The notes under the pieces were generated by a model. That model did no database searches, was not told the origin of the DNA, and saw nothing but the letters and a program-made list of their open reading frames with translations. This document shows, piece by piece, positions 1 to 64,000 of a stretch of DNA of 64,000 nucleotides. Origin of the DNA: Gemmatimonadetes bacterium SCN 70-22 (lineage in GTDB: Bacteria; Gemmatimonadota; Gemmatimonadetes; Gemmatimonadales; Gemmatimonadaceae); contig MEDZ01000002.1 of the NCBI GenBank assembly GCA_001724275.1, forward strand, positions 1 to 64,000, read 5' to 3'. A program made the translations under genes and the position numbers. Positions within the stretch are counted from its first letter, which is position 1; each line of letters starts with the position of its first letter.

Positions 1-1
1 G

Positions 2-22
2 GGCGCGTGGTCTGCACGCGCC
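2..22. terminator. GC hairpin at left edge of window
   Basis: The 8-base arms at 2-9 and 15-22 are perfectly complementary around a 5-base loop. There is no T-tract after it, so it may be a terminator of the gene to the left or only a structured element. Confidence 0.3.
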
Positions 23-89
23 GGGGGGTATGGGCTGCGTTCGCCCAGTCGCGAAGGGGGCCGCCAGAGGCGGGCCCGTCAATGGCAGG

Positions 90-122
90 TGCGGGAATTT
101 GCCTGTTCAGGCCTGCGGGAAT
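90..122. promoter_or_regulatory. Direct repeat flanking a small palindrome upstream of hsdM
   Basis: TGCGGGAAT occurs at 90-98 and again at 114-122. Between the copies lies GCCTG-TT-CAGGC (101-112). The arrangement resembles an operator, as expected for a controlled restriction operon, but no regulator gene is visible, so the role is a guess. Confidence 0.2.
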
Positions 123-316
123 GTGGGTGTACGTCTACACGCATCGTTGCTGGTGTGCGGCATACGCCTGGCTCACCGCGCGGAACCCCGCCACCCCCAT
201 GGGTTTCCCTGTCAGCCCCGACCTCTATCTTCATGACAACGCCCGAGCCCCTCGGACAGGGCCAACGGCGGCACGGGGGTCATACCGCGCATTCCGACGC
301 AGGAGACCAAGAGCAG

Positions 317-3106
317 ATGGCACGTGTGACAGCGACCAAACCGAAGAAACAGGCTGCGGTCCCCGCGGCCGACAACGACAAGGCAGCGCCTGCCCCGCTC
401 CGGGTCTCCCGCATAGTCAGCCCGAACGGGCGCGGCGCGGCACGCGACAAGATCACCCTCGCCCAGCTCGAAGGCTTCCTCTTCAAGGCCGCCGACATCC
501 TGCGCGGCAAGATGGACGCGTCGGAATTCAAAGAATTCATCTTCGGCCTCCTGTTCCTCAAGCGCCTCTCGGATGAATTCGACCGCAAGCGCGAAACGCT
601 GCGCCGGACGGACTTCGCCCATATCAAGGACCCCGACCTTCTGAACGAACTCCTGGAGGACAAGACCTCCTACGGAGAGACCTTCTTCACTCCCGTCAGG
701 GCGCGCTGGCACGAGCCTTGGGTCGATGCCGATGGCGAGCTCGTTCCTGCCCTGAAGGACCTGAAGCAAGACATCGGCAACATGCTCAACAAGGCGCTCG
801 CCGCCGTCGAGGATGAAAACGACGCCCTCACGGGCGTCCTGAAGAACAACATCGATTTCAACGCCGTTAAGGGCAAAACCAAGATTCCCGACCAGAAGTG
901 GAAGGACCTGCTCGACCACTTCAACCAGCCGCAATTCGTGCTGGTCAACGACAACTTCGAATTCCCCGACCTGCTCGGCGCCGCCTACGAGTATCTGATC
1001 AAGTACTTCGCGGATAGCGCCGGGAAGAAGGGCGGGGAATTCTACACACCCGCCGAGGTCGTGCGGCTTCTCGTGCAGCTCGTCAAGCCCCGCGCCGGGC
1101 AGGAGATCTACGACCCCACCGTCGGCTCCGGCGGCTTCCTGATCCAGAGCCACCAGTATGTCGAGGAACAGGGAGACAACGCAAACGACCTCGCGCTCTA
1201 CGGCCAGGACTCGAACGGCACCGTCTGGTCGATCTGCATCATGAACATGATCCTCCACAACATCACGCGCTTCACTATCGAGAACGCCGACACGCTGGAG
1301 GACCCGCAGATTCTGGACAAAGGCGCGATACGCAAGTTCGACCGCGTCCTTGCGAATCCGCCTTTCTCGCAGAACTACAGCCGGGCGACGCTGAAATTCC
1401 CCTCGCGCTTCCGCGAATGGTGCCCGGAGACGGGCAAGAAGGCTGATCTGATGTTCGTCCAACATATGCTGGCCAGCCTCAAGCCCGACGGCCACATGGC
1501 CACGATCATGCCGCACGGCGTCCTGTTCCGCGGCGGCAAGGAAAAGCTCATCCGCGAAATCTTCATCCAGGACGACGTGATCGAGGCGATCATCAGCCTT
1601 CCCCAGGGTCTTTTCTACAACACCGGGATTCCTGCCTGCGTCCTCGTGATGAACAAGAACAAGCCCGACTCGCTGCGCGGGAAGATCCTGTTCATCAACG
1701 CCGACCGCGAATACGCCGAAGGCAAGAAGCAGAAGAAACTACGCCCCGAGGATATCGAGAAAATCGACTTCGTGTTCACGCACAAGCGCGAGATTCCGAA
1801 GTACAGCCGTCTCGTCGACGTGAAGGAAATCATCGGCGAGCACGACTACAACCTCAACATCCGCCGCTACGTCGACAACACGCCGGACCCAGAGCCGGAG
1901 GACGTGCAGGCGCACCTCATCGGCGGCGTGCCGGAGGTGGAGGTGAAGGCGCACGAACCAGACTTCGCACGGTTCGGCACTTCATCAACAACCCTCTTCG
2001 AGCCCGAACGTCCGGGCTATCTTCGCTTTCGCCCGCTGGTCGCGGCGAAAGCCGACATCCGCCGCCTCCTCGAATCCGATACGGGCGTCAGGGAAACAGT
2101 CGCACGTCACCACACGGCGCTCGAAGAATGGTGGGCGGTCGCGCGCGACGATTTCGCCAGGCTCTCCGATGGCCGGAAACTGCCCGACGTCCGTCAGGAA
2201 CTCCTCACCGGGCTTAAAGCGAAGCTCGTCCCGCTTCAGGTTCTCGACGAATTCAAGAGCGCGGGCGTGTTCGTGAACTGGTGGCAGCAGATCCGCTACG
2301 ACCTCAAGACCATCGTCTCCACAGGCTGGCACCACGCGCTGATCCCGGACAGCTACCTCATCGCGGCCTTCTTCCGGGCCGAGGCCGACGCGATCGCTGA
2401 GACGGAAGCGCGCATCGCCGATGCCCAGAGCGGACTGGACGAAGCCGTTGAAGCGGCGCAGGAAGTCGCCGCTTACGAGCCCGCAGAGGATGAGACGGTC
2501 ACCGCTGCCGTGATCAAGAAGGCGCTCAAGGAGTTGATCGACGACTTCAAAGGCACCGCGGGCGCATCCGCGGCCAGGGAAAGAAAGGCGCTCCAGGACC
2601 AGCAGGACGCCATCACCGCCATCGAGACGCGCATCAGGGAGGCGAAGGCGAAACTAAAGGACCTGGTCGCCGAACTGGAACTCAAGCTAGAGCTCAAGCG
2701 CCACGGCGCCGATGACGTCATCGGCGAAACGCACGTACTGATCGAGCAGGCAGAGAAGCAGCTCGCCACACTCGATCCGGCCCGCAAGGGCGAGAACCGC
2801 AAGGTCACGGCACTGAAGAAGGACATTAAATCGCTGCGCATGCGTCTGACAGATGCTGACGCCTCCCTTGCTGCCATCGGCGGCAGGCTGACGGAGCCTG
2901 AGGCGAAAACGCTCATCCTCAGGAAGCTGTACGACATTGCGCATTCGCAATTGGGCCGCTACGTCGCCGCGGAGAAGCGCGTCGTTATCGCGGCGGTCGA
3001 CCGCCTGCGAGACAAGTACGCGGTGTCAAGTCGCGCACTGGAGCATGCTCGCGACGAGACGTTGAAGACGCTTGACGGATTCGTGAGCGGATTGGGGTAC
3101 TGCTGA
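317..3106 (+). CDS. hsdM: Type I restriction-modification DNA methyltransferase subunit M
   Basis: This is the N6-adenine methyltransferase subunit of a type I R-M complex, which would modify host DNA at the site chosen by HsdS. The SAM-binding motif DPTVGSGGF is at about residues 266-274 and the catalytic motif NPPF at 347-350. The N-terminal helical HsdM_N-type region ([18 protein letters not shown]) is also clear. The ATG at 317 was chosen because AGGAG lies 11 bases upstream and the family-like sequence begins soon after; the frame is open back to 89 but that part is unlike HsdM. At 929 residues it is much longer than the usual 500 or so. The extra C-terminal part, from about residue 520, ends in a long charged region (about 690-900) that looks like coiled coil. 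Its stop overlaps the hsdS start (TGATG). Confidence 0.95.
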
Positions 3107-4356
3107 TGAATTCCGCTCGTCGATCCGAGACCCTTGCCACATTCGTAAGGTTGGATAAGGGCAAGCCCCCGCTGATACAGCCATACGATGGCCCAGACGC
3201 CGAATTGTATCTCACTCCAGAGTATCTTCGCGGACGATCGTCGGCTGAGTTTGTCAAGCCATCGCCAAACGCCGTCCATGTTATGGATGGCGAAACGATC
3301 GTCCTTTGGGACGGATCAAACGCGGGTGAGATCTTCAAGGCAAAGCACGGAATTCTCGCATCAACAATGACGCGCGTCCGACCTGGCACTGATTACGACG
3401 CAGAATACTTCTATTACGCGCTGAAGGGGTGGGAAGAATATCTCAAGGGACAAACCTCTGGGTCTGGTATTCCGCACGTTGATAAGGAAGTGCTGGAAAA
3501 GCTCACCATACTTGCCTGTGACAAGCGCGAGCAATCTAGCATCGCTGCAATCCTCTCGACGATTGACTCGGCGATCGAGCGGACAGAGGCGCTTATCGCC
3601 AAGCAACAGCGCATCAAAGCGGGCTTGGCGGGTGACCTCCTAACCCATGGCGTCGATGAGCAAGGACGGGTGCGCTCCAGGACGACGCAAGAGTTTCGGC
3701 AGTCGCCGATGGGCATGATTCCGGTTAGTTGGCGCTGCGAACCGCTGGCCGTATTCGTCCCGTCGGCGGAGTATGGGATTTCCTCGTCGCTTGGCGACAG
3801 CGGTCAGCCCGTACTGCGCATGAATAACCTGTCGAATGGGGAGGCCGATTTGACTGATCTCAAGTTCACGGCCGCGCCCGTGCCCGATCGCCTGTGGCTT
3901 CGGGCAGGTGATGTCTTGTTCAATCGCACGAATAGCTGGGAACACGTCGGACGGACAGGAATCTGGCGTGGCCAGCATGAGCGGACAACGTTTGCATCGT
4001 ATCTCGTCCGACTCAATCCCGATAGAAGTATCCTGTCACCCGAACTGCTCAACATCTGGCTGAATTGGCCACGAACGCAAATCGCCATGCGGCGGTTCGC
4101 TACTCCTGGCGTTCAGCAGGTGAACATCAACCCTACAAATCTGAGAGCGCTTTCGGCCGCATTCCCAAACAGCCTTGAAGAGCAGGAAGTCATCGTGGAG
4201 CGCGTTCGCGCCCTTGATCATGTAAGCGCTACAAACCGAGATACCTTAGCAAAGCTTCGGGCTCTAAAGCGCGGGCTCCAACAAGATCTCCTCACCGGCC
4301 GCAGACGCGTCACGCCGCTGCTTGAAGCAGACAGAGCCCAAGAGCAGGTGGCCTGA
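3106..4356 (+). CDS. hsdS: Type I restriction-modification specificity subunit S
   Basis: This subunit recognises the bipartite DNA target and holds the HsdM and HsdR subunits together. The 416-residue protein has the expected layout: target-recognition domain 1 (about 1-139), a central conserved helix region (140-187, starting KREQSSIAAILSTID), target-recognition domain 2 (about 190-350) and a distal conserved helix (356-402, ending LKRGLQQDLLTG). It starts in a TGATG overlap with hsdM and ends in another with hsdR, so the three subunits are probably translationally coupled. The sequence is noticeably less GC-rich than its neighbours (about 55% in sampled lines), as is usual for rapidly exchanged specificity genes. 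The target sequence cannot be read from the protein. Confidence 0.95.
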   Translation: MNSARRSETLATFVRLDKGKPPLIQPYDGPDAELYLTPEYLRGRSSAEFVKPSPNAVHVMDGETIVLWDGSNAGEIFKAKHGILASTMTRVRPGTDYDAEYFYYALKGWEEYLKGQTSGSGIPHVDKEVLEKLTILACDKREQSSIAAILSTIDSAIERTEALIAKQQRIKAGLAGDLLTHGVDEQGRVRSRTTQEFRQSPMGMIPVSWRCEPLAVFVPSAEYGISSSLGDSGQPVLRMNNLSNGEADLTDLKFTAAPVPDRLWLRAGDVLFNRTNSWEHVGRTGIWRGQHERTTFASYLVRLNPDRSILSPELLNIWLNWPRTQIAMRRFATPGVQQVNINPTNLRALSAAFPNSLEEQEVIVERVRALDHVSATNRDTLAKLRALKRGLQQDLLTGRRRVTPLLEADRAQEQVA

Positions 4357-7300
4357 TGGCGGTAAGCGCACAAACCGCCAGGGAGATCAAGCTCGACGAA
4401 CGCAACCACGTCGAGATACCGTTCCTCGAGCAGCTCCGCGCATTGGGCTGGACCGTCATCGACTGCGACAGCAAGCAGCAGCCCTCCGACACGTTCCGCG
4501 AGAGCTTCACGGAGGTCGTGATGCTCCCGGTCTTGCGGGAGCAGATCAAGGTCATCAACCCGTGGATCGAGGACGACCAGGTCGAGGAGGTGATCAAGCA
4601 TCTCACGGCCAACTTCCCGGGCACCGGCCTGATCCAGAACAACCGGCATGTCCTCCAGCTCCTTCTGGAGAATAGCAGCGTCGCCGAGAACCGCAGGAGC
4701 GGCGAGAAGAGCCCCACCGTCCGCTTCATCGACTTCAAGAACCGCGACAACAACCGCTTCATCGCTGTATGCCAGTTCAAGGTGCGCATCCGCGGCACCG
4801 AGCATCACATCTATCCGGACATCGTCCTCTTCGTAAACGGCCTGCCGGTCGTGGTCGTCGAGTGCAAATCGCCCAAGGTCAAGGAGCCGATTCCCGAGGC
4901 GATCGACCAGCTCCTGCGCTATAGCGAGCAGCGCGGCGACAAGGGCGAAGGCAGCCCGGAGCTGTTCTACTACAACCAGTTCGTCGTAACAACGTGCCGG
5001 CAGGAAGCGAAGTTCGGCACGATCACGACCCATAACGAGAAGCACCTCTTCCGCTGGGCTGATCCCTACCCGCGCACGCTCAACGAGCTCGAACACGGCG
5101 CCAGCAGCCCGAACGACCAGCAGCGCCTTGTCGCCGGCATGCTCGACCGGGACAACCTGCTCGACATCATCCGCACCTTCACGCTCTTCTCGACCGACGA
5201 TAAGGGCCAGCTCATCAAGATCGTCGGCCGCTACCAGCAGTTCCGCGCGGTGAAGATCGCCGTCAAGCGCCTTCAGGAGGGTAAGACGCCGCGCGATCGC
5301 AGCGGCATCGTCTGGCACACCCAGGGGTCGGGGAAGTCTCTCACGATGATGTTCATGGTCCGGGAGATGTACCGCCACCCGACGCTGGCGAGCTGGAAGG
5401 TCGTCTTCGTCACGGACCGTACGCAGCTCGAAGAGCAGCTCACCGAGACGAGCCAGAGCATCGGCTTCACGGTCAAGCTCGCGGACAGCATCAAGCGGCT
5501 AAAGGAGCTTCTCGCAACCGACTCGTCCGATCTCGTGATGGCGATGATCCACAAGTTCCGGGATGAGGAGCTTCGCGAGATTTTCCCGGAGTTGAACAGA
5601 AGCCCGAACATCCTCGTCATGACGGATGAGGCGCACCGCTCGCAATACTCCGTTCTCGGCGCAAATCTCGACAAGGCGATTCCGAACGCCTCACGGATCG
5701 GCTACACCGGCACGCCGATCGACAAGACCGAAAAGGTCTTCGGCGACTACATCGACAAGTACACGATGCGCCAGTCTATCGAGGATGGCGTGACGCGGGA
5801 GATCGTGTACGAAGGGCGGACCCACAACGCCGAAGTGCCGGACCGGGCCGGCATGGACACGGCCTTCGCGGACGTGTTCAGCGACTACAACATCCAGGAG
5901 CGACTCGAGATCCTGGGCTACGGTTCGAAGAACGCCTACCTCGAAGCCCAAGCCACGATCGACGCCAAAGCCCGGGATATGGTGGCGCATTACGTCGCCC
6001 ATGTGTTCCCGAACGGGTTCAAGGCGCAGATCGTGGCGACATCGCGTGAAGCCGCCGCCAGCTACAAGGGCGCCGTCGACCGCGCGCTGACCGATGCGAT
6101 CGCCGAGCTCGAAGGGGCCAACCCGCAGCGGATCGACCTCGATCGGCTGCGCAGGCTCAGGACCGACGTCGTGATCTCGGGCGGGCATAACGACCCGCTG
6201 CACCTCAAGGCCTTCACCGACTCCGGCAAGCACAAGACCACGATCAAGAGCTTCAAGCTCCCCTTCGGCGGCAAGGACGAGGGCGTCACCGGCGACATCG
6301 GCATCGTCATCGTCAACAACATGCTTCTGACCGGGTTCGACGCCCCCGTCGAACAGGTCATGTATCTGGACAAGGTCATCACTGACCACGGCCTTCTCCA
6401 GGCCATCGCGCGCGTCAACCGCGTCGCGGGCAGCGCCAAGGAGAAGGGCTACGTCGTCGACTATGTAGGCGTCGGCCATCATCTGAAGAAGGCGCTCGAT
6501 AACTACGACGAGCGCGAGCAGGCGGAAATCCTCGGCAGCCTGAGCTTCCCGGAGGATGAGCTGCGCGCCCTGCGCGCGGCCGAGGCCGCGCTGATGGAAT
6601 TCCTGAAAGCGCGTGGCCTGACCGATCTCACCGACCACGATGCGTTTTTCGACCTCTTCTACGACGAGGACCTGCGCTTTGAGTTCATGAAGCTGTTCAG
6701 GGAATTCACCAAAGCGCTCGATGTCGTCTTCCCGGCCAAGGAAGCGCTCGCCTTCATGGGCAGCTTTCAGGCGCTTGCCGAGGTCAACGCGCTGGCCGCG
6801 AAGCATCTGCGCGACGAGCGCCTGAGCATGAACGGAATCCCGCCCAAGCTGCGCGCGATCACGGACGCCTTTCTCGTCTCGCGCGGTGTGGACGTCAAGG
6901 TCCCGCCGATCTCAATCCTCGACGAAAGCTTTCAGGAAGAAGTGCACGAGCGCGGCCGCCCCAAGACGAAGGCCGCCGAAATCGAGCATGCTGTTCGGCA
7001 CCACATCGACATCGAGCTGGATGACGACCCACACCTTCAAGCCTCGTTCGCCGAGGAGCTCAACTTCATTCTTCAAGAGTTTAGAGACAACTGGGACCGA
7101 ATTCTCCAGGAACTTGAGCGGCTTCGCCGGGAGATCGTTGCGGCCAGTCGAGAGCCTACATACGGTCTCCACCGTAAGAAGCAGATGCCGATATTCCGTG
7201 TTCTTCGCTCCGAAACGTTTGGGGACGATGAGCTCAGCGACGACGCGATTTCGACTCTTGTCAACCTCACTCAGCAAATCTTCGGCGACATAGAGCGTGA

Positions 7301-7487
7301 GCTCCGGCTCATCGGCTTTTGGGAAAGCGCGCCGGCCCGACAGAAGCTCAAGGCGGATCTACAACGGATTCTGCTTCAGTCGGAGTTCTCGACCGTACCT
7401 GATCTTGTGGCCAACCGCACCAGGATCATCAGCCGACTTATGGAGATCGGCGAGAGGAACCATGATACGATACTGTACGCACCGTGA
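4356..7487 (+). CDS. hsdR: Type I restriction enzyme endonuclease/translocase subunit R
   Basis: This is the ATP-driven translocase and nuclease that cuts unmodified DNA. An N-terminal PD-(D/E)xK nuclease domain is visible as PDIVLF...ECKSP, with Asp155, Glu169 and Lys171. A superfamily-2 motor follows: Walker A QGSGKS at 323-328, DEAH at 424-427, then TGTPI, a later GFDAPVEQVMYLDK segment and an IARVNR motif. The 1043-residue length is normal for the family and all key residues are present, so the enzyme looks intact. The ATG overlaps the hsdS stop, and the TGA overlaps the GTG start of the metallopeptidase gene by four bases. Confidence 0.96.
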   Translation: MAVSAQTAREIKLDERNHVEIPFLEQLRALGWTVIDCDSKQQPSDTFRESFTEVVMLPVLREQIKVINPWIEDDQVEEVIKHLTANFPGTGLIQNNRHVLQLLLENSSVAENRRSGEKSPTVRFIDFKNRDNNRFIAVCQFKVRIRGTEHHIYPDIVLFVNGLPVVVVECKSPKVKEPIPEAIDQLLRYSEQRGDKGEGSPELFYYNQFVVTTCRQEAKFGTITTHNEKHLFRWADPYPRTLNELEHGASSPNDQQRLVAGMLDRDNLLDIIRTFTLFSTDDKGQLIKIVGRYQQFRAVKIAVKRLQEGKTPRDRSGIVWHTQGSGKSLTMMFMVREMYRHPTLASWKVVFVTDRTQLEEQLTETSQSIGFTVKLADSIKRLKELLATDSSDLVMAMIHKFRDEELREIFPELNRSPNILVMTDEAHRSQYSVLGANLDKAIPNASRIGYTGTPIDKTEKVFGDYIDKYTMRQSIEDGVTREIVYEGRTHNAEVPDRAGMDTAFADVFSDYNIQERLEILGYGSKNAYLEAQATIDAKARDMVAHYVAHVFPNGFKAQIVATSREAAASYKGAVDRALTDAIAELEGANPQRIDLDRLRRLRTDVVISGGHNDPLHLKAFTDSGKHKTTIKSFKLPFGGKDEGVTGDIGIVIVNNMLLTGFDAPVEQVMYLDKVITDHGLLQAIARVNRVAGSAKEKGYVVDYVGVGHHLKKALDNYDEREQAEILGSLSFPEDELRALRAAEAALMEFLKARGLTDLTDHDAFFDLFYDEDLRFEFMKLFREFTKALDVVFPAKEALAFMGSFQALAEVNALAAKHLRDERLSMNGIPPKLRAITDAFLVSRGVDVKVPPISILDESFQEEVHERGRPKTKAAEIEHAVRHHIDIELDDDPHLQASFAEELNFILQEFRDNWDRILQELERLRREIVAASREPTYGLHRKKQMPIFRVLRSETFGDDELSDDAISTLVNLTQQIFGDIERELRLIGFWESAPARQKLKADLQRILLQSEFSTVPDLVANRTRIISRLMEIGERNHDTILYAP

Positions 7488-8170
7488 CGGAAGTTGATTA
7501 CACTGTCACGCGCTCAGCGAGGCGCCGGACGTTGACCATAACGGTCGAGCGCGACCGGACGGTCGTCGTGCGCGCGCCGGAGGGGATGGCCGATGAGGAG
7601 GTCCGGCGCCACGTCGACGAAAGACGACAGTGGATTCTGGAGAAGCTGCGCGATCCGCAGAAATACGTCGACCGCCGCCATCCGCCTGGGAAGGAGGTCG
7701 TCAACGGCGAATCCGCCCTGTACATGGGGCGCGATTACCAGATCGAGCTGACCGAAACCGGCTCCGGGAAGGTCGAATTCGACGAGCGCTTTCTTGTCCC
7801 CCGGGCGCACCAGCGCAGACGGCGGGAGGTCCTGCGGGAATGGTACAAGGAGGAAGCGCGCCAGCGGATCATACCCAGGGTCGAACAGCATGCCCGCGAG
7901 CTGGGCGTGACGTTCAGCAGCGCGCGCATCGTCGACAACCGGTACCGCTGGGGCTCCTGCACCGTCGGCGACAGCGTCACCTTCAACTGGCGGCTCATCA
8001 AGGCCCCGATGTTCGTGATCGATTACGTCATCATTCACGAACTCGCCCACCTGATCGAAGCCAATCACGCGCCGGCCTTCTGGAACATCGTCCGCGCACG
8101 CACGCCAACGATGGATAAGGCAAGAGCCTGGCTCAAGGAACACGGGCAGGTATTGGAAGAGGAGATCTAG
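7484..8170 (+). CDS. YgjP/SprT-like zinc metallopeptidase linked to hsdR
   Basis: The 228-residue protein belongs to the YgjP (COG1451, DUF45) group of M48-like zinc-dependent hydrolases. The zinc site HELAH is at residues 185-189, after the family signature RYRWGSC and before a further conserved His in NHAPAFW. The GTG start at 7484 gives a GTGA overlap with the hsdR stop, so it is a true operon member. Genes of this family often sit next to hsdR. Their role there is unknown; proteolytic control or turnover of HsdR is a reasonable guess. The amber stop is followed at once, in the same frame, by the GTG start of the next gene. Confidence 0.9.
   Translation: MTEVDYTVTRSARRRTLTITVERDRTVVVRAPEGMADEEVRRHVDERRQWILEKLRDPQKYVDRRHPPGKEVVNGESALYMGRDYQIELTETGSGKVEFDERFLVPRAHQRRRREVLREWYKEEARQRIIPRVEQHARELGVTFSSARIVDNRYRWGSCTVGDSVTFNWRLIKAPMFVIDYVIIHELAHLIEANHAPAFWNIVRARTPTMDKARAWLKEHGQVLEEEI
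8159..8164 (+). promoter_or_regulatory. Shine-Dalgarno fixing the GTG start at 8171
   Basis: GAGGAG ends six bases before the GTG at 8171. It supports translation starting directly after the TAG of the metallopeptidase gene. That start leaves the first phosphoesterase metal motif near the N-terminus (residues 11-13), where the family normally has it. Confidence 0.7.
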
Positions 8171-9958
8171 GTGCGCCCGATCTCCTGGCTTCATATCTCC
8201 GACATCCACATGCGCCCGCGCGATGCCTGGCCGCAGCACGTCGTGACGACGGCCATGTACGAGGATATCCGCGCCAAACGCCCGGAGCGCCCCGCAGATT
8301 TCGCTCTCGTCACGGGAGACCTCGCGTTTGGTGGCAAGGCCGAGGAGTATGAGCTTGTCAGAGGCTTTCTCGACGAGCTGTCCGCAGCATCGGGCGTCCC
8401 GGCCGACCGGATCTTCTGCATACCGGGGAATCACGACATCGACCGGGACCGTCAGAGGTTCTGCTTTCAGGGCGCCCGTGCCGCTCTTCAGGACTCGGCC
8501 AGCACCGATGCCTTTCTGGGCTCTCCCGATGCCGATGATTTCCGAACGCTGATGGCGCGTCAGGAACATTATCGAAGTTTTCAGAAGTCCTACTTTGCCA
8601 ACCAGGAGAGAATCCCCACGCCCGACGGCCTTGGATACGTCGCGCGCTTGATTGTCGATGGCGTTCGCATCGCCATCGTCGGACTTGACACCGCATGGCT
8701 CGCTAACGGCGGCATCGATGATCACATGAAGTTGCTGCTTGGAGAGCGCCAGCTCCTGAACGCGCTCTCCCTGGCGGTCGAGAGCGCTGATCCGCCCCAC
8801 ATCGTGGTGGCCATGGGCCATCACCCTCTTCATCTGCTACAGGACTTCGACCGCCGCGCCGCCCTGAGGCGCATTGAAGGCAAGTGCCATTTCTACCACT
8901 GCGGCCACCTTCATGAACCGGAGGAACGCGCTGGCGGGCAGACTCCGGGCGGCTGCGTGACCGTCGCCACTGGCGCATCGTTTGAGACGCGGCAGTCGCA
9001 CAATACCTATTCATTTGTGCGCCTCGATCTTCGTCAAGCCGAGCGCACGATTGCGACGCATCGCTATAGTCCGGGCGACGGGGCGTTCAATTCAGTTGCC
9101 ACCCAGCGATACCGGATCGAAGTCCAGCCAATCGCGCAGTGCGACCTCCGCGAGCTGGCGGAGGCGCTCGCCGCTTATGGCATCTCATCGCACCTGTACT
9201 ACCTCGCAGCTCTCCTGCTCGACATGAAAGCCGAAGTCCCGGTGCCAACCGGGGCGAGCTATACGATGGCATCGCTTGCGGCCATGGAGGGAATCGGTGA
9301 CACGGCCCTGAAGTCAGAAACGCTGGGTTTTCTGGCGTTTCGCAACGTGCTGCGCGTGCTGTATGGCCGTGAGGACCTCGCCGCCATTCTCGCGGCCCAC
9401 GGCGACGCGGTAAGTACCTATGCCGCAAGACTGTCGAATCTCTGCGCAACCGACGCGAGCTTGCAGGCGCGGCTCGGCGGGCAGGAGGCAGACGCCCGGT
9501 CACTCGCCGCCGTCGGGCCGGCCGAACCGTTCTCCCACACCAAAGACCTCTGGCAGGACCTCTGCGACTCCCATGACTGGGAGATGCTGCGGGGACAGGT
9601 CGAACCGTACATAGCATCCGATGACGAGTCGCTCGCGCTCTGCGCCACGCGCATGCTCGCACTTGCGCTTGCGAACTCCGATGAAAGAGCCGACAAGGAA
9701 CGCGCCATCATGCTCTACCGCTCGCTGATCGAGAGCGGGTCGCCGGAGCCGTCCGACGCGCTCAACCTCACCGAGCTTCTTATGGACATCGGCCAGCCGG
9801 ACGAGGCCAAGGTCGTTGTTCTTGGCGCGATTCATCGGTGTCCGGTAAGCGCCGCTGACCGTCTGAACAGCGCGGGTCAGCTCATCGTAGCGGCGACCGG
9901 CGACAAGGAGTTTCGCAACCAACTGAGCGCAGCAATAGCGGAGAGAGGTTCACGGTGA
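8171..9958 (+). CDS. Calcineurin-like metallophosphoesterase with helical repeat C-terminus
   Basis: The first 270 or so residues form a dinuclear-metal phosphoesterase: Asp11-x-His13 (ISDIH), GD at 49-50, GNHD at 86-89, GHHP at 216-219 and GHLH at 245-248. All five metal motifs are present, so it should be active on a phosphodiester such as DNA, RNA, a cyclic nucleotide or a cofactor. The remaining 320 residues are alpha-helical and have TPR-like pairs near the end (about 490-590). The domain order suggests an enzyme with a protein-interaction arm. It is read from a GTG right after the metallopeptidase stop and overlaps the GHKL ATPase start by four bases, so the two probably act together. 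The family includes nucleases (Mre11/SbcD type) and phosphatases, and the substrate cannot be told from sequence. Confidence 0.88.
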   Translation: MRPISWLHISDIHMRPRDAWPQHVVTTAMYEDIRAKRPERPADFALVTGDLAFGGKAEEYELVRGFLDELSAASGVPADRIFCIPGNHDIDRDRQRFCFQGARAALQDSASTDAFLGSPDADDFRTLMARQEHYRSFQKSYFANQERIPTPDGLGYVARLIVDGVRIAIVGLDTAWLANGGIDDHMKLLLGERQLLNALSLAVESADPPHIVVAMGHHPLHLLQDFDRRAALRRIEGKCHFYHCGHLHEPEERAGGQTPGGCVTVATGASFETRQSHNTYSFVRLDLRQAERTIATHRYSPGDGAFNSVATQRYRIEVQPIAQCDLRELAEALAAYGISSHLYYLAALLLDMKAEVPVPTGASYTMASLAAMEGIGDTALKSETLGFLAFRNVLRVLYGREDLAAILAAHGDAVSTYAARLSNLCATDASLQARLGGQEADARSLAAVGPAEPFSHTKDLWQDLCDSHDWEMLRGQVEPYIASDDESLALCATRMLALALANSDERADKERAIMLYRSLIESGSPEPSDALNLTELLMDIGQPDEAKVVVLGAIHRCPVSAADRLNSAGQLIVAATGDKEFRNQLSAAIAERGSR

Positions 9959-12216
9959 GTGAAGAGCGCAAGACCTTTGTGCCGGGGATAGATTTTCCGA
10001 GCATCCTCACGCTGCTCTCAAAGCAGATCTATGAGACGCCTCTCGCCTTCATCCGCGAGAATGTCCAAAACGCCGTGGACGCCGTGCGCATTCAGGCGTT
10101 CCGCGAAGGCGTAGATCCCGCCGACGCGCGATACAGAATCGATATCACGGTCGAAGGCGATACAATCAAGGTGCGCGACAACGGCACCGGCATGTCCGCC
10201 GAAGACCTGAAACGGTTCTTCTGGAGCATGGGTGCCAGCGGAAAGCGCACGGCGGAAGCAATCGCAGCAGGTTGCGTCGGCATGTTCGGCATCGGCGGCT
10301 TTGCGAATTTCGGAGTATGCCACACGCTGGAAGTGATTTCACAGATCGAAGGCTCGTCCGAAGGGACGCTGACGCGGCTATCACAGGCGGATATCGAAGC
10401 ATCTCAAGGTCGAATCCCCCCTGTTACCCTCGAAACATCCGATCTCGCAGGGCCGCGCGGGACGCTTGTCGTCGGGCATCTTCGAAGCGCGCCGAATCTC
10501 GACGACCTGCGGCGCTACCTCCGCGATTTCGTCAAATTCGTTCCATCCGCGGTGTTCTTCGGCACGGAGAAGCTCTCTCAGAACTCCTTCTCCGACATCG
10601 AGGACCGCAGCAACCTTACGCAGATCGGCGGACCCGAGGCCCAGGACTGGCAGGGCAAGAATCTCGTCGTTACAGGACGCCTGTATGAGGACCGTGGACA
10701 TACCCTCGTCGCGGCGATTGATGGACTCACGGTCTCGGGCGAGGCTATCAACATGACCGGCCACATCCGCTTCGAGAATGGCGCGTTTGATGTTTTCAAG
10801 CGCGGTTTCAAGCTCTGTGCGACCACAATAGCTACCAACATCGGCGTGTCGGGGCGTCTGGATTGCGACAAGTTCATCCCCACGGCCGGCCGGGATTCCC
10901 TGGACGCCGAGACGACAAGCCTCCTGAACCGCATTACCCAGACGCTTGAGGCGGTTGCCGTTGACGAGATCCTGAGCGACCCGGAGCGGATCGGCCAGTA
11001 CACCAGACTCTTCCGCTACATCAACCAGCACGGCCTTGTGAGCAAGCTCGGGAACGTCAAGGTCCGCCTTGCCGATGGCGCCGAGAGTACCCTTGGCGCC
11101 ATCCGGCGCCGTGCGGAACAAGGGGGCGTAAGCGTGTTCTTCGGCGTCGCGCAGAAGCAGGCTCTCAACCAGATCATGCAGGCGAGAGGGCATCTTGTGG
11201 TCCTGCTCTCAGCCGATCGCCATCGTCAGCAGGCCGAACGCCAGTACCTTGAGCAATTCTGCCGCGCCAAGCCGTTCGACGGCATGATCGACTGCCGGGA
11301 GACTTACACGGACCTGACCCGCTTCGAGAAGGTTTTCTTGAGCGAACTCGAACTCAGCATCTCGAAGGCCTACGAGGTGAAGAACTTCCGGCTCGTACCA
11401 GGAAAGCTCACCGAGGACATCCCGGTCTTCGTCAAGGAGTACAGCGGCAACCAGTCCCCCGACATTTTCGTTGACGTGCGGCATGATGAAATCGCCAAGC
11501 TGGAAGCTTTGGGATACACGCAAGTTCTCTACTCCCTGATTGCCACCTTCTGCCGCGAATATCTCGGACCATCGCTCAAGAAATGGAGCCCGCGTTTCTT
11601 TGGTGACGGCGCGCTCAATCTTGAACTTCTCGCGAAGCGGCGCTCAGAGCTGTGGGTGCTGCTGAAGGACGATATCGGTATCGTGCGCAAGCCGGTCCAG
11701 CGCCAGGTCGTCAGGCGCTCGGATGTACAGGTCGTCAATGTTGGAGGCGGCCAGGCGCAAGCCGAACCACCGGCTGGCAAACCGATGCCACGACTCCTGC
11801 GCATCGTCGATGACGAATCGACAACGAACCTTGCGGGCTTCTACATCAGATTGCCTGACAGCGCCTTTCATGCCTACGGTGATCTGCTCCCGGAGTGCGA
11901 GAGCCGCGGCGTGGTCTGGGCTGGCAACAAGATCCTCTACGTCGCCTCGGACACGGTGAGCGCTGCGTTTCAGTACGAGATCCGGCTTGACGAAGTGGTT
12001 GCCACCGATGTCAACGGCGTTACTCGCGGCGAAGGCGCAGAAGCCCTGGATCGGCCGCTACAGCAGATGTATAACGGCCTGTACTTCCCGATTCCGGCCA
12101 CGCTCGAACGCTTCCTCGTTCCGCGCGGGGACGAAGAAATACGGCTGGAGTTGCATTGCGACTGGATTGACATGCGAACCGCGAAGCACTGGCAGCCCAG
12201 GGACTCGGCAGCGTAG
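9955..12216 (+). CDS. Large GHKL (Hsp90/MORC-like) ATPase, probable defence component
   Basis: The N-terminal 120 residues carry the full GHKL ATP-binding signature: an N-box with Glu35, Asn39 and Asp42 (ENVQNAVDA), DNGTGM at 75-80, and the ATP lid GMFGIGGFANFG at 109-120. These match Hsp90, MutL and MORC more closely than histidine kinases, and no kinase phospho-acceptor domain is present. The rest of the 753 residues is not recognised. It includes an expected transducer-like region (about 200-330) and a C-terminal beta-rich part. No nuclease motif was seen. The GTG start lies in a GTGA overlap with the phosphoesterase gene, and it is the last operon gene. GHKL ATPases of the MutL/MORC type are known from R-M neighbourhoods, where they are thought to sense or remodel DNA. 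Here the phosphoesterase may supply the catalytic output. Confidence 0.85.
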   Translation: MSEERKTFVPGIDFPSILTLLSKQIYETPLAFIRENVQNAVDAVRIQAFREGVDPADARYRIDITVEGDTIKVRDNGTGMSAEDLKRFFWSMGASGKRTAEAIAAGCVGMFGIGGFANFGVCHTLEVISQIEGSSEGTLTRLSQADIEASQGRIPPVTLETSDLAGPRGTLVVGHLRSAPNLDDLRRYLRDFVKFVPSAVFFGTEKLSQNSFSDIEDRSNLTQIGGPEAQDWQGKNLVVTGRLYEDRGHTLVAAIDGLTVSGEAINMTGHIRFENGAFDVFKRGFKLCATTIATNIGVSGRLDCDKFIPTAGRDSLDAETTSLLNRITQTLEAVAVDEILSDPERIGQYTRLFRYINQHGLVSKLGNVKVRLADGAESTLGAIRRRAEQGGVSVFFGVAQKQALNQIMQARGHLVVLLSADRHRQQAERQYLEQFCRAKPFDGMIDCRETYTDLTRFEKVFLSELELSISKAYEVKNFRLVPGKLTEDIPVFVKEYSGNQSPDIFVDVRHDEIAKLEALGYTQVLYSLIATFCREYLGPSLKKWSPRFFGDGALNLELLAKRRSELWVLLKDDIGIVRKPVQRQVVRRSDVQVVNVGGGQAQAEPPAGKPMPRLLRIVDDESTTNLAGFYIRLPDSAFHAYGDLLPECESRGVVWAGNKILYVASDTVSAAFQYEIRLDEVVATDVNGVTRGEGAEALDRPLQQMYNGLYFPIPATLERFLVPRGDEEIRLELHCDWIDMRTAKHWQPRDSAA

Positions 12217-12231
12217 CAGGCTGACGGCAGG

Positions 12232-12723
12232 TCAAGAACCATCACGCTCCCAGACCAGCCGGCTGATCGCCTTGAACTTGGTCACGCTGAGCGCGCCGCG
12301 TTCGTTGCGAGCTTTCGACCCGCGCGCGGAAAGTGCCGCGAGCACGGCCTCGCGGTCCGCTTCGTAGATCGCAAACGCGTCGAACTCCTCATTGAGCAAC
12401 ACCATCAGCACGGCGTCGAATTCCTTCGCCGTATCGATCCGGCCCAGGCGCTGGCCCGGCTTGCAGCCCGGCAGCATGCAGCGGCCCTTGATCTGAAAAC
12501 GCCTGCCGCCCTTGCCGACGCCATCGTAACCCGCGTGACGCGCGGGTGTGAGCGCAACACCCAGCAGCCGCGCCGCCTCATTCCTCGCTGCGGCGAGTGG
12601 GGCACAGACACAGCCTGCCCCTTCGCAGGGCCGCGCGACGGCGCCCAAACCGCATGTCGAGTTCGAGGTCGCCCTGCCGTCCACGCGCGTCGCCGACTCT
12701 CCGGCAACTCCGCGCCCCTCCAA
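12232..12723 (-). CDS. Small PD-(D/E)xK-like protein (DUF6998-like), possibly N-terminally degraded
   Basis: The C-terminal 110 residues look like a real domain: NEAARLLGV, then ARHAGYDGVG, then RRFQIKGR, then FDAVLMVLLNEEFDAFAIYEA. The Asp followed by Gln-x-Lys resembles the nuclease core of small restriction endonuclease-like proteins; the overall pattern recalls DUF6998, which I recognise only by eye. The first 45 or so residues are low-complexity and unlike the domain. The given start is a TTG, and a GTG at 12684 is an alternative. The 5' end may be lost or frameshifted, so it could be a pseudogene. It converges on the GHKL gene, 15 bases away, and marks the edge of the island. Confidence 0.5.
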   Translation of the reverse strand: MEGRGVAGESATRVDGRATSNSTCGLGAVARPCEGAGCVCAPLAAARNEAARLLGVALTPARHAGYDGVGKGGRRFQIKGRCMLPGCKPGQRLGRIDTAKEFDAVLMVLLNEEFDAFAIYEADREAVLAALSARGSKARNERGALSVTKFKAISRLVWERDGS

Positions 12724-12960
12724 CCAGTTCGCGGTCCCCTTCGCTGATCAGTACACGGCCACGCGCCTCCGACCTGTGCGCAAGCGCAGAGTCCCGCGGC
12801 GGCTACCCCGCCCGGCCCCCGGCCGATCACAGTCGCTGGCACCGAAGGCTCCGGGCACCGTGAACCCTGAGGCTAGCTGCCCGCCGCACCACCCTGCATT
12901 GTTTCCCAACCCACGCCCCCATCCTCGCCGCCGCAAGCGCCCACCACGTCAACGCCCCCC

Positions 12961-13533
12961 ATGAACCCCAAGGCCGCCCTCATTGCCGCCCTCATCGCCG
13001 TCGGCATCTGGTTCCTCGCCGCCGCCTGGCGCGCGATGACCCGGCATCGCCAGGCCGGTGGCGCGGTCGCTCCCACGGTTCCCCTGCTGGCCGTGGGCTT
13101 CGGCACCAACTTCTTCGACACGCTAGGCATTGGATCGTTTGCCACCACCACCGCGGCCGTGCGGCATTGGCGATTGATGGCGGACGAACTGCTCCCCGGC
13201 ACGCTGAACCTCGGGCACACGATCCCGGTCATCCTGCAGGCCATCATCTACACGCGCATCGTCCCGGTCGATCCGGTCACCCTCGTCCTCATGATCGCCT
13301 CGGCGGTGGTCGGGTCGTATCTCGGGGCCGGAGTGGTCTCCGGGTGGTCGCGGCGCGGCGTCCAGCTCGGGATGGGCGGCGCGCTCGTTGCCGCTGCGCT
13401 GCTCATGCTCCTCTCGCAGCTGAACCGGCTCCCCGGTGGCGGCGAGCTGCTCCGCGTCGAAGGAACGCATCTAGGCGTCGCCATGGCAGCCCTCTACATG
13501 CTCGGCGCCATGCGCTTCGCTCGCGCCGACTAG
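12961..13533 (+). CDS. TSUP (TauE/SafE) family membrane protein, C-terminally truncated
   Basis: This 190-residue hydrophobic protein matches the TSUP/DUF81 family of sulfite or anion exporters in its first two thirds: NFFDTLGIGSFATTT, PGTLNLGHTIPVILQA and the GSYLGAGVVSGWSRR segment. Family members usually run to 250-300 residues with a second copy of the repeat. Here the reading frame stops after MLGAMRFARAD and the second half is not found downstream to 13753. It is therefore probably a decayed gene or a very short variant. Confidence 0.7.
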   Translation: MNPKAALIAALIAVGIWFLAAAWRAMTRHRQAGGAVAPTVPLLAVGFGTNFFDTLGIGSFATTTAAVRHWRLMADELLPGTLNLGHTIPVILQAIIYTRIVPVDPVTLVLMIASAVVGSYLGAGVVSGWSRRGVQLGMGGALVAAALLMLLSQLNRLPGGGELLRVEGTHLGVAMAALYMLGAMRFARAD

Positions 13534-13753
13534 TTGGACTGCCGCGGCGCGATTGCCGAACGCGGCGTGGTCGAGAGGGCGCCGTTTCACCAGCACGTCG
13601 ATGGAGTCGATCCGCGCCCGACCGTTCATCCTCCCGCAACGCCGACCACGCTGACGTTCCGCACCAGGAGGTCGGCATCGCTGGCGACCCTCGCTGCCGA
13701 TTTCAGCGGGAGCTGACGTTACTCCGCTACCTTCCGCGGCCGTAGCTTTGGGT

Positions 13754-14161
13754 ATGCCCATCCCTCTCCCTGGCGCCGTCGCCGGCGCCCCGCGCACCTG
13801 GCTCCGGCTCGAGGGCCTGGCCGTCCTCGCCCTCGCGGTCCTCCTCTACCACCTCGGGGGGCACTCGTGGCTCCTCTTCGCGGCACTGTTCTTCGCGCCG
13901 GACCTGAGCTTCGCCTTCTACCTCGCGGGGCCCCGCATCGGCGCCGTCGCCTACAACCTCGCCCACAGCTACGTCGGTCCGGTGGCGGCCGCCGCGTTGG
14001 CCATCCTCACCGGGCGCCCGCCGGTGGTGGCGCTGCTGTGGGCGGCGCACATCGGCTTCGACCGCGCGCTCGGCTACGGGCTCAAGTACCCGAGCGGCTT
14101 CGCCGATACGCACCTCGACCGGATCGGGCGCCGGGGGGAGGCGGGCGCACCGGCGAATTAG
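13754..14161 (+). CDS. DUF4260 family membrane protein
   Basis: The protein has 135 residues and about four hydrophobic segments. The sequence from LRLEGLAVL to FDRALGYGLKYPSGF closely follows the DUF4260 pattern, including the conserved YNLAHSYVGP and HIGFDRALGYGLK segments. The ATG at 13754 was preferred to the in-frame TTG six bases upstream. Its function is unknown; these are small integral membrane proteins. Confidence 0.85.
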   Translation: MPIPLPGAVAGAPRTWLRLEGLAVLALAVLLYHLGGHSWLLFAALFFAPDLSFAFYLAGPRIGAVAYNLAHSYVGPVAAAALAILTGRPPVVALLWAAHIGFDRALGYGLKYPSGFADTHLDRIGRRGEAGAPAN

Positions 14162-14352
14162 TGTGGCGCCGCCGCTGGAGAGTGGGCTAGCGTATGACTC
14201 GGACTCGACTCGGCCTTCGCCGTGTGATCAGTGCCCGGGTCGATAGTCACACTGGGCGCCGACGGCAGCGCCGAGCGCGCCGATGCTGAGTGTGTGAAGG
14301 GCGGCAGCAAGATCTGGCGTTGGGCCATCATCCTCACCCTCCATCTCCACTC

Positions 14353-14820
14353 ATGCCGCTACTCGCCTGGCTCCTCTCCGCCGCCCTGTGCACTCCACCT
14401 CTCTCGGCGCTACCCTGCACCTGCGTGCCGGCCACGCCGCCGAGCAGTCGCGCCGCCGCCCTGGAGCTCGCCGCCAGCTTTGACGCCGTGTTCGAGGGAC
14501 GCGTCCTCAGCGTGACGACGGTGCCCGACTCGCAGGCCATGAGCGACGGTCAGGCGTTCCACCGCTGGTCCGAGGACCGCGCGCTCATCGCGGTGACGCG
14601 ACGCTGGAAAGGGGCGCCCACTGATACCGTGCGTGTGCACTCGGCGGCCCAGACCACGATGTGTGGGTTCGGCTTCGAGGCCGGTGCCCGGGTGTTGATG
14701 TTCGCCACCTTGGACTCTCTCCACACCTTGACCACGTCGAAGTGCACGCCCTCCATCGTGTGGGGTGCGGAGGCGGAGCGTCTCGCACGCCTCCTGGGAC
14801 GCCCTCAGTCGCGCCGCTGA
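14353..14820 (+). CDS. Small secreted protein with NTR/TIMP-like domain
   Basis: The protein has 155 residues. It starts with a signal peptide (MPLLAWLLSAAL...SALPCTC). The mature part has Cys pairs in the order CTC, then a single Cys (MCGFGF), then Cys near the end (SKCTPS). Between them are FDAVFEGRV and VTRRWKGAPTDTVRVHSA. This pattern is typical of bacterial netrin/TIMP-like domains, which are exported and disulfide-bonded. The partner is unknown. The frame is open upstream to 14290, but the signal peptide favours 14353. Confidence 0.7.
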   Translation: MPLLAWLLSAALCTPPLSALPCTCVPATPPSSRAAALELAASFDAVFEGRVLSVTTVPDSQAMSDGQAFHRWSEDRALIAVTRRWKGAPTDTVRVHSAAQTTMCGFGFEAGARVLMFATLDSLHTLTTSKCTPSIVWGAEAERLARLLGRPQSRR

Positions 14821-14991
14821 GGTCCGAGAGCGGCGGTACTAGCCCGCCCGAATGGGACAGTGCGCTGCCGATCGCCCCTTGTCGCCTCGGCTGTCGGTCA
14901 ACCTTGACGCAGGGCGAGCCGGCGTGGGTTGCAGGGACGGCACTCGTTGGTTCGCCTTGGGTATCACGTGCATCACTTCAGGGAGGACAGG

Positions 14992-15420
14992 ATGCGGACG
15001 TGGCTGGCTGAGATGCGGAGTGGAGTGGTAGCAGGCCTGACGGCTGCTGTCGTTTTGGCCACGGGGACGACGTTGAGCGAGCGGCTCACGCACGATGGAG
15101 CTGCGCCCAGCACACCAGTGGCATCCGTCGGCTGGCGTCCGCCGGCTCTGGTGGATCCGGTCGCGGCGGCCCAGGGCGCCGCACGCCGCGGTGACCGGAT
15201 GCTGCTCGCGGTGAAGGTCGGTGATTCGCTCAGCGTCCCCGGAGTGTCGTCCGAGGAGCAGCGGCGCGCAGCGAGCGATCCGGTCCGTGCCCTCACGCCA
15301 CGATCGGTGGGGCTGTTCGGTGACGACTGGATGGCGTTCGTGCAAGACGCCATTCCCTACGCCGCCGCCTACAATGCCGTGCTCCTCGTGACCCCATCGA
15401 CCAGCTCCCCGGCGTCGTAG
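14992..15420 (+). CDS. Hypothetical protein with N-terminal membrane segment
   Basis: This 142-residue protein is not recognised. A GGGAGG Shine-Dalgarno precedes the ATG at 14992. Residues 8-30 form one hydrophobic segment (VVAGLTAAVVLATGTTL), followed by a polar region. It lies between two other small exported proteins and may be a membrane-anchored periplasmic protein. No conserved motif was seen. Confidence 0.55.
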   Translation: MRTWLAEMRSGVVAGLTAAVVLATGTTLSERLTHDGAAPSTPVASVGWRPPALVDPVAAAQGAARRGDRMLLAVKVGDSLSVPGVSSEEQRRAASDPVRALTPRSVGLFGDDWMAFVQDAIPYAAAYNAVLLVTPSTSSPAS

Positions 15421-15452
15421 CGGTCGGCGGCGTGACTCATTCCCGACCTCGT

Positions 15453-15947
15453 ATGCCGCCCCACATCGGTTGCAGCAGACGGGCACGTTCGACGGGACGG
15501 CTCGCCCTTGCCCTGGTACCGTGGCTCTGCGCAGCGTGCGCGCGCGCACCATCGGCTGCGGCACGAGTGAATCCCGCCTGCGCGGACCCGCACGATCCGC
15601 CCGGTACCGTTTCCATCGACTCTGCGACGGCGGGACCCGGCGCTCTGGTGCTGCACTTCTACCGCACTGCCACGGGCGCCCCACTCGGTCACGTCACGTT
15701 CGGCTCACGCGACGACGCACTCGGCGGTACCGCTGACTCGCTTGGATACCTCCGCATCACGGTACCACGCGCGGGGCGCCTCCCGCTCCGCTCGATGCGG
15801 CTCGGCTACCGTCCGCGCGTGGACTCGATCGCCGTCGCAGCAGACTCGGTGCTATGGCTTCGCATCGGCATGGCCCGCAGCTTCGTCGACGCCCGGCGCT
15901 GCCTGGGCGACTTCACCGTAAGCTCCCTACCGACGCACTCCTGGTGA
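15453..15947 (+). CDS. Putative lipoprotein with a carboxypeptidase-regulatory-like fold
   Basis: The 164-residue protein has an N-terminal signal ending in a lipobox-like LCAAC. The mature part contains GAPLGHVTFGSRDDALGGTADSLGYLRITVPRAG, shown here only as the kind of gain-of-loop pattern (substitution, turn, then 'D-x-x-G-x-x') found in carboxypeptidase regulatory-like beta-sandwich domains. Function unknown. A GTG 21 bases upstream is an alternative start. Confidence 0.55.
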   Translation: MPPHIGCSRRARSTGRLALALVPWLCAACARAPSAAARVNPACADPHDPPGTVSIDSATAGPGALVLHFYRTATGAPLGHVTFGSRDDALGGTADSLGYLRITVPRAGRLPLRSMRLGYRPRVDSIAVAADSVLWLRIGMARSFVDARRCLGDFTVSSLPTHSW

Positions 15948-16062
15948 TGCGCACGCCCGCCCTCTCCCTCGCGGCCGCTCGCACCACCCAGCGCCAACCC
16001 AGACTGAACCGTCCCTGGATTGCCCGGCGCCCCGTGTCCTGAGTCGCAATCGCCCCCCCGGT

Positions 16063-16091
16063 GCGTCCCGCCGGCCCTCCCGGCGGGACGC
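16063..16091. terminator. GC hairpin between convergent genes
   Basis: The 12-base arms at 16063-16074 and 16080-16091 are perfectly complementary with a 5-base loop. The hairpin sits between the converging lipoprotein and CHRD genes and could end transcription from both sides. It has no T-tract. Confidence 0.6.
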
Positions 16092-16100
16092 CCGGCCACG

Positions 16101-16649
16101 TCACTTCACCTGCCCGCGGATCTCGCCCGGCGGATACTGGACCGTGTGCACGTTCGCGTACGCGTTGCCCGCCTCTATGGCCGCGATCAGCCCGGCGACG
16201 CCCTGGCCTGCCAGCGGGCCGACGACGCCGGCGTCGGTGAGCACCCCCTCGGCCAGCACCCCGTTGAACCGGCCGGGAATGAGCTGGGCGGGCGGTGCAG
16301 CGGGGTACAGCCAGGCGACGACGGGGCCAGGGACTCCCGGAGGCGCGAGGTGAATATGCGCCTGCGTGATGTCCACGGCGCCGGCGACGAGCAGCCGATA
16401 GTGGAGACTGCCGTCGTTGTCCCGCCGCAGCACGAGCTGCCCCTGGGCGAGTGAGGGGCGAGGCGGCGTCTCGTTCTCGCCCTTCATGTGGGTGCCGAAA
16501 TTGCCGCCGGCATGGTCCGCTCCGTAACTGAAGACGGGGACCGACAGGGCGGTCGGCGGGCTGGCCTTCTCCGCGCAGGCCGCCAGGGCGGCGAGGGCTG
16601 CCAGGGTGACCATGGCGCCGGGAAGGCGCCGGGGGCGTGAAACGCGCAT
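16101..16649 (-). CDS. CHRD domain lipoprotein
   Basis: The 182-residue protein has a signal peptide with lipobox LAAC (MVTLAALAALAACAEK). Its mature part is a CHRD domain: GENETPPRPSLAQGQLVL, ITQAHIHLAPPG, then a C-terminal NVHTVQYPPGEIRGQVK ending. CHRD domains occur in chordin and in many bacterial exported proteins of unknown role. The ATG at 16649 has AGGAG upstream on the minus strand. It is divergent from the BTAD regulator, with 146 bases between them, so that regulator may control it. Confidence 0.85.
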   Translation of the reverse strand: MRVSRPRRLPGAMVTLAALAALAACAEKASPPTALSVPVFSYGADHAGGNFGTHMKGENETPPRPSLAQGQLVLRRDNDGSLHYRLLVAGAVDITQAHIHLAPPGVPGPVVAWLYPAAPPAQLIPGRFNGVLAEGVLTDAGVVGPLAGQGVAGLIAAIEAGNAYANVHTVQYPPGEIRGQVK

Positions 16650-16795
16650 GGGATCTCCTCGTCCTTGCCGGGGCGAGGCGGCGCCCTCGTTCGAGTGGAG
16701 CGCCTCGCCCACGTGTCCATCGCGGCCGACAGCCAGCCTACCGGCCACCGGGGCTGGTGCTTGCTGCGGCCGTGCGTGGCATGTAGGGTGCAACG

Positions 16796-19180
16796 GTGGC
16801 ATCGCGCCCCTCTCGCGGAAGTCTCGCAGATCTCTCGAACCGGTCCGTGCTGACGCTCAGCCTTCTGGGAACTGCGTCGATCCGCGATGCCGACGGCGGC
16901 GGGGTGGCCGGTCGCGCGGCCCAGGGCCCGCGCCTGGCGCTGCTGGCGTACCTCGCGATGGCCCGGGACCGCCCTGTCTCGCGCGACAAGCTCATCGCGC
17001 TGCTCTGGCCGGATGCCCGCCCCGAGCGCGCTCGCCCGCAGCTCTCGGACACGCTCTACATCATCAGGACCGGGTTGGGCGAGGGGACGGTCCGGTCCCT
17101 GGACGACTCCCTGACGCTGGGCCAAGGGGTGTCGTGCGACGTGACGGAGTTCGAGGCGCTGCTCGACGCGGGCGCCCTCGAGCGCGCGGTGGAGACGTAC
17201 GCAGGTCCGCTGCTGGACGGGTTCCACCTGGCGGATGCGCCGGCCTTCGAGGATTGGATGGCGGCCGAGCGACATCGGCTGGCGCGCCGCTACGCGGCGG
17301 CGCTCGAAGCGCTGGCCAGACGATGCGAGGAAGGCGGGGAGCTGGCCCCCGCCGCCGCGTGGTGGCGCCGCCTCGCCGCCCACGATCCCTTCAACGGCCA
17401 CGTCGCATTGCGGCTGATGCAGGCGCTGGACGCCGCCGGCGATCGGGCGGGGGCGTTGCAGCATGCGCGCATCCATGCGACGCTGCTCCGTGAGGAGTTC
17501 GACGCCGAGCCGGATGCGGACGTGCTGGCGCTTGCGGAGCGGCTGCGGCTCGGGCCCCAGGTCCGAGTGGCGACGGAACCTCGGGCCCGCCCGGCGCCCG
17601 AACCGCGGGAGGGCGTCGCTCAGGCGCCAGCCGAGACGCCGACCGGCTCGCTCCCCGAGGCGGCGGCCACGCCGCCGAGTGAGCGGCGCGCCCGCGGAAG
17701 GTGGGGCGCTGCCGCCGCGATGCTCATCGTGCTGGCGGGAGCCGTCGCCTACGGGACTCGCCCGCCGCCCCGCCAAGCCGCAGCGGCACCCGCCCGCTCC
17801 GCCCGGTCGATCGGCGTCCTGCCGTTCGTCAACATGAGCGCGGATTCGGCCGACCGGTACTTCAGCGACGGCCTGACCGAGCAGATCATCACGGCGCTGA
17901 GCGGCGTCGCCGAGTTGCGCGTGGCGGCGCGCACCTCGTCCTTCGCCCTCCGCAATCGCGGGATGGACGCGCGCGCGATCGGCCACGCGCTCGGCGTCGA
18001 GTCGGTGCTGGAAGGGAGCGTGCGAAAGGCCGGCGATCGGGTGCGGGTGACGGCGCAGCTGATCGACGCCAGCACGGGCTACCACATCTGGTCGGAGCAG
18101 TTCGACGAAGCGGTGGCGGACGTGTTCACCGTGCAGGACGGCATCGCGCAGGCGATCGCCAGATCATTCCAACTGGGGTTCTCGCCGCGGGAGCGCCCGA
18201 CCCCGAGCATCGAGGCGTACGACCTCTATCTCCGCGGACTGTACCTGCGCAACACGCTGTCCGGCGAGGGGCTACGCACCGCGCTGGAGCTGTTCGATCG
18301 GGCGAGCACGGTGGAACCGTCCTTCGCGCTGGCGTGGGCGGGAAAGGCCAGCGCGATCGGCCCGCTCCTCTACTTCCGGCACATGCCGGCCGAGACGGGG
18401 GTCCCGGCGCTGCGCCGCGCGACCACGCGCGCGCTGGAGCTCGATCCTCGCCTGGGCGAGGCGCACGCGTCCCTGGGCATGCTCCGGCTCTTCTTCGAAT
18501 GGGACTGGAAGGGCGCGGAGCGCTCGCTCCGCCGCGCCGTCCAGCTCAATCCGAACGATCCGCACGCCTGGCACCATCTCGCGAACTACCATCGGGTGAT
18601 GGGGGAGGTGGCCGAAGCCATCGCCGCACGCCGGCGATCGTTGCAGCTGGACCCGTTGAACCCGCGCACGCACATCACGCTCGGGAAGGACTACTCGGTG
18701 GCCGGGAACGACTCCGCCGCGCTGTGGCATTTCCGGCGCGCGAGCCAGCTCGACCCGCTCAATCCGCTGGGCCTGGGACTCGGCCCCTCGCTGCCGATGG
18801 GTCCGGCAGAGCTCCTCCTGCGGCGCGGTCACGAGGGCGAAGGCGTCACGGAGTACCTCAGGATCGCCGCGCTCCGCGGCGCCACGACGGCCGAGCTGGA
18901 ATCCCTCCGCTCCGGGCACTCGTCGGCCGGCATGCCCGGCTTCTGGCGGGCATGGCTGGCGATGGACCTGCGCCAGTCGGGGGCGTCGCCGGACCCGCTG
19001 CGCATCGCGTCCACCTGGGCGATGATCGGCGACACGGCGAGGACGTTCGAGTGGCTCGACAAGGCCTATGCCGAGCGCAACCCGGGACTCATCTACCTCG
19101 CGTCCGACCCGTCGTTCCGGAGTGTCCGCACGCACCCGCGCTTCCGGCGCATCCTGCGGGAGATGGGGCTGGAGCGCTGA
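16796..19180 (+). CDS. BTAD-type transcriptional regulator fused to membrane segment, TolB-like domain and TPRs
   Basis: This is a 794-residue multidomain protein. Residues about 20-260 form a winged helix plus BTAD (SARP-like) unit: LTLSLLGTASIRD, DKLIALLWPDARPERARPQLSDTLY, then helical pairs. One transmembrane helix follows (about 302-321). Residues about 339-440 match the TolB/FlgO-like domain (IGVLPFVNMSADSADRYFSD, then GLTEQIITALS). The remaining 350 residues are TPR repeats with typical A-x-x-x-L-D/P spacing. The layout resembles CadC-like sensors, with cytoplasmic DNA binding and a periplasmic sensor. The start is GTG 16796. The gene is divergent from the CHRD lipoprotein. Proteins of this type are abundant in Gemmatimonadota. 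Confidence 0.85.
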   Translation: MASRPSRGSLADLSNRSVLTLSLLGTASIRDADGGGVAGRAAQGPRLALLAYLAMARDRPVSRDKLIALLWPDARPERARPQLSDTLYIIRTGLGEGTVRSLDDSLTLGQGVSCDVTEFEALLDAGALERAVETYAGPLLDGFHLADAPAFEDWMAAERHRLARRYAAALEALARRCEEGGELAPAAAWWRRLAAHDPFNGHVALRLMQALDAAGDRAGALQHARIHATLLREEFDAEPDADVLALAERLRLGPQVRVATEPRARPAPEPREGVAQAPAETPTGSLPEAAATPPSERRARGRWGAAAAMLIVLAGAVAYGTRPPPRQAAAAPARSARSIGVLPFVNMSADSADRYFSDGLTEQIITALSGVAELRVAARTSSFALRNRGMDARAIGHALGVESVLEGSVRKAGDRVRVTAQLIDASTGYHIWSEQFDEAVADVFTVQDGIAQAIARSFQLGFSPRERPTPSIEAYDLYLRGLYLRNTLSGEGLRTALELFDRASTVEPSFALAWAGKASAIGPLLYFRHMPAETGVPALRRATTRALELDPRLGEAHASLGMLRLFFEWDWKGAERSLRRAVQLNPNDPHAWHHLANYHRVMGEVAEAIAARRRSLQLDPLNPRTHITLGKDYSVAGNDSAALWHFRRASQLDPLNPLGLGLGPSLPMGPAELLLRRGHEGEGVTEYLRIAALRGATTAELESLRSGHSSAGMPGFWRAWLAMDLRQSGASPDPLRIASTWAMIGDTARTFEWLDKAYAERNPGLIYLASDPSFRSVRTHPRFRRILREMGLER

Positions 19181-19280
19181 GGCGGAGATCAGTTCGCCGC
19201 TCCCGCCAACGCCCCACCCTTCCCCCACGTATCCCGAGCGCCCCCCCGCGCTCCACACCCCCGTCACACGCCTTATCCCG

Positions 19281-19886
19281 ATGTCCCGCCGCCGCTTCGC
19301 CCTCGCCGCCGCCCTTGCCGTCGGCACCTCCCTGGCCGCCTCGCCCGCCGCTGCCCGTGCCCAGCACCACGGCGGCCACGGCGCGCAAATCACCGTCCCC
19401 GCCGGCGCCAACTACACGGTGGCCGACGTGGAGTTCATGCAGGGGATGATCGCCCACCACGCGCAGGCCATCCACATGTCGCGCATGGCGGAGTCGCACG
19501 ACGCCAATCCGCGGGTCCTGCGACTCGCCAACAAGATCGACCAATCGCAGGTGGCCGAGATCCGCATCATGCAGGAGTGGCTCCGCGCCAACGGCCAGAT
19601 GGCGCCTGACACGTCATCGTGGCGCACCATGACCATGGCCGGGATGCTCACGACGGCGCAGCTGGCGGAGCTCGACGCGGCCCGCGGCGTGGAGTTCGAC
19701 CGCCTCTTCCTCTCCTACATGATCATGCACCACGAGGGAGCGCTGCAGATGGTCAAGGACCTCTTCGCCGCGCCGCGCGCGGGCCAGGAAGTGGACGTGA
19801 ACGTCTTCGCCAACGACGTGGTCACGGTGCAGACCGCCGAGATCGGCGCCATGCGCCAGCTCCTGTCACAGCTTCCCGCACAGTAA
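19281..19886 (+). CDS. DUF305 family exported protein
   Basis: The protein has 201 residues, with a signal peptide (LAVGTSLAASPAAARAQ) and then a His-rich stretch (HHGGHG). It has the two DUF305 signatures, MQGMIAHHAQAIHMS and MIMHHEGALQM, each with paired His and Met. DUF305 is a four-helix ferritin-like fold whose His/Met clusters suggest metal binding. The LVIVD-repeat gene starts 40 bases downstream on the same strand, so they are probably co-transcribed and act together outside the cytoplasm. Confidence 0.9.
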   Translation: MSRRRFALAAALAVGTSLAASPAAARAQHHGGHGAQITVPAGANYTVADVEFMQGMIAHHAQAIHMSRMAESHDANPRVLRLANKIDQSQVAEIRIMQEWLRANGQMAPDTSSWRTMTMAGMLTTAQLAELDAARGVEFDRLFLSYMIMHHEGALQMVKDLFAAPRAGQEVDVNVFANDVVTVQTAEIGAMRQLLSQLPAQ

Positions 19887-19926
19887 GCTCCACCGCACTT
19901 CCCCTCATCATTAGGAGTCCCCCTCG

Positions 19927-21741
19927 ATGTCCAACGCACGACGGGCGCTCGCGCTGGCCGCGACGCTCCTCCTCCCGTCGCTCGTCCCCTCCCTCGCCAC
20001 CGCGCAGACCTACCCCAGCAAGACGGACCCGCGCAACAACCTCAAGCCGGGCAAGACCGACGCGGGGGTCGCGGCGAAGAACATGCGCCTGGTCTCCAAC
20101 ACGCCGAAGGCGCCGGGGCTGGACTCCACGCGCGGCCTCACCTTCGCCAACTCGGACCTGGCATTCGGCGACAAGTACGTGTACCAGGGGAACTTTGCCG
20201 GCTTCACCATCTGGGACGTGAGCAACCCCGCCACCCCCAAGGTGGTCTCGACGGTCCAGTGCATCACCTCGCAGGGCGACCCGTCCATCTACGGCTCGCT
20301 CCTCTTCATTTCCGCCGAGGGCGCGGGGAACCGCAACGACTGCGGCAAGGGAGGCGTCACCGACCCCAAGGATCACATGGCGGGGGTCCGCATCTACGAC
20401 GTCGCCAACCCGGCGGCGCCGCGCCTGGTGAAGAACGTGCAGACGTGCAAGGGATCGCACACGCACACCATCATCCCGCACCCCAAGGACAAGAACGTCA
20501 TCTACATCTACGTCTCCGGGAGCCAGGGGGCGCGCCCGGCAACGGAGATCCCCGGGTGCAAGGAAGGCACGGACCCGGCCGACGAGACCAACTCGCTCTT
20601 CCGACTGGACGTCATCAAGGTGGACCTCCGTCACCCCGAGAAGGCCGAGGTGGTGACCGGGGCGCGCATCTTCACGGGGCTCGACGCGGCGCCGCGCGCC
20701 ACGGGGCGCCCCGAGCGTGGCCGCCCCGCGCCGGCCGGCGCGCCGATGCCCACCGGGCCGCGCAACTGCCACGACGTCACGGCCTATCCGGCGGCCAAGC
20801 TCCTGGCCGGGGCCTGCGGGAGCTACGGGCTCCTGGTCGACATCTCCAACCCGGAAAGGCCGGTGCGCGTGGACGCCAAGGCCGACACGAACTTCTCGCT
20901 CTGGCACACCGCGGTCTTCAGCAACGACGGCAAGAAGGTGGTCTTCACCGACGAGTGGGGGGGCGGCACGTCGCCGATGTGCCAGGCCAACTCGATGATG
21001 GAGATGGGGGGGAACACGATCCTCAGCATCGACGGCAAGAAGAAGTACACGCAGCACGCCTACTACAAGATCCCCACCGCGCAGACGGCCGAGGAGAACT
21101 GCGTCTCGCACAATGGCGGGCTGATCCCCGTCCCCGGGCGTGACATCATGGTGCAGGGGTGGTACCAGGGCGGGGTGAGCGTGATGGACTTCACGGACTC
21201 CAACAACCCGAAGGAGCTGGCCTACTTCGACCGCGGCCCCATCGACAACCCGCCGGGGGTCGACGTCCCGGTCACGCAGCCACCACCGGGGCAGCGCGGA
21301 TTCCGCAGCACGATCGGCGGTTCGTGGGGCGCCTACTACTGGAACGGGCTGATCTACTCGTCGGAGATGGACCGCGGCTTCGACATTCTCGAGTTGGAGC
21401 CGAGCGACCAGCTGTCGAAGAACGAGATCGAGGCGGCCAAGCTGGTGCGCTTCACCCAGTACAACCCGCAGAGCCAGCCGCGCATCGAGTGGCCGGCGGC
21501 CTTCCCGGTGGTGCGGTCGTACCTGGACCAGCTGGTGCGCGGCAACGGGCTGGCCGCGGAGCGCACCTCAGCGATTGCGACGGCGCTCGACGCGGCCGAG
21601 GCGCAGCAGGGGAAGGGGCGGCGCGATGCGCTGAATGCCCTGGCCAAGCAGGTGGACAAGGACGTGGCCGGGGCGAAGGATGCCGAGCGGGTGAAGGCGA
21701 TGTCGGCGGCGATCAAGGCGCTGGCGAAGGCGACCAACTAG
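19927..21741 (+). CDS. LVIVD repeat beta-propeller exported protein
   Basis: The protein has 604 residues and a signal peptide ending near ATAQT. Repeats of the LVIVD type are clear: FTIWDVSNPATPKVVS, VRIYDVANPAAPRLVK, LLVDISNPERPVRVD and VSVMDFTDSNNPKELA. These build a beta-propeller in the periplasm or at the surface. The C-terminal 90 residues are a charged helical part. It is downstream of DUF305 and shares its strand. Similar pairs are common in Gemmatimonadota-like genomes; the function is unknown, with metal-related or extracellular binding likely. Confidence 0.88.
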   Translation: MSNARRALALAATLLLPSLVPSLATAQTYPSKTDPRNNLKPGKTDAGVAAKNMRLVSNTPKAPGLDSTRGLTFANSDLAFGDKYVYQGNFAGFTIWDVSNPATPKVVSTVQCITSQGDPSIYGSLLFISAEGAGNRNDCGKGGVTDPKDHMAGVRIYDVANPAAPRLVKNVQTCKGSHTHTIIPHPKDKNVIYIYVSGSQGARPATEIPGCKEGTDPADETNSLFRLDVIKVDLRHPEKAEVVTGARIFTGLDAAPRATGRPERGRPAPAGAPMPTGPRNCHDVTAYPAAKLLAGACGSYGLLVDISNPERPVRVDAKADTNFSLWHTAVFSNDGKKVVFTDEWGGGTSPMCQANSMMEMGGNTILSIDGKKKYTQHAYYKIPTAQTAEENCVSHNGGLIPVPGRDIMVQGWYQGGVSVMDFTDSNNPKELAYFDRGPIDNPPGVDVPVTQPPPGQRGFRSTIGGSWGAYYWNGLIYSSEMDRGFDILELEPSDQLSKNEIEAAKLVRFTQYNPQSQPRIEWPAAFPVVRSYLDQLVRGNGLAAERTSAIATALDAAEAQQGKGRRDALNALAKQVDKDVAGAKDAERVKAMSAAIKALAKATN

Positions 21742-21764
21742 TCGCGCATCGTACCAAGGCGAGC

Positions 21765-21794
21765 GCGCCGGGCTGCGAGAGGGCAGCCCGGCGC
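21765..21794. terminator. Strong GC hairpin between convergent genes
   Basis: The perfect 12-base arms at 21765-21776 and 21783-21794 enclose a 6-base loop. It lies between the LVIVD gene and the amidohydrolase, which converge, and probably ends both transcripts. It has no T-tract. Confidence 0.7.
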
Positions 21795-21833
21795 CCCTCA
21801 CGCGGCGCGCCACGCCGCGGCGCCCTGCCCTGC

Positions 21834-23150
21834 CTAACGCACCAGCACCCGACCGCGCAGCACCACGGCGCGGATGCGCGTCGTGTTCCGGATGTCGCCG
21901 AGCGGGTTGGCGTCGAGGAGGACGATATCGGCCACGCGTCCCGGGGCCACCGCGCCGTGCGTGTGCTCGCGCCGCATCTCGCGCGCGGGGTTGGTGGTGG
22001 CGGCCGCGAGCGCCGCGGCCGGGGTGAGTCCGGCCTCCACCAGGCGTTGCAGCTCGCGGTGGATGACCGGGAGCGCGGTGGTGTCGCGCTCCACGAAGCC
22101 GTCGGTCCCGGCCAGGATCGGAACCCCCATGGCCTGCGCCCGCACGGTGAGCTGCGCCCCCCACTTGGCCACGACCGGGGGGACATCCGGGCGCGAGAAG
22201 ACCCAGAGGGTGGGCTCGAGGTACGTCCCGTGCGCCTTCATCGCCGCCAGGACGGCGGTGAGCTCGGGGCCGTCGGCGCGGACCGTGGCGTAGGGGCCGT
22301 CGCGCCGCTTCCACGAGTCCTCGGGGCGCACCTCGGCGGCGCCCTGCCAGGAGAGGTAGGGGGCGTGGGTGAGGACGTCGACCCCGGCCGCCGCCAGTTG
22401 CAACGGCCGCGCGGGGAAGACCGTCCCGTGCGCCACCACCCGCATTCCCTGGCGATGCGCCTCGGCCGTCAGGCGCGCCGCGAGGGCGCTGTCGATCATC
22501 GCGTACAGCTTCAGCACCTCGGCGCCGGAGCCGCGCGCCGCCGCCACGGCGGTCGGGATGTCGCTCTCCGCGGTCACCGCCTGCGCCCACGGCGCCTTGC
22601 CGACCGGGAAGCCGTCGCTGGCCCCGATGAAGCGCGGATCGACGAAGAAGTCGGGGCCGGCCATCACCGAGGCATAGGCGATCTCGGGGGCGACGATCTC
22701 CCTGGCGCGCGAGGCGCGCGCGTACTCGCCGGCGACGCGGTTGTCTCCCGCCATGGCTTGCACCATCGTGACGCCGCCGCGGGCCCCGCGCTCGAGCGCC
22801 GCCGTCATCCCCTGCACGAGGTGCACGTGATGGTCCACGAGCCCCGGGATGGCGAAGGCCCCGCGCGCGTTCACGTACTCGTCGACCGAATCCGGAGGCA
22901 TCGCGCTCACCGACTCCACGGCCACGATGCTGTCGCCACGAATGACGATCCGCCGCATCGCGGTCACGCGCTTGGCGTCGATGTCGATGACGCTGACGGA
23001 GTCGAGGACGACGACGCGCGGGCGCGGCGCGGCGCGCCCCGCATCCTGCGCGAGCGCAGTGGCGGTCGGGCACCACAGCGCCATCGTCATCAGGAGTGCG
23101 GGAAGGGTGCAGCGCGACGGCGCGCGGTGGGGCGGCGGGAGGGTCGACAT
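21834..23150 (-). CDS. Exported amidohydrolase (imidazolonepropionase-like)
   Basis: The 438-residue protein starts with a signal peptide (residues 1-35) and has the metal-dependent amidohydrolase barrel. His108-x-His110 appears in VDHHVHL. The expected metal-bridging Lys is in EVLKLYA, followed by His in VVAHGTVF and VLTHAPYL and Asp in LAGTDGF. The set is complete. Members hydrolyse cyclic amides or peptide-like bonds; the substrate is unknown. The ATG at 23150 was chosen because the signal peptide starts there, although the frame continues upstream. It is divergent from the EamA gene. Confidence 0.88.
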   Translation of the reverse strand: MSTLPPPHRAPSRCTLPALLMTMALWCPTATALAQDAGRAAPRPRVVVLDSVSVIDIDAKRVTAMRRIVIRGDSIVAVESVSAMPPDSVDEYVNARGAFAIPGLVDHHVHLVQGMTAALERGARGGVTMVQAMAGDNRVAGEYARASRAREIVAPEIAYASVMAGPDFFVDPRFIGASDGFPVGKAPWAQAVTAESDIPTAVAAARGSGAEVLKLYAMIDSALAARLTAEAHRQGMRVVAHGTVFPARPLQLAAAGVDVLTHAPYLSWQGAAEVRPEDSWKRRDGPYATVRADGPELTAVLAAMKAHGTYLEPTLWVFSRPDVPPVVAKWGAQLTVRAQAMGVPILAGTDGFVERDTTALPVIHRELQRLVEAGLTPAAALAAATTNPAREMRREHTHGAVAPGRVADIVLLDANPLGDIRNTTRIRAVVLRGRVLVR

Positions 23151-23319
23151 CGGGTGCCGGACAGGCGTGGGGTGGGGACTGGTGGAATTGGCGAGGGGGC
23201 GGGACCGGGCGCAAGGCGGGGGCCGGGCGTATGCACTCCGCCTCGTGAAGGAGTATCGTACGGCATCGAGCATGTGTGCGACGGCGCCTCCGCGCGCTCC
23301 CCCCCCTCCCGCCGCTGAC

Positions 23320-24207
23320 ATGTCACCCCTTCGCAAGATCCTCCTGACGGCGCTCACCATGGCGGCATTCGCGGGGAACTCCCTGCTGTGCCGCGCGGCG
23401 CTGAAGGGGACGGCAATCGATGCGTCGACCTTCACCACGGTCCGCCTGGTCTCAGGCGCCGTCTCACTCTGGGTGCTGGTCCGGATGACGCGCGGGGGGC
23501 GTTCCGGCGCCGGCAATTGGCGATCGGCGATGGCCCTTTTCGCCTACGCGATCGCCTTCTCGCTCGCCTATGTGCACCTCACGACGGCAACGGGGGCGCT
23601 GCTGCTCTTCGCGGCGGTGCAGGCGACGATGATCAGCTATGGCCTGTGGAGCGGTGAGCGCATGTGGTGGCTGCAGGTCGTTGGACTCGCCCTGGCCTTC
23701 GGGGGGCTGGTGGGATTGCTCCTGCCGGGGCTCTCCGCCCCGCCGCTCCTCGATGCCCTCCTCATGCTGGGGGCGGGAGTGGCGTGGGGCGTCTACTCGC
23801 TGCGCGGGCGCGGGGCGGGCGATCCGGCCAGGGTGACGGCGGGGAACTTCGTCCGCGCGGCGCTCGCCGCCGCGGCCATGAGCGCCGTGCTGCTGGCGCA
23901 GGAGCGCGCCTCCGTGGATGCGGCCGGGCTGGCGTACGCCATCGTGTCCGGGGCGCTCGCGTCGGCGATGGGATACATCATCTGGTACAGCGTCCTCCCG
24001 CACCTGCGGGCCACGACGGCCGCCACCGTGCAGCTCAGCGTCCCCGTCATCGCGGCGATGGGGGGCGTCGTCCTGCTCGGCGAGTCCATCACCCTGCGCC
24101 TGATGGTGGCCTCGGTCGCCATCCTTGGCGGGATCGCGCTGGTGGTGCTGGAGAAGCGCGCGACGCCGCCGGAGCGCATCGCGGCGGCGTCCGCAAGCGA
24201 TTCCTGA
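23320..24207 (+). CDS. EamA/DMT-superfamily permease
   Basis: The 295-residue protein contains about ten hydrophobic segments in two similar halves, the usual EamA layout. Family-like sequences include FTTVRLVSGAVSLW in the first half and MGYIIWYSVLPHLRATTAATVQL in the second. These carriers export metabolites, often amino acids or drugs. The stop overlaps the PAP2 start (TGATG). Confidence 0.88.
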   Translation: MSPLRKILLTALTMAAFAGNSLLCRAALKGTAIDASTFTTVRLVSGAVSLWVLVRMTRGGRSGAGNWRSAMALFAYAIAFSLAYVHLTTATGALLLFAAVQATMISYGLWSGERMWWLQVVGLALAFGGLVGLLLPGLSAPPLLDALLMLGAGVAWGVYSLRGRGAGDPARVTAGNFVRAALAAAAMSAVLLAQERASVDAAGLAYAIVSGALASAMGYIIWYSVLPHLRATTAATVQLSVPVIAAMGGVVLLGESITLRLMVASVAILGGIALVVLEKRATPPERIAAASASDS

Positions 24208-25022
24208 TGCAGCCGCAAGCACACAGGCTCCTTGGCCACCTCATGGGGATCGACCTGCCCCTCGTCGCGAAGTCGCGCGCCGGCATCGCGCTCGTCATCG
24301 TCCTCGCCGGATGCGCCTCGGGCGGAGGTCGGCCGGCGAGCTGGCCCAGCCGGGAGAAGTGGGGCCACGCCGTAGTGGGAGCGGTGCAATCGCCGGGGAC
24401 CTGGGCGCCAGCGCTGGGCGCGGCGCTGGCCGTGCCGTGGGACCGCCGGATCTCCCGCTGGGCGGCGCGGGAGACGCCGGTCTTCGGCTCGCGCCCGCGC
24501 GCGCTCGATGCCAGCGACCACCTGCGCACGGCGAGCCACATCGGGATGGCCGCCACGGCGCTCCTGCTGCCGCGGAAGGACGAGCGATGGGGCGACCGGC
24601 TGCAACGGCTGTTATGGGAAGAGGGCGGGGCGATTGCCGCGACCGGCGTCACCAGCGGACTCAAACGACTGGCGCGCCGCGAGCGCCCGGATGCATCGGA
24701 CGACTTGAGCTTCCCCTCGGGACACGCGACGCGGGCCTTCGCCTACCAGGCCATGTCGCTGGACAACCTCCGCTCGTCGGCCCTTCGCGCGCCGGCGCGC
24801 CCGGCATCGGCGATCGCCCTGGGGGCGCTGGCCGCCGGGACGGCGTGGGCGCGCGTGGAAGGGGGCGTGCACTACCCTTCGGACGTGCTGGCGGGTGCCG
24901 CCATCGGCAACTTCGTCGCGAGCGTGATCTACGACGCGTTTCGCGGCGCCGAATCGTCCCCTCCGGTGAGGTTCGAGTCTCCCCGCGGCATGCGCGGGGT
25001 CACCTTCACGATTCGCTTTTGA
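24207..25022 (+). CDS. PAP2-family membrane-associated phosphatase
   Basis: The 271-residue protein has all three PAP2 motifs: KRLARRERP, PSGH (FPSGHATRAFA) and ARVEGGVHYPSDVLAG. In the last one, the usual leading Ser is Ala, but the catalytic His and Asp remain. These enzymes act on lipid or isoprenoid phosphates at the outer face of the inner membrane. Hydrophobic segments flank the motifs. The ATG at 24207 overlaps the EamA stop. It is followed by dacB, so roles in envelope recycling are possible. Confidence 0.85.
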   Translation: MQPQAHRLLGHLMGIDLPLVAKSRAGIALVIVLAGCASGGGRPASWPSREKWGHAVVGAVQSPGTWAPALGAALAVPWDRRISRWAARETPVFGSRPRALDASDHLRTASHIGMAATALLLPRKDERWGDRLQRLLWEEGGAIAATGVTSGLKRLARRERPDASDDLSFPSGHATRAFAYQAMSLDNLRSSALRAPARPASAIALGALAAGTAWARVEGGVHYPSDVLAGAAIGNFVASVIYDAFRGAESSPPVRFESPRGMRGVTFTIRF

Positions 25023-25099
25023 CGCACCGCGTGCCCGGGGCCAACTTCCGCGCCACTGCCGCCCGGCCATCGCATCCCACCCTTCACACGCGCCTGCAG

Positions 25100-26656
25100 A
25101 TGCAACGAATCGTCCCCTTCCCCGCCGCTGGCCTCGCCTCGGCGCTCGCCCTCGCCGCGGCGCTCGCGGCAGCCTCGCCGCTCGCCGCCCAACCCGCACC
25201 CCACAAGCGCATCCAGGCGGTGATGAACCGTCCGGAGTTCGCGCACGCGCACTGGGGGATGGAGTTCTACGACATCGCCAGCGGCAAGGTCCTCATGTCG
25301 CACAACGGCGATCGCCTCTTCGTCCCCGGCTCCACCACCAAGGTGGTGACGATGGCGACGGCGCTGCAGGCGCTCGGCCCCGACCACCGCTTCCGCACCC
25401 GCGTCTATCGCACGGGGCCCATCCGCGATGGCGTGGTGCAGGGCGACATCGTCCTGGTGGCCAGCGGCGACCCGAACATCTCCGGGCGCGTGCGCGACGG
25501 GGCCTACGCCTTCATCGACCAGGACCACTCGTACGGCGGGCAGCCGCTGCCGAGCGACCCGCTCACGACGCTGCGCGAGATGGCGCAGCAGGTGGCGGCC
25601 AAGGGGATCAAGGGGCTCACGGGGCAGGTCATCGTCGACGCCTCGCTCTACCGCGAAGGGGCGCGCGAGCTGGGGACGCGCATCGTCCTCTCGCCGATGA
25701 TCGTCAACGACAACGTCATCGACATCGTCGTCACCCCTGGGCGGCGCGCGGGCGAACCGGCGTCGGTGACGGTGTCGCCCAAGACGTCGCTCCTCACGGT
25801 GCAGGCGTCGATCACCACCGCCGACTCAGGCGCCACGGCACAGCTCCGCACGGTGGAGGACAGCACCAGCAAGGACCGCCGCTTCCTGGTGCTCACCGGG
25901 AGCGTCCCGGTGGGCGCGCCGAGCAACCGGCGGTGGGCGGTCCCGCAGCCGTCGCGTTTCGGCGAGATCACCTTTGCCGAAGTGCTGACCGATGCGGGGG
26001 TCGCGGCCATCCCCCGCCTCGCCTCGCGCGTGGTCGACCCGGCGGCGCTCGCCGCTCGTTATGCAGACTCGCTGTTGGTGGCCGAGCATGTGTCGCTCGA
26101 CCTCACGAAGGAGGCGGTCGTCCTGCTCAAGACGTCGCAGAACCTGCACGCCAGCAACTTCCCGCTCCTGCTGGGGGCGTTGAAGGGGGGGAACGGACGC
26201 ACCGGCTTCGACATCGCGCGCGACTGGCTCACGCAGGAAGGGCTCGACCTCGACGGCGCGGTGCAGGGAGACGGCGCCGGGGGCGACGCCTACTTCGCCC
26301 CACGCTTCATGACGCGGCTCCTGGCCAGGATCTGGGCGAAGCCGTGGGCCCGGGAGTTCAAGGCGGCGCTCCCCACCCTGGGGAAGGACGGGACGCTCGC
26401 CGAGATCCAGGTCGGCGCGCCGGCCGCCGGCAAGGTCTTCGCCAAGACGGGGACGTACGGCTCCTACGACCCGCTCAACCGCCGGCAGCTGATCCACGGC
26501 AAGGGGCTGGCCGGCTTCTTCACGTCGAAGAGCGGACGCGAGGTCGCCTTCGCCATCTACGTCAACAACGTCGCGGTCGCGTCGGGCGACCCGGCCCAGG
26601 TGGCGGGACAGGCGCTGGGCGAGGTCGCGGCGATCGCGTGGGAGACGGTGAAGTAG
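25100..26656 (+). CDS. dacB: D-alanyl-D-alanine carboxypeptidase/endopeptidase (PBP4, S13 family)
   Basis: This is a 518-residue periplasmic penicillin-binding protein that trims or cleaves peptidoglycan peptides. All three active-site motifs are visible: Ser78-TT-Lys81 (GSTTK), Ser346-Gln-Asn348 and Lys449-Thr-Gly. Its signal peptide covers residues 1-31. The large insertion between motifs one and two is typical of PBP4. It lies after PAP2 on the same strand and converges with the VPS10 gene. Confidence 0.92.
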   Translation: MQRIVPFPAAGLASALALAAALAAASPLAAQPAPHKRIQAVMNRPEFAHAHWGMEFYDIASGKVLMSHNGDRLFVPGSTTKVVTMATALQALGPDHRFRTRVYRTGPIRDGVVQGDIVLVASGDPNISGRVRDGAYAFIDQDHSYGGQPLPSDPLTTLREMAQQVAAKGIKGLTGQVIVDASLYREGARELGTRIVLSPMIVNDNVIDIVVTPGRRAGEPASVTVSPKTSLLTVQASITTADSGATAQLRTVEDSTSKDRRFLVLTGSVPVGAPSNRRWAVPQPSRFGEITFAEVLTDAGVAAIPRLASRVVDPAALAARYADSLLVAEHVSLDLTKEAVVLLKTSQNLHASNFPLLLGALKGGNGRTGFDIARDWLTQEGLDLDGAVQGDGAGGDAYFAPRFMTRLLARIWAKPWAREFKAALPTLGKDGTLAEIQVGAPAAGKVFAKTGTYGSYDPLNRRQLIHGKGLAGFFTSKSGREVAFAIYVNNVAVASGDPAQVAGQALGEVAAIAWETVK

Positions 26657-26681
26657 TCGGTGCGGCGCGGGTGGGGGCGCG

Positions 26682-29600
26682 TCAGTCCTGCAGCGCCCAC
26701 GCCCTCGCCTCCAGCTCCGCGAGCTGCAACTGCACGCGATTCAACATCGCCTTCATGATCGCGAACTGCTCGCGGTGGGTCCTGGTCGGCGGGTGCAGCG
26801 ACCCCTGCAGCGCCCCCTGCCCGTTGAACTCGCCGGCCAGCCCATAGACGCGGCCGCGCAGCGCCCCGGGCCCCGCGCGCACGGTGCGCTCGAGCGCGCC
26901 CAGTCGGGCCAGCGCGCTGTCGGCGGCGAGTCGGGCCTCGCTCCCGTCGGCAGCGGCGCCGCGGCGCTCGGCGAGCTGCTTGCGCAGCGCCGTCATCCGC
27001 TCGCCCACCTCGGCGACCCCCTTCTGCGCGGCTCCCACCTCGAGGAGGAACTGTTCGCGCACGCGCTGCTGCGCCACGCTCACCGGGAGGAGCGGATCGG
27101 GGCGCACGACCACGCGCTGCGACATGCGCTCGCCGTCGGCGTCGATGGTGACGACGTACGTCCCGGGCGAGACGAATGCCCCGCGGTCGCCGATGTCGCG
27201 CGGCGGGCGCGGGAGCGCGGTGTCGCTCCCCCCCTCCTCGTCCCCCCGCTGGCCGGACGGCGGCGGCGGGGCGTGCCGCAGGTCCCAGTTGATGCGATGG
27301 ATTGCGCCTGACGACGTCGGCCCCGCGAGCGTCCGCACCAGGCGCCCCCCCGTCGTCGTGATGGTGACCTTGACCGTGCTGGCCGGCCGGGAGAGATGGT
27401 ACGAGATCAGCGCCCCGTCCTTGGGATTCTCGCCGGCAAACGCTCCCTGCGCCCGGTACGAGAAATCCTCCCAGTACTGGAACAGCGTCGCCGCGCGCAC
27501 CGGGAAGAGGTGCACGCGCCTGGCGGCCACCGCCGGCGACCAGTCGGCGATGGGCGTCGCGTCGTCGAGGATCCAGATCGAGCGCCCGTGCGTCGCGACG
27601 ATGATGTCCTTCGTCTTGGGGTGCACGAGGATGTCGTCGTAGCGCGTGGTGGGGAGCGAGGCGACGCGCGTCCAGGTGCGGGCGGTGTCGACGGAGAGGT
27701 AGAGGCCGAACTCCATCCCGGCGAAGACGACCCCCGGCTTGCCGTCGTACTCGTGCACGGTGCGCACCGGCATGTCGCCGGGGAGGTTGTTCGCCACGCG
27801 CGTCCAGGTGGCGCCGAAGTCGCGCGTGCGGAAGAGGTACGGGGCGTAGTCGCCGTTGCGGTGCCCGTCGAACGAGACGTAGGCGGCACCGCGCCCCGAC
27901 GACGAGGCGTGCACGCGGCTCACGAACGTCCCCGCGGGGACGCCGGAAATCCGCGCCGTCACGTCGGTCCAGGTGAGGCCACCGTCGCGCGTCACCTGCA
28001 CCACCCCATCGTCGGTCCCGATCCAGAGCACCTTGCCGTCGAGCGGCGACTCCGAGATGGTCGACAGCTCCGAAAAGGAGCTCTCACCGTCGTACCGCGA
28101 GAGGGTGATGTTGCGTCCCGGCACCCCCATGATGGAAAGCGTGTCCCGGTTCACCTGGCGGGTGAGGTCCTTGGTGCGCGTCCACGAGTTGCCGTAGTCG
28201 CGCGTGATGAAGAGGCGGTTGCCGCCCACGTAGACCGTCCCCGGGGTGTGCCGCGAGACGATGATCGGGGCAGTCCAGTCGAAGCGGTAGGCGCTGTCGC
28301 CCTCGGTGGGAGGGAAGGGCTTGAGGCCGAGCCGGTCGCCGGTCTCGATGTCGAATCGCTGGATGCCGAGGTTCTGGGAGGCGGTGTAGACCCACCGCTC
28401 GTTGAACGGGTCGGGGCGCTGGTACATCCCGTCGCCGAAGCCGATCTGCCGCCAGTCCTCGTTGACGATGCCTAACCAGTGACGCGTCGCACTGGGCCCC
28501 ATCCACGAGTGGTTGTCCTGCATCCCGCCGTAGATCCAGTACGGGTCGCGGTCGTCGGCGGCCACCGAGTAGAACTGCCCGATGGGGAGGTTGTTGAGGC
28601 GCACCCACGTCTCCCCCAGGTCCCAGGTCTCGTGCAGCCCGCCGTCGCCGCCGAGGAAGGCGTGACGCGAGTCCTTCGGGTTGATCCAGAACGAGTGGTG
28701 GTCCCCCTTCAACCCGACGTCGTACGTGGGGCCGGTGGGGAGGGTGCGGAAGGTGCGCCCGCCGTCCTCGCTGCGGTACACCGTGACCCCGGGAATCCAG
28801 ACGCGATCGGCGTTGGTGGGGTCGATGACCGGCTTGGAGTAGTACATGGGGCGCGGGTTGAGCGCATTCACCTTGACCCACGTGTCGCCGCCATCCTCGG
28901 ATCGGTAGGTCCCCCCCTCGGTGCGGTGCTCGATGGTGGCGATGAGGATGCGCGGGTTGCTGCGCGCGATGGCGAGACCGATGCGCCCCTTGTCGCCCGC
29001 CGGGATCCCGGCGGCGATCGCCTGCCACGTCACGCCGCCATCGACCGACTTCCAGATCCCGCTCCCCGCGCCGCCGCCGTTGAACCCCCAGGGGGTGCGC
29101 AGGCGCTGGTAGGTCGCCGCGACCACGACGTCGGGGTTGGTGGGATCGACGACGATGTCGGTCGCCCCGGTGAGCGAGTCGACGAACAGCGTCCGGCTCC
29201 ACGTGCGCCCGCCATCGGTGGTGCGGTACACGCCGCGGTCGGCGTTAGGCGCCCACAGGTCACCGGCCGCCGCCACCCAGACGATGTCGGGATTGGTGGG
29301 GTGGATCGCGACCCGCGCGATGTGGCGCGTGGCGGCGAGGCCGAGGTGCGTCCAGGTGGCCCCCGCGTCCGTCGACTTGTAGACGCCGTTCCCCCACGAG
29401 CTGCTCTGCCGGTTGTTCTGCTCCCCCGTCCCCACGTAGAGGATGCGCGCGTCGCCCTCGAAGATGGCGACGTCACCGAAGGTCGCGACCTTCTGGTTCT
29501 CGAAGATCGGGGTCCACGTGGTCCCCTTGTTGGTCGTCTTCCAGAGCCCCCCCGAGGCGGTGGCCACGTAGAGCGTGAACGGGTCGTTCGCGACCCCCTC

Positions 29601-29753
29601 GACGTCGTGGATGCGCCCGCCCAGCGCGGCGGGGCCGATGGACCGGAAACGCAGCGAGTCGAAGGGCGATTGCGCGCCGAGGAGCGCGGGAAGCGCCAGG
29701 GCGAGCGCCCCGAGGACGGCACGAGGGCGGGCGGCGAACGACGAGTGCGGCAT
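26682..29753 (-). CDS. Exported VPS10/BNR-repeat beta-propeller protein
   Basis: The 1023-residue protein has a signal peptide (ALALALPALLGAQ). It contains many Asp-box/BNR-like repeats of the type S-x-D-G-G-x-T-W, such as YRTTDGGRTWSR and YRSEDGGDTWVK. Together they look like the sortilin VPS10 propeller or a two-domain BNR glycosidase-like fold. The C-terminal 250 residues contain a FlgD-like segment (VRTLAGPTSSGAIHRINWDL) and a helical tail. No catalytic residues of a glycosidase could be confirmed. Such proteins are very common in Gemmatimonadota and Acidobacteria; a role in binding or degrading extracellular polymer is often supposed. Confidence 0.88.
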   Translation of the reverse strand: MPHSSFAARPRAVLGALALALPALLGAQSPFDSLRFRSIGPAALGGRIHDVEGVANDPFTLYVATASGGLWKTTNKGTTWTPIFENQKVATFGDVAIFEGDARILYVGTGEQNNRQSSSWGNGVYKSTDAGATWTHLGLAATRHIARVAIHPTNPDIVWVAAAGDLWAPNADRGVYRTTDGGRTWSRTLFVDSLTGATDIVVDPTNPDVVVAATYQRLRTPWGFNGGGAGSGIWKSVDGGVTWQAIAAGIPAGDKGRIGLAIARSNPRILIATIEHRTEGGTYRSEDGGDTWVKVNALNPRPMYYSKPVIDPTNADRVWIPGVTVYRSEDGGRTFRTLPTGPTYDVGLKGDHHSFWINPKDSRHAFLGGDGGLHETWDLGETWVRLNNLPIGQFYSVAADDRDPYWIYGGMQDNHSWMGPSATRHWLGIVNEDWRQIGFGDGMYQRPDPFNERWVYTASQNLGIQRFDIETGDRLGLKPFPPTEGDSAYRFDWTAPIIVSRHTPGTVYVGGNRLFITRDYGNSWTRTKDLTRQVNRDTLSIMGVPGRNITLSRYDGESSFSELSTISESPLDGKVLWIGTDDGVVQVTRDGGLTWTDVTARISGVPAGTFVSRVHASSSGRGAAYVSFDGHRNGDYAPYLFRTRDFGATWTRVANNLPGDMPVRTVHEYDGKPGVVFAGMEFGLYLSVDTARTWTRVASLPTTRYDDILVHPKTKDIIVATHGRSIWILDDATPIADWSPAVAARRVHLFPVRAATLFQYWEDFSYRAQGAFAGENPKDGALISYHLSRPASTVKVTITTTGGRLVRTLAGPTSSGAIHRINWDLRHAPPPPSGQRGDEEGGSDTALPRPPRDIGDRGAFVSPGTYVVTIDADGERMSQRVVVRPDPLLPVSVAQQRVREQFLLEVGAAQKGVAEVGERMTALRKQLAERRGAAADGSEARLAADSALARLGALERTVRAGPGALRGRVYGLAGEFNGQGALQGSLHPPTRTHREQFAIMKAMLNRVQLQLAELEARAWALQD

Positions 29754-29782
29754 GGCAACGCGGGTGAAGGGGGCGCGCGAAT

Positions 29783-30628
29783 CTACCGTTCGCGCGCGAT
29801 GCGATCCAGGAACGCCGCCCGCTCGGCGGCCGGCATGCCGTAGGTGTGCTCGGCCGCGGGATAGTGGCCGGCGCGGACCTCGGCGGCGAAGCGGGCGATG
29901 CCGGCGGCCGCGTCGTCGAGGAGCGATGCATAGCGCCTAACGAAGCGCGCCGGCCGGCCATCGCCGAAGCCCAGCAGGTCGTGCCAGACGAGCACCTGCC
30001 CGTCGCACGCGGCGCCGGCGCCGATGCCGATGACGGGGACCGCCACCCGCGCCGTGACCGCGGCCGCCACCTCGCTCGGCACCGCCTCGAGGACGAGCAG
30101 GGAGATCCCCGCCTGTACCAGCGCGCGCGCATCGGCCACCAGCGCCAGCGCCTCGTCGGCGTTCCGCGCCCGCGCCACGTATCCGCCGGTCGCCGACGCC
30201 GACTGCGGGAGGAGCCCCAGGTGGCCGACGACCGGGATGCCATCGGCGACGATCGCCCGCACGCGGTCGCACATCGCCCCTCCCCCTTCCAGCTTCACCG
30301 CGTCCGCCCCAGCTGCAACGAGGCGCCGGGCGGCCGAGACGGCGTCGGCGTCGGCCGCCTCGTAGCTCCCGGCCGTGAGGTCCGACACGATGGCGGTCGT
30401 CGGCGCACCACGCGCCACCGCCGCGGTGAACAGCTCGGCCGCCTCGAGCGGATAGTGCGTCGTCTCGGCCAGGCCGAGGACGACCATCGCCGCGGAGTCG
30501 CCGACGAGGATCACGTCCGCTCCCCCGCTTTCGGCGGCGCGCGCGGTGGGATAGTCGTAGGCCGTCACCATCACTATCGGCGGCCTCCCCGTGCGCCTCG
30601 TGAGGTCGGCGTAGGCGTCGCGGCTCAC
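29783..30628 (-). CDS. panB: 3-methyl-2-oxobutanoate hydroxymethyltransferase
   Basis: PanB makes ketopantoate from alpha-ketoisovalerate and methylene-THF, the first step to pantothenate. The 281-residue protein shows VGDSAAM (Mg-binding Asp), SDLTAGSY (second Asp), KLEGG (Lys and Glu), and LEAVPSE (general acid/base region). The GTG at 30628 was chosen because the GTGA overlap with the panC stop fits translational coupling; the frame is open upstream, but that part lies inside panC. It is the last gene of the DUF2520-panC-panB operon. Confidence 0.95.
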   Translation of the reverse strand: MSRDAYADLTRRTGRPPIVMVTAYDYPTARAAESGGADVILVGDSAAMVVLGLAETTHYPLEAAELFTAAVARGAPTTAIVSDLTAGSYEAADADAVSAARRLVAAGADAVKLEGGGAMCDRVRAIVADGIPVVGHLGLLPQSASATGGYVARARNADEALALVADARALVQAGISLLVLEAVPSEVAAAVTARVAVPVIGIGAGAACDGQVLVWHDLLGFGDGRPARFVRRYASLLDDAAAGIARFAAEVRAGHYPAAEHTYGMPAAERAAFLDRIARER

Positions 30629-31467
30629 GGGACGAGGAGCCGGTTGTCGATGAGCCGCGTGCTCCCCACGTACGCCGCCACGAAGGCGCGCGTCCCCTGC
30701 TCCATTCGCTGTGCCGCCTCCAGCGTGGCCGAGTCGCGGAGCTCGCCGTATTGCACCCGCAGCCCCGGCTCCGCGCCGAGGGCGGCGTGCAGCGTTTCGT
30801 GCACCGCCTCCACCGTGCCCCCGGCACGCGCCAGGGCGGCGGCACGTTCCAGGGCGCGCGGGATCGCCAGCGCCACCTCGCGCTCGGCGGGCGACAGGTA
30901 GCGGTTGCGGCTCGACAGCGCCAGCCCGTCGGGGTCGCGCACCGTGGGGACGACCACCAGCCGCGTGGCCAGGAGGAAGTCGGCGATCATCCGGCCGACC
31001 ACCACCGTCTGCTGGAAGTCCTTCTCGCCCAGGTACAGCGTGTCCGCCCCGGTGGCGACCAGGAGCTTGGCCACCACGGTCGCCACGCCGTCGAAGTGCC
31101 CCGGGCGATACACGCCGCACAGCACCCCGCCGATGGCGCCGGTGCGCACCCGCGTGGATTCGCCGGCGGGGTACAGCTCGTCGTCGCGCGCGAACCAGGC
31201 CAGGTCGGCGCCGGCCGCCTCGGCGACGGCGAGGTCGCCCTCGGGAGTGCGCGGGTAGCGGGCAAAGTCCTCGTTAGGCCCGAACTGCGTGGGGTTCACG
31301 TAGACGCTCACGACCACCACCCCGCCGTCCGCGCGTGCCCGGCGGACCAGCGTGGCATGCCCATCGTGGAGCGCCCCCATCGTGGGGACGAAGCGCACCG
31401 GCGCCCCGCCGGCGCGCGCCGCCGCCAGCGCCGCGCGCAGGTCGGCAAGGGACTCGATGCGCTTCAT
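30625..31467 (-). CDS. panC: Pantoate--beta-alanine ligase
   Basis: PanC joins pantoate and beta-alanine using ATP. The 280-residue protein carries the nucleotide-binding PTMGALHDGH motif (HIGH type), YVNPTQFGPNEDF and the LSSRN (KMSKS-like) loop near residue 190. Length is normal. It overlaps both neighbours by four bases, so DUF2520, panC and panB are one transcript. panD and panE are not in the window. Confidence 0.96.
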   Translation of the reverse strand: MKRIESLADLRAALAAARAGGAPVRFVPTMGALHDGHATLVRRARADGGVVVVSVYVNPTQFGPNEDFARYPRTPEGDLAVAEAAGADLAWFARDDELYPAGESTRVRTGAIGGVLCGVYRPGHFDGVATVVAKLLVATGADTLYLGEKDFQQTVVVGRMIADFLLATRLVVVPTVRDPDGLALSSRNRYLSPAEREVALAIPRALERAAALARAGGTVEAVHETLHAALGAEPGLRVQYGELRDSATLEAAQRMEQGTRAFVAAYVGSTRLIDNRLLVP

Positions 31468-32318
31468 GGAGTCGGCGGTTCGGCCAGGGACCGGTCCACC
31501 GCACGCGCGAGCGTGTCGTCGAGCCCGCGCCGGCGGGCGATGGCCAGCGCGGCGCGCGCGGTGGCGTCGTAGACCGGAAGCCGCACCGGGAGGTGCGAGG
31601 CCAGCGCCGCGCGATGGGCGCGGACCGTCCCGGCATCGCCGCGCGCGACGGGGCCGGTGAGGGCATCGGTTGCCCCGAGCGCTTGCACCTGGCCGACGGC
31701 GGTCGACGCGAGCTCCGTGAGCGCCGCGCGCGCTTCGGGCTCGCGCATCCCCGCCGCCGTGGCGCAGGCGATGGCGGCGTCGAGCACGGCCACGGCACCG
31801 TTGGCGGCCAGCGTTGCAGCCGCGTGATACAGCGGCTTTACCGCCTCATCCAGCGCGAACGGGTGCCCCCCGAGTGCACGTGCCAGCGCGAAGGCGAGCG
31901 CGCGCGCACGCTCGTCACGCGCCGTCACCGCCAGCGGCACTCCCGCCAGCGCATGGCCGCGATCCGCCAGGGTGAACGAGTGGAGCGGATGTACGCTCGC
32001 GAGCGCGGCGTCGCGGTGCATATCGAGGAGGTCGAGGCCCGCGCACCCGCTCGTGTGCACCACGAAGCGCACGGAGGATGGCAGCGACGAGGCCGCCTGG
32101 GCGATGGCGTCGTCGGGAACGCACAGGACCGCGGTCGCGGCGCCGCGGGCATCGTCGAGTGCCGGTATCCCCCGCTCTACGCAACGCGACCGCCCCGCCT
32201 CGCTGCGCGTGACGACGCCGACGAGATCGAGTCCGGCGTCGCGTATGGCCTCGGCCATCACGAGCCCGAGCCTTCCGGCGCCGACCACGACCAGGGGGAG
32301 GGGAAGACCGACGGTCAT
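31464..32318 (-). CDS. DUF2520 Rossmann-like oxidoreductase
   Basis: The 284-residue protein begins with a Rossmann nucleotide-binding loop (LVVVGAGRLGLVMAEA, GxGxxG type). It has the DUF2520-type C-terminal helical domain with LDEAVKPLYHAAATLAANG. The family resembles ketopantoate reductases and pyrroline-5-carboxylate reductases. Being first in an operon with panC and panB, it could provide the missing ketopantoate reductase (PanE) step; this is an inference from context. The ATG at 32318 was chosen for the position of the Rossmann loop. Confidence 0.85.
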   Translation of the reverse strand: MTVGLPLPLVVVGAGRLGLVMAEAIRDAGLDLVGVVTRSEAGRSRCVERGIPALDDARGAATAVLCVPDDAIAQAASSLPSSVRFVVHTSGCAGLDLLDMHRDAALASVHPLHSFTLADRGHALAGVPLAVTARDERARALAFALARALGGHPFALDEAVKPLYHAAATLAANGAVAVLDAAIACATAAGMREPEARAALTELASTAVGQVQALGATDALTGPVARGDAGTVRAHRAALASHLPVRLPVYDATARAALAIARRRGLDDTLARAVDRSLAEPPTP

Positions 32319-32398
32319 GGCCGCAAGATACATCCATGCCGTCGGCGGGCGTACGCAGCGAGGACCGCGGCGGACGAGTGCGCGACCCGCCGTCTGCC

Positions 32399-34849
32399 CT
32401 ATTCGCCCCGAATCGCGAGCACCGGGTTGATGCGTGTCACGCGCCGGGCCGGGAGCCACGCCGCCAGCAGGGCGACGAGCAGCAGGATCACGGGCGCCAC
32501 CATGAAGGCCACCGGATCCGCCGCGTCGACGCCATAGAGGACGCCGCTCAACACCTTGGCGGCGCCGGCGGCCAGCACGAGCCCGATGACGCCACCCAGC
32601 ATCACGAGGCGCATCCCGCCCCCCATCATCAGGCGCACGACCTGCGTTGCGTCGGCCCCCATCGCCATGCGAATCCCCACTTCACGCGACCGCGTGGAGA
32701 CGGCGTAGCTCACCACGCCGAAGAGCCCGATGGAAGCGAGGAGGAGGGCGACGACGCCGAACGCGGAGATGACCCACGCGCCGAGCCGGTGTGGGAGGAG
32801 GGAGACGGCGAGGTGGCGCTCCATGGTCTTGGCGTCGATGACGACGACGTCGGGGTCGTGTCGCCGCGCAGCCTCGAGCATCTGCGGGATGAGCGCCTCG
32901 GCGCTCCCTTTCGTGCGCACAACGAGGGTCATCCCCGACGACGGCATCTGGGCGAAGGGGCGATACAGGTACGGGAGCGGCTCCTCGCCCAGGACCTTGA
33001 TCTTGGCGTCGGCGGCGACGCCGACGATCGTCACCTCCTGTCCGCGCACGCGGATGGTGTTGCCGACGGCCCCCTGCCCCGGCCAGAACCGGCGCGCGAA
33101 GGCCGCGCTGACGATGGCGACGGGTTGGCCGTCGGGGGTGTCCTGGGAGGTGAACGGGCGGCCGTCCACGAGCTGCAACGCCGCGGCGTCGAAGTATCCG
33201 TCGGACGCGCGCGCCCAGTCGATGGAGTGCGCGTCGCGCTCGGGGGGCGGGGCGACGCCCGGCACCACGACGTCGATGGTCTGGTTGTCGAGGGCGTTGA
33301 GCGGGATGTCGTCGATGAGCCCGACCGACTCGACCCCCGGGAGCGCCTCCACGTCGGCGCGCAGCTGCGTGTAGAAGTTCCTGGCCTGTTCCGGGGTGCG
33401 GGAGGTGGTGGATTCTTGCAGCTGCAGGAGCGCGGCCGGCGCGGAACCGAAGCCGGGGTCGATGTCCAGGCGCGCGCGGAAACTGCGCAGGAAGAGCGCG
33501 GAACCGACCAGGAGGACGAGCGAGACCGCGACCTGCACGACCACGAGCCCGCTGCGAAGTGACACGTTCCCGCTCCGCCGAGCGCCGACGCTCTCGTCCT
33601 TGATGGTCCCGGCAATGTCCGGCCTCGTGGCCTGGAGCGCGGGAGCCAGGCCGAAGGCCAGGCCGGCGACAGCGGTGACGACGACGGTGAACGCCAGGAC
33701 CGCCGGATCGAGGGAGAGGTCGAGGGAGATGGGGACGGGGAGCGGGAGGTCGGCGCGGACGAGGGCGCGCAGCAATACGACACCGAGTGCGAGCCCGGCA
33801 CCGCCGCCCAGCACCGCCAGCACGATCGACTCGGTCAGGAACTGTCGCATCAACCGGCCACGCCCGGCGCCGATCGCCATCCGCACCGCGACCTCGCGCC
33901 GGCGGTCGGCCGCCTGCGCCAGGAGGAACGACGCCAGGTTCGCGCAGGCGATGACGAGCACCAGCGCGACGACGACCATCAGGAGGGCGGCGGCCGAGAC
34001 GATGACGCGATCGAAAGTCGGGTTCACGATCACCTTCGAGGAGGCGACCATGGGGAAGGTGTTGTCGCTCTTCCACTGTTTCGGGTGCCGCGCCCGCAGT
34101 GTCGCCGCCAGCCGCTCGAGGACGGCCGCGGCTTGCGGCATCGCCACCCCGGGCCCGAGGCGGGCGATGGCGAAGACGCTCTCGTTGCCGCGCGCCTCGA
34201 GCTCGTCGGTGTTCGACGGCTGCAACTGCGCCACCATCATGCGCGAGGCGTAGAACGCCGGCGCGATGACCCGCAGCCCTCCCCGGTACGATGGCGGGGC
34301 GATCCCCACGATGGTGTACGGCTGGGCGTTGAGGCGAATCGTCCGTCCCACGGCCGCGGGATCGCCTGCATAACGACGTTGCCAGTACTCGTGCGACAGC
34401 ATCACCACCGGATGGGCCCCCGGCGCCACGTCGTCCGACGGGAGGAGCGTGCGCCCGTGGGCGGCGCGAATGCCGAGGAGGGAGAAGTAGTTCCCCGTCA
34501 CCAGCTCGCCCGGGACCGACTCGAAGCGCCCGTCGAGGTCGACCTGCGCCAGCGTGAGGCGGAACCCCGCCACCCCGGCAAAGGCGTCCCCCGTCTCGCG
34601 CTCCAGGTCGCGCAGGTCGGGAAACGACATCGTCCCGTAGCCGAAATCGCCTCCGGACTTGTAGAGGTCCACCAGCTCGCCGGGGCGCTCGAGTGGCGCC
34701 TGGCGCAGGGCGATGGCGTTGACCAGCGAGAAGATGGCGGTGTTGGCGCCGATCCCGATGCCGATCGACAGGACGGCGACGAGGGTGAAGCCGGGGCGCT
34801 TGAGGAGGCGCCGGAAGGCGAGTCGAAGGTCCTGGGCGACCTCGTGCAT
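32399..34849 (-). CDS. ADOP-type ABC transporter permease (MacB/FtsX-like, duplicated)
   Basis: The 816-residue permease starts with the ADOP leader (MHEVAQDLRLAFRRLLKRPGF) and a first membrane helix. A large periplasmic MacB_PCD-like domain, then three helices with FtsX character, follow. A second copy of the unit has its own periplasmic domain and three final helices. The segment ARLGPGVAMPQAAAVLERLAATLR is ADOP-like in type. No ATPase gene is adjacent, hence 'orphan permease'. These are numerous in Acidobacteria and Gemmatimonadota, with macrolide or lipoprotein export supposed. Confidence 0.9.
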   Translation of the reverse strand: MHEVAQDLRLAFRRLLKRPGFTLVAVLSIGIGIGANTAIFSLVNAIALRQAPLERPGELVDLYKSGGDFGYGTMSFPDLRDLERETGDAFAGVAGFRLTLAQVDLDGRFESVPGELVTGNYFSLLGIRAAHGRTLLPSDDVAPGAHPVVMLSHEYWQRRYAGDPAAVGRTIRLNAQPYTIVGIAPPSYRGGLRVIAPAFYASRMMVAQLQPSNTDELEARGNESVFAIARLGPGVAMPQAAAVLERLAATLRARHPKQWKSDNTFPMVASSKVIVNPTFDRVIVSAAALLMVVVALVLVIACANLASFLLAQAADRRREVAVRMAIGAGRGRLMRQFLTESIVLAVLGGGAGLALGVVLLRALVRADLPLPVPISLDLSLDPAVLAFTVVVTAVAGLAFGLAPALQATRPDIAGTIKDESVGARRSGNVSLRSGLVVVQVAVSLVLLVGSALFLRSFRARLDIDPGFGSAPAALLQLQESTTSRTPEQARNFYTQLRADVEALPGVESVGLIDDIPLNALDNQTIDVVVPGVAPPPERDAHSIDWARASDGYFDAAALQLVDGRPFTSQDTPDGQPVAIVSAAFARRFWPGQGAVGNTIRVRGQEVTIVGVAADAKIKVLGEEPLPYLYRPFAQMPSSGMTLVVRTKGSAEALIPQMLEAARRHDPDVVVIDAKTMERHLAVSLLPHRLGAWVISAFGVVALLLASIGLFGVVSYAVSTRSREVGIRMAMGADATQVVRLMMGGGMRLVMLGGVIGLVLAAGAAKVLSGVLYGVDAADPVAFMVAPVILLLVALLAAWLPARRVTRINPVLAIRGE

Positions 34850-35036
34850 GGCGGCGGCGGGTGAGGGGGCCAGCGCGCGGGAGCGACGTGGCCTGAACGC
34901 CGCTCCGCCGAATGCGAGATCGTACGCGACGAACCGGGACGAGGTTTCGGCGCGCCGGCCGAGGCGCCCGGACCACGTCGCGTGGCCCAGCGGGCTATCG
35001 CATCATCCGGTCAAAGCTCGGCAGCGCACCATGCCG

Positions 35037-35762
35037 TCAGTCACGCTCCCCGGGCGTCGCGGCGGTGTCGGACCGCACCGTGATCGAGATGATCCGGCTC
35101 AGCTCCGGATACTCCTTGTCGAGGAAGCGGTTCGACTCGCCATGGAAGCGGCGCGGATTTCCCAGCGGGGCCGGAGACGCGGGGAGCTCGCCGTATCCCG
35201 TGTACAGCCGGTCGGCCACGTCCATCCCCTCGATCACGCGCCCCACCGGGGCGAAGCCTAACGAGTCGAGGGAGCCGTTGTCGTTGAGGTTGATGAAGAG
35301 GGTGGTGGTGCGATCGCGGGGGGTGAACTGCGCATAGGTCACCGTCCCGCGCACGTTGCTGCCGCGCACCGAATCGGGCGGAAGCTTCCGGTTCCGCCAC
35401 ACGCTCCCCACCGCCGGGCTGGCCGGATGGCCGAACTGCGCGATGTAGAACATGATGACGCGGTAGAAACGCGAGTCGTCGAAGAACCCCGCGCGCGCCA
35501 GGTTGTAGAAGCGGTCGACCCCGTGCGGTGCCCACTCGCGAATCAGCTCGATGGCGATGGCCCCCTCGGAGGTCTTCATGTCGAGCACCACGGTGTCCGG
35601 TGCCCTGGTGCGCCAGAAGGGGCGCGTGGGGTCCATGAGGAGCGCACGCCGCTGGGCGGGCGTCAGCGACGCGGCGCGATCGGCCTGCGCGGCCGCGGTC
35701 ACGACCGGAAGGGAGAGCGCGGCGCACACCGCCAGCGCATACACGATCCTGAAAGACGACAT
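35037..35762 (-). CDS. Exported cyclophilin-type peptidyl-prolyl isomerase
   Basis: The 241-residue protein has a signal peptide (residues 1-26) and a cyclophilin domain from about residue 60. It shows MKTSEGAIAIELIREWAPHGVDRF in pieces, then FYRVI, the core AQFG, and a conserved GRVIEGMDVADRL end. The isomerase would act on periplasmic proteins. It is divergent from the AraC-type regulator, with a short gap. Confidence 0.88.
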   Translation of the reverse strand: MSSFRIVYALAVCAALSLPVVTAAAQADRAASLTPAQRRALLMDPTRPFWRTRAPDTVVLDMKTSEGAIAIELIREWAPHGVDRFYNLARAGFFDDSRFYRVIMFYIAQFGHPASPAVGSVWRNRKLPPDSVRGSNVRGTVTYAQFTPRDRTTTLFINLNDNGSLDSLGFAPVGRVIEGMDVADRLYTGYGELPASPAPLGNPRRFHGESNRFLDKEYPELSRIISITVRSDTAATPGERD

Positions 35763-35810
35763 GCCCCGATCTAGCGCGTGCGCATGATGCGCCGCAAGGT
35801 TATGGCGCGC

Positions 35811-37073
35811 ATGACCCTAGACTGGCTCCACGTCATCGCCCTCCTCGGCGCGATTCAGGGCGTCTTCCTGGCGGGCGTCCTCACCTTGAGGCGGCGCAAC
35901 CGCACCGCCAATCGCATCCTGGCCGCGCTCGTCCTCGCCTTCTCGCTTCACCTGGCGTCGGCGGTGTACCATGGCGCCGGATTCGTCGAGGCCCTGCCGC
36001 ACTTCTTCGGCGTAGGGTACCCGATGCCGTTCCTCTACGGACCGCTCGTCTACCTGTACGCCCTGACGGTCGCCGACAGGTCCCGCCGCTTCACCGTGCG
36101 CGACGCGCTCCACCTGCTCCCCTTCCTGGCCGTCGTCGTCGCCGGGCTCCCCATCTATATGATGAGCGGGGCGGAGAAGGTCGCGTTCTTCCAGCAGCTC
36201 CAGAGCGGGGATCGCCCGCTGCTCGTCACGGTGTCGGACCCGCTGAAGCTGGTCTCCGGCGTCACCTACGCGGCGCTCACCATCCACTTTCTCGCGCGCC
36301 ACCGCGAGCAGGTGAAGGAGAGCTACTCGTCCACGGAGCGGGTCGACCTGCACTGGCTCCTGTGGCTGGGTGCCGCAGCCGCAACCATCTGGCTGCTGGC
36401 CGTGGTGTTGGAGGTGCTGGGGTTGGCCGGGGGACACCGCCTGGCCAGGAGCGACGACGTCGTCTCGCTGGCGATCGCCGTGCTCGTGTACGCCATCGGC
36501 TACATGGGACTCAGGCAGCCGGAGATCTTCCGGTACCAGACGGCGGAGTTCCCGATCGCGCGGCCGGGACAAATCGCCGCTCCGGACATCGATGTCGCGC
36601 ATCTCCCCGAACGGGAGAGCCATCCCCAGGCCGAGCCGCGAGACGCCTCTGCCACGGCGCCCCTCGAATCGGAACCCGAGCCCGAAGCGACGGCGCCTCG
36701 CTACGAGCGTTCCGGCCTGTCGGATCGCGAGGCCAGTCGCCTCAGCGAGGCGTTGACCCTGGTGATGGAACGCGACAGCCCGTGGCAGGACAGCGAGCTC
36801 ACCCTCGCCGACCTCGCCGACCGCCTTTCCACCACCCCGCACAAGCTCTCGGAGGTCCTCAACGCCCAGCTCGGCCAGTCCTTCTACGACTTCGTGAACG
36901 GGTATCGGGTACGCGAGGTCCAGCGCCGCATTGCGGCCGGCGAGGCGCAGCGGCTCAAGATGCTGGCGCTTGCCCTGGACGCCGGGTTCGCCTCCAAGTC
37001 GACCTTCAACCAGGTCTTCAAGAAGCACACGAACCAGACCCCGTCGGAGTATCGACAGGCCGTCGGCATGTAG
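35811..37073 (+). CDS. AraC-family regulator with an N-terminal membrane domain
   Basis: The 420-residue protein has about seven hydrophobic helices in its first 235 residues, then a polar linker rich in Glu and Pro, then an AraC-type double helix-turn-helix (about 328-418), with LADRLSTTPHKLSEVLN and GFASKSTFNQVFKKHTNQTP. It resembles membrane-bound regulators of the YesN/EmrE-like 7TM-AraC kind found in Bacteroidetes and Gemmatimonadota. Several in-frame ATGs (35778, 35784, 35802, 35811) exist; 35811 was chosen because it directly precedes the first hydrophobic helix. It is followed by an alpha/beta hydrolase that it may control. Confidence 0.85.
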   Translation: MTLDWLHVIALLGAIQGVFLAGVLTLRRRNRTANRILAALVLAFSLHLASAVYHGAGFVEALPHFFGVGYPMPFLYGPLVYLYALTVADRSRRFTVRDALHLLPFLAVVVAGLPIYMMSGAEKVAFFQQLQSGDRPLLVTVSDPLKLVSGVTYAALTIHFLARHREQVKESYSSTERVDLHWLLWLGAAAATIWLLAVVLEVLGLAGGHRLARSDDVVSLAIAVLVYAIGYMGLRQPEIFRYQTAEFPIARPGQIAAPDIDVAHLPERESHPQAEPRDASATAPLESEPEPEATAPRYERSGLSDREASRLSEALTLVMERDSPWQDSELTLADLADRLSTTPHKLSEVLNAQLGQSFYDFVNGYRVREVQRRIAAGEAQRLKMLALALDAGFASKSTFNQVFKKHTNQTPSEYRQAVGM

Positions 37074-37257
37074 CACGCCGGGGCAGATTCTCCTCCTTCG
37101 TCCAGGCGCTTCACCCCCGTTCAGGTCCGATCATACCGGACTGGGCGTCCGATCCGACCGGCTCGGTCGAGAAGGCCCGGCGCGCTCCCCATCCTCTCCG
37201 CACGAGCACGGCCGAAGTCCCGGCCGTGAGTGCCAATACAGGACACGGGAGCGAACG

Positions 37258-38253
37258 ATGAAGAACCTACGCTGGCTGCCCCTCACCCTGGCGGGGTTGG
37301 GCCTGGCAGCATGTGACGTCATGGAGCCGAGGGAGCCGGGTAACCTGGTGCCGCGGACGGTGGCCGAGGATGCCACACTCCCCGCCATCGACATGAACGG
37401 GTCGCGTTTCCACCTGCAGACCTTCGGCGACCCGACGAAGCCGGTCATCGTGTTCCTGCACGGGGGGCCAGGGAGCGACTACCGGGGGATGCTCAGGCTG
37501 GCCGAGCGGCGTGATGGCTACAGCCTGGCCGACGAGTACTTCCTCGTCTTCTGGGACCAGCGGGGGGCCGGACTCTCCAAGCGGCACGCCAAGGAGCTCC
37601 TGACGCTGGACGTCTACCTGGACGACCTCGACGCGCTGGTGAACCGCTTCTCCCCGGGACGACCGGTCTACCTGGTCGGCGCCTCGTGGGGGGGGATGTA
37701 CGCCACCCAGTACATCAATTCGTACCCAGCCCGGGTGAAGGGGGCGGTCCTGATCGAGCCGGGCCCGCTCGACGGCGTCACCATGGAGCGCCTCGAGGAC
37801 GAGGTGGTCGAGTTCTCGCTCGGTGCCGAGTGGCTCAACGACATGGTGTGGAGCAGCCAGTTCATCTCCCCCGACGGACACGCGCGCATGGACTTCGAGA
37901 TGACACTCGGCGCCAAGCAGTCGCAGCCGCGCTTCCACTTGAGCACCGTGGACCCCGAGCCCGTCTGGCGATTGGGCGCCGCGGCCAACCGCTACGTCAG
38001 GGAAGACGGGCAGGACGCCAGCGGCCGGTTCACCTACGACTTCACGACCCACCTGGCGTCGTTCGCCACGCCGGTGCTGTTCATCGCCGGATCGCTGAGC
38101 GAGGTCCTCGGCGAGTCGTTGCAGCGGGAGCAGGTGCACCACTTCCCGTCGGCCACGTTGAAGGTCGTGGCGGGGGCCGGGCACGACGTCCAGTGGGTCA
38201 GGAGCGCAGAGGTCGTGCGCCTCATCAGGACATATCTCGACAGCCGCAAGTGA
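37258..38253 (+). CDS. Alpha/beta hydrolase lipoprotein (proline iminopeptidase-like)
   Basis: The 331-residue protein has a lipobox (LGLAAC, Cys19). It carries an S33-type alpha/beta hydrolase: HGGPG at 68-72 (oxyanion loop), DQRGAG at 100-105, the nucleophile elbow GASWGG with Ser143, and the catalytic His in GAGHDVQW. The usual acidic partner motif (GRxD) is replaced by IAGSLSEVLG, so the acid may be Glu. Cell-surface peptidase or esterase activity is likely. The next gene starts nine bases after it. Confidence 0.87.
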   Translation: MKNLRWLPLTLAGLGLAACDVMEPREPGNLVPRTVAEDATLPAIDMNGSRFHLQTFGDPTKPVIVFLHGGPGSDYRGMLRLAERRDGYSLADEYFLVFWDQRGAGLSKRHAKELLTLDVYLDDLDALVNRFSPGRPVYLVGASWGGMYATQYINSYPARVKGAVLIEPGPLDGVTMERLEDEVVEFSLGAEWLNDMVWSSQFISPDGHARMDFEMTLGAKQSQPRFHLSTVDPEPVWRLGAAANRYVREDGQDASGRFTYDFTTHLASFATPVLFIAGSLSEVLGESLQREQVHHFPSATLKVVAGAGHDVQWVRSAEVVRLIRTYLDSRK

Positions 38254-38261
38254 GGAACGCC

Positions 38262-38930
38262 ATGCGATACATGACGAGCATCATCGTGGGCGCCGCGCTG
38301 TCGGCGCTCGTTGCAGCCGAGGCGGCGGCGCAGTGGAACGTCGCCCGGTTCGAGGGGAACCGGAACCGCCTCTACACCACGTTCGGGATGGACCCGGCGA
38401 TGATCACGGCGGTGGGATACGGGCGCGTCGTCGCGATCGGCGGCCACCGCGTCCAGCTGGGAGGTGACGCCGGCGTGGGGGCGGCGCACATGGATGCGCA
38501 CGACTTTCGCGCGCGGCTGGGGGCCCAGGCCTCGTTGCTGCACTGGCGGTCGGCGCACCTCACCGGGAGCATGACGTTCATCGCACGCGGGACGGAGAAC
38601 GCGATCTACCGCGGCTTCAACTGGGGGGCCGACGTCACCGGCACGTTAGGCGTGTATCGCCCCCGGTGGTTCGCCGCCGCCGAGGCGGGGCTGGACAAGG
38701 CGGTCATCACGCATGTGTCGCACACCCGGTGGTACAGGGACAACTTCTATCCCGACGCCAGGGACGGTTGGTACCTGGATGCGGGGGGAACCTTCCGGAA
38801 CGGCGTGACGGCCGGGGTGGCACTGGGACGGATGGAGCTCGTCGGTCGCTTCGGGTCGCAACGGACCGAGCGGTACGAGCCGCTGCCATCGCCCCTCTAC
38901 GGCAGCATCGGGGTGGGGCTGAGCTACTGA
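38262..38930 (+). CDS. Hypothetical exported, probably beta-barrel protein
   Basis: This protein of 222 residues has a signal peptide (ending near AAEAAAQ) and then alternating hydrophobic/polar strands with many Tyr, Trp and Gly. It ends in an aromatic residue (GVGLSY), as small outer-membrane barrels do. No family was recognised. It is co-oriented with the hydrolase just upstream and probably shares its transcript. Confidence 0.6.
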   Translation: MRYMTSIIVGAALSALVAAEAAAQWNVARFEGNRNRLYTTFGMDPAMITAVGYGRVVAIGGHRVQLGGDAGVGAAHMDAHDFRARLGAQASLLHWRSAHLTGSMTFIARGTENAIYRGFNWGADVTGTLGVYRPRWFAAAEAGLDKAVITHVSHTRWYRDNFYPDARDGWYLDAGGTFRNGVTAGVALGRMELVGRFGSQRTERYEPLPSPLYGSIGVGLSY

Positions 38931-39022
38931 TTGACGGGCGGCGCCACGGCTGGATGTCCGGTCCGCTGGCGGCGCATCCTCCCGGTGGCTACGATGGCCA
39001 GTCCATCGAAAGGCTCGGGAGG

Positions 39023-39670
39023 ATGCCTCACCAGGGCAGCGCAGGCGGCGCCGTCACCATCGTCAACGTCGGCTACCGTTCCACCAACTTCTGGGTGGTG
39101 AGCGCCGGCCGGTCGCGCATCCTGGTGGACCTGGGGTGGCCCGGGATGGTCGGCGAGCTGCTCCACGCCCTGCAGCGCGCCGACATCCCGCTCGCGGAGA
39201 TCTGCGCCGGCTTCGCCACGCACTACCACATGGATCACGCGGGTGCGGCGCAGGACCTCAAGGCGCGCGGGATGCCGCTCTGGGTCTTCGAGGAGCAGGT
39301 GGCGGCCATCCCGCTGATGCGGCGGCACGTCAAGCCGCGCGATCACTACACGGAGATCGTCGCCGACGGTAACGTCGTGCTCAGCTGCGGCGAGTCGCGG
39401 GGGCGCCTCGCCGTGCTCGGAATTTCCGGCCAGGTGGTGCACACGCCCGGGCACTCGGACGACAGCGTCTCCCTCGTGCTCGACTCGGGTGAGTGCTTCA
39501 CCGGCGACCTGACGCTGGAGGCGATGGTGGGGGACGAAGACCCGGCGGTCGTCGCCGAGAGCTGGGCGCGGTTGCGCGCGCTCGGGGCGACGACGGTGTA
39601 CCCGGGGCACGGGCGGCGGTACGCGATGGTCCCAGCCGCCGATGACACGAGCCCTCGCCGTACGCGGTGA
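39023..39670 (+). CDS. MBL-fold metallo-hydrolase
   Basis: The 215-residue protein has the metallo-beta-lactamase zinc motif HYHMDH, a second His in VHTPGHSDD, an Asp in TGDL and a final His in YPGHG. The complete set indicates an active hydrolase. The substrate is unknown (thioester, lactonase or RNA). The start is uncertain: ATG 38954 and ATG 39023 are in frame, and neither has a well-spaced Shine-Dalgarno. Confidence 0.85.
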   Translation: MPHQGSAGGAVTIVNVGYRSTNFWVVSAGRSRILVDLGWPGMVGELLHALQRADIPLAEICAGFATHYHMDHAGAAQDLKARGMPLWVFEEQVAAIPLMRRHVKPRDHYTEIVADGNVVLSCGESRGRLAVLGISGQVVHTPGHSDDSVSLVLDSGECFTGDLTLEAMVGDEDPAVVAESWARLRALGATTVYPGHGRRYAMVPAADDTSPRRTR

Positions 39671-39739
39671 CGCGCTGCAGCCACGCGCACGCCAGCTACA
39701 CACTGGCGTTCGCGCGCGCTCCCCTGCACTATCGATGGC

Positions 39740-40225
39740 ATGCTGCGTCTCCCGCTCAATCTCTACGCACTCGCCCTTCTCCCGGTCCTCGCGTGGCATC
39801 AGGCCACGGCCCAGGATTCCACGTACGTGCGGGGGCGCGCGGTCGGCGACTCCGTGGCCTCGGCCACGTCCCAGGTGGGGTGGTTCGCCCGGGGGCTCGT
39901 GGCAGGCACCATCGCCGGACCATTCGGCGGATGGTGGGCCGTCAGCCGCGCAGGACGTCCGGCCTCGCGCGAGGTCCCCCTTCGCACCACAACGACCGAG
40001 GGCGACCCGGAGTTCACCCGAGGCTATGCCGACGGTTATCGCAGTGGCGAGCGCTCCAGGCGACGCGAGTACGCCTTCGCCGGGAGCATGGTCGGGACCG
40101 CAGCCCTTGCCGTGATCATCGTCCAGGCGACGCATGCGCGCGACAAGGTCGGCGGGAACGGCCCACCGGGCGACGGTGGCCCGAACCTGGTGCGGATCCC
40201 GTTGCTGCGCTGGGTCATCCCGTAG
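39740..40225 (+). CDS. Hypothetical exported protein with glycine-rich membrane segment
   Basis: The protein has 161 residues, a signal peptide (LALLPVLAWHQATAQ), a glycine-rich hydrophobic segment (GLVAGTIAGPFGGWWAV) and a second one (FAGSMVGTAALAVIIVQ). The middle portion includes EFTRGYADGYRSGERSRRR, a pattern seen in small exported proteins of Gemmatimonadota. Function unknown. Confidence 0.6.
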   Translation: MLRLPLNLYALALLPVLAWHQATAQDSTYVRGRAVGDSVASATSQVGWFARGLVAGTIAGPFGGWWAVSRAGRPASREVPLRTTTTEGDPEFTRGYADGYRSGERSRRREYAFAGSMVGTAALAVIIVQATHARDKVGGNGPPGDGGPNLVRIPLLRWVIP

Positions 40226-40237
40226 GAGCCGTCACAG

Positions 40238-40282
40238 TCATGCATGCACGCATGCATGCATGGACGCATGCATGGACACCGG
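40238..40282. repeat. CATGCATG short tandem repeat
   Basis: CATGCATG recurs with spacers (for example CATGCATGGACG then CATGCATGGACA) at 40238-40282, just after the preceding gene. Its GC content is lower than the surroundings. It may be a replication-slippage product. Confidence 0.55.
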
Positions 40283-40330
40283 CATGCAGCCGCCGGGAGT
40301 TTGCGGGATGACGAGGTACGGATGCGAAGC

Positions 40331-40353
40331 GGGGCCCGGCAATGCCGGGCCCC
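40331..40353. terminator. GC hairpin between convergent genes
   Basis: The perfect 10-base arms at 40331-40340 and 40344-40353 enclose AAT. The hairpin follows the susD gene on the minus strand and the exported protein on the plus strand. It lacks a T-tract. Confidence 0.6.
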
Positions 40354-40381
40354 GTCGCGTATGCGCTGTGCCGATCCCGGC

Positions 40382-41734
40382 TCAGCACGATCCATTGAGA
40401 TAGCAGTTCGAGAGCCGCTCCACGTCGGCGATGGGGAGGAGGATGCCCGGGGTACGCACGGCATCCGAGGCGCTCTGCCACTGCGGCGACGCGACGCCGA
40501 AGCGGTACATGTCGAGCAGCCTGCGCCCCTGGAGCAGCAGGTTCGCGCGCCGCTCGTGCAGCAGCAGGTCGCGCGGCGTGACGGTCGTGTGCACCGCCGG
40601 GTTGTACGCCGGGAGGTTGTCGAGCGCCCGCACCGCATTCATCTCGGACGCGGCGGTCGCCACGTCGCCGCCGGCCAGCGCGGCCTCCGCGATGATCAGG
40701 TGCAACTCGCGCGCCGACACGACGGTGAGCGGGCCGTACTGGCGACTGACCTTGAACTCGTTGATGATCCCGCTGATGGCAGGATCCACCTGCCCGGTGA
40801 TGGGATCGACGAGTCGCACGCTCGCCACCTGCTTGTCCGTGGCATCGGGGATGACGTAGGCATCGCCGATCCGGAACTCACGGCGTTCGTTGACCCATGC
40901 GCCGAGGGTGCTGGTGACGGTGGTGGCGGAGAACTTGAAGCGGTACTTGTAGTCGGGCTCGGGGTTCAGGGCGAAGAACTGCCGGGCGTCGGCGACGGCC
41001 GCCGCATCGTTCACCAGGCCGTTGGTCGGCGTCTTCCGGGGCGCGAGCAGGGAGCGCACCGCCTTGCCGTGGCGCGCCCTGGCTCGGAGCGCCATGGCGG
41101 CCGCCTCGATGGACGTGCTCTTCCTGGCGCGTGCGATCGTGATGGCGTTGTCGAGATACCCGATCGCCGTGTCGTACATCTTCACCATCCCGGCGGAGCC
41201 GAGCGCAGGGGCCGCCGTCCGCCGGTCGGAGAGGGTGAAATCTTCCCACATGTCGGCAATCGACGTGTAGGCAATGGCCGCGTAGACGTACGACCGTGCC
41301 AGGTCGTCGCGATTGGCCAGCTGCCCCGCCTTGTCGAAGGCCTCCAGGCGCGCGATGGCTTCGTCGGCCATCCACCGTCCCTGCGCCATGGTTGGATAGC
41401 CACCCATCATGAACTCGTTGCGCCCGTTGGTCGCCCCGCCGAACATGAGCTCACGTCCCGAGTCGTAGCTCCCGACCCACTTCAGCTCGTCGGAGATCGC
41501 CGTCTGCGGGAGCAGCGATGCCGAGAATCCGTTGGCGACGGTGGCGAGGGCGCCGTTGGCGATCGCGGCGGCCGCGCTGGCGTTGGCCAGGTCGGCTTCC
41601 TTGAGCTGGTTGGGGTTCTCGACCTCGAACAGGCTGTTACACGCCCCCAGCACCGACGTGAGGGCCAGGAGCAGGGCACCCGAACGGATGGACCGTCCGG
41701 CGCATCGCGCCGCAGCGTATGAAGGATTGGTCAT
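40382..41734 (-). CDS. SusD/RagB-family outer-membrane lipoprotein (pair 1)
   Basis: This 450-residue lipoprotein has lipobox LGAC (Cys32) and a SusD-like helical (TPR) body: LFEVENPNQLKEADLANA near the start, then MYDTAIGYLDNAITIAR and LLLHERRANLLLQGRRLLDMYRFG in the C-terminal half. SusD caps the SusC channel and delivers ligand. It is 13 bases downstream of susC 1, so the two are one transcript. The substrate cannot be inferred. Confidence 0.85.
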   Translation of the reverse strand: MTNPSYAAARCAGRSIRSGALLLALTSVLGACNSLFEVENPNQLKEADLANASAAAAIANGALATVANGFSASLLPQTAISDELKWVGSYDSGRELMFGGATNGRNEFMMGGYPTMAQGRWMADEAIARLEAFDKAGQLANRDDLARSYVYAAIAYTSIADMWEDFTLSDRRTAAPALGSAGMVKMYDTAIGYLDNAITIARARKSTSIEAAAMALRARARHGKAVRSLLAPRKTPTNGLVNDAAAVADARQFFALNPEPDYKYRFKFSATTVTSTLGAWVNERREFRIGDAYVIPDATDKQVASVRLVDPITGQVDPAISGIINEFKVSRQYGPLTVVSARELHLIIAEAALAGGDVATAASEMNAVRALDNLPAYNPAVHTTVTPRDLLLHERRANLLLQGRRLLDMYRFGVASPQWQSASDAVRTPGILLPIADVERLSNCYLNGSC

Positions 41735-41747
41735 TGGGTCGCCTCCG

Positions 41748-44700
41748 TCAGAAGCCCACGCGGGCGGAGAGGCTGAAGCGTCGCGGCATCGGAAGTCCCC
41801 ACGCGTTGATTCCTTCCTGGAAGTTGTTCACGAGTTCGCTGCTCGAGGCACCGCGACCGAGCGCGTTCATTTCGGGATCGGCTCCCGGATAGCGCGTCAG
41901 GATGCCGAGGTTGCGGCCGGCGAAGGTGATGGCGAGGGTTCGACCACCGATGCTCCGCGCCAGCTGGCGCGGTGCGTCCCAGGTGAGGCTCAGCTCGCGC
42001 CACCGGATGAAGTCGGCCTCGTGGATCTCGTTCAATCCGTCGAGCGGGGTGAGTCCCTTCATCTGGGTCGCCCAGACGCGCGCCGCCTCGAGCCGCTGCT
42101 CCGCGGAGCTCGACGGGTTGAGGAGCGTCGCCTCGATTTCCGCCGCCTGCAGCGTGTTGCGCCCGATGAGTCCATGGTTGCGGCGGAAGGCTCCCGTCAG
42201 GTCATGCACCCAGTAGTTCCCGGTCCGGAACTCCAGCATCGTCTCCACGCGGAAGTCGCGCAGGAAGGTGAAGCGCCCGCCGAACGAGCCGGACCAATCG
42301 GGGAATGGCTTGCCGATGTAACTCGTGTTGTCGGCCTGGCCGCACTTGGCTACCAGGACGTTGATCGCATCGGGGCTGCGCGGCTGCGAGAAGTAGGTGA
42401 GCAGCGCATCGCGCGAGGAAGGCGTGCAGCCGGCGCCCACGCTGATCGGGTATTCCACCGGCATGCTGGTGGGGGCGAAGAACGCGCCCGGCGCGTATCC
42501 CTCGCGAATCCAGTTCACGTAGCGCGCGTACGACCCGCTGATCTTGATGGCCGGCGCCCCGCCCAGGTCGGTGACCTCCTGATGCAGGTAGGCGGCATTG
42601 GCGAACAGGTCGAGCGACATGCGGCTCCGCTTCATGACGTCGGCCTTGATGCCGAGCTCGAGGCCGTGCGCCTTCATCTGGCCGATGTTGTCGAGCTGCG
42701 GGTTGCTGAAGCCCCCCGACGGCGGGAACTGGCGCGCGACCAGCGCATCCTTGACCGTGCGATTCCAGTACGTCACCTCGAGGGCGAGGCGATCGCGCAG
42801 CGTCCCCACCTCGAATCCGCCTTCCCACTCGGTCGAGGCCTCGGGCTTCAGGTTCGGGTTGCCGAGGTTGCCCGGGCGGAGTCCGGCACCGGCCTCGGAG
42901 GCCTGCGGGACGAAGGTCGTGTACTTGTCGAAGGCGCCCGGCTGCAACCCCGACTTTCCGATCGCCGCGCGCAGTCGCAGGGTGGAGATGCCCGGCATCG
43001 ACCACCCGGCAATGTCCGTCGGCACCACCGAGAGGCTGACCTTGGGATAGAACGCCCCGCCCGCGCTCTCGCCGAAGGCGCTGTGCTTGTCGTAGCGCGC
43101 CCCCACGGTGAGGAAGGCGAAGTCCTTCCACCCGAACTGTTCCTGCGCGAAGACGCCGGCGCTGACCTGCTGGAGGAACTGCTCCCACGTGGTCTGGATG
43201 GCACCGGCACCGGTGACCTCGATCCCGGGGCCGGGGAACTCGTTCCCCGTGCCATAGCTGGAATTGAGTTGCGAGGAGAAGAGCTGCGCCCCCACGACCA
43301 TCGCCGAGGTGAGGTTCGAGGAGAGCTTGGTGTCCCAGGTCCCCTTCCCCTCGAAGCTCAAGTCGCGGTTGTGGCGGTTGCTCGCGGTGCGTAGCCCCTT
43401 CACGTCGGCGTTGGCATAGCCATCGACGTTCCAGCCGAAGGGGAGCATGCGCGTCCCCATCTGGTCGACGATGTCGATCCCGACGGTGGCATCGAGCGCG
43501 ATGGAGGCAAGCGGCCGGTAGTTCGCGTTGAACGAGCCGCCGAAGCGCCTCACGTCACCGTAGTTGCGGCGCTGCATCGCCTCGCGCACGGTGGTGAAGG
43601 CACCGGCCCCGGTCGGATTCTTGGCGTTGGCGAGCTCCGGCTTGCTGAGGAGGAGCATCGCGAGCGTCCCGTAGATGTTGTTGTTGTTGTCGGGCGTCTC
43701 GGTGTGCGACTCGACGTAGCTCGAGTTGAGCCGCATGAGCACCTTCTCGGCCGGGAACATCGTCAGCGATGCGTTGGCCTGCTTGCGCTGCGCCATGTCC
43801 GACGCGGGACCCCACTGGCGGCCGCCGAAGGGCCCGTTCTCCGTCTCGTATCGTCCCCCCACGAAGTAGTTCACCTGCTGCGCGCCGCCGGCCACGGAGG
43901 CCGAGTACGTCTGGAAGTTCCCCGTCTCGTACATCATCGACTCGAGGTCGACGGAGAACGGCTTGAACGGGGAGATCGGCTGCTTCCAGTAGGCGGAGAG
44001 GGCGTCGGCCTGCGCCTGGGTGCGGGCGAAGCCCGCGTGCGACTCGTACACATGCGGGTAGCTCGTGGCGCCCCCCTCGATGTGCAGGTCGTACCGCGGC
44101 GCCCCCACGCTCCCCCGCTTGGTGAAGATCTGGATGACGCCGCTCGACGCCTCGGTGCCATAGAGCGTCGCGGCGGCGGCCCCCTTCAGCACCTCGATGC
44201 GCTCGATCGACTCCGGGTTGATGTCGTCGAGGCGCGACGGGCTTCCGCCGTTCTGCCCGACCCCCGGGCCCATTCCGCCCGAGTTGTCCATCCGCACGCC
44301 GTCGACGTAGATGATCGGTTCGTTGGACTGCGAGAGGCTGGCGCCGCCGCGAATGCGGATCTTGGCCCCTTCCCCCACCAGTCCGCCCCCCGGCATCGCC
44401 ATCACGCCGGGCTCGCGTCCCTGCAGCACCTCGGACACCGTCTTCACCGGCGCCGATTCGAGCTGGTTGGCCCCGATGGTGGCCACCGTGTTGCCGAGCT
44501 TGCGCTTCTCGGTCTGCGCGCCGGCGCCGCTGACCACCACCACATCCAGCTGCAAGGCGGTGGCCTCGAGCGCGACGTCGACGCGGGCCGTGTCGCCCGC
44601 CTGTACGGCGACCTGCCGCGTCACCGAGCGATAGCCCAGCCCCCGCACCTGCACCGAGGCGGGGCCCGCCGGCACGCCGAGCAGGCGAAACTGCCCCATC

Positions 44701-44891
44701 TCGTTCGTCTGCGTGCCGCGCCCCGTCCCCACGAGGATGATGGAGATGGCATTGAGCGGGCGCTTGGTGTTCGCCTCGGTGATCGTGCCGACCACCGTGC
44801 CCGTGGCCTGGGCCAGTGCGCCGGACGCCGTCAGCGTCAGGCACGCGGTCCCGCCGACGGCGCGGAGCAAGTTGGACAACCATCGCGTCAT
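41748..44891 (-). CDS. SusC/RagA-family TonB-dependent outer-membrane transporter (pair 1)
   Basis: The 1047-residue receptor has a signal peptide (ending near GALAQ), a CarboxypepD_reg-like beta-sandwich (about 25-105), a plug domain with VSEVLQGREPGVMAM and IIYVDGVRMDNSGG, and a 22-strand barrel ending in VGF. Such SusC proteins import large ligands with TonB energy. The ATG at 44891 has GAGGAG ten bases upstream. The frame runs on to 45170 through the tandem repeat, which is not part of the gene. Confidence 0.92.
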   Translation of the reverse strand: MTRWLSNLLRAVGGTACLTLTASGALAQATGTVVGTITEANTKRPLNAISIILVGTGRGTQTNEMGQFRLLGVPAGPASVQVRGLGYRSVTRQVAVQAGDTARVDVALEATALQLDVVVVSGAGAQTEKRKLGNTVATIGANQLESAPVKTVSEVLQGREPGVMAMPGGGLVGEGAKIRIRGGASLSQSNEPIIYVDGVRMDNSGGMGPGVGQNGGSPSRLDDINPESIERIEVLKGAAAATLYGTEASSGVIQIFTKRGSVGAPRYDLHIEGGATSYPHVYESHAGFARTQAQADALSAYWKQPISPFKPFSVDLESMMYETGNFQTYSASVAGGAQQVNYFVGGRYETENGPFGGRQWGPASDMAQRKQANASLTMFPAEKVLMRLNSSYVESHTETPDNNNNIYGTLAMLLLSKPELANAKNPTGAGAFTTVREAMQRRNYGDVRRFGGSFNANYRPLASIALDATVGIDIVDQMGTRMLPFGWNVDGYANADVKGLRTASNRHNRDLSFEGKGTWDTKLSSNLTSAMVVGAQLFSSQLNSSYGTGNEFPGPGIEVTGAGAIQTTWEQFLQQVSAGVFAQEQFGWKDFAFLTVGARYDKHSAFGESAGGAFYPKVSLSVVPTDIAGWSMPGISTLRLRAAIGKSGLQPGAFDKYTTFVPQASEAGAGLRPGNLGNPNLKPEASTEWEGGFEVGTLRDRLALEVTYWNRTVKDALVARQFPPSGGFSNPQLDNIGQMKAHGLELGIKADVMKRSRMSLDLFANAAYLHQEVTDLGGAPAIKISGSYARYVNWIREGYAPGAFFAPTSMPVEYPISVGAGCTPSSRDALLTYFSQPRSPDAINVLVAKCGQADNTSYIGKPFPDWSGSFGGRFTFLRDFRVETMLEFRTGNYWVHDLTGAFRRNHGLIGRNTLQAAEIEATLLNPSSSAEQRLEAARVWATQMKGLTPLDGLNEIHEADFIRWRELSLTWDAPRQLARSIGGRTLAITFAGRNLGILTRYPGADPEMNALGRGASSSELVNNFQEGINAWGLPMPRRFSLSARVGF

Positions 44892-44975
44892 TACGGAGTA
44901 CTCCTCTCGACAAGAACGGTCACACATGCGGCTAACGAGGGTTCGCATCGCCACCTTGCGAATGGAACACACGGT

Positions 44976-45010
44976 TGTCAAGTCATTTGTATTCGCTAAC
45001 GCATACATAA
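44976..45010 (-). promoter_or_regulatory. AT-rich candidate promoter region of susC 1
   Basis: This is the only AT-rich stretch near the susC start and includes TTGACA (44981-44976 on the minus strand). No matching -10 lies 16-18 bases downstream, so the promoter itself is not resolved. Confidence 0.25.
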
Positions 45011-45015
45011 GGAGA

Positions 45016-45102
45016 TCGCACGCATCGCACGCATCGCACGCATCGCGGACGGCATCGCGGACGGCATCGCGGACGGCGTCGCGGACGGCGTCGCGGACGC
45101 CG
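45016..45102. repeat. Compound tandem repeat upstream of susC 1
   Basis: TCGCACGCA occurs three times in a row (45016-45042), followed by five near-identical 12-base copies of TCGCGGACGGCA/G (45043-45102). The unit length is a multiple of three, and the tract lies upstream of the susC start, in a place where copy number could alter expression. It has no spacers, so it is not a CRISPR. Confidence 0.85.
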
Positions 45103-45264
45103 ATGGTCCCCGCGCGTCGTGCGCATGCGTCGTGATGGGAGGCGGCACGACGGCGATTGGACGTTCCCAATCTCGACGAACATCACCTCGCCCGGCGCGC
45201 ACCCTGGATGAGCGGTCCGACCGGTACGCCTGTCGCGCCAGGCACGCCAGGCACGCGACCGATG

Positions 45265-45783
45265 CTAGCCGCGAACGGGGAGGTCGATGCACCGCACGGC
45301 GTGCCCCGTCAGCCGCAGGAACGCCTCGACCGCGCTGCGCGACAGCTCCAGCGTCGCCGTGTTCACCAACGGGTGACAACGCCACGCCCCGGCCTCCCAC
45401 ACCTCCCGGTCCACCACGAGCGCCACGTCGTGCGCCGGATCGTTCACGAGGGCAAGGAGCGTCACGGATCCCGGCGTGACGCCGAGGAAGCGTTGCAGCC
45501 GCTCCGCCGAGCCCAGGCTGAGGTGGTCGGCGCCGATGAGCGGAGCCAACGCCTTGAGGTCCACCGCCTTCGCGCAGCTCGTGACCAGGAGCCAGTGCCG
45601 CCGCCCCTTGCCGTCACGCAGGAAGAGGTTCTTGGTCTGCACCCCGCCCACCGTGCGCGGGACCAGGCGATCGGTCTCCTCGCACGTGTGAACCGCCGGG
45701 TGGTCGGCGCGCACGAAGGCGATGCCGCGCCCCTCGAGGAGCCGGCAGAGGGATGCGTCGGTGTGGGGGGTGTCCGTCGGCAT
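45265..45783 (-). CDS. YbaK/ProX-type aminoacyl-tRNA deacylase
   Basis: The 172-residue protein matches the ProX/PrdX group, which hydrolyses mis-charged Ala-tRNA(Pro). It shows DHPAVHTCEE, the conserved Lys51 in VQTKNLFLRD, and the C-terminal HPLVNTATLELS segment. The length is typical of the free-standing enzyme. It lies divergent from trmL and upstream of susC 1. Confidence 0.9.
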   Translation of the reverse strand: MPTDTPHTDASLCRLLEGRGIAFVRADHPAVHTCEETDRLVPRTVGGVQTKNLFLRDGKGRRHWLLVTSCAKAVDLKALAPLIGADHLSLGSAERLQRFLGVTPGSVTLLALVNDPAHDVALVVDREVWEAGAWRCHPLVNTATLELSRSAVEAFLRLTGHAVRCIDLPVRG

Positions 45784-45959
45784 CCCGCAAGCTATGGCGG
45801 CGACGGCGCCCGGCGGGAGGATCGCGTCGATCGACCGCGATGGTGGAATCGCCGCACCGGTGGCACGCAGGGATCGGGGCGCCTATCATCACCGCATGCG
45901 CTCCTCCCGCCTCCGCGACGCCGTGACGGCGCGGCCGTAACCATGCATCGGCGCCCCGC

Positions 45960-46466
45960 ATGTCCACCCACGTCGTCCTCGTCCACCCCGAGATCCACTG
46001 GAACACGGGCAACGCCGGCCGCACCTGTCTCGCGGCCGGCGCCACGTTGCACCTGATAGCGCCGCTCGGCTTCTCGCTCGACGAGCGCGAGGTCAGGCGC
46101 GCAGGGCTCGACTATTGGGAGCACGTCGACCTGCGCGTGTGGCCCGGCTGGGAAGCCTTCGAGCGCGAGCTCCCGCGCCTCGGCGAGCCCTGGTTCTTCT
46201 CCACCAGGGCGACGCGCCTGTTCTGGGACGCCCCCATGGGCGAGGCGCGAGACGTCGTCCTGGTCTTCGGCCGCGAGACGGGCGGGCTCCCCGACGCGCT
46301 GCACCAACGCTATCGCGACCGGTTCGTCACCATGCCGATCGCCTCGCCGCGTGTCCGCTCGCTCAACCTGTCGACCAGCGTCGCCGTGGCGCTGTACGAG
46401 GTGATGCGGCAGCGGCGCGACGCGACGGCGTCCGCGCAAGCGACCCGGAGCGCCGGTCCATCGTGA
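45960..46466 (+). CDS. trmL: tRNA (cytidine(34)-2'-O)-methyltransferase
   Basis: This SPOUT-fold enzyme methylates the wobble ribose of tRNA-Leu. The 168-residue protein contains HPEIHWNTGNAGRTCLA at the start, the knot sequence FGRETGGLP, and the C-terminal signature NLSTSVAVALYE. All match TrmL. It converges with the GlxA-like regulator. Confidence 0.93.
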   Translation: MSTHVVLVHPEIHWNTGNAGRTCLAAGATLHLIAPLGFSLDEREVRRAGLDYWEHVDLRVWPGWEAFERELPRLGEPWFFSTRATRLFWDAPMGEARDVVLVFGRETGGLPDALHQRYRDRFVTMPIASPRVRSLNLSTSVAVALYEVMRQRRDATASAQATRSAGPS

Positions 46467-46493
46467 GCGCGGGCCCCGAGGGCGGCGATCGCG

Positions 46494-47456
46494 CTACTCC
46501 GCCTTCTGCCTGATCTCCCGCACCCCGAGGCGGAGCTGTCGCCGCAAGAGCGCGCGCAGCGTGGCACCATCGGCATAGCCCACCCGGGCGGCCACCTCGT
46601 CCACGCTCGCGTCGCCGGTCCGCAGCAGGTGCACCGCGCGCTCCACGCGGAGCGCCTGGAAGTAGGCGAGCGGGGTCTTGCCCAGCACGCGCTGCATGTG
46701 GCGCGCGAGCGTGCGCTTGCTCGCGCCCACCGCCCGCGCCGCGTCGTCGAGCGAGAACCCCTTCGCCAGCCGCGAGCGCCCCCACGCCTCGAAGCGTTGC
46801 ACGACCGGGTCGTCGTGCGCCAGGTGATCGGCGAGGGCATAGGCCGTTTGCGACGCCCTCGTGTCGATGATGAGGTACCGCGCGGTGAGCGCCGCCAGCT
46901 GCGGGCTCGCGCCGCGCACCAGGGCGAGCGCGAGGTCCACGTGACTCAGCGCGGCGCCGGCGGTCACGAATCGCCCAGACGTCACGAGCATCCGCGACTC
47001 ATCGAGGAGGACGTCCGGATAGCGCCGGCGGAAGAGCGGCGCCAGCCACCACGTCGTCGTCGCCCGCTCCCCATCCAGCAACCCCGACTCGGCCATGACA
47101 AACGTCCCGATGCAGGCGGCCGTCATCCGGCTCCCGCGGCGCGCCCACTGGCGCAGCGCCCCCGCCGCATCCGCGATGTCGCCGCGCCCCAGCGCCACCT
47201 CCAGCGGCTCGGGCATCTTGTAGCCGATGGCCGGGACCACCACGCAGTCCGGCCGCCGCCGGCCGATCGCCTCCACGGGGACACGCAGCCCGTGCGACGT
47301 CCGCACCGACCGGCGCACGCCGACCGTGGTGACCTCGAACGGTGCGACCGACAGCCCCGCGAGCTGGATGAGCTCGTTCGCGGTCTGGAAGACGTCGAGC
47401 ACCCCGGACAACCCGAGGTCGAACACGTCATCGAGGGCGAGGACGCTCACGCGCAT
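46494..47456 (-). CDS. GlxA-type AraC regulator with DJ-1/PfpI domain
   Basis: The 320-residue regulator has an N-terminal DJ-1/PfpI (GATase1-like) domain (1-175), with ACIGTFVMAESGLLDG around the nucleophile-elbow position, and a C-terminal AraC double helix-turn-helix (about 215-315), with AVGASKRTLARHMQRVLG and VAARVGYADGATLRALL. The ATG at 47456 was chosen because the DJ-1 fold begins there; the frame is open to 48770 but overlaps the next gene. It is divergent from the cysteine synthase-like gene and probably controls it. Confidence 0.88.
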   Translation of the reverse strand: MRVSVLALDDVFDLGLSGVLDVFQTANELIQLAGLSVAPFEVTTVGVRRSVRTSHGLRVPVEAIGRRRPDCVVVPAIGYKMPEPLEVALGRGDIADAAGALRQWARRGSRMTAACIGTFVMAESGLLDGERATTTWWLAPLFRRRYPDVLLDESRMLVTSGRFVTAGAALSHVDLALALVRGASPQLAALTARYLIIDTRASQTAYALADHLAHDDPVVQRFEAWGRSRLAKGFSLDDAARAVGASKRTLARHMQRVLGKTPLAYFQALRVERAVHLLRTGDASVDEVAARVGYADGATLRALLRRQLRLGVREIRQKAE

Positions 47457-47624
47457 GGCACCAAGCTGGCGCGCGCCGGGGCCCGCGTCCATGCCCGGCC
47501 GGGCATCGCCCAGGATCGCCGTGGCAAGAATGCACCGAACATTGGCGTTCTTGCCCGTGGCACACCTCGGCATCCCTCCGTAAGCTGGCCCCCAGTCCAC
47601 GCCATCCCCACCGGAGACGACGTC

Positions 47625-48581
47625 ATGCCCGCCCCCACCCGCTCCCCCCGGTCCGACATCCTGCAGTGCATCGGGAACACCTCCCTCGTCGCCCTGCGCC
47701 ACATCGTCCCGGCCAGTGGCGCGCGCATCCTCCTCAAGCTGGAGAGCGAGAATCCGACCGGGAGCATGAAGGACCGCATGGCGCTCGCCATGGTCGAGGC
47801 GGCCGAGCGGGATGGACGGCTCGCCAGGGACGGCTTCGTGGTCGAGTACACGGGAGGGAGCACGGGAGTGTCGCTCTCGCTCGTCTGCGCCGCCAAGGGA
47901 TACCCGCTCCACATCGTCTCGTCCGATGCCTTCGCACAGGAGAAGCTCGATTACATGCGGATCCTCGGCGCCACGCTGCACGTCGTTCCCAGCGACAGCG
48001 GACGGATGACCGAGAAGCTCACCCGGGACATGATCGAGGGCGCGCGGGTCATCGCCGAGCGGCCGGGGAGCTTCTGGACCGACCAGCTCAACAACGCCGA
48101 CCAGCTGGCGGCCTACCACAGGATGGCCGACGAGTTCTGGAACCAGACGGACGGGAAGGTCGATGCCTTCGTGCAGAGCGTCGGGACGGCGGCATCGCTC
48201 CGCGGCACGGCGGAGGGGCTGCGCCACCACGATCCCCGGATCCGCATCGTCGCCGTCGAGCCGGCGGAATCCCCGGTCCTCTCCGGAGGGAAGACCGGCG
48301 CCCACAAGATCGACGGCGTCGGCGCTGGCTTCGTCGTGCCGCTGTGGCGGCGCGAGATCGTCGACCAGATCGAGCTCGTCTCCACCGAGGAGGCCGTCAC
48401 GATGGCGATGCGCCTGGCGAGGGAGGAGGGGCTCTTCGCCGGGACCTCGACCGGTGCCAACGTGATTGCCGCCCTGCGCGTCGCCGAGCAGCTCGGGGCG
48501 GGGGCGACGGTGGTGTCGGTCATGTGCGACACCGGGATGAAGTACCTGAAGGGGTACGGGGCGCGACTGGGGAACTCCTAG
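47625..48581 (+). CDS. Cysteine synthase/CBS-like PLP-dependent enzyme
   Basis: The 318-residue protein has the fold type II PLP signature: LESENPTGSMKDRMA, with Lys49 as the Schiff-base lysine, YTGGSTGVSLSL for the cofactor phosphate, and GTSTGANVIAAL near the end. It is closest to cysteine synthase A or O-acetylserine sulfhydrylase-like proteins, but the substrate (cysteine, diaminopropionate or other) is open. The divergent GlxA-like regulator next door and a 168-base intergenic region suggest dedicated control. Confidence 0.87.
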   Translation: MPAPTRSPRSDILQCIGNTSLVALRHIVPASGARILLKLESENPTGSMKDRMALAMVEAAERDGRLARDGFVVEYTGGSTGVSLSLVCAAKGYPLHIVSSDAFAQEKLDYMRILGATLHVVPSDSGRMTEKLTRDMIEGARVIAERPGSFWTDQLNNADQLAAYHRMADEFWNQTDGKVDAFVQSVGTAASLRGTAEGLRHHDPRIRIVAVEPAESPVLSGGKTGAHKIDGVGAGFVVPLWRREIVDQIELVSTEEAVTMAMRLAREEGLFAGTSTGANVIAALRVAEQLGAGATVVSVMCDTGMKYLKGYGARLGNS

Positions 48582-48715
48582 CGCTCCTCTCGCGGGGAGG
48601 CGCTCCTCACGCGCGGCGCCGTCAGCGCCCTGACGATGGCGAGGGACGGTTTCCCCGATGGCCGGCGCTCGCGAGGGATGGCTACCTTTTCGCCGGACCC
48701 CAGTCGGAGGACGAC

Positions 48716-48964
48716 ATGCGGAGAGATCGCCCGGCGGAGGAACGGGAAGCGCGCGCGCTCGTGGAGGCATACATCAGCGGCAGCGGATCGTTGGAGGCCG
48801 CGGTCGCCGCCGTCCAGGCGCTGGAGCTGGAGCGGCGCGACGAGTCCACCGAGGAGGATGCGGAGGAGGCGGAGCCGATCCTCGGCATCGACCTCTCCGT
48901 GCTCACCCCCCAGCAGCGAGCGCGCTTCAGCGAGCTGATGGAGGCGCTGGACGCGTCGCCGTAG
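48716..48964 (+). CDS. Small acidic hypothetical protein
   Basis: The protein has 82 residues, is rich in Glu and Ala, and begins with a helical segment (REARALVEAYISGSG). It ends with LTPQQRARFSELMEALDAS. GGAGG lies just upstream of the ATG at 48716. Nothing more is recognised. Confidence 0.6.
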   Translation: MRRDRPAEEREARALVEAYISGSGSLEAAVAAVQALELERRDESTEEDAEEAEPILGIDLSVLTPQQRARFSELMEALDASP

Positions 48965-48965
48965 G

Positions 48966-48998
48966 GCGAGGGCGCGTCGGCGTGCGACGCGCCCTCGC
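48966..48998. terminator. Strong GC hairpin between convergent genes
   Basis: The 14-base arms at 48966-48979 and 48985-48998 are perfectly complementary with a 5-base loop. The hairpin lies immediately after the small acidic protein and ends at the stop of the large envelope protein on the other strand. It probably terminates both. Confidence 0.75.
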
Positions 48999-51280
48999 TA
49001 CCACGCCTGCCCCAGCAGCACGACCATCCGCCACTGGGCGCCGGCTTCCAGTGCCCGGGCCATCGCCACCGTCACCGCCCCGCCGAAGACACGCACCCCC
49101 GCTTCCACGGAGCTCCGCACGCCGTCGGTCGCGCGGGCCAGCGGGAGTCGTCGCCCCGGCGGGGCGGGGATCGCGCCGACCACGTCGCCCTTGGACCCCA
49201 GGCGCGCGACCGACGCCTGCGTGGCGGCGCCGCTGGCCGACACGGTGGCGCCGTGCAGCGTGAGCGCGAGCTCCGGGGCGGGTGATGGGAAGCAGGTGCA
49301 ACCGAGCATCCGCAGCGGCGCGCGCAGGACGGGGAGGCGATAGAGCGCGCGCGCATGCGCCGCCAGGGCGCGGTCACCCGCGAACTCCTTGTACTCGTAC
49401 CCGGGGAAGGCCGGCCCGCCACCCAGCTCGAACAGCTGTTGGGGGGGTGCGTTGCGGCTGGCGAGAATCCCGCCGTCGAGGCGGAGCGCGTAGGCCATGC
49501 TTCCGCGGTCGGCGCGAGCGTTCACCCGCACGGTGGTGCGCTGCCAGTCGAGACGGCCCGCCGCGACCTCGCTCCGCAGGATGGCCCCCACGCCGGTGGC
49601 CAGCCCCCCGGCGTTGACCATGGGATTCCACTCCGCCTGCACCGCCGACCGGACATAGGCGCCCTGGTCCACTCCCCGATTCGGACGGAATGGCTCCGCG
49701 CTGCCGAGGGGGCCGCCCACCATGCGGGCCACGGTCTTCCGGTCGTCCCCCGCGCCCAACTCCACGCGCATGGTGGCGCGTCGCGGGAGGAGGGTGACAT
49801 CTACCAGGAATGTCGCCGACCGGCGGTCGACATAGTCGTAGTCGTCGATGCCGGCCAGCGCCGCGACCAGCGCGCCGCCGCTGTCGCTGGGGGCAGTGAA
49901 GTCGTTGGTGATGTCGAGGGTGCGCGCGAGTCGTACCCCGGCGCGCCAGCGCCCATCGTCGAAGCGGCGGTCGGCTTCCAGTCGCCCTCGCACGGCCCGT
50001 TCCTCCCAGGCCCACATCGCGTTGGCGCGAAGCGTGACACCGGGGGCGGCGGCACCGGGCGTGTACTCGGCCGTGACGCCGGTGCTCCACCCCTCGATGC
50101 GATTGAACCGCATCACATCGGCCAGGCGCTGTGCGCGCCAGCTGAAACGCGCAGCGCCGGCCGAATCCACCCCCGCGGCGCCGGCGTCGGAGAAGTCGCT
50201 CCCGCGCAGCGACGCCGTCGCCTCGCCGATCGGGCGCCACCAGTCGGCGGGACGCTCGAGCGTATCGCCGGCCGCCATCGTCAGCCGGTGCAGCGATGGC
50301 ACCGTCGTCGCGGCCTCGCTCGGGGCGACGGCGGTCGCTGCGCCGTCGTTGGCGGCGCCCGCGACCACCCCCGAGGGGTCGTTCCACTTCACCGCATGCC
50401 CCCGGAAGCGGGAGACGATGCGAAAGACCGACTTCCCCTCGGCGAGCGCCGGGACGTCCACGTGCATCTCGATCCGCTGGTAGCTCGGGAGCCAGTAGCG
50501 TCCGTCGATCTCGACCGACTCGAGGTCGACGAACGCCATCACGCGCACCGGGAGGATGAGGAGGCGCTTCTGCTGCGGGCCGCCACGTTCGAGGGTCACG
50601 AACTGGCCGCGCATCCGCACGATCTCGCCGCGCTCGGCGTCGAGGTTGATCTCGCCGCGGAAGACCACCACCGGCCATGTCGCCTGTGCGCGTCGCGGTT
50701 CGACCATCACGCGCACGACGTGGATCGTCCGGCGTTCGCTGCCGATGACCGCGACGGTGTCGCCGCCGGAGAACTCGTAGACGCGCTCGCCCTCGGGGCC
50801 GAATGGGTGAATGGCGGCGCCGTCGTCATCGGGGCGCGATTTCGCGTCGTCGGGCGATCCGCTCGCCGGTCCGCCCCCCTTTCCGAAGAAGCCTTCGAAG
50901 GCATTGCCGTACAGCATCGGGATCGCCCACGACTTGCGCAGGACCGCCAGCGCCGAGAGCGATGGACCGGCCTGGCGCGCGCGATAGGCGGTGAGGTGCT
51001 GGCTGAAGGCTCCACCGCGTCGCCAGCGGACCTCGTTCTGCGACTGCTCGAGGGAGAGCGCCCCTTCTTCCCCATCCGCTCGTCCCTTGAGGACGGCGAT
51101 CTCACTCTCCATTCGGGCGCGATACTCGAGCAGCGATGCCGGGACGGCGCGATTGCGCTCGACGGCGCGGGCCACGAGGGCGTGGAGGGCGCCGGGCGCC
51201 GGCGCTCCCGCGGTGACAGCGAGCGTGGCGGAGGCGAGCGGTGCGGCGGCGAGTTGGGCGACGACGAGGAATGGGAGCAT
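48998..51280 (-). CDS. Large exported envelope protein of unknown function
   Basis: The 760-residue protein begins with a signal peptide (MLPFLVVAQLAAAPLASATL). The N-terminal half is a beta-rich exported domain (RARMESEIAVLKGRA, RYWLPSYQRIEMHVDVP). The C-terminal 350 residues alternate hydrophobic and polar residues with many aromatic ends, like an outer-membrane barrel, and the protein ends LLGQAW. It may belong to a DUF5686-like group, but this could not be confirmed. The ATG at 51280 fits the signal peptide better than the upstream in-frame start at 51337. Confidence 0.65.
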   Translation of the reverse strand: MLPFLVVAQLAAAPLASATLAVTAGAPAPGALHALVARAVERNRAVPASLLEYRARMESEIAVLKGRADGEEGALSLEQSQNEVRWRRGGAFSQHLTAYRARQAGPSLSALAVLRKSWAIPMLYGNAFEGFFGKGGGPASGSPDDAKSRPDDDGAAIHPFGPEGERVYEFSGGDTVAVIGSERRTIHVVRVMVEPRRAQATWPVVVFRGEINLDAERGEIVRMRGQFVTLERGGPQQKRLLILPVRVMAFVDLESVEIDGRYWLPSYQRIEMHVDVPALAEGKSVFRIVSRFRGHAVKWNDPSGVVAGAANDGAATAVAPSEAATTVPSLHRLTMAAGDTLERPADWWRPIGEATASLRGSDFSDAGAAGVDSAGAARFSWRAQRLADVMRFNRIEGWSTGVTAEYTPGAAAPGVTLRANAMWAWEERAVRGRLEADRRFDDGRWRAGVRLARTLDITNDFTAPSDSGGALVAALAGIDDYDYVDRRSATFLVDVTLLPRRATMRVELGAGDDRKTVARMVGGPLGSAEPFRPNRGVDQGAYVRSAVQAEWNPMVNAGGLATGVGAILRSEVAAGRLDWQRTTVRVNARADRGSMAYALRLDGGILASRNAPPQQLFELGGGPAFPGYEYKEFAGDRALAAHARALYRLPVLRAPLRMLGCTCFPSPAPELALTLHGATVSASGAATQASVARLGSKGDVVGAIPAPPGRRLPLARATDGVRSSVEAGVRVFGGAVTVAMARALEAGAQWRMVVLLGQAW

Positions 51281-51602
51281 CGGTTGGTAGACGAGCGATT
51301 CGCGTGAGGGTCGCACAATTCCGCGTGCCGGCATCAAATGCGCAGTGCGCTACGCCCCCCTGGTAGTGGTGCTCGCCATCGCATCGTGTCTCGCATCACG
51401 GCGACGCACGCGCCCCCGCGCCGGCGTCCGGGCGAGTGGGCGTTCGCGCGGGGCTGACGAGTGCCGACCGGCGCCGACAGGTGCTAGCATTCGAGCACGA
51501 GTGGCTCGCGTCGTCCGGCGGGGAAACACTCGTGGGAGGCGCCCCGGCGTGGGACATGCTTCCCCCGGCACGTCGGCCACGAGGACGGAGGCGGCGGCGA
51601 AC
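51281..51602. other. Divergent intergenic region before the P-type ATPase
   Basis: These 322 bases separate the divergent envelope-protein and ATPase genes. The ATPase frame is open back to 51345, but the added residues are Arg-rich and unlike the family. No clear promoter pair or hairpin was found. Confidence 0.45.
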
Positions 51603-54038
51603 ATGGGTGAGCTGAGCGGTCTCACGTCGAACGAAGCGGCGGCGCGGCGTGAGCGCTACGGTCCCAACGCCCTCCCCGCGCCGCGCCACCGACTGCTGCG
51701 CCTCGTCTGGCGCCAGTTCCAGGGGATCTTCAACCTCCTGCTCCTCGCCGCCGCGGCCGTGACCTTCGCCCTGGGCGAGCCGGTCGACGCGGCGTTCATC
51801 CTCCTGTTCGTCCTGCTTGGCACGTCGCTCAACGTCTTCCAGGACTACAAGGCGAATGCAGCGGCGGACGCGCTCAAGTCGTACCTGGTGCGCACCACCA
51901 CCGTCGTGCGCGACGGGCGGGAGCACGAGATCGCGACGGGCGACGTCGTCCCCGGCGACCTCCTCAAGCTCGAGACGGGCGACATCGTCCCGGCCGATGC
52001 CGTGCTGCGGCAGGCGAGCCAGCTGCTCGTCGACGAGACGACCTTCACGGGCGAGAGCCTCGCGGTGCCCAAGGCGGTGCTCGTGGGCCCGGCGGCCGAC
52101 GCCGGCGACGAGCACCGCCTGCTGCAAGGCGTCGTCATCGGCCGAGGCAACGCCCTGGCGGAAGTGGTCGCCATCGGGACGGCGACGCGCCTCGCGGCGC
52201 TGGCGTCGACCGCCACCGGAGTGCAGGCCCGGAGCGAACTGACGCTGGGGCTGGAGCGCATCAGCGGCTTCATCCTGCGGACGACGCTCCTGACGCTGCT
52301 GTTCGTGGTCCTGGCCAACGTCCTGATCGAGGGGGAGGGGGCCGACGTCCCGGGGCTCCTCGTCTTCGCGATCGCGCTCGCCGTCTCGGTGATCCCGGAG
52401 GCGCTGCCGCTGGTCCTGACCTTCTCCCTCTCGCGCGGGGCGCTCACCTTCGCGCGGCGACAGGTGATCGTGAAGCGCCTCTCCTCGGTGCACGACCTGG
52501 GGTCGGTGACGCTGATCTGCACCGACAAGACCGGGACCATCACGGAGAATCGCCTCGTATACGTGGACGACTACCGGGTGGACGGGGCGCCGTTGCACCC
52601 GCTGGTCCTCGCGCGCCTCGCGGCACACCACCTGGACCAGCGCTCCCCCGAGCCCTTCGACCGCGCGACCGACGAGGCGCTTTCGCCGGCGCAGCGGGAC
52701 GAGGTCGCGGGTTTCACCGTGGTCGAGGAAGAGGCGTTCGATCCCGCGCTGCGCAGCAATGGGGTCGTCGTCCGCCGGCGCGATGGCCGCCAGCTGCACA
52801 TCCGCCGCGGGAGCCCGGAGTACTTCTTCTCGCACGGCTGGGCCGATCGCGGGGCGGTACAGGGGTGGCTCGCCGGCCAGGAGCGCCAGGGGAGGCGCGT
52901 CCTCGGGGTGAGTCACGACGATGGGAGCGGGATGCGCTTCGGCGGCTTCGTGTCGTTCGTCGACCGGCTCAAGTCCACGACCATCGAGACCGTGGCGGAT
53001 GCGAAGCGCCTCAACGTCGCGATCACGATCATCACCGGGGATTCCGCGGTGGTGGCGGAGGCCGTGGGGCGCGAGGCCGGACTGGTCGCCGCCGCCGACG
53101 AGGTGGTGGAGGCCGCGGCGTTCCTGGCGCTCCCCGCGCCGGCCTTGCAGGAGCGCATCGGCAAGGTGCGCGTCTTCGCGCGCACCACGCCCGAGCAGAA
53201 GCTGGCGCTCATCCAGCTGCTCAGGCAGCAGTACACCGTCGGGTACCTGGGCGAGGGGATCAACGATGCGCCGGCGCTGAAGGCGGCGCACGTGTCCATG
53301 GTCGTGCAGTCCGCCGCCGACGTGGCGCGCGAGACCGCCGACATCGTCCTCCTGCAGAGTGACCTGCGCGTCATCGTCGACGGCATCCGCCTGGGGCGCG
53401 AGACCTTCGCCAACACCCTCAAGTACATCCGCGCGACGCTCGTCTCGAACTTCGGGAACTTCTACGCGGTGGCGATCGGCTCGCTGTTCATCAGCTTCCT
53501 CCCGATGCTCCCCAAGCAGCTCCTGTTGCTGAACCTCTTCTCCGACTTCCCGATGATGGCGATCGCCTTCGACCGCGTCTCGTCGCGGGAGGTCGCGAGC
53601 CCCCAGCGCTACGACTTCCGCTCGTTGTACGTCACCTTCATCACGCTGGGGCTCGTCAGCACCGCCTTCGATTTCATCTACTTCGCCCTCTTCTATCGCG
53701 TCTCGCCACAGGCGCTGCAGACGAACTGGTTCATCGGGAGCGTGCTGACCGAGCTGCTGCTGGTCTTCTCCATTCGCTCCTTCCTGCCGATCACCAGGGC
53801 GGGGTGGCCGGCGCCGATCCTCCTCTTCCTCTCGGGTGTGGCGTTCGTGCTCACGCTGGCCCTCCCGTTGATCCCCTGGAGCGCGGCCTTCTTCGAGTTC
53901 CAGCGCCCCGCCACGGGGGACCTCGCGATCGTCATCGGGCTCGCGCTGGCGTACCTGGGCGTCACGGAACTCGTCAAGCGTCCGCTGGCCCGCTACCTCG
54001 GGACGGCCTGGCCCGTCGTGGATGCGCCTGACGAATGA
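51603..54038 (+). CDS. MgtA-like P-type cation-transporting ATPase
   Basis: The 811-residue pump carries the phosphatase loop TGES (149-152), the phosphorylation site DKTGT with Asp308, the K-x-x-x motifs of the nucleotide domain, and a GEGINDAP hinge at 550-557. The membrane motif VIPEALP resembles the PEMLP of MgtA rather than the CPx of copper pumps. The C-terminal helices (FLLLNLFSDF and QTNWFIGSVLTELLLVFSIR) also match the Mg-ATPase group. In the hinge, the usual Asp of GDG is Glu. Substrate (Mg2+ or another divalent cation) cannot be fixed. It converges on the nitrilase gene with one base between. Confidence 0.9.
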   Translation: MGELSGLTSNEAAARRERYGPNALPAPRHRLLRLVWRQFQGIFNLLLLAAAAVTFALGEPVDAAFILLFVLLGTSLNVFQDYKANAAADALKSYLVRTTTVVRDGREHEIATGDVVPGDLLKLETGDIVPADAVLRQASQLLVDETTFTGESLAVPKAVLVGPAADAGDEHRLLQGVVIGRGNALAEVVAIGTATRLAALASTATGVQARSELTLGLERISGFILRTTLLTLLFVVLANVLIEGEGADVPGLLVFAIALAVSVIPEALPLVLTFSLSRGALTFARRQVIVKRLSSVHDLGSVTLICTDKTGTITENRLVYVDDYRVDGAPLHPLVLARLAAHHLDQRSPEPFDRATDEALSPAQRDEVAGFTVVEEEAFDPALRSNGVVVRRRDGRQLHIRRGSPEYFFSHGWADRGAVQGWLAGQERQGRRVLGVSHDDGSGMRFGGFVSFVDRLKSTTIETVADAKRLNVAITIITGDSAVVAEAVGREAGLVAAADEVVEAAAFLALPAPALQERIGKVRVFARTTPEQKLALIQLLRQQYTVGYLGEGINDAPALKAAHVSMVVQSAADVARETADIVLLQSDLRVIVDGIRLGRETFANTLKYIRATLVSNFGNFYAVAIGSLFISFLPMLPKQLLLLNLFSDFPMMAIAFDRVSSREVASPQRYDFRSLYVTFITLGLVSTAFDFIYFALFYRVSPQALQTNWFIGSVLTELLLVFSIRSFLPITRAGWPAPILLFLSGVAFVLTLALPLIPWSAAFFEFQRPATGDLAIVIGLALAYLGVTELVKRPLARYLGTAWPVVDAPDE

Positions 54039-54039
54039 C

Positions 54040-54834
54040 TCAGGGCCCCATCGCCTTGTATCGCCGCGCCAGCAGTCCCGTGGCCGCCGAGCGATCGATG
54101 TCGGCGACGAGGAGTCCTTCCTCGCCGTACGGCTGGAACGCCTGCACCGTCCCGTCCGGGCGGATGACGGCCGACGTCGTGGGCGCCCCGTCGCTCGCGT
54201 AGTTCACCGCCGCGACGTAAATGGTGTTTTCCGCCGCACGGCACTGGAGCGCCTTCTCGTGAAACGAGTTGGCGGGGTCGCAGAACGTCGTGGGGCGGAA
54301 GCTGTCGCCCTCCGCCATGCTGAAGTGCGGGATGAAGACCAGCTGCGCCCCGCGCCGGGCTGCCCAGCGCACCGTCTCGGGGTAGCGCCACCCCTCGTGG
54401 CAGATGGAGAGGCCGAAGGTCAACGCACCGGCCTGGAAGGTGTTGCGCCCGGTCCCGGGAACATACGTCCCCTCTTCGGTCGGATCGAGTTGCACCTTGT
54501 CCTGCCACCCCGCGGTGGAGCCATCGCGGTTGATGACCAGGGTGGTGATCGCGAGACCATCCGCGACGAACCGCTCCGTCCCGAGGACCACCGCCACGTT
54601 GGCGGCGCGCGCAGCCGCCGCGATGGTCCCCCACGCCCGTTCGAGCATCACGCGGTCAGGGGGAGGGGGGAGCTTGCCCATGCCGCGATAGCCAGGGACG
54701 AAGCACTCGGGAAAGCAGACGACGTCGGCTGCGGCATTTCCTGCCGCCTCGACGGCGCTCGTTGCAAGCGACACCGCCTGCCCCGGGGTGCGTGGGAAGC
54801 GGAGGTTGGCGAGGGCGACGCGCGAGGTGGTCAT
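54040..54834 (-). CDS. Carbon-nitrogen hydrolase (nitrilase superfamily)
   Basis: The 264-residue enzyme has the full Glu-Lys-Cys triad: Glu43 (CFPECFVPGYR), Lys113 (WQDKVQL) and Cys145 (ICHEGWRYPE). This superfamily includes amidases, N-carbamoylases and omega-amidases. The substrate is unknown. Its start is 311 bases from the divergent susC 2 gene. Confidence 0.9.
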   Translation of the reverse strand: MTTSRVALANLRFPRTPGQAVSLATSAVEAAGNAAADVVCFPECFVPGYRGMGKLPPPPDRVMLERAWGTIAAAARAANVAVVLGTERFVADGLAITTLVINRDGSTAGWQDKVQLDPTEEGTYVPGTGRNTFQAGALTFGLSICHEGWRYPETVRWAARRGAQLVFIPHFSMAEGDSFRPTTFCDPANSFHEKALQCRAAENTIYVAAVNYASDGAPTTSAVIRPDGTVQAFQPYGEEGLLVADIDRSAATGLLARRYKAMGP

Positions 54835-55145
54835 GAAGCCCCGAAATTGGTTGACGCGCTCTCATTCGGGGGATAAGTATGGGCGCGACTCGGGGCAGAG
54901 GGGAATCCAGCTCGCCTCCGAGGCGGACGAGGGCAGGGGCGCGTGCCGTGCACCTGACCACGCCATGGGCCCCTTCAGGAGGCGCTGCGGCGTTGCATCG
55001 CAGTCCAGGAGTTCACGCACACGACGTCCGGGCAATCCACTCCGGCGCTGGCCCTCCAGCGCGCGGGTCGACGCCCGATGTCGCACGCCCACCAGACCGA
55101 CATGGTCCGCGTGACTCCGTTCACCAGAACCTGGTACCACTCCCT
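54835..55145. other. Divergent intergenic region between nitrilase and susC 2
   Basis: No gene is supported in these 311 bases. The susC frame is open to 54879, but that part does not look like a signal peptide. A possible plus-strand promoter, TTGACG at 54851-54856 with GATAAG at 54872-54877, is listed separately. Confidence 0.5.
54851..54877 (+). promoter_or_regulatory. Candidate sigma-70-like promoter upstream of susC 2
   Basis: TTGACG (54851-54856) is a five-of-six match to the -35 consensus, and GATAAG (54872-54877) is a four-of-six match to -10, 15 bases later. The spacing is short, so this is weak. Transcription from here would leave a leader of about 260 bases before susC. Confidence 0.3.
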
Positions 55146-58100
55146 ATGAGAAATCGAATAGTCATGGTGTTGACGGGCGCGTTGCTGCTCGCCGCTGGCA
55201 CGGCGGCACCGGCGACGGCCCAAGGAACGCCACAACAGAAGTCCGTCACCGGCCGGGTGACGAGCGAGCAGGGCGAGCCCCTGGGCGGGGTCTCGGTGGT
55301 CGTCAAGGGGACGACCACCGGGACGATGACCCGGGTTGACGGGACGTACTCGCTTCGCGCCGCCGTCGGCCAGGTACTCCAGTTCCGGTTCATCGGGACG
55401 GCCCCCGAGGAACGGACGGTGGGGGCCGCTGACGTCATCAACGTGTCGCTGCGCCGCGTGGCGACGCAGCTCGACGCCATGGTGGTGACGGCGCTGGGCC
55501 AGCTGGCGCAGGTCCGCACCCTGGGGACCGCGCAGCAATCGGTGGACGGCGGCGCCATCGCCGAGACGCAGCGCCAGAACTTCGTGAACGCGCTGCAGGG
55601 GCGCATCGCCGGGGTCGAGGTCACCTCGTCGTCCGGCGTGCCGGGCGCGTCGTCATCGATCACCATTCGCGGCGTCTCGTCGATCTCGTCGAGCAACCAG
55701 CCGCTGATGATCGTGGACGGGCTCCCGCTCGACAACAAGACGCTGAACACCAGCGTGTTCGCCGCCGACGCGCCGGGATCACTGACGGCGTTCAACAACC
55801 GCGGGGTGGACTTCACCAACCGCGCGGCCGACATCAACCCGGACGACATCGAGTCGATCACGGTGCTCAAGGGGCCCGAAGCCTCGGCGCTCTACGGCAT
55901 CGACGCCGCCAACGGCGCCATCGTCATCACGACCAAGCGCGGTCGCGCGGGGACGGGCGGGTTCGAGTACAGCTCCAGCTTCAAGTTCGAGAACACGCGC
56001 GAGGCGCCGGAGGTGCAGCACACCTACGGCCCCACGGTGGAGGGGGGCGACTTCTACTACTTCGGCGCCCCGTACGCCCAGGGGACGAAGTTCTACGACA
56101 ACGTCGACGGCTTCTTCCGCAACGCCATCACCCAGCGCCACAACCTCGCGTTCTCGGGCGCGTCGCAGGACAGTCGCATCAACTATCGCGTTGCGCTGTC
56201 GGGCGACAAGCAGGAAGGGGTGATTCCCAACTCCGACTACTCCCGCATCAACCTCACGGGGGCGTCAGCGTCGCAGATCAACTCGTGGCTCCGCGCCGAC
56301 TTGTCGATGCAGTACGCCATGGCCAACAACAACCAGACCTTCAAGGGGACCAACGGCCCGCTCCTCGGCCTCCTGGTGTGGCCCGGGACCGACAACGCGA
56401 AGGACTGGCTGACCCCCGCCGGGAACCGCCGCCGCATCACGAGCCTCTCCGCGGGGTCCGAGGTCGACAACCCGTACTTCAACGTCGAGAAGAACCAGAT
56501 CAACGCGAAGAACTCGCGCCTGGTCACCAACCTCGGCCTCATCCTCACCCCGTTCTCCTGGGTGAACGTGAAGTCGAACTTCGGGATGGACGGCTACACC
56601 AACGAGAACCTGATCCTGCGCCACCCCGAGAGCGCCTACGGCATCAACAACAACGGCATCCTCGACCAGGCCAACGACGTCGTGCGCAACCTCACGGCGC
56701 AGACGCTGGTGAACTTCGAGCCGCACACCATTGGCAAGGGCTTCTCGATCAACGGGTTGGTCGGGAACCAGGTGTCCGACTTCAAGTCCACCGCGGCCTC
56801 GCTGCAGGGGATGGACTTCCTCGACCCGAACTTCGTCTCGGTCAACAACACCAGCTCGCGCACCAACCGCACCACGATCACGCAGCGGCGGCTGGTGTCG
56901 CTGTTCGGGAGCGCGACGCTCAACTACAACGACTACCTGTACCTGACGGGGACGCTGCGCAACGACTGGACGTCGACCATCCCGGTGGAGCGCAACTCCT
57001 TCATGTATCCGTCGGTCAACACGTCGTTCGTCTTCTCCGACGCCTTCCCCTCGCTCAAGCGGTTCATGACCGGGCGCCTGCGCGCCGGCTACGCCGAGGT
57101 CGGCAAGGATGCGCGCCCGTACGCCTTCCGGCCGTCGCTGGAGTACAAGGCCTCGTCGTTCGGCGGGTATGGCTATGGTTTCTGGGGGCCCAACCTCAAG
57201 CTCAAGCCGGAGTTCGCACGCTCGTACGAGTTCGGGACGGAGCTCGGCTTCCTGGATGACCGCCTCGGGCTCGACGTCACCTGGTACCGCAAGCAGACCA
57301 AGGACCAGATCGTCAACGACATCCGCGGTTCGTACGCCACCGGCTTCATCCTCTTCAACCTGAACGGGGCCGTCACGCGCAACGAGGGGTGGGAGGTGAC
57401 GCTGCGCGGGACGCCGATCGAGAACCGTCTCATCGCGTGGGACGTGCAGGCCAACTTCGACCGGTCGCGCGGCAAGGTGCTCGAGCTCCCCAATGCGCTG
57501 CCGGAGTCGTACGTCTCCGACACCTGGCTGTACGGCAACGTGCGCAACGGCACCAAGCCCGGCCTGTCGACGCGGTCCCTCACCGGGCTCTTCTACCAGC
57601 GAAACAACAAGGGCGAGCTCCTCATCGACCCGACCTCGGGGCTTCCCATCCGCGCAACGACCTTCATCGACGCCGGGTACGACCGGCAGCCCGACTTCAC
57701 GATCGGCCTCACCAACACGTTCCGCCACCAGCGCTGGTCGCTGAACTTCCTGCTGGACATCCGGAAGGGGGGCGACGTCCTCAACGGGACGCAGCACTAC
57801 CTCACCGTCCGCGGGCTCAGCACCAAGACGCTCGACCGCGAGGAGCCGCGGGTCATCAAGGGCGTGCTGCGCGACGGGAAGGAGAACAGCGACAGCCCGA
57901 CGAAGAACAACATCGTCGTGATCCCCGCGGTGCAGCCCGCCTACTACACGCTGATGAGCGAGGAGCTGTTCATCGAGAAGGACATCAACTGGCTGCGCCT
58001 GCGCGACGTGACGCTCCGCTACCAGCTCCCGCGCGGCTTCCTCAATTCGCGCGATGCGAGCGTCTTCGTCACCGGCACGGACCTCTTCCTCATCACCAAC

Positions 58101-58229
58101 TACTCGGGGCTCGACCCAATCGTGAACGGGAACACCGCCGCGGTCGGCGGCTCGGGGGCGGCCGGGATCGACTTCGGCAACTTCCCCATGCCGCGCGGCT
58201 TCACCTTCGGCCTCAAGGTGGCGTTCTAA
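55146..58229 (+). CDS. SusC/RagA-family TonB-dependent outer-membrane transporter (pair 2)
   Basis: This receptor of 1027 residues has a signal peptide ending near PATAQG, a CarboxypepD_reg-like domain (about 30-105, with SVTGRVTSEQGEPLGGVSVV), a plug with VNALQGRIAGVEVTSSSG and PLMIVDGLPLDNKT, and a barrel ending in LKVAF. It differs clearly from SusC 1, so the ligand is likely different. The ATG at 55146 starts a normal signal peptide. The stop overlaps the susD start (TAATG). Confidence 0.93.
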   Translation: MRNRIVMVLTGALLLAAGTAAPATAQGTPQQKSVTGRVTSEQGEPLGGVSVVVKGTTTGTMTRVDGTYSLRAAVGQVLQFRFIGTAPEERTVGAADVINVSLRRVATQLDAMVVTALGQLAQVRTLGTAQQSVDGGAIAETQRQNFVNALQGRIAGVEVTSSSGVPGASSSITIRGVSSISSSNQPLMIVDGLPLDNKTLNTSVFAADAPGSLTAFNNRGVDFTNRAADINPDDIESITVLKGPEASALYGIDAANGAIVITTKRGRAGTGGFEYSSSFKFENTREAPEVQHTYGPTVEGGDFYYFGAPYAQGTKFYDNVDGFFRNAITQRHNLAFSGASQDSRINYRVALSGDKQEGVIPNSDYSRINLTGASASQINSWLRADLSMQYAMANNNQTFKGTNGPLLGLLVWPGTDNAKDWLTPAGNRRRITSLSAGSEVDNPYFNVEKNQINAKNSRLVTNLGLILTPFSWVNVKSNFGMDGYTNENLILRHPESAYGINNNGILDQANDVVRNLTAQTLVNFEPHTIGKGFSINGLVGNQVSDFKSTAASLQGMDFLDPNFVSVNNTSSRTNRTTITQRRLVSLFGSATLNYNDYLYLTGTLRNDWTSTIPVERNSFMYPSVNTSFVFSDAFPSLKRFMTGRLRAGYAEVGKDARPYAFRPSLEYKASSFGGYGYGFWGPNLKLKPEFARSYEFGTELGFLDDRLGLDVTWYRKQTKDQIVNDIRGSYATGFILFNLNGAVTRNEGWEVTLRGTPIENRLIAWDVQANFDRSRGKVLELPNALPESYVSDTWLYGNVRNGTKPGLSTRSLTGLFYQRNNKGELLIDPTSGLPIRATTFIDAGYDRQPDFTIGLTNTFRHQRWSLNFLLDIRKGGDVLNGTQHYLTVRGLSTKTLDREEPRVIKGVLRDGKENSDSPTKNNIVVIPAVQPAYYTLMSEELFIEKDINWLRLRDVTLRYQLPRGFLNSRDASVFVTGTDLFLITNYSGLDPIVNGNTAAVGGSGAAGIDFGNFPMPRGFTFGLKVAF

Positions 58230-59809
58230 TGATGAAAAACATTCGCAGGGGCGCGTGTGCCGCCCTGCTGGCGCTGTCCGCGCTCTCCGCGGGCTGCAAG
58301 GACTTCCTGGACGTCAACGAGAACCCCAACGCCCCGCAGACCGTCTCGGCCAACCTGTACCTCTCGCCGATGCTGTACTGGATGGCGACGTCGCCGTTGT
58401 GGGACGGCCGCTTCGTGGGGCGCTACACGCAGCAGTGGATGCTCCCGGGAAGCGTCCTCTCCACGTGGGACCGCATGGGGTACGACCCGGCTTCCGACAA
58501 CGGCGCCCAGCAGTGGCGCGACGTCTACTGGTCGCTGGGACAGAACCTGGTCGACATGATCACCAAGGCCGAGGCCGAGCAGCGCTGGGACCTGGCCGGG
58601 GTGGGGTACATGCTCAAGGCGTGGGGGTGGCAGGTGACCACCGACCTCCATGGCGAGATCATCGTCAAGGAGGCGATCGACCAGTCCAAGTTCTCGTTCA
58701 ACTACGACACGCAGGAGTACGCCTACACCGAGATCCTGCGCCTGCTGGACAAGGCGATCGAGTACCTGCAGAAGACCGACGGCGCCGTGGACCAGGTGTA
58801 CCTGGCCCGCACGGACAAGGTCTACAACGGCGACCGGACCAAGTGGCTGAAGCTGGCCTATGGGATGAAGGCGCTGGCGCTCAATCACTACTCCAACAAG
58901 GCGAGCTACAAGCCGGCGGAAGTGATCGCCAACGTCGACAAGTCGCTCTCGAGCAACGCGGACGAGCCGTTGATGAGCTATCCCGCCACCGTGAACGACG
59001 ACCGCAATTTCTACGGGCGGACGCGCAACAACATCACCAGCTACCGGCAGACGCAATTTGTCGTGAACCTGATGAACGGGACGTACACCGGTGGCGTGGT
59101 GGATCCTCGCATGTCGCGCATGCTGGCCCCGTCGCCCGACGGGCAGTACCGCGGGCTCGACATCAACGTCGCCGGCACGACGCCGCTCCCCGCGGCGCAG
59201 ATGCCCAACAACTTCTTCGGCTATCCCACCAGCGGCGGGCTGCAGCAGCCCTCGCGCTACATCTTCTCCGACAAGTCGAAGATCCCGGTGATGACGTACG
59301 CGCAGCTGCAGTTCATCAAGGCCGAGGCGGCATACCGGATGGGCGACAAGGCCACGGCGCTCATCGCGTATCGCAACGGCGTCGCGGCGCACATCGACTG
59401 GGTCAACGCGCGCAACAGCGACGACGGCCAGGCGGCCACCCAGATCTCCGCGGCGGAGAAGAACGCCTTCCTCGCCGCGCCGCAGGTCGTCCCGGCCTCA
59501 CCGGCCGGGCTGACGCTGACGCACATCATGACCCAGAAGTACATCGCGCAGTGGGCGTGGGGGCACAACGAGATCTGGATGGACATGCGCCGCTTCCACT
59601 ACACGGACATCGACCCGGCCACCGGGGCCCAGGTCTATCCGGGCTTCACCCCCCCGACCAACCTCTACCCGGACAATGGCGGCAAGGTCGTGCAACGCAT
59701 CCGTCCGCGGTACAACTCGGAGTACGTGTGGAACCGGGCCGGCCTGGACGTCATCGGCGGACTCGCCCTGGATTACCACACGAAGCCGATGTGGATCATC
59801 GAACCGTAA
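58229..59809 (+). CDS. SusD/RagB-family outer-membrane lipoprotein (pair 2)
   Basis: This lipoprotein of 526 residues has lipobox SAGC (Cys23) and the SusD start KDFLDVNENPNAP. The central and C-terminal helical parts match the SusD/RagB type (AYTEILRLLDKAIEYLQ, LIAYRNGVAAHIDW, GHNEIWMDMRRFHY). It overlaps susC 2 and probably caps that channel. A second ATG follows directly at 58232. Confidence 0.92.
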   Translation: MMKNIRRGACAALLALSALSAGCKDFLDVNENPNAPQTVSANLYLSPMLYWMATSPLWDGRFVGRYTQQWMLPGSVLSTWDRMGYDPASDNGAQQWRDVYWSLGQNLVDMITKAEAEQRWDLAGVGYMLKAWGWQVTTDLHGEIIVKEAIDQSKFSFNYDTQEYAYTEILRLLDKAIEYLQKTDGAVDQVYLARTDKVYNGDRTKWLKLAYGMKALALNHYSNKASYKPAEVIANVDKSLSSNADEPLMSYPATVNDDRNFYGRTRNNITSYRQTQFVVNLMNGTYTGGVVDPRMSRMLAPSPDGQYRGLDINVAGTTPLPAAQMPNNFFGYPTSGGLQQPSRYIFSDKSKIPVMTYAQLQFIKAEAAYRMGDKATALIAYRNGVAAHIDWVNARNSDDGQAATQISAAEKNAFLAAPQVVPASPAGLTLTHIMTQKYIAQWAWGHNEIWMDMRRFHYTDIDPATGAQVYPGFTPPTNLYPDNGGKVVQRIRPRYNSEYVWNRAGLDVIGGLALDYHTKPMWIIEP

Positions 59810-59815
59810 CCCGAC

Positions 59816-60586
59816 ATGACCATACATCGAACCCTCGCGGTGCTGCTCTGTGCGGCGCTCCTGACGGGCTGTGACGAAACGGCGGTCCAGGACATCTCGG
59901 GCCCGCTCCCCACGGCTCGCGTCAAGTTCTTCAATTTCGGGGTGAACGCCCCCGGCGTGAACTTCTACGCCAACGACACCAAGATGACGGCGATCAGCTC
60001 GGCCACCGGCAGCGAATCCACGCTCGGCGTCAACTATGGCAGCGTGGGGGCGGGTGGCTACTACTCGGCCATCAATGCCGGGCAGTACACACTGGCCGGC
60101 AAGATCGCCGCCACGACCGACAAGGACCTCGCGATCGGGAGCGTCGCTGCGCCGCTCGCGAGCGGGAAGAGCTACTCGTTCTACCTGAGCGGCTTCTACG
60201 ACGCCGGCAGCAAGTCGGTGGATGCGTTCATCGTGGAGGATGCCTTTCCCGCCGAGTTCGATTTCTCAGTCGCCTACGTGCGCTTCGTGAATGCCATCGC
60301 GAACGCCACTCCGATGACGTTGTACGCCACGAACACCGTCACCGCGACCGAGGTCGCGCTAGGCGCGGCGGTGGCCTACAAGGGCGCGGGGGCATTCACC
60401 TCGCTCCCCGCCGGGACGTACAACCTGGCGACGCGCTACGCGGGCTCGTCGACGAACGCCATCGCCCGGACGAACGTGACGTTCGCGGCTGGGCGTGTCT
60501 ATACCATCGGCGCGCGTGGCGACATCACCGTCACCTCCAGCACGGCCACCAACCGGCCGTTCCTCGACAACACCGCCAACCGGTAA
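59816..60586 (+). CDS. DUF4397-like lipoprotein, third gene of SusCD operon 2
   Basis: The 256-residue protein has lipobox LTGC (Cys19). The mature part has two DUF4397-like repeats: ARVKFFNFGVNAPGVNFYAN and VRFVNAIANATPMTLYATN, each with the 'R-F-x-N ... V-x-x-Y' pattern. It starts six bases after susD 2, so it is part of that operon. It is probably a surface-exposed accessory binding protein; function not known. Confidence 0.85.
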   Translation: MTIHRTLAVLLCAALLTGCDETAVQDISGPLPTARVKFFNFGVNAPGVNFYANDTKMTAISSATGSESTLGVNYGSVGAGGYYSAINAGQYTLAGKIAATTDKDLAIGSVAAPLASGKSYSFYLSGFYDAGSKSVDAFIVEDAFPAEFDFSVAYVRFVNAIANATPMTLYATNTVTATEVALGAAVAYKGAGAFTSLPAGTYNLATRYAGSSTNAIARTNVTFAAGRVYTIGARGDITVTSSTATNRPFLDNTANR

Positions 60587-60610
60587 CACATCGCCGGCGT
60601 TCTTCTCCGC

Positions 60611-60644
60611 GGCCCCCTCGCGCCATCGTGCGCGGGGGGGCCGT
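60611..60644 (+). terminator. Terminator hairpin after SusCD operon 2
   Basis: The 14-base arms at 60611-60624 and 60631-60644 pair, with one wobble, around a 6-base loop, 25 bases after the DUF4397 stop. There is no T-tract. Confidence 0.65.
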
Positions 60645-60788
60645 GGTGCATTTCGCACCCGCGAGCAGTCCGTGGGTGGCGCCACTGCCGAGGGGGCGTA
60701 GCTTGTCGGCCGCGGTGGTGCAACATGCGGGCGTCCCGTCCGTAGGAAGGCACGGACGACACCAACCCCCTTCGCAACGGGAGACAGG

Positions 60789-61883
60789 ATGGAGGAACGC
60801 TCGAGCTCCACTCACCAGTTCGGCGGCGCCCCCCACGCGCGGCGCCGCCGGCACCTATTCGTCGGGCTCTTCACGGGCGGGCTCGCATTGCTCCCTCCGT
60901 CCCCGGCCCACGGACAGGTAATGGTCGTGGGCACAGCGCACCTGAGCCGCCTGAACCCCACCCCCAGCGTGGCGCAGCGACTCGCGGTGGTCGATCGCCT
61001 GACCGCTTTCGAGCCGACGCTGGTGTGCGTGGAGGCGATCCCGGGCGAGCGTGTGCAGCAGTTCGCGGGGAACCCGCAGCAGTACGGCGAGCTGCTGGCA
61101 ACCTTCGCACGCGACGCCGTGCGCCTGGCGCCGGAGCAGCAGCTGCGCCTGTCGGTCGACGGGAAGGCCGCGCGCGCGGAGGCGCGAACCCTGGAGCAGC
61201 GCCCCGGGACCCTGGACGCGCCAACGCGCCTGCGACTCATCGCGCTGCAACTGGCGGGATACGAACCCTGGTCGGCGCTCCTCAACTGGACGGCGCTCAC
61301 CAATGCCGAGCGCGACGCGGCGCAGGAGCGCCTGGGGCGCGACGCGACCGAGCGGCTCCGCACCCTGTCCGACTCGCCCAACGAGATTGCCTCGATCGCC
61401 ATCCCGCTGGCCCGCCGGATGGGGCATCGGCGCCTGTGTGCCGCGGACATATTCGCCGACGAACTCGGGGTGCAGTCCCTCGAGCAGGAACTCCTCCCGC
61501 TGCTGCAGGATTCGACGATCGCACGCGCCCTGGAGTCATTGAACGCGCGACAGGCGGCGCACTGGCACGCCGAGCGCCCCGACGGGCTGGTGACCCTGTA
61601 TTCCTGGATGAACTCGGACGAATACGCGACGATGGACCGCAGCGCGGAATGGGAGCCATTCGCGCGAGGCGCGGCGCTTCACGATGCCGGGAAGCGCCGC
61701 CTGGCGCTGTGGCACGCGCGCAATTCCGACATCGCGGCGCATGTCCTTCGCGCCATGGCCAGCGCCGAGGGGAAACGCACGCTGCTCGTCATCGGCGCGT
61801 CACATCGCCCCTTCATCGAGCAGGCGCTACGGGCGCAACCATGGGTCGACGTCGTCCCGGCGGCCGCTCGCCTGGTGCCGTGA
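60789..61883 (+). CDS. DUF5694 family (TraB/ChaN-like) exported protein
   Basis: The 364-residue protein has an N-terminal signal-like hydrophobic stretch (LFVGLFTGGLALLPPSPAHGQ). It resembles the DUF5694/TraB-like group in VVGTAHLSR near the start, LVCVEAIPGE, and LLVIGASHRPFIEQAL near the end. His and Glu in those places may form a metal site. The role is unknown; a peptidase-like or haem-related activity has been suggested for relatives. The ATG at 60789 has GGAGG-like bases upstream. Confidence 0.85.
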   Translation: MEERSSSTHQFGGAPHARRRRHLFVGLFTGGLALLPPSPAHGQVMVVGTAHLSRLNPTPSVAQRLAVVDRLTAFEPTLVCVEAIPGERVQQFAGNPQQYGELLATFARDAVRLAPEQQLRLSVDGKAARAEARTLEQRPGTLDAPTRLRLIALQLAGYEPWSALLNWTALTNAERDAAQERLGRDATERLRTLSDSPNEIASIAIPLARRMGHRRLCAADIFADELGVQSLEQELLPLLQDSTIARALESLNARQAAHWHAERPDGLVTLYSWMNSDEYATMDRSAEWEPFARGAALHDAGKRRLALWHARNSDIAAHVLRAMASAEGKRTLLVIGASHRPFIEQALRAQPWVDVVPAAARLVP

Positions 61884-61981
61884 GGCCGCACAGGCAGTGC
61901 CGCGCACGTGCCCATCGCCACGCCGCTCGCGGCGCCTGAGGGGGGCGGGAGCGCGCATCATCCGTCGCAGAGGACCTTCGC

Positions 61982-62506
61982 ATGGACTTCGACCTGAAGA
62001 GCGGGATCGCCATCCTCGAACGCACCCCCCGCACGCTGCACGCGATGCTCGGGGGATTGCCGTCGGCATGGACCGACGCGACCGAGGGCCCCGAGACGTG
62101 GAGCCCGTACGTCATCGTGGGACACCTCATCCACGGCGAGCGGGAGGACTGGATTCCGCGCGCACGGATCATCCTGGCCCAGGGCACGCGCCGCCGGTTC
62201 GAGCCGTACGACCGCTTCGCCCAGTTCCGCGAGAGCCGGGGCAAGTCGCTGGCGCAGCTGCTGGACGAGTTCACGAGCCTTCGCGCCGCGAACCTCGAGA
62301 CGCTGGCCTCGTGGCAGCTGACGGATGCCCGGCTGGCGCTGGAAGGAGAGCACCCCGAGTTCGGGGCGGTCTCACTACGGCAACTCCTGGCCACCTGGGT
62401 TGCGCACGACCTGGGGCACGTCGCCCAGGCCGCCCGGGTGATGGCAAAGCAGTACCGGGCGGCGGTCGGGCCCTGGCGCGCCTACCTCCCGATCATGGAT
62501 CGTTAG
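61982..62506 (+). CDS. DinB-family protein
   Basis: The protein has 174 residues, matching a DinB four-helix bundle. The metal His residues are visible as His48 and His51 (VGHLIHGERED) and later His-x-x-x-His (HDLGHVAQ). DinB proteins are thiol-dependent or stress-related enzymes of largely unknown substrate. The gene shares the strand of DUF5694 but is 98 bases downstream. Confidence 0.88.
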   Translation: MDFDLKSGIAILERTPRTLHAMLGGLPSAWTDATEGPETWSPYVIVGHLIHGEREDWIPRARIILAQGTRRRFEPYDRFAQFRESRGKSLAQLLDEFTSLRAANLETLASWQLTDARLALEGEHPEFGAVSLRQLLATWVAHDLGHVAQAARVMAKQYRAAVGPWRAYLPIMDR

Positions 62507-62564
62507 GCGAGGACCACGGCATGCCTCGCTCCCGGCGACATGGCCCCCCACCGACGGCGCTGCG

Positions 62565-63203
62565 ATGAACGAGCGCCTCCTCCCCTGGATCCCGGCGCTG
62601 CTGGTGGTCGCCGTGGCGCTCCACGCCATCTGGCGCTATCGAACGGCGCGCCGCATCGCCGAGGAATGGCTCCTCACCCACCACTACCGCCCGCGCGCGA
62701 TGCGCCTGGGATGGTTCGGTTTCATGCGTTTCGCCCCGAAGCTGCTACGCGACGAGGGGCGCGCCTTCCAGTTCCGCGCCGAGGTTGACGACATGCGCCT
62801 CGGGGGAACCGGAGTGGTGTGGCTCCGCGTCTGGACCGACTGGCTCGGGCTAGCGGGGCTCGCGAGCCGCGAGCCCGACATCCGGTGGGAGCGCATGCCG
62901 ACGGCCGTGGACGACGACTCCCGGGCCCTGGATCATCGGCTCGCCGAGTCGCAGCTCGAGCTCCTGCGTCGCGTGGCCGACGGCGAGACGACGTTCCGCT
63001 CGCGCGCGCACGAGATCCGCGAGGGCGCCGACTTCGACGAGATCGTCGAGCACGTGATGGCCATGGTGCGCCGTGGTCTCGTCACCTGTGACGCCCCCCT
63101 GCTCGACATCCGGGGCGACTCGCAGTACGCTGCCGTGACCAACGTCGCCCTGACCGACCTCGGGCGTCGCCTGCTGGCCGAGCACCCGCTGAGGCGCGAC
63201 TGA
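62565..63203 (+). CDS. Hypothetical membrane-anchored protein with possible winged helix
   Basis: This 212-residue protein has one N-terminal membrane helix (LLPWIPALLVVAVALHAIW). A middle beta-like part (RMPTAVD...) and a C-terminal helical part (about 125-205, ending NVALTDLGRRLL) that could be a winged-helix-like fold follow. No family recognised. Confidence 0.55.
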   Translation: MNERLLPWIPALLVVAVALHAIWRYRTARRIAEEWLLTHHYRPRAMRLGWFGFMRFAPKLLRDEGRAFQFRAEVDDMRLGGTGVVWLRVWTDWLGLAGLASREPDIRWERMPTAVDDDSRALDHRLAESQLELLRRVADGETTFRSRAHEIREGADFDEIVEHVMAMVRRGLVTCDAPLLDIRGDSQYAAVTNVALTDLGRRLLAEHPLRRD

Positions 63204-63213
63204 CGGACGTTGG

Positions 63214-63238
63214 CGTCCGCGTGGAGGAGACGCGGACG
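63214..63238. terminator. GC hairpin between convergent genes
   Basis: The 9-base arms at 63214-63222 and 63230-63238 are perfectly complementary with a 7-base loop. They lie just after the hypothetical membrane-anchored gene and before the end of the sigma-factor gene on the other strand. There is no T-tract. Confidence 0.45.
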
Positions 63239-63362
63239 GCGTTCCCGGCCCTCATGACACCAAGGCCGGCGACACCGGAGCCGGTCCGCGGGCGCACGAT
63301 CGGCGGCGCGCATCCCGGCGTCTCGATCGCCGTGAACACCCTCGACAACGTCGAGACCGTCT

Positions 63363-64000
63363 TCAGGACGCTCCCCCCACGTACTGGTGCCCATGCGTCA
63401 CGGCCGGGACGCCGAGCGCGCGGGCGGCGTGACGAATGAACTCGGGGCAGAAGTAGTACTGTCGCTGCGCCAGCACGCCGTCCGCGTCCACGTCGAGCGT
63501 CGTGACCCAACCCAGGGCTCGCGGCGCATCGGCGGTGCGATAGAAGACGAAGATCGCTGCACGCCCCTCGAGGTAACCGGGCTCCACCCACTGCTCGCGC
63601 GGGTCCGACGCCCACTCGGCGAGCGACGACGCGCGCACGGTGCTGCGCCCGAGCTCCTCGGCGCAGCCGACGATAGAAACCGTCACCTCCTCGTGGAGGA
63701 GCGCGGCGATCGCATCGGCGTCGCGTGCGTCGAAGGCGGCCAGGTAACGCTCGACCACGGGGTGCTGCGCTGCGGTTCTATCGATGGCGGTGCGTAGGGG
63801 TTCGCTCCCGGGAGCGCTCGCCCGTGCGAGCGTCGTGCGAGCCCGCTGCAGCGCCGACTTCACCGCCCCATCGGTCGCTCCCAGCATGGCCGCCACCTCT
63901 CCCGCCCGGAAGTCGAGCAGGTCGCAGAGAAGGAGCACGACGCGCTGGCGCGGCGGGAGGAGCGTCACGAGCCGCTCCATCGCCTCGCGCACCTCGACGC
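63363..64000 (-). CDS. ECF-type sigma-70 factor with SnoaL-like C-terminus, cut by window end
   Basis: The visible C-terminal 211 residues begin inside sigma region 4 (RLVTLLPPRQRVVLLLCDLLD, then EVAAMLGATDGAVKSALQRAR, a helix-turn-helix). A SnoaL_2-like domain follows (about 75-200, with VVERYLAAFDARDADAIAALLHEEV split by family pattern and RPALGWVTTLDV-type sequence). This region-4/SnoaL fusion is typical of ECF41-like sigma factors. The N-terminal sigma region 2 lies beyond base 64000, so the gene is partial. Confidence 0.85.
   Translation of the reverse strand, partial: VEVREAMERLVTLLPPRQRVVLLLCDLLDFRAGEVAAMLGATDGAVKSALQRARTTLARASAPGSEPLRTAIDRTAAQHPVVERYLAAFDARDADAIAALLHEEVTVSIVGCAEELGRSTVRASSLAEWASDPREQWVEPGYLEGRAAIFVFYRTADAPRALGWVTTLDVDADGVLAQRQYYFCPEFIRHAARALGVPAVTHGHQYVGGAS

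Follow-up and report, generated by a model that had tools for sequence, protein, structure and literature searches.

We analysed a 64,000-nucleotide stretch of the Gemmatimonadetes bacterium SCN 70-22 genome (contig MEDZ01000002.1, positions 1 to 64,000; hereafter the window) and propose that two overlapping genes at the end of a type I restriction-modification (R-M) operon probably constitute an undescribed, mobile anti-phage or anti-mobile-element module, in which an Hsp90-like clamp would control a nucleotide-cleaving effector. The first gene encodes a metallophosphoesterase (MPE) and the second a GHKL ATPase. The proposal draws on the operon itself, the intact motifs of both proteins, homology to Hsp90, the pairing of the two genes, their mirrored divergence, one replacement of the effector, and the defence and mobile context of the loci.

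The MPE and GHKL genes are the last two of a six-gene operon, hsdM-hsdS-hsdR-ygjP-MPE-GHKL, in which all junctions overlap or abut (Table 1). Both reading frames are open and full length. The first-pass annotation of this DNA had described a four-base overlap between the phosphoesterase and ATPase genes and their coupling to hsdM-hsdS-hsdR and a metallopeptidase; both descriptions hold, with bases 9955-9958 shared and the gene order confirmed. The host type I R-M system, which is separate from the pair, is complete, with hsdM, hsdS and hsdR all present. The hsdM gene opens the operon, and its real start is possibly internal to the ORF. The entire operon lies within a low-GC block, whose left edge is truncated by the contig end. 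We take the block, and with it the whole operon, as having been acquired as one unit; the pair and the type I R-M operon were probably acquired together in this genome.

Table 1. Features of the operon and its surroundings in the window.
Feature	Coordinates	Strand	Evidence
hsdM, type I R-M methyltransferase subunit	89..3106	+	PF02384 3.8e-103, HsdM_N; PADLOC MTase_I 3.8e-276
hsdS, type I specificity subunit	3106..4356	+	PF01420 2.4e-13; PADLOC Specificity_I
hsdR, type I restriction subunit	4356..7487	+	HSDR_N + SWI2_SNF2; TIGR00348 1.3e-144
YgjP-like metallopeptidase, HELAH motif	7484..8170	+	PF01863 2.1e-58
Metallophosphoesterase (MPE), 595 aa, GTG start, proposed effector	8171..9958	+	PF00149 1.2e-12
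Hsp90-like GHKL ATPase, 753 aa, GTG start, proposed sensor/switch	9955..12216	+	Hsp90/HtpG homology
Low-GC block spanning entire operon	1..12216		1-kb tiles 57-64% GC vs 70% mean elsewhere

The MPE consists of a catalytic domain (residues ~1-320) followed by helical TPR-like repeats (~325-595). As the earlier annotation had claimed, its motifs are all intact: D11, H13, D50, N87, H88, H217, H246 and H248 show no variation among the 14 scored loci. The predicted structure (pLDDT 84) matches Rv0805, GpdQ and Lmo2642, and class III cyclic-nucleotide phosphodiesterases are among its structural matches. In PADLOC, residues 7-319 match PDC-S60 at 1.7e-35. The DS8_antiphage model matches at 2.6e-31, yet its 108 bits fall far short of the cut-off (790), and DS9_1 matches at 7.4e-14, far under its cut-off. 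A domain search found no NTPase domain in the MPE protein. Judging from these profile matches, the MPE domain is related to the DS-8/PDC-S60 and DS-9 families, a class already validated in defence. In both subclades the protein changes fastest in its repeat tail: mean identities there are 0.41 and 0.21, whereas the catalytic domain averages 0.54 and 0.37 and segments of the GHKL protein range over 0.34-0.71. The MPE profile as a whole gives a weak match to designed TPR proteins; an analogy to Hsp90 and the TPR phosphatase PP5 is attractive, and we set it aside given the weak TPR evidence.

Similar to the MPE, the GHKL ATPase retains its motifs. The 753-residue protein with an intact N-box, DNGTGM motif and ATP lid reported in the first pass is confirmed, since E35, N39, D75-x-G77-x-G79 and G109/G112/G114 are invariant across the 14 loci scored. 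The assignment to the MORC/MutL type did not survive comparison (0.001 for MutL vs 4.7e-21 for the Hsp90 family), and the protein instead falls in the Hsp90 class. It aligns with HtpG over residues 5-419 by hhalign (probability 99.5, E 2.6e-23), and its middle-domain R313, invariant in 14/14 loci, falls on the catalytic Arg of the HtpG LNVSR motif. Among the matches listed in a profile search of the PDB, all belong to the Hsp90 family (best 3.8e-19). The predicted structure is of moderate quality (pLDDT 71, TM about 0.5), and its best Foldseek matches are TRAP1, Hsp90 and HtpG (E about 2e-21). The Foldseek alignment to full-length Hsp90 covers ~690 columns, of which the C-terminal part rests on a weak portion of the model; the C-terminal third has no sequence match to Hsp90. 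The protein is not an HtpG orthologue, as it scores 49 bits against the HtpG family cut-off of 371 and its clade separates from HtpG with support of 100/100. Resemblance to phage RIIA is limited to structure and the N-domain, and close kinship was rejected. On homology, then, the GHKL protein is a divergent Hsp90 with N and middle domains, the catalytic Arg and an apparently distinct C-terminal third.

The GHKL clade comprises 18 readable loci, the window and 17 others. A partner gene lies directly upstream of the GHKL gene in all 17 of the others; 16 have a phosphoesterase of this type there, and one has a nucleoside-phosphorylase-family gene. Thus, the MPE is directly upstream on the same strand in 17/18 loci (window, L002-L009, L011, L012, L015, L016-L018, L074, L075), which bears out the suggestion that the two genes co-occur. 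GHKL identity across these MPE-paired loci is 21-73%, and over 14 measured loci the spacing between the genes runs from -38 to 0 bp, the 4-bp overlap being frequent. Because the host genome has 12 PF00149 matches in 4.7 Mb, an MPE would rarely be expected as a random upstream neighbour, and the control set, five htpG genes from plasmids, has none upstream. Additionally, the MPE and GHKL distance matrices are strongly correlated (r = 0.97, Mantel p = 1e-4), significantly so inside each subclade too. The MPE-GHKL pair is therefore a conserved, recurrent unit, and the pairing is obligate. In the exceptional locus, L043, which is nested in the GHKL clade, a PNP_UDP_1 gene (1.6e-20) occupies the MPE position. 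The tails of the long MPE, short MPE, PNP and L076 partners show no detectable C-terminal homology, hhalign scores not exceeding those of shuffled controls; a common docking domain is thus unsupported and was dropped.

The pair is spread over distant bacteria, plasmids and phages, where it is rare and patchy, and it is missing from almost all genomes sampled. Conjugative plasmids carry it (plasmid loci including L011 and L012), and the phage contigs with the pair, L016-L018 among them, bear transposition, terminase and portal genes. It also occurs on chromosomes, and inside R-M and BREX loci. Type I R-M adjoins it twice, in the window and in L074, where the order hsdM-hsdS-(DUF3800)-hsdR-YgjP-MPE-GHKL recurs with the YgjP gene again 3' of hsdR, at identities of only 27% for HsdR, 31% for YgjP and about 22% for GHKL. 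The earlier description, a pair set within a type I R-M operon, thus fits the window and this distant locus, and is one of several contexts. As had been asked of it, the pair occurs without hsdMSR, in most loci; hsdR is absent beside it in plasmids L011 and L012, phages L016-L018 and L003-L009. R-M is a frequent host of the pair and no requirement. Other neighbours include BREX pglX/pglZ/brxL (L007), BREX pglX (L008), CRISPR I-G cas genes (L004), SIR2 PDC-S65 with type II R-M (L006), an NsnA-like gene (L005) and Lamassu-like LmuB (L011). Regarding the proposed defence-island setting, defence genes do adjoin the pair in most loci with readable flanks; enrichment rests on examples, because the neighbours scanned were chosen by eye, with no random-locus background.

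We favour a defensive role because the two genes travel together across distant bacteria, plasmids and phages, often in or beside anti-virus systems. As a module, the pair would insert within other defence systems or next to them. The divergent Hsp90 is most likely an ATP-driven dimer clamp that, in a physical complex with the phosphoesterase, would keep it inactive before infection and switch it on when infection occurs. The phosphoesterase, which is of the calcineurin-like, two-metal type and ends in helical repeats that evolve quickly, is the putative effector; it may then cut nucleic acid or a nucleotide, cyclic or not, so that phage growth stops. Defence, complex, infection-triggered activation and substrate are what we infer here. 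The link to modification-based defence makes a second layer acting after restriction failure possible. Only tentatively do we extend the proposal to a mobile family in which Hsp90-class clamps serve as dedicated immune switches, one divergent Hsp90 being combined with interchangeable nucleotide-targeting effectors, often located at the 3' end of type I R-M operons or next to BREX operons as a second immunity layer. Its effectors would be the phosphoesterase and the nucleoside-phosphorylase type of L043, and possibly also the partners in L076 (small N-terminal domain plus TPR repeats) and L013 (TIR).

The division of labour could be different. The variable repeats of the MPE may themselves sense phage, with the Hsp90-like partner merely folding the effector or holding it primed, as eukaryotic Hsp90 does with NLR receptors, stabilising NLRP3 and the R proteins of plants (reviewed in PMC12169576); the repeat tail does evolve fastest in both subclades. 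We consider this unlikely, though worth keeping in mind, since relaxed constraint alone may explain the tail, and L043 keeps the GHKL protein while the effector becomes a PNP enzyme, as expected of a common sensor or switch. It is improbable that the pair is a toxin-antitoxin-like addiction system with a toxic phosphoesterase neutralised by the Hsp90-like protein: the effector gene does precede an overlapping partner gene, and plasmids and phages carry both, but antitoxins are not usually ATPases of 750 residues with a complete set of catalytic motifs. If infection frees the effector, the addiction view merges with the clamp model.

Three further readings would remove autonomous defence. The twofold recurrence of one gene order with very distant components would suit a type I R-M accessory, for example in HsdR control with the YgjP peptidase, yet the lack of hsdR beside the pair in most loci makes this quite improbable. 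Much the same holds for a chaperone-phosphatase pair in stress or housekeeping, which we think hardly likely; in L045, L046 and L048, bacterial PRK14083-type Hsp90-like proteins adjoin TPR proteins and nothing there points to defence, whereas the pair is rare, patchy, mobile and next to defence genes. Finally, the phosphoesterase might serve mobile elements by degrading the second messengers of immunity, consistent with its carriage by phages and conjugative plasmids and its match to cyclic-nucleotide phosphodiesterases. Such counter-defence is very unlikely indeed, as the pair is also found on chromosomes and within R-M and BREX loci, an unexpected place for an inhibitor of host immunity, and the DS-8 relatives are defensive.

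Most immune switches known in bacteria belong to the STAND/NACHT, ABC, GTPase or cyclase classes. If our proposal is true, a chaperone-class ATPase that serves a single effector would be a new sensor type, giving bacterial Hsp90 an immune role parallel to Hsp90 control of NLRs in plants and animals and suggesting phage detection via protein folding or assembly. The locus is also a test case for the addition of small defence modules to R-M and BREX operons, one operon plan hosting two widely diverged versions of the pair.

The pair's claimed unfamiliarity stands: models of it are absent from PADLOC, NCBIfam and Pfam, and we found no named system or paper on it in the open-access PMC literature. 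A claim of wholly new parts needs softening, because the MPE domain family is validated in DS-8 and DS-9 and is a predicted effector in GTPase-centred systems. Metallophosphatase residues or activity are experimentally required for phage defence in DS-8, and activity in DS-9 (PMC13092281). DS-8 (DefensePredictor; PADLOC PDC-S60; NCBIfam NF053861) has an N-terminal MPE domain that aligns over about 310 residues, but is a single protein with a NACHT/STAND NTPase, as are the full-length PDC-S60 matches on plasmids, whereas here the Hsp90-like ATPase is a separate partner. DS-9 likewise has two genes including a related metallophosphatase, its second gene being a HAD phosphatase instead of a GHKL ATPase. 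In GTPase-centred conflict systems with GAP1-N1/GASH, calcineurin-like phosphoesterases are the commonest predicted effector, and PNPase or TIR can take their place (Kaur 2020, PMC7159879). The MPE/PNP swap in the GHKL clade agrees with that effector list, and plasmid relatives L020 and L021 carry a phosphoesterase together with GASH; in contrast, GTPase, GAP1 and GASH genes are all absent from the window operon. In VcSduA (PMC12137116), too, a GHKL ATPase has been proposed as the regulator of an anti-phage effector enzyme, but there both are parts of one protein, the ATPase being fused to a Shedu nuclease, a PD-(D/E)xK effector. The paraMORC/MutL-like GHKL ATPases of R-M operons (PMC2292703) share the fold and the neighbourhood, whereas the GHKL protein described here is closest to Hsp90. 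Chaperone-based phage sensing has a precedent in DnaJ with bNACHT25 (PMC12169576). Lastly, HtpG/Hsp90 and PRK14083-type relatives have homologous N and middle domains and the catalytic Arg, but the GHKL protein of the pair forms a separate clade with an apparently distinct C-terminal third and an obligate effector partner.

The metallophosphoesterase (MPE) and GHKL ATPase genes are intact, overlap by four bases and lie exactly where the first-pass annotation placed them. Their proposed coupling to hsdM-hsdS-hsdR and a metallopeptidase gene was borne out, as every junction overlaps or abuts in a six-gene operon, hsdM-hsdS-hsdR-ygjP-MPE-GHKL, which ends with the pair. A pattern scan of 7300-12800 found no terminator-like sites. 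GC content is 57-64% across the first 12 kb of the window (1-kb tiles) versus a mean of 70% elsewhere in it, and the operon therefore looks like one block gained by acquisition, visible only in part because its left edge is the contig end.

Genes of the operon and the adjoining convergent gene in the window
Feature	Position	Strand	Matches
hsdM	89-3106		
hsdS	3106-4356		
hsdR	4356-7487		
ygjP (YgjP-like metallopeptidase)	7484-8170		
MPE	8171-9958	+	
GHKL ATPase	9955-12216	+	
DUF6998-family gene, convergent to pair	12232-12723	-	DUF6998 3.7e-7; PADLOC 'mREase_II' 1e-32

The ATPase of the pair is an Hsp90, though a divergent one. In a profile search of solved structures, every one of the 60 matches listed was an Hsp90-family protein (best 3.8e-19). 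When its profile was compared with that of bacterial HtpG (probability 99.5, E 2.6e-23, residues 5-419), R313, within an invariant PTAGR motif, aligned on the HtpG catalytic middle-domain arginine. For an AlphaFold2 model, the top Foldseek matches were full-length TRAP1, Hsp90 and HtpG (E ~2e-21, ~690 aligned columns); TM was modest, since the model is poor in its C-terminal third and in how its domains are oriented. Given these matches and a MutL match of 0.001, the MORC/MutL type originally suggested does not hold. In the tree, 16 pair-associated GHKL proteins form one clade (support 100/100); HtpG, the PRK14083-type proteins and an Hsp90-like protein of cyanobacterial origin that matches TIR weakly all fall outside it. 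An 877-aa Pseudanabaena plasmid protein (L013:7926-10559) has Hsp90 domains (PF00183 9e-17) and a weak C-terminal CAP12/Pycsar TIR match; a TIR gene adjoins its gene. No HtpG was detected with PF00183 in the host genome, so the defence-type Hsp90 of the pair may be its sole Hsp90-like protein.

The MPE catalytic domain resembles Rv0805, GpdQ and Lmo2642, class III nucleotide phosphodiesterases, and its active site is conserved (8/8 motif residues checked invariant across 14 loci). It scores 120 bits with PADLOC PDC-S60 and 108 with NCBIfam DS8, versus 49 with generic Metallophos. Plasmid relatives are fused to STAND/NACHT (L022, L023), occur together with GASH GTPase systems (L020, L021) or with an FGE-sulfatase (SUMF1) domain (L019). 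A Nostoc plasmid protein (L024:1403-5734) combines this MPE type with WD40 repeats, a Ras-like GTPase and a CHAT-like domain, and a NACHT gene adjoins. Given these partner architectures, the domain is a conflict effector that has been reused widely.

Whether the two genes seldom occur together had been raised at the outset. MPE is directly upstream in all eight close relatives (ATPase identity 62-73%; Alpha-, Gammaproteobacteria, Nitrospirota), broken by a frameshift at L006, and likewise in distant pairs (21-26%) from two plasmids (a conjugative one of P. aeruginosa and one of Rhizobium), two genomes (one of the window host's class, one of Rhizobiales) and three IMG/VR contigs. L075 holds both genes as a decayed copy. 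MPE and GHKL diverge in parallel (r 0.97, Mantel p 1e-4; inside the subclades, 0.86 and 0.82), and none of five control htpG genes has an upstream MPE. In Rhizobium sp. 007 (L012:8511-9983), the MPE ORF is present but lacks annotation as such, the record giving two short hypothetical genes at its position. The pair is mobile: genes for portal, head protease and terminase, along with MuA-type and MuB-type genes, accompany it on phage contigs L016 and L017, as do integrase and ParB-like genes on L018. Strong matches were infrequent (2/395, 1/288, 3/210, 2/394, 2/347 and 3/346 genomes) in six overlapping samples, the majority centred on known carriers; 3/210 counts the PNP locus described below, and 3/346 one decayed match and another outside the proven clade.

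Defence neighbours were recorded as individual loci, without a matched background. Type I R-M with YgjP adjoins the pair in identical order in the window and L074 (HsdR 27%, YgjP 31% identical). At L007:180-8198 the pair is immediately preceded by BREX pglX (end), pglZ and brxL, and at L008 pglX lies beside it. Other neighbours are CRISPR I-G cas3/cas5-6/cas7 (L004), SIR2 PDC-S65 and a type II R-M set (L006), NsnA-like and GajB-like genes (L005), and LmuB/ABC-three-component genes (L011); DNA methylase genes lie close to L044 and within L075. No defence genes were recognised beside the pair at L009 and L012. PIN-type toxin-antitoxin-like genes sit between pglX and pglZ at L007. A gene weakly similar to the DUF6998 gene (33% over 60 residues) lies at 14930-15430 of L074, ~4.2 kb downstream of the pair.

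At L043:7197-11094, PNP_UDP_1 (nucleoside phosphorylase superfamily) replaces MPE upstream of a same-clade Hsp90-like gene, an effector replacement. At L076:8251-11149 (Nitrospirota sample), an Hsp90-like gene outside the tree sampling overlaps an upstream gene for a 256-residue TPR protein with an unassigned N-terminal part.

We infer that the Hsp90-like protein would act as an ATP-driven clamp that holds the phosphoesterase in check and switches it on upon infection to cut nucleotide or nucleic acid. Phage sensing via a chaperone has a precedent in bNACHT25-DnaJ (PMC12169576). Specificity may be carried by the phosphoesterase tail (~325-595; helical, weakly TPR-like), which evolves fast, rather than by the ATPase. 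The pair is a credible undescribed two-gene defence candidate.

The pair belongs to a known scheme, a switch ATPase with a nucleotide-targeting effector, its function being predicted. DS-8 joins MPE to NACHT in one protein and DS-9 pairs MPE with HAD, whereas the window MPE is partnered by a separate Hsp90-like ATPase gene; metal-site mutants of both DS-8 and DS-9 lose defence (PMC13092281). In VcSduA, a GHKL ATPase is the proposed controller of an effector enzyme (PMC12137116), as we propose for the Hsp90-like protein. The PNP_UDP_1-for-MPE exchange is of the kind described in GTPase-centred systems (PMC7159879). The Hsp90-type switch of the candidate pair could realistically represent a new class.
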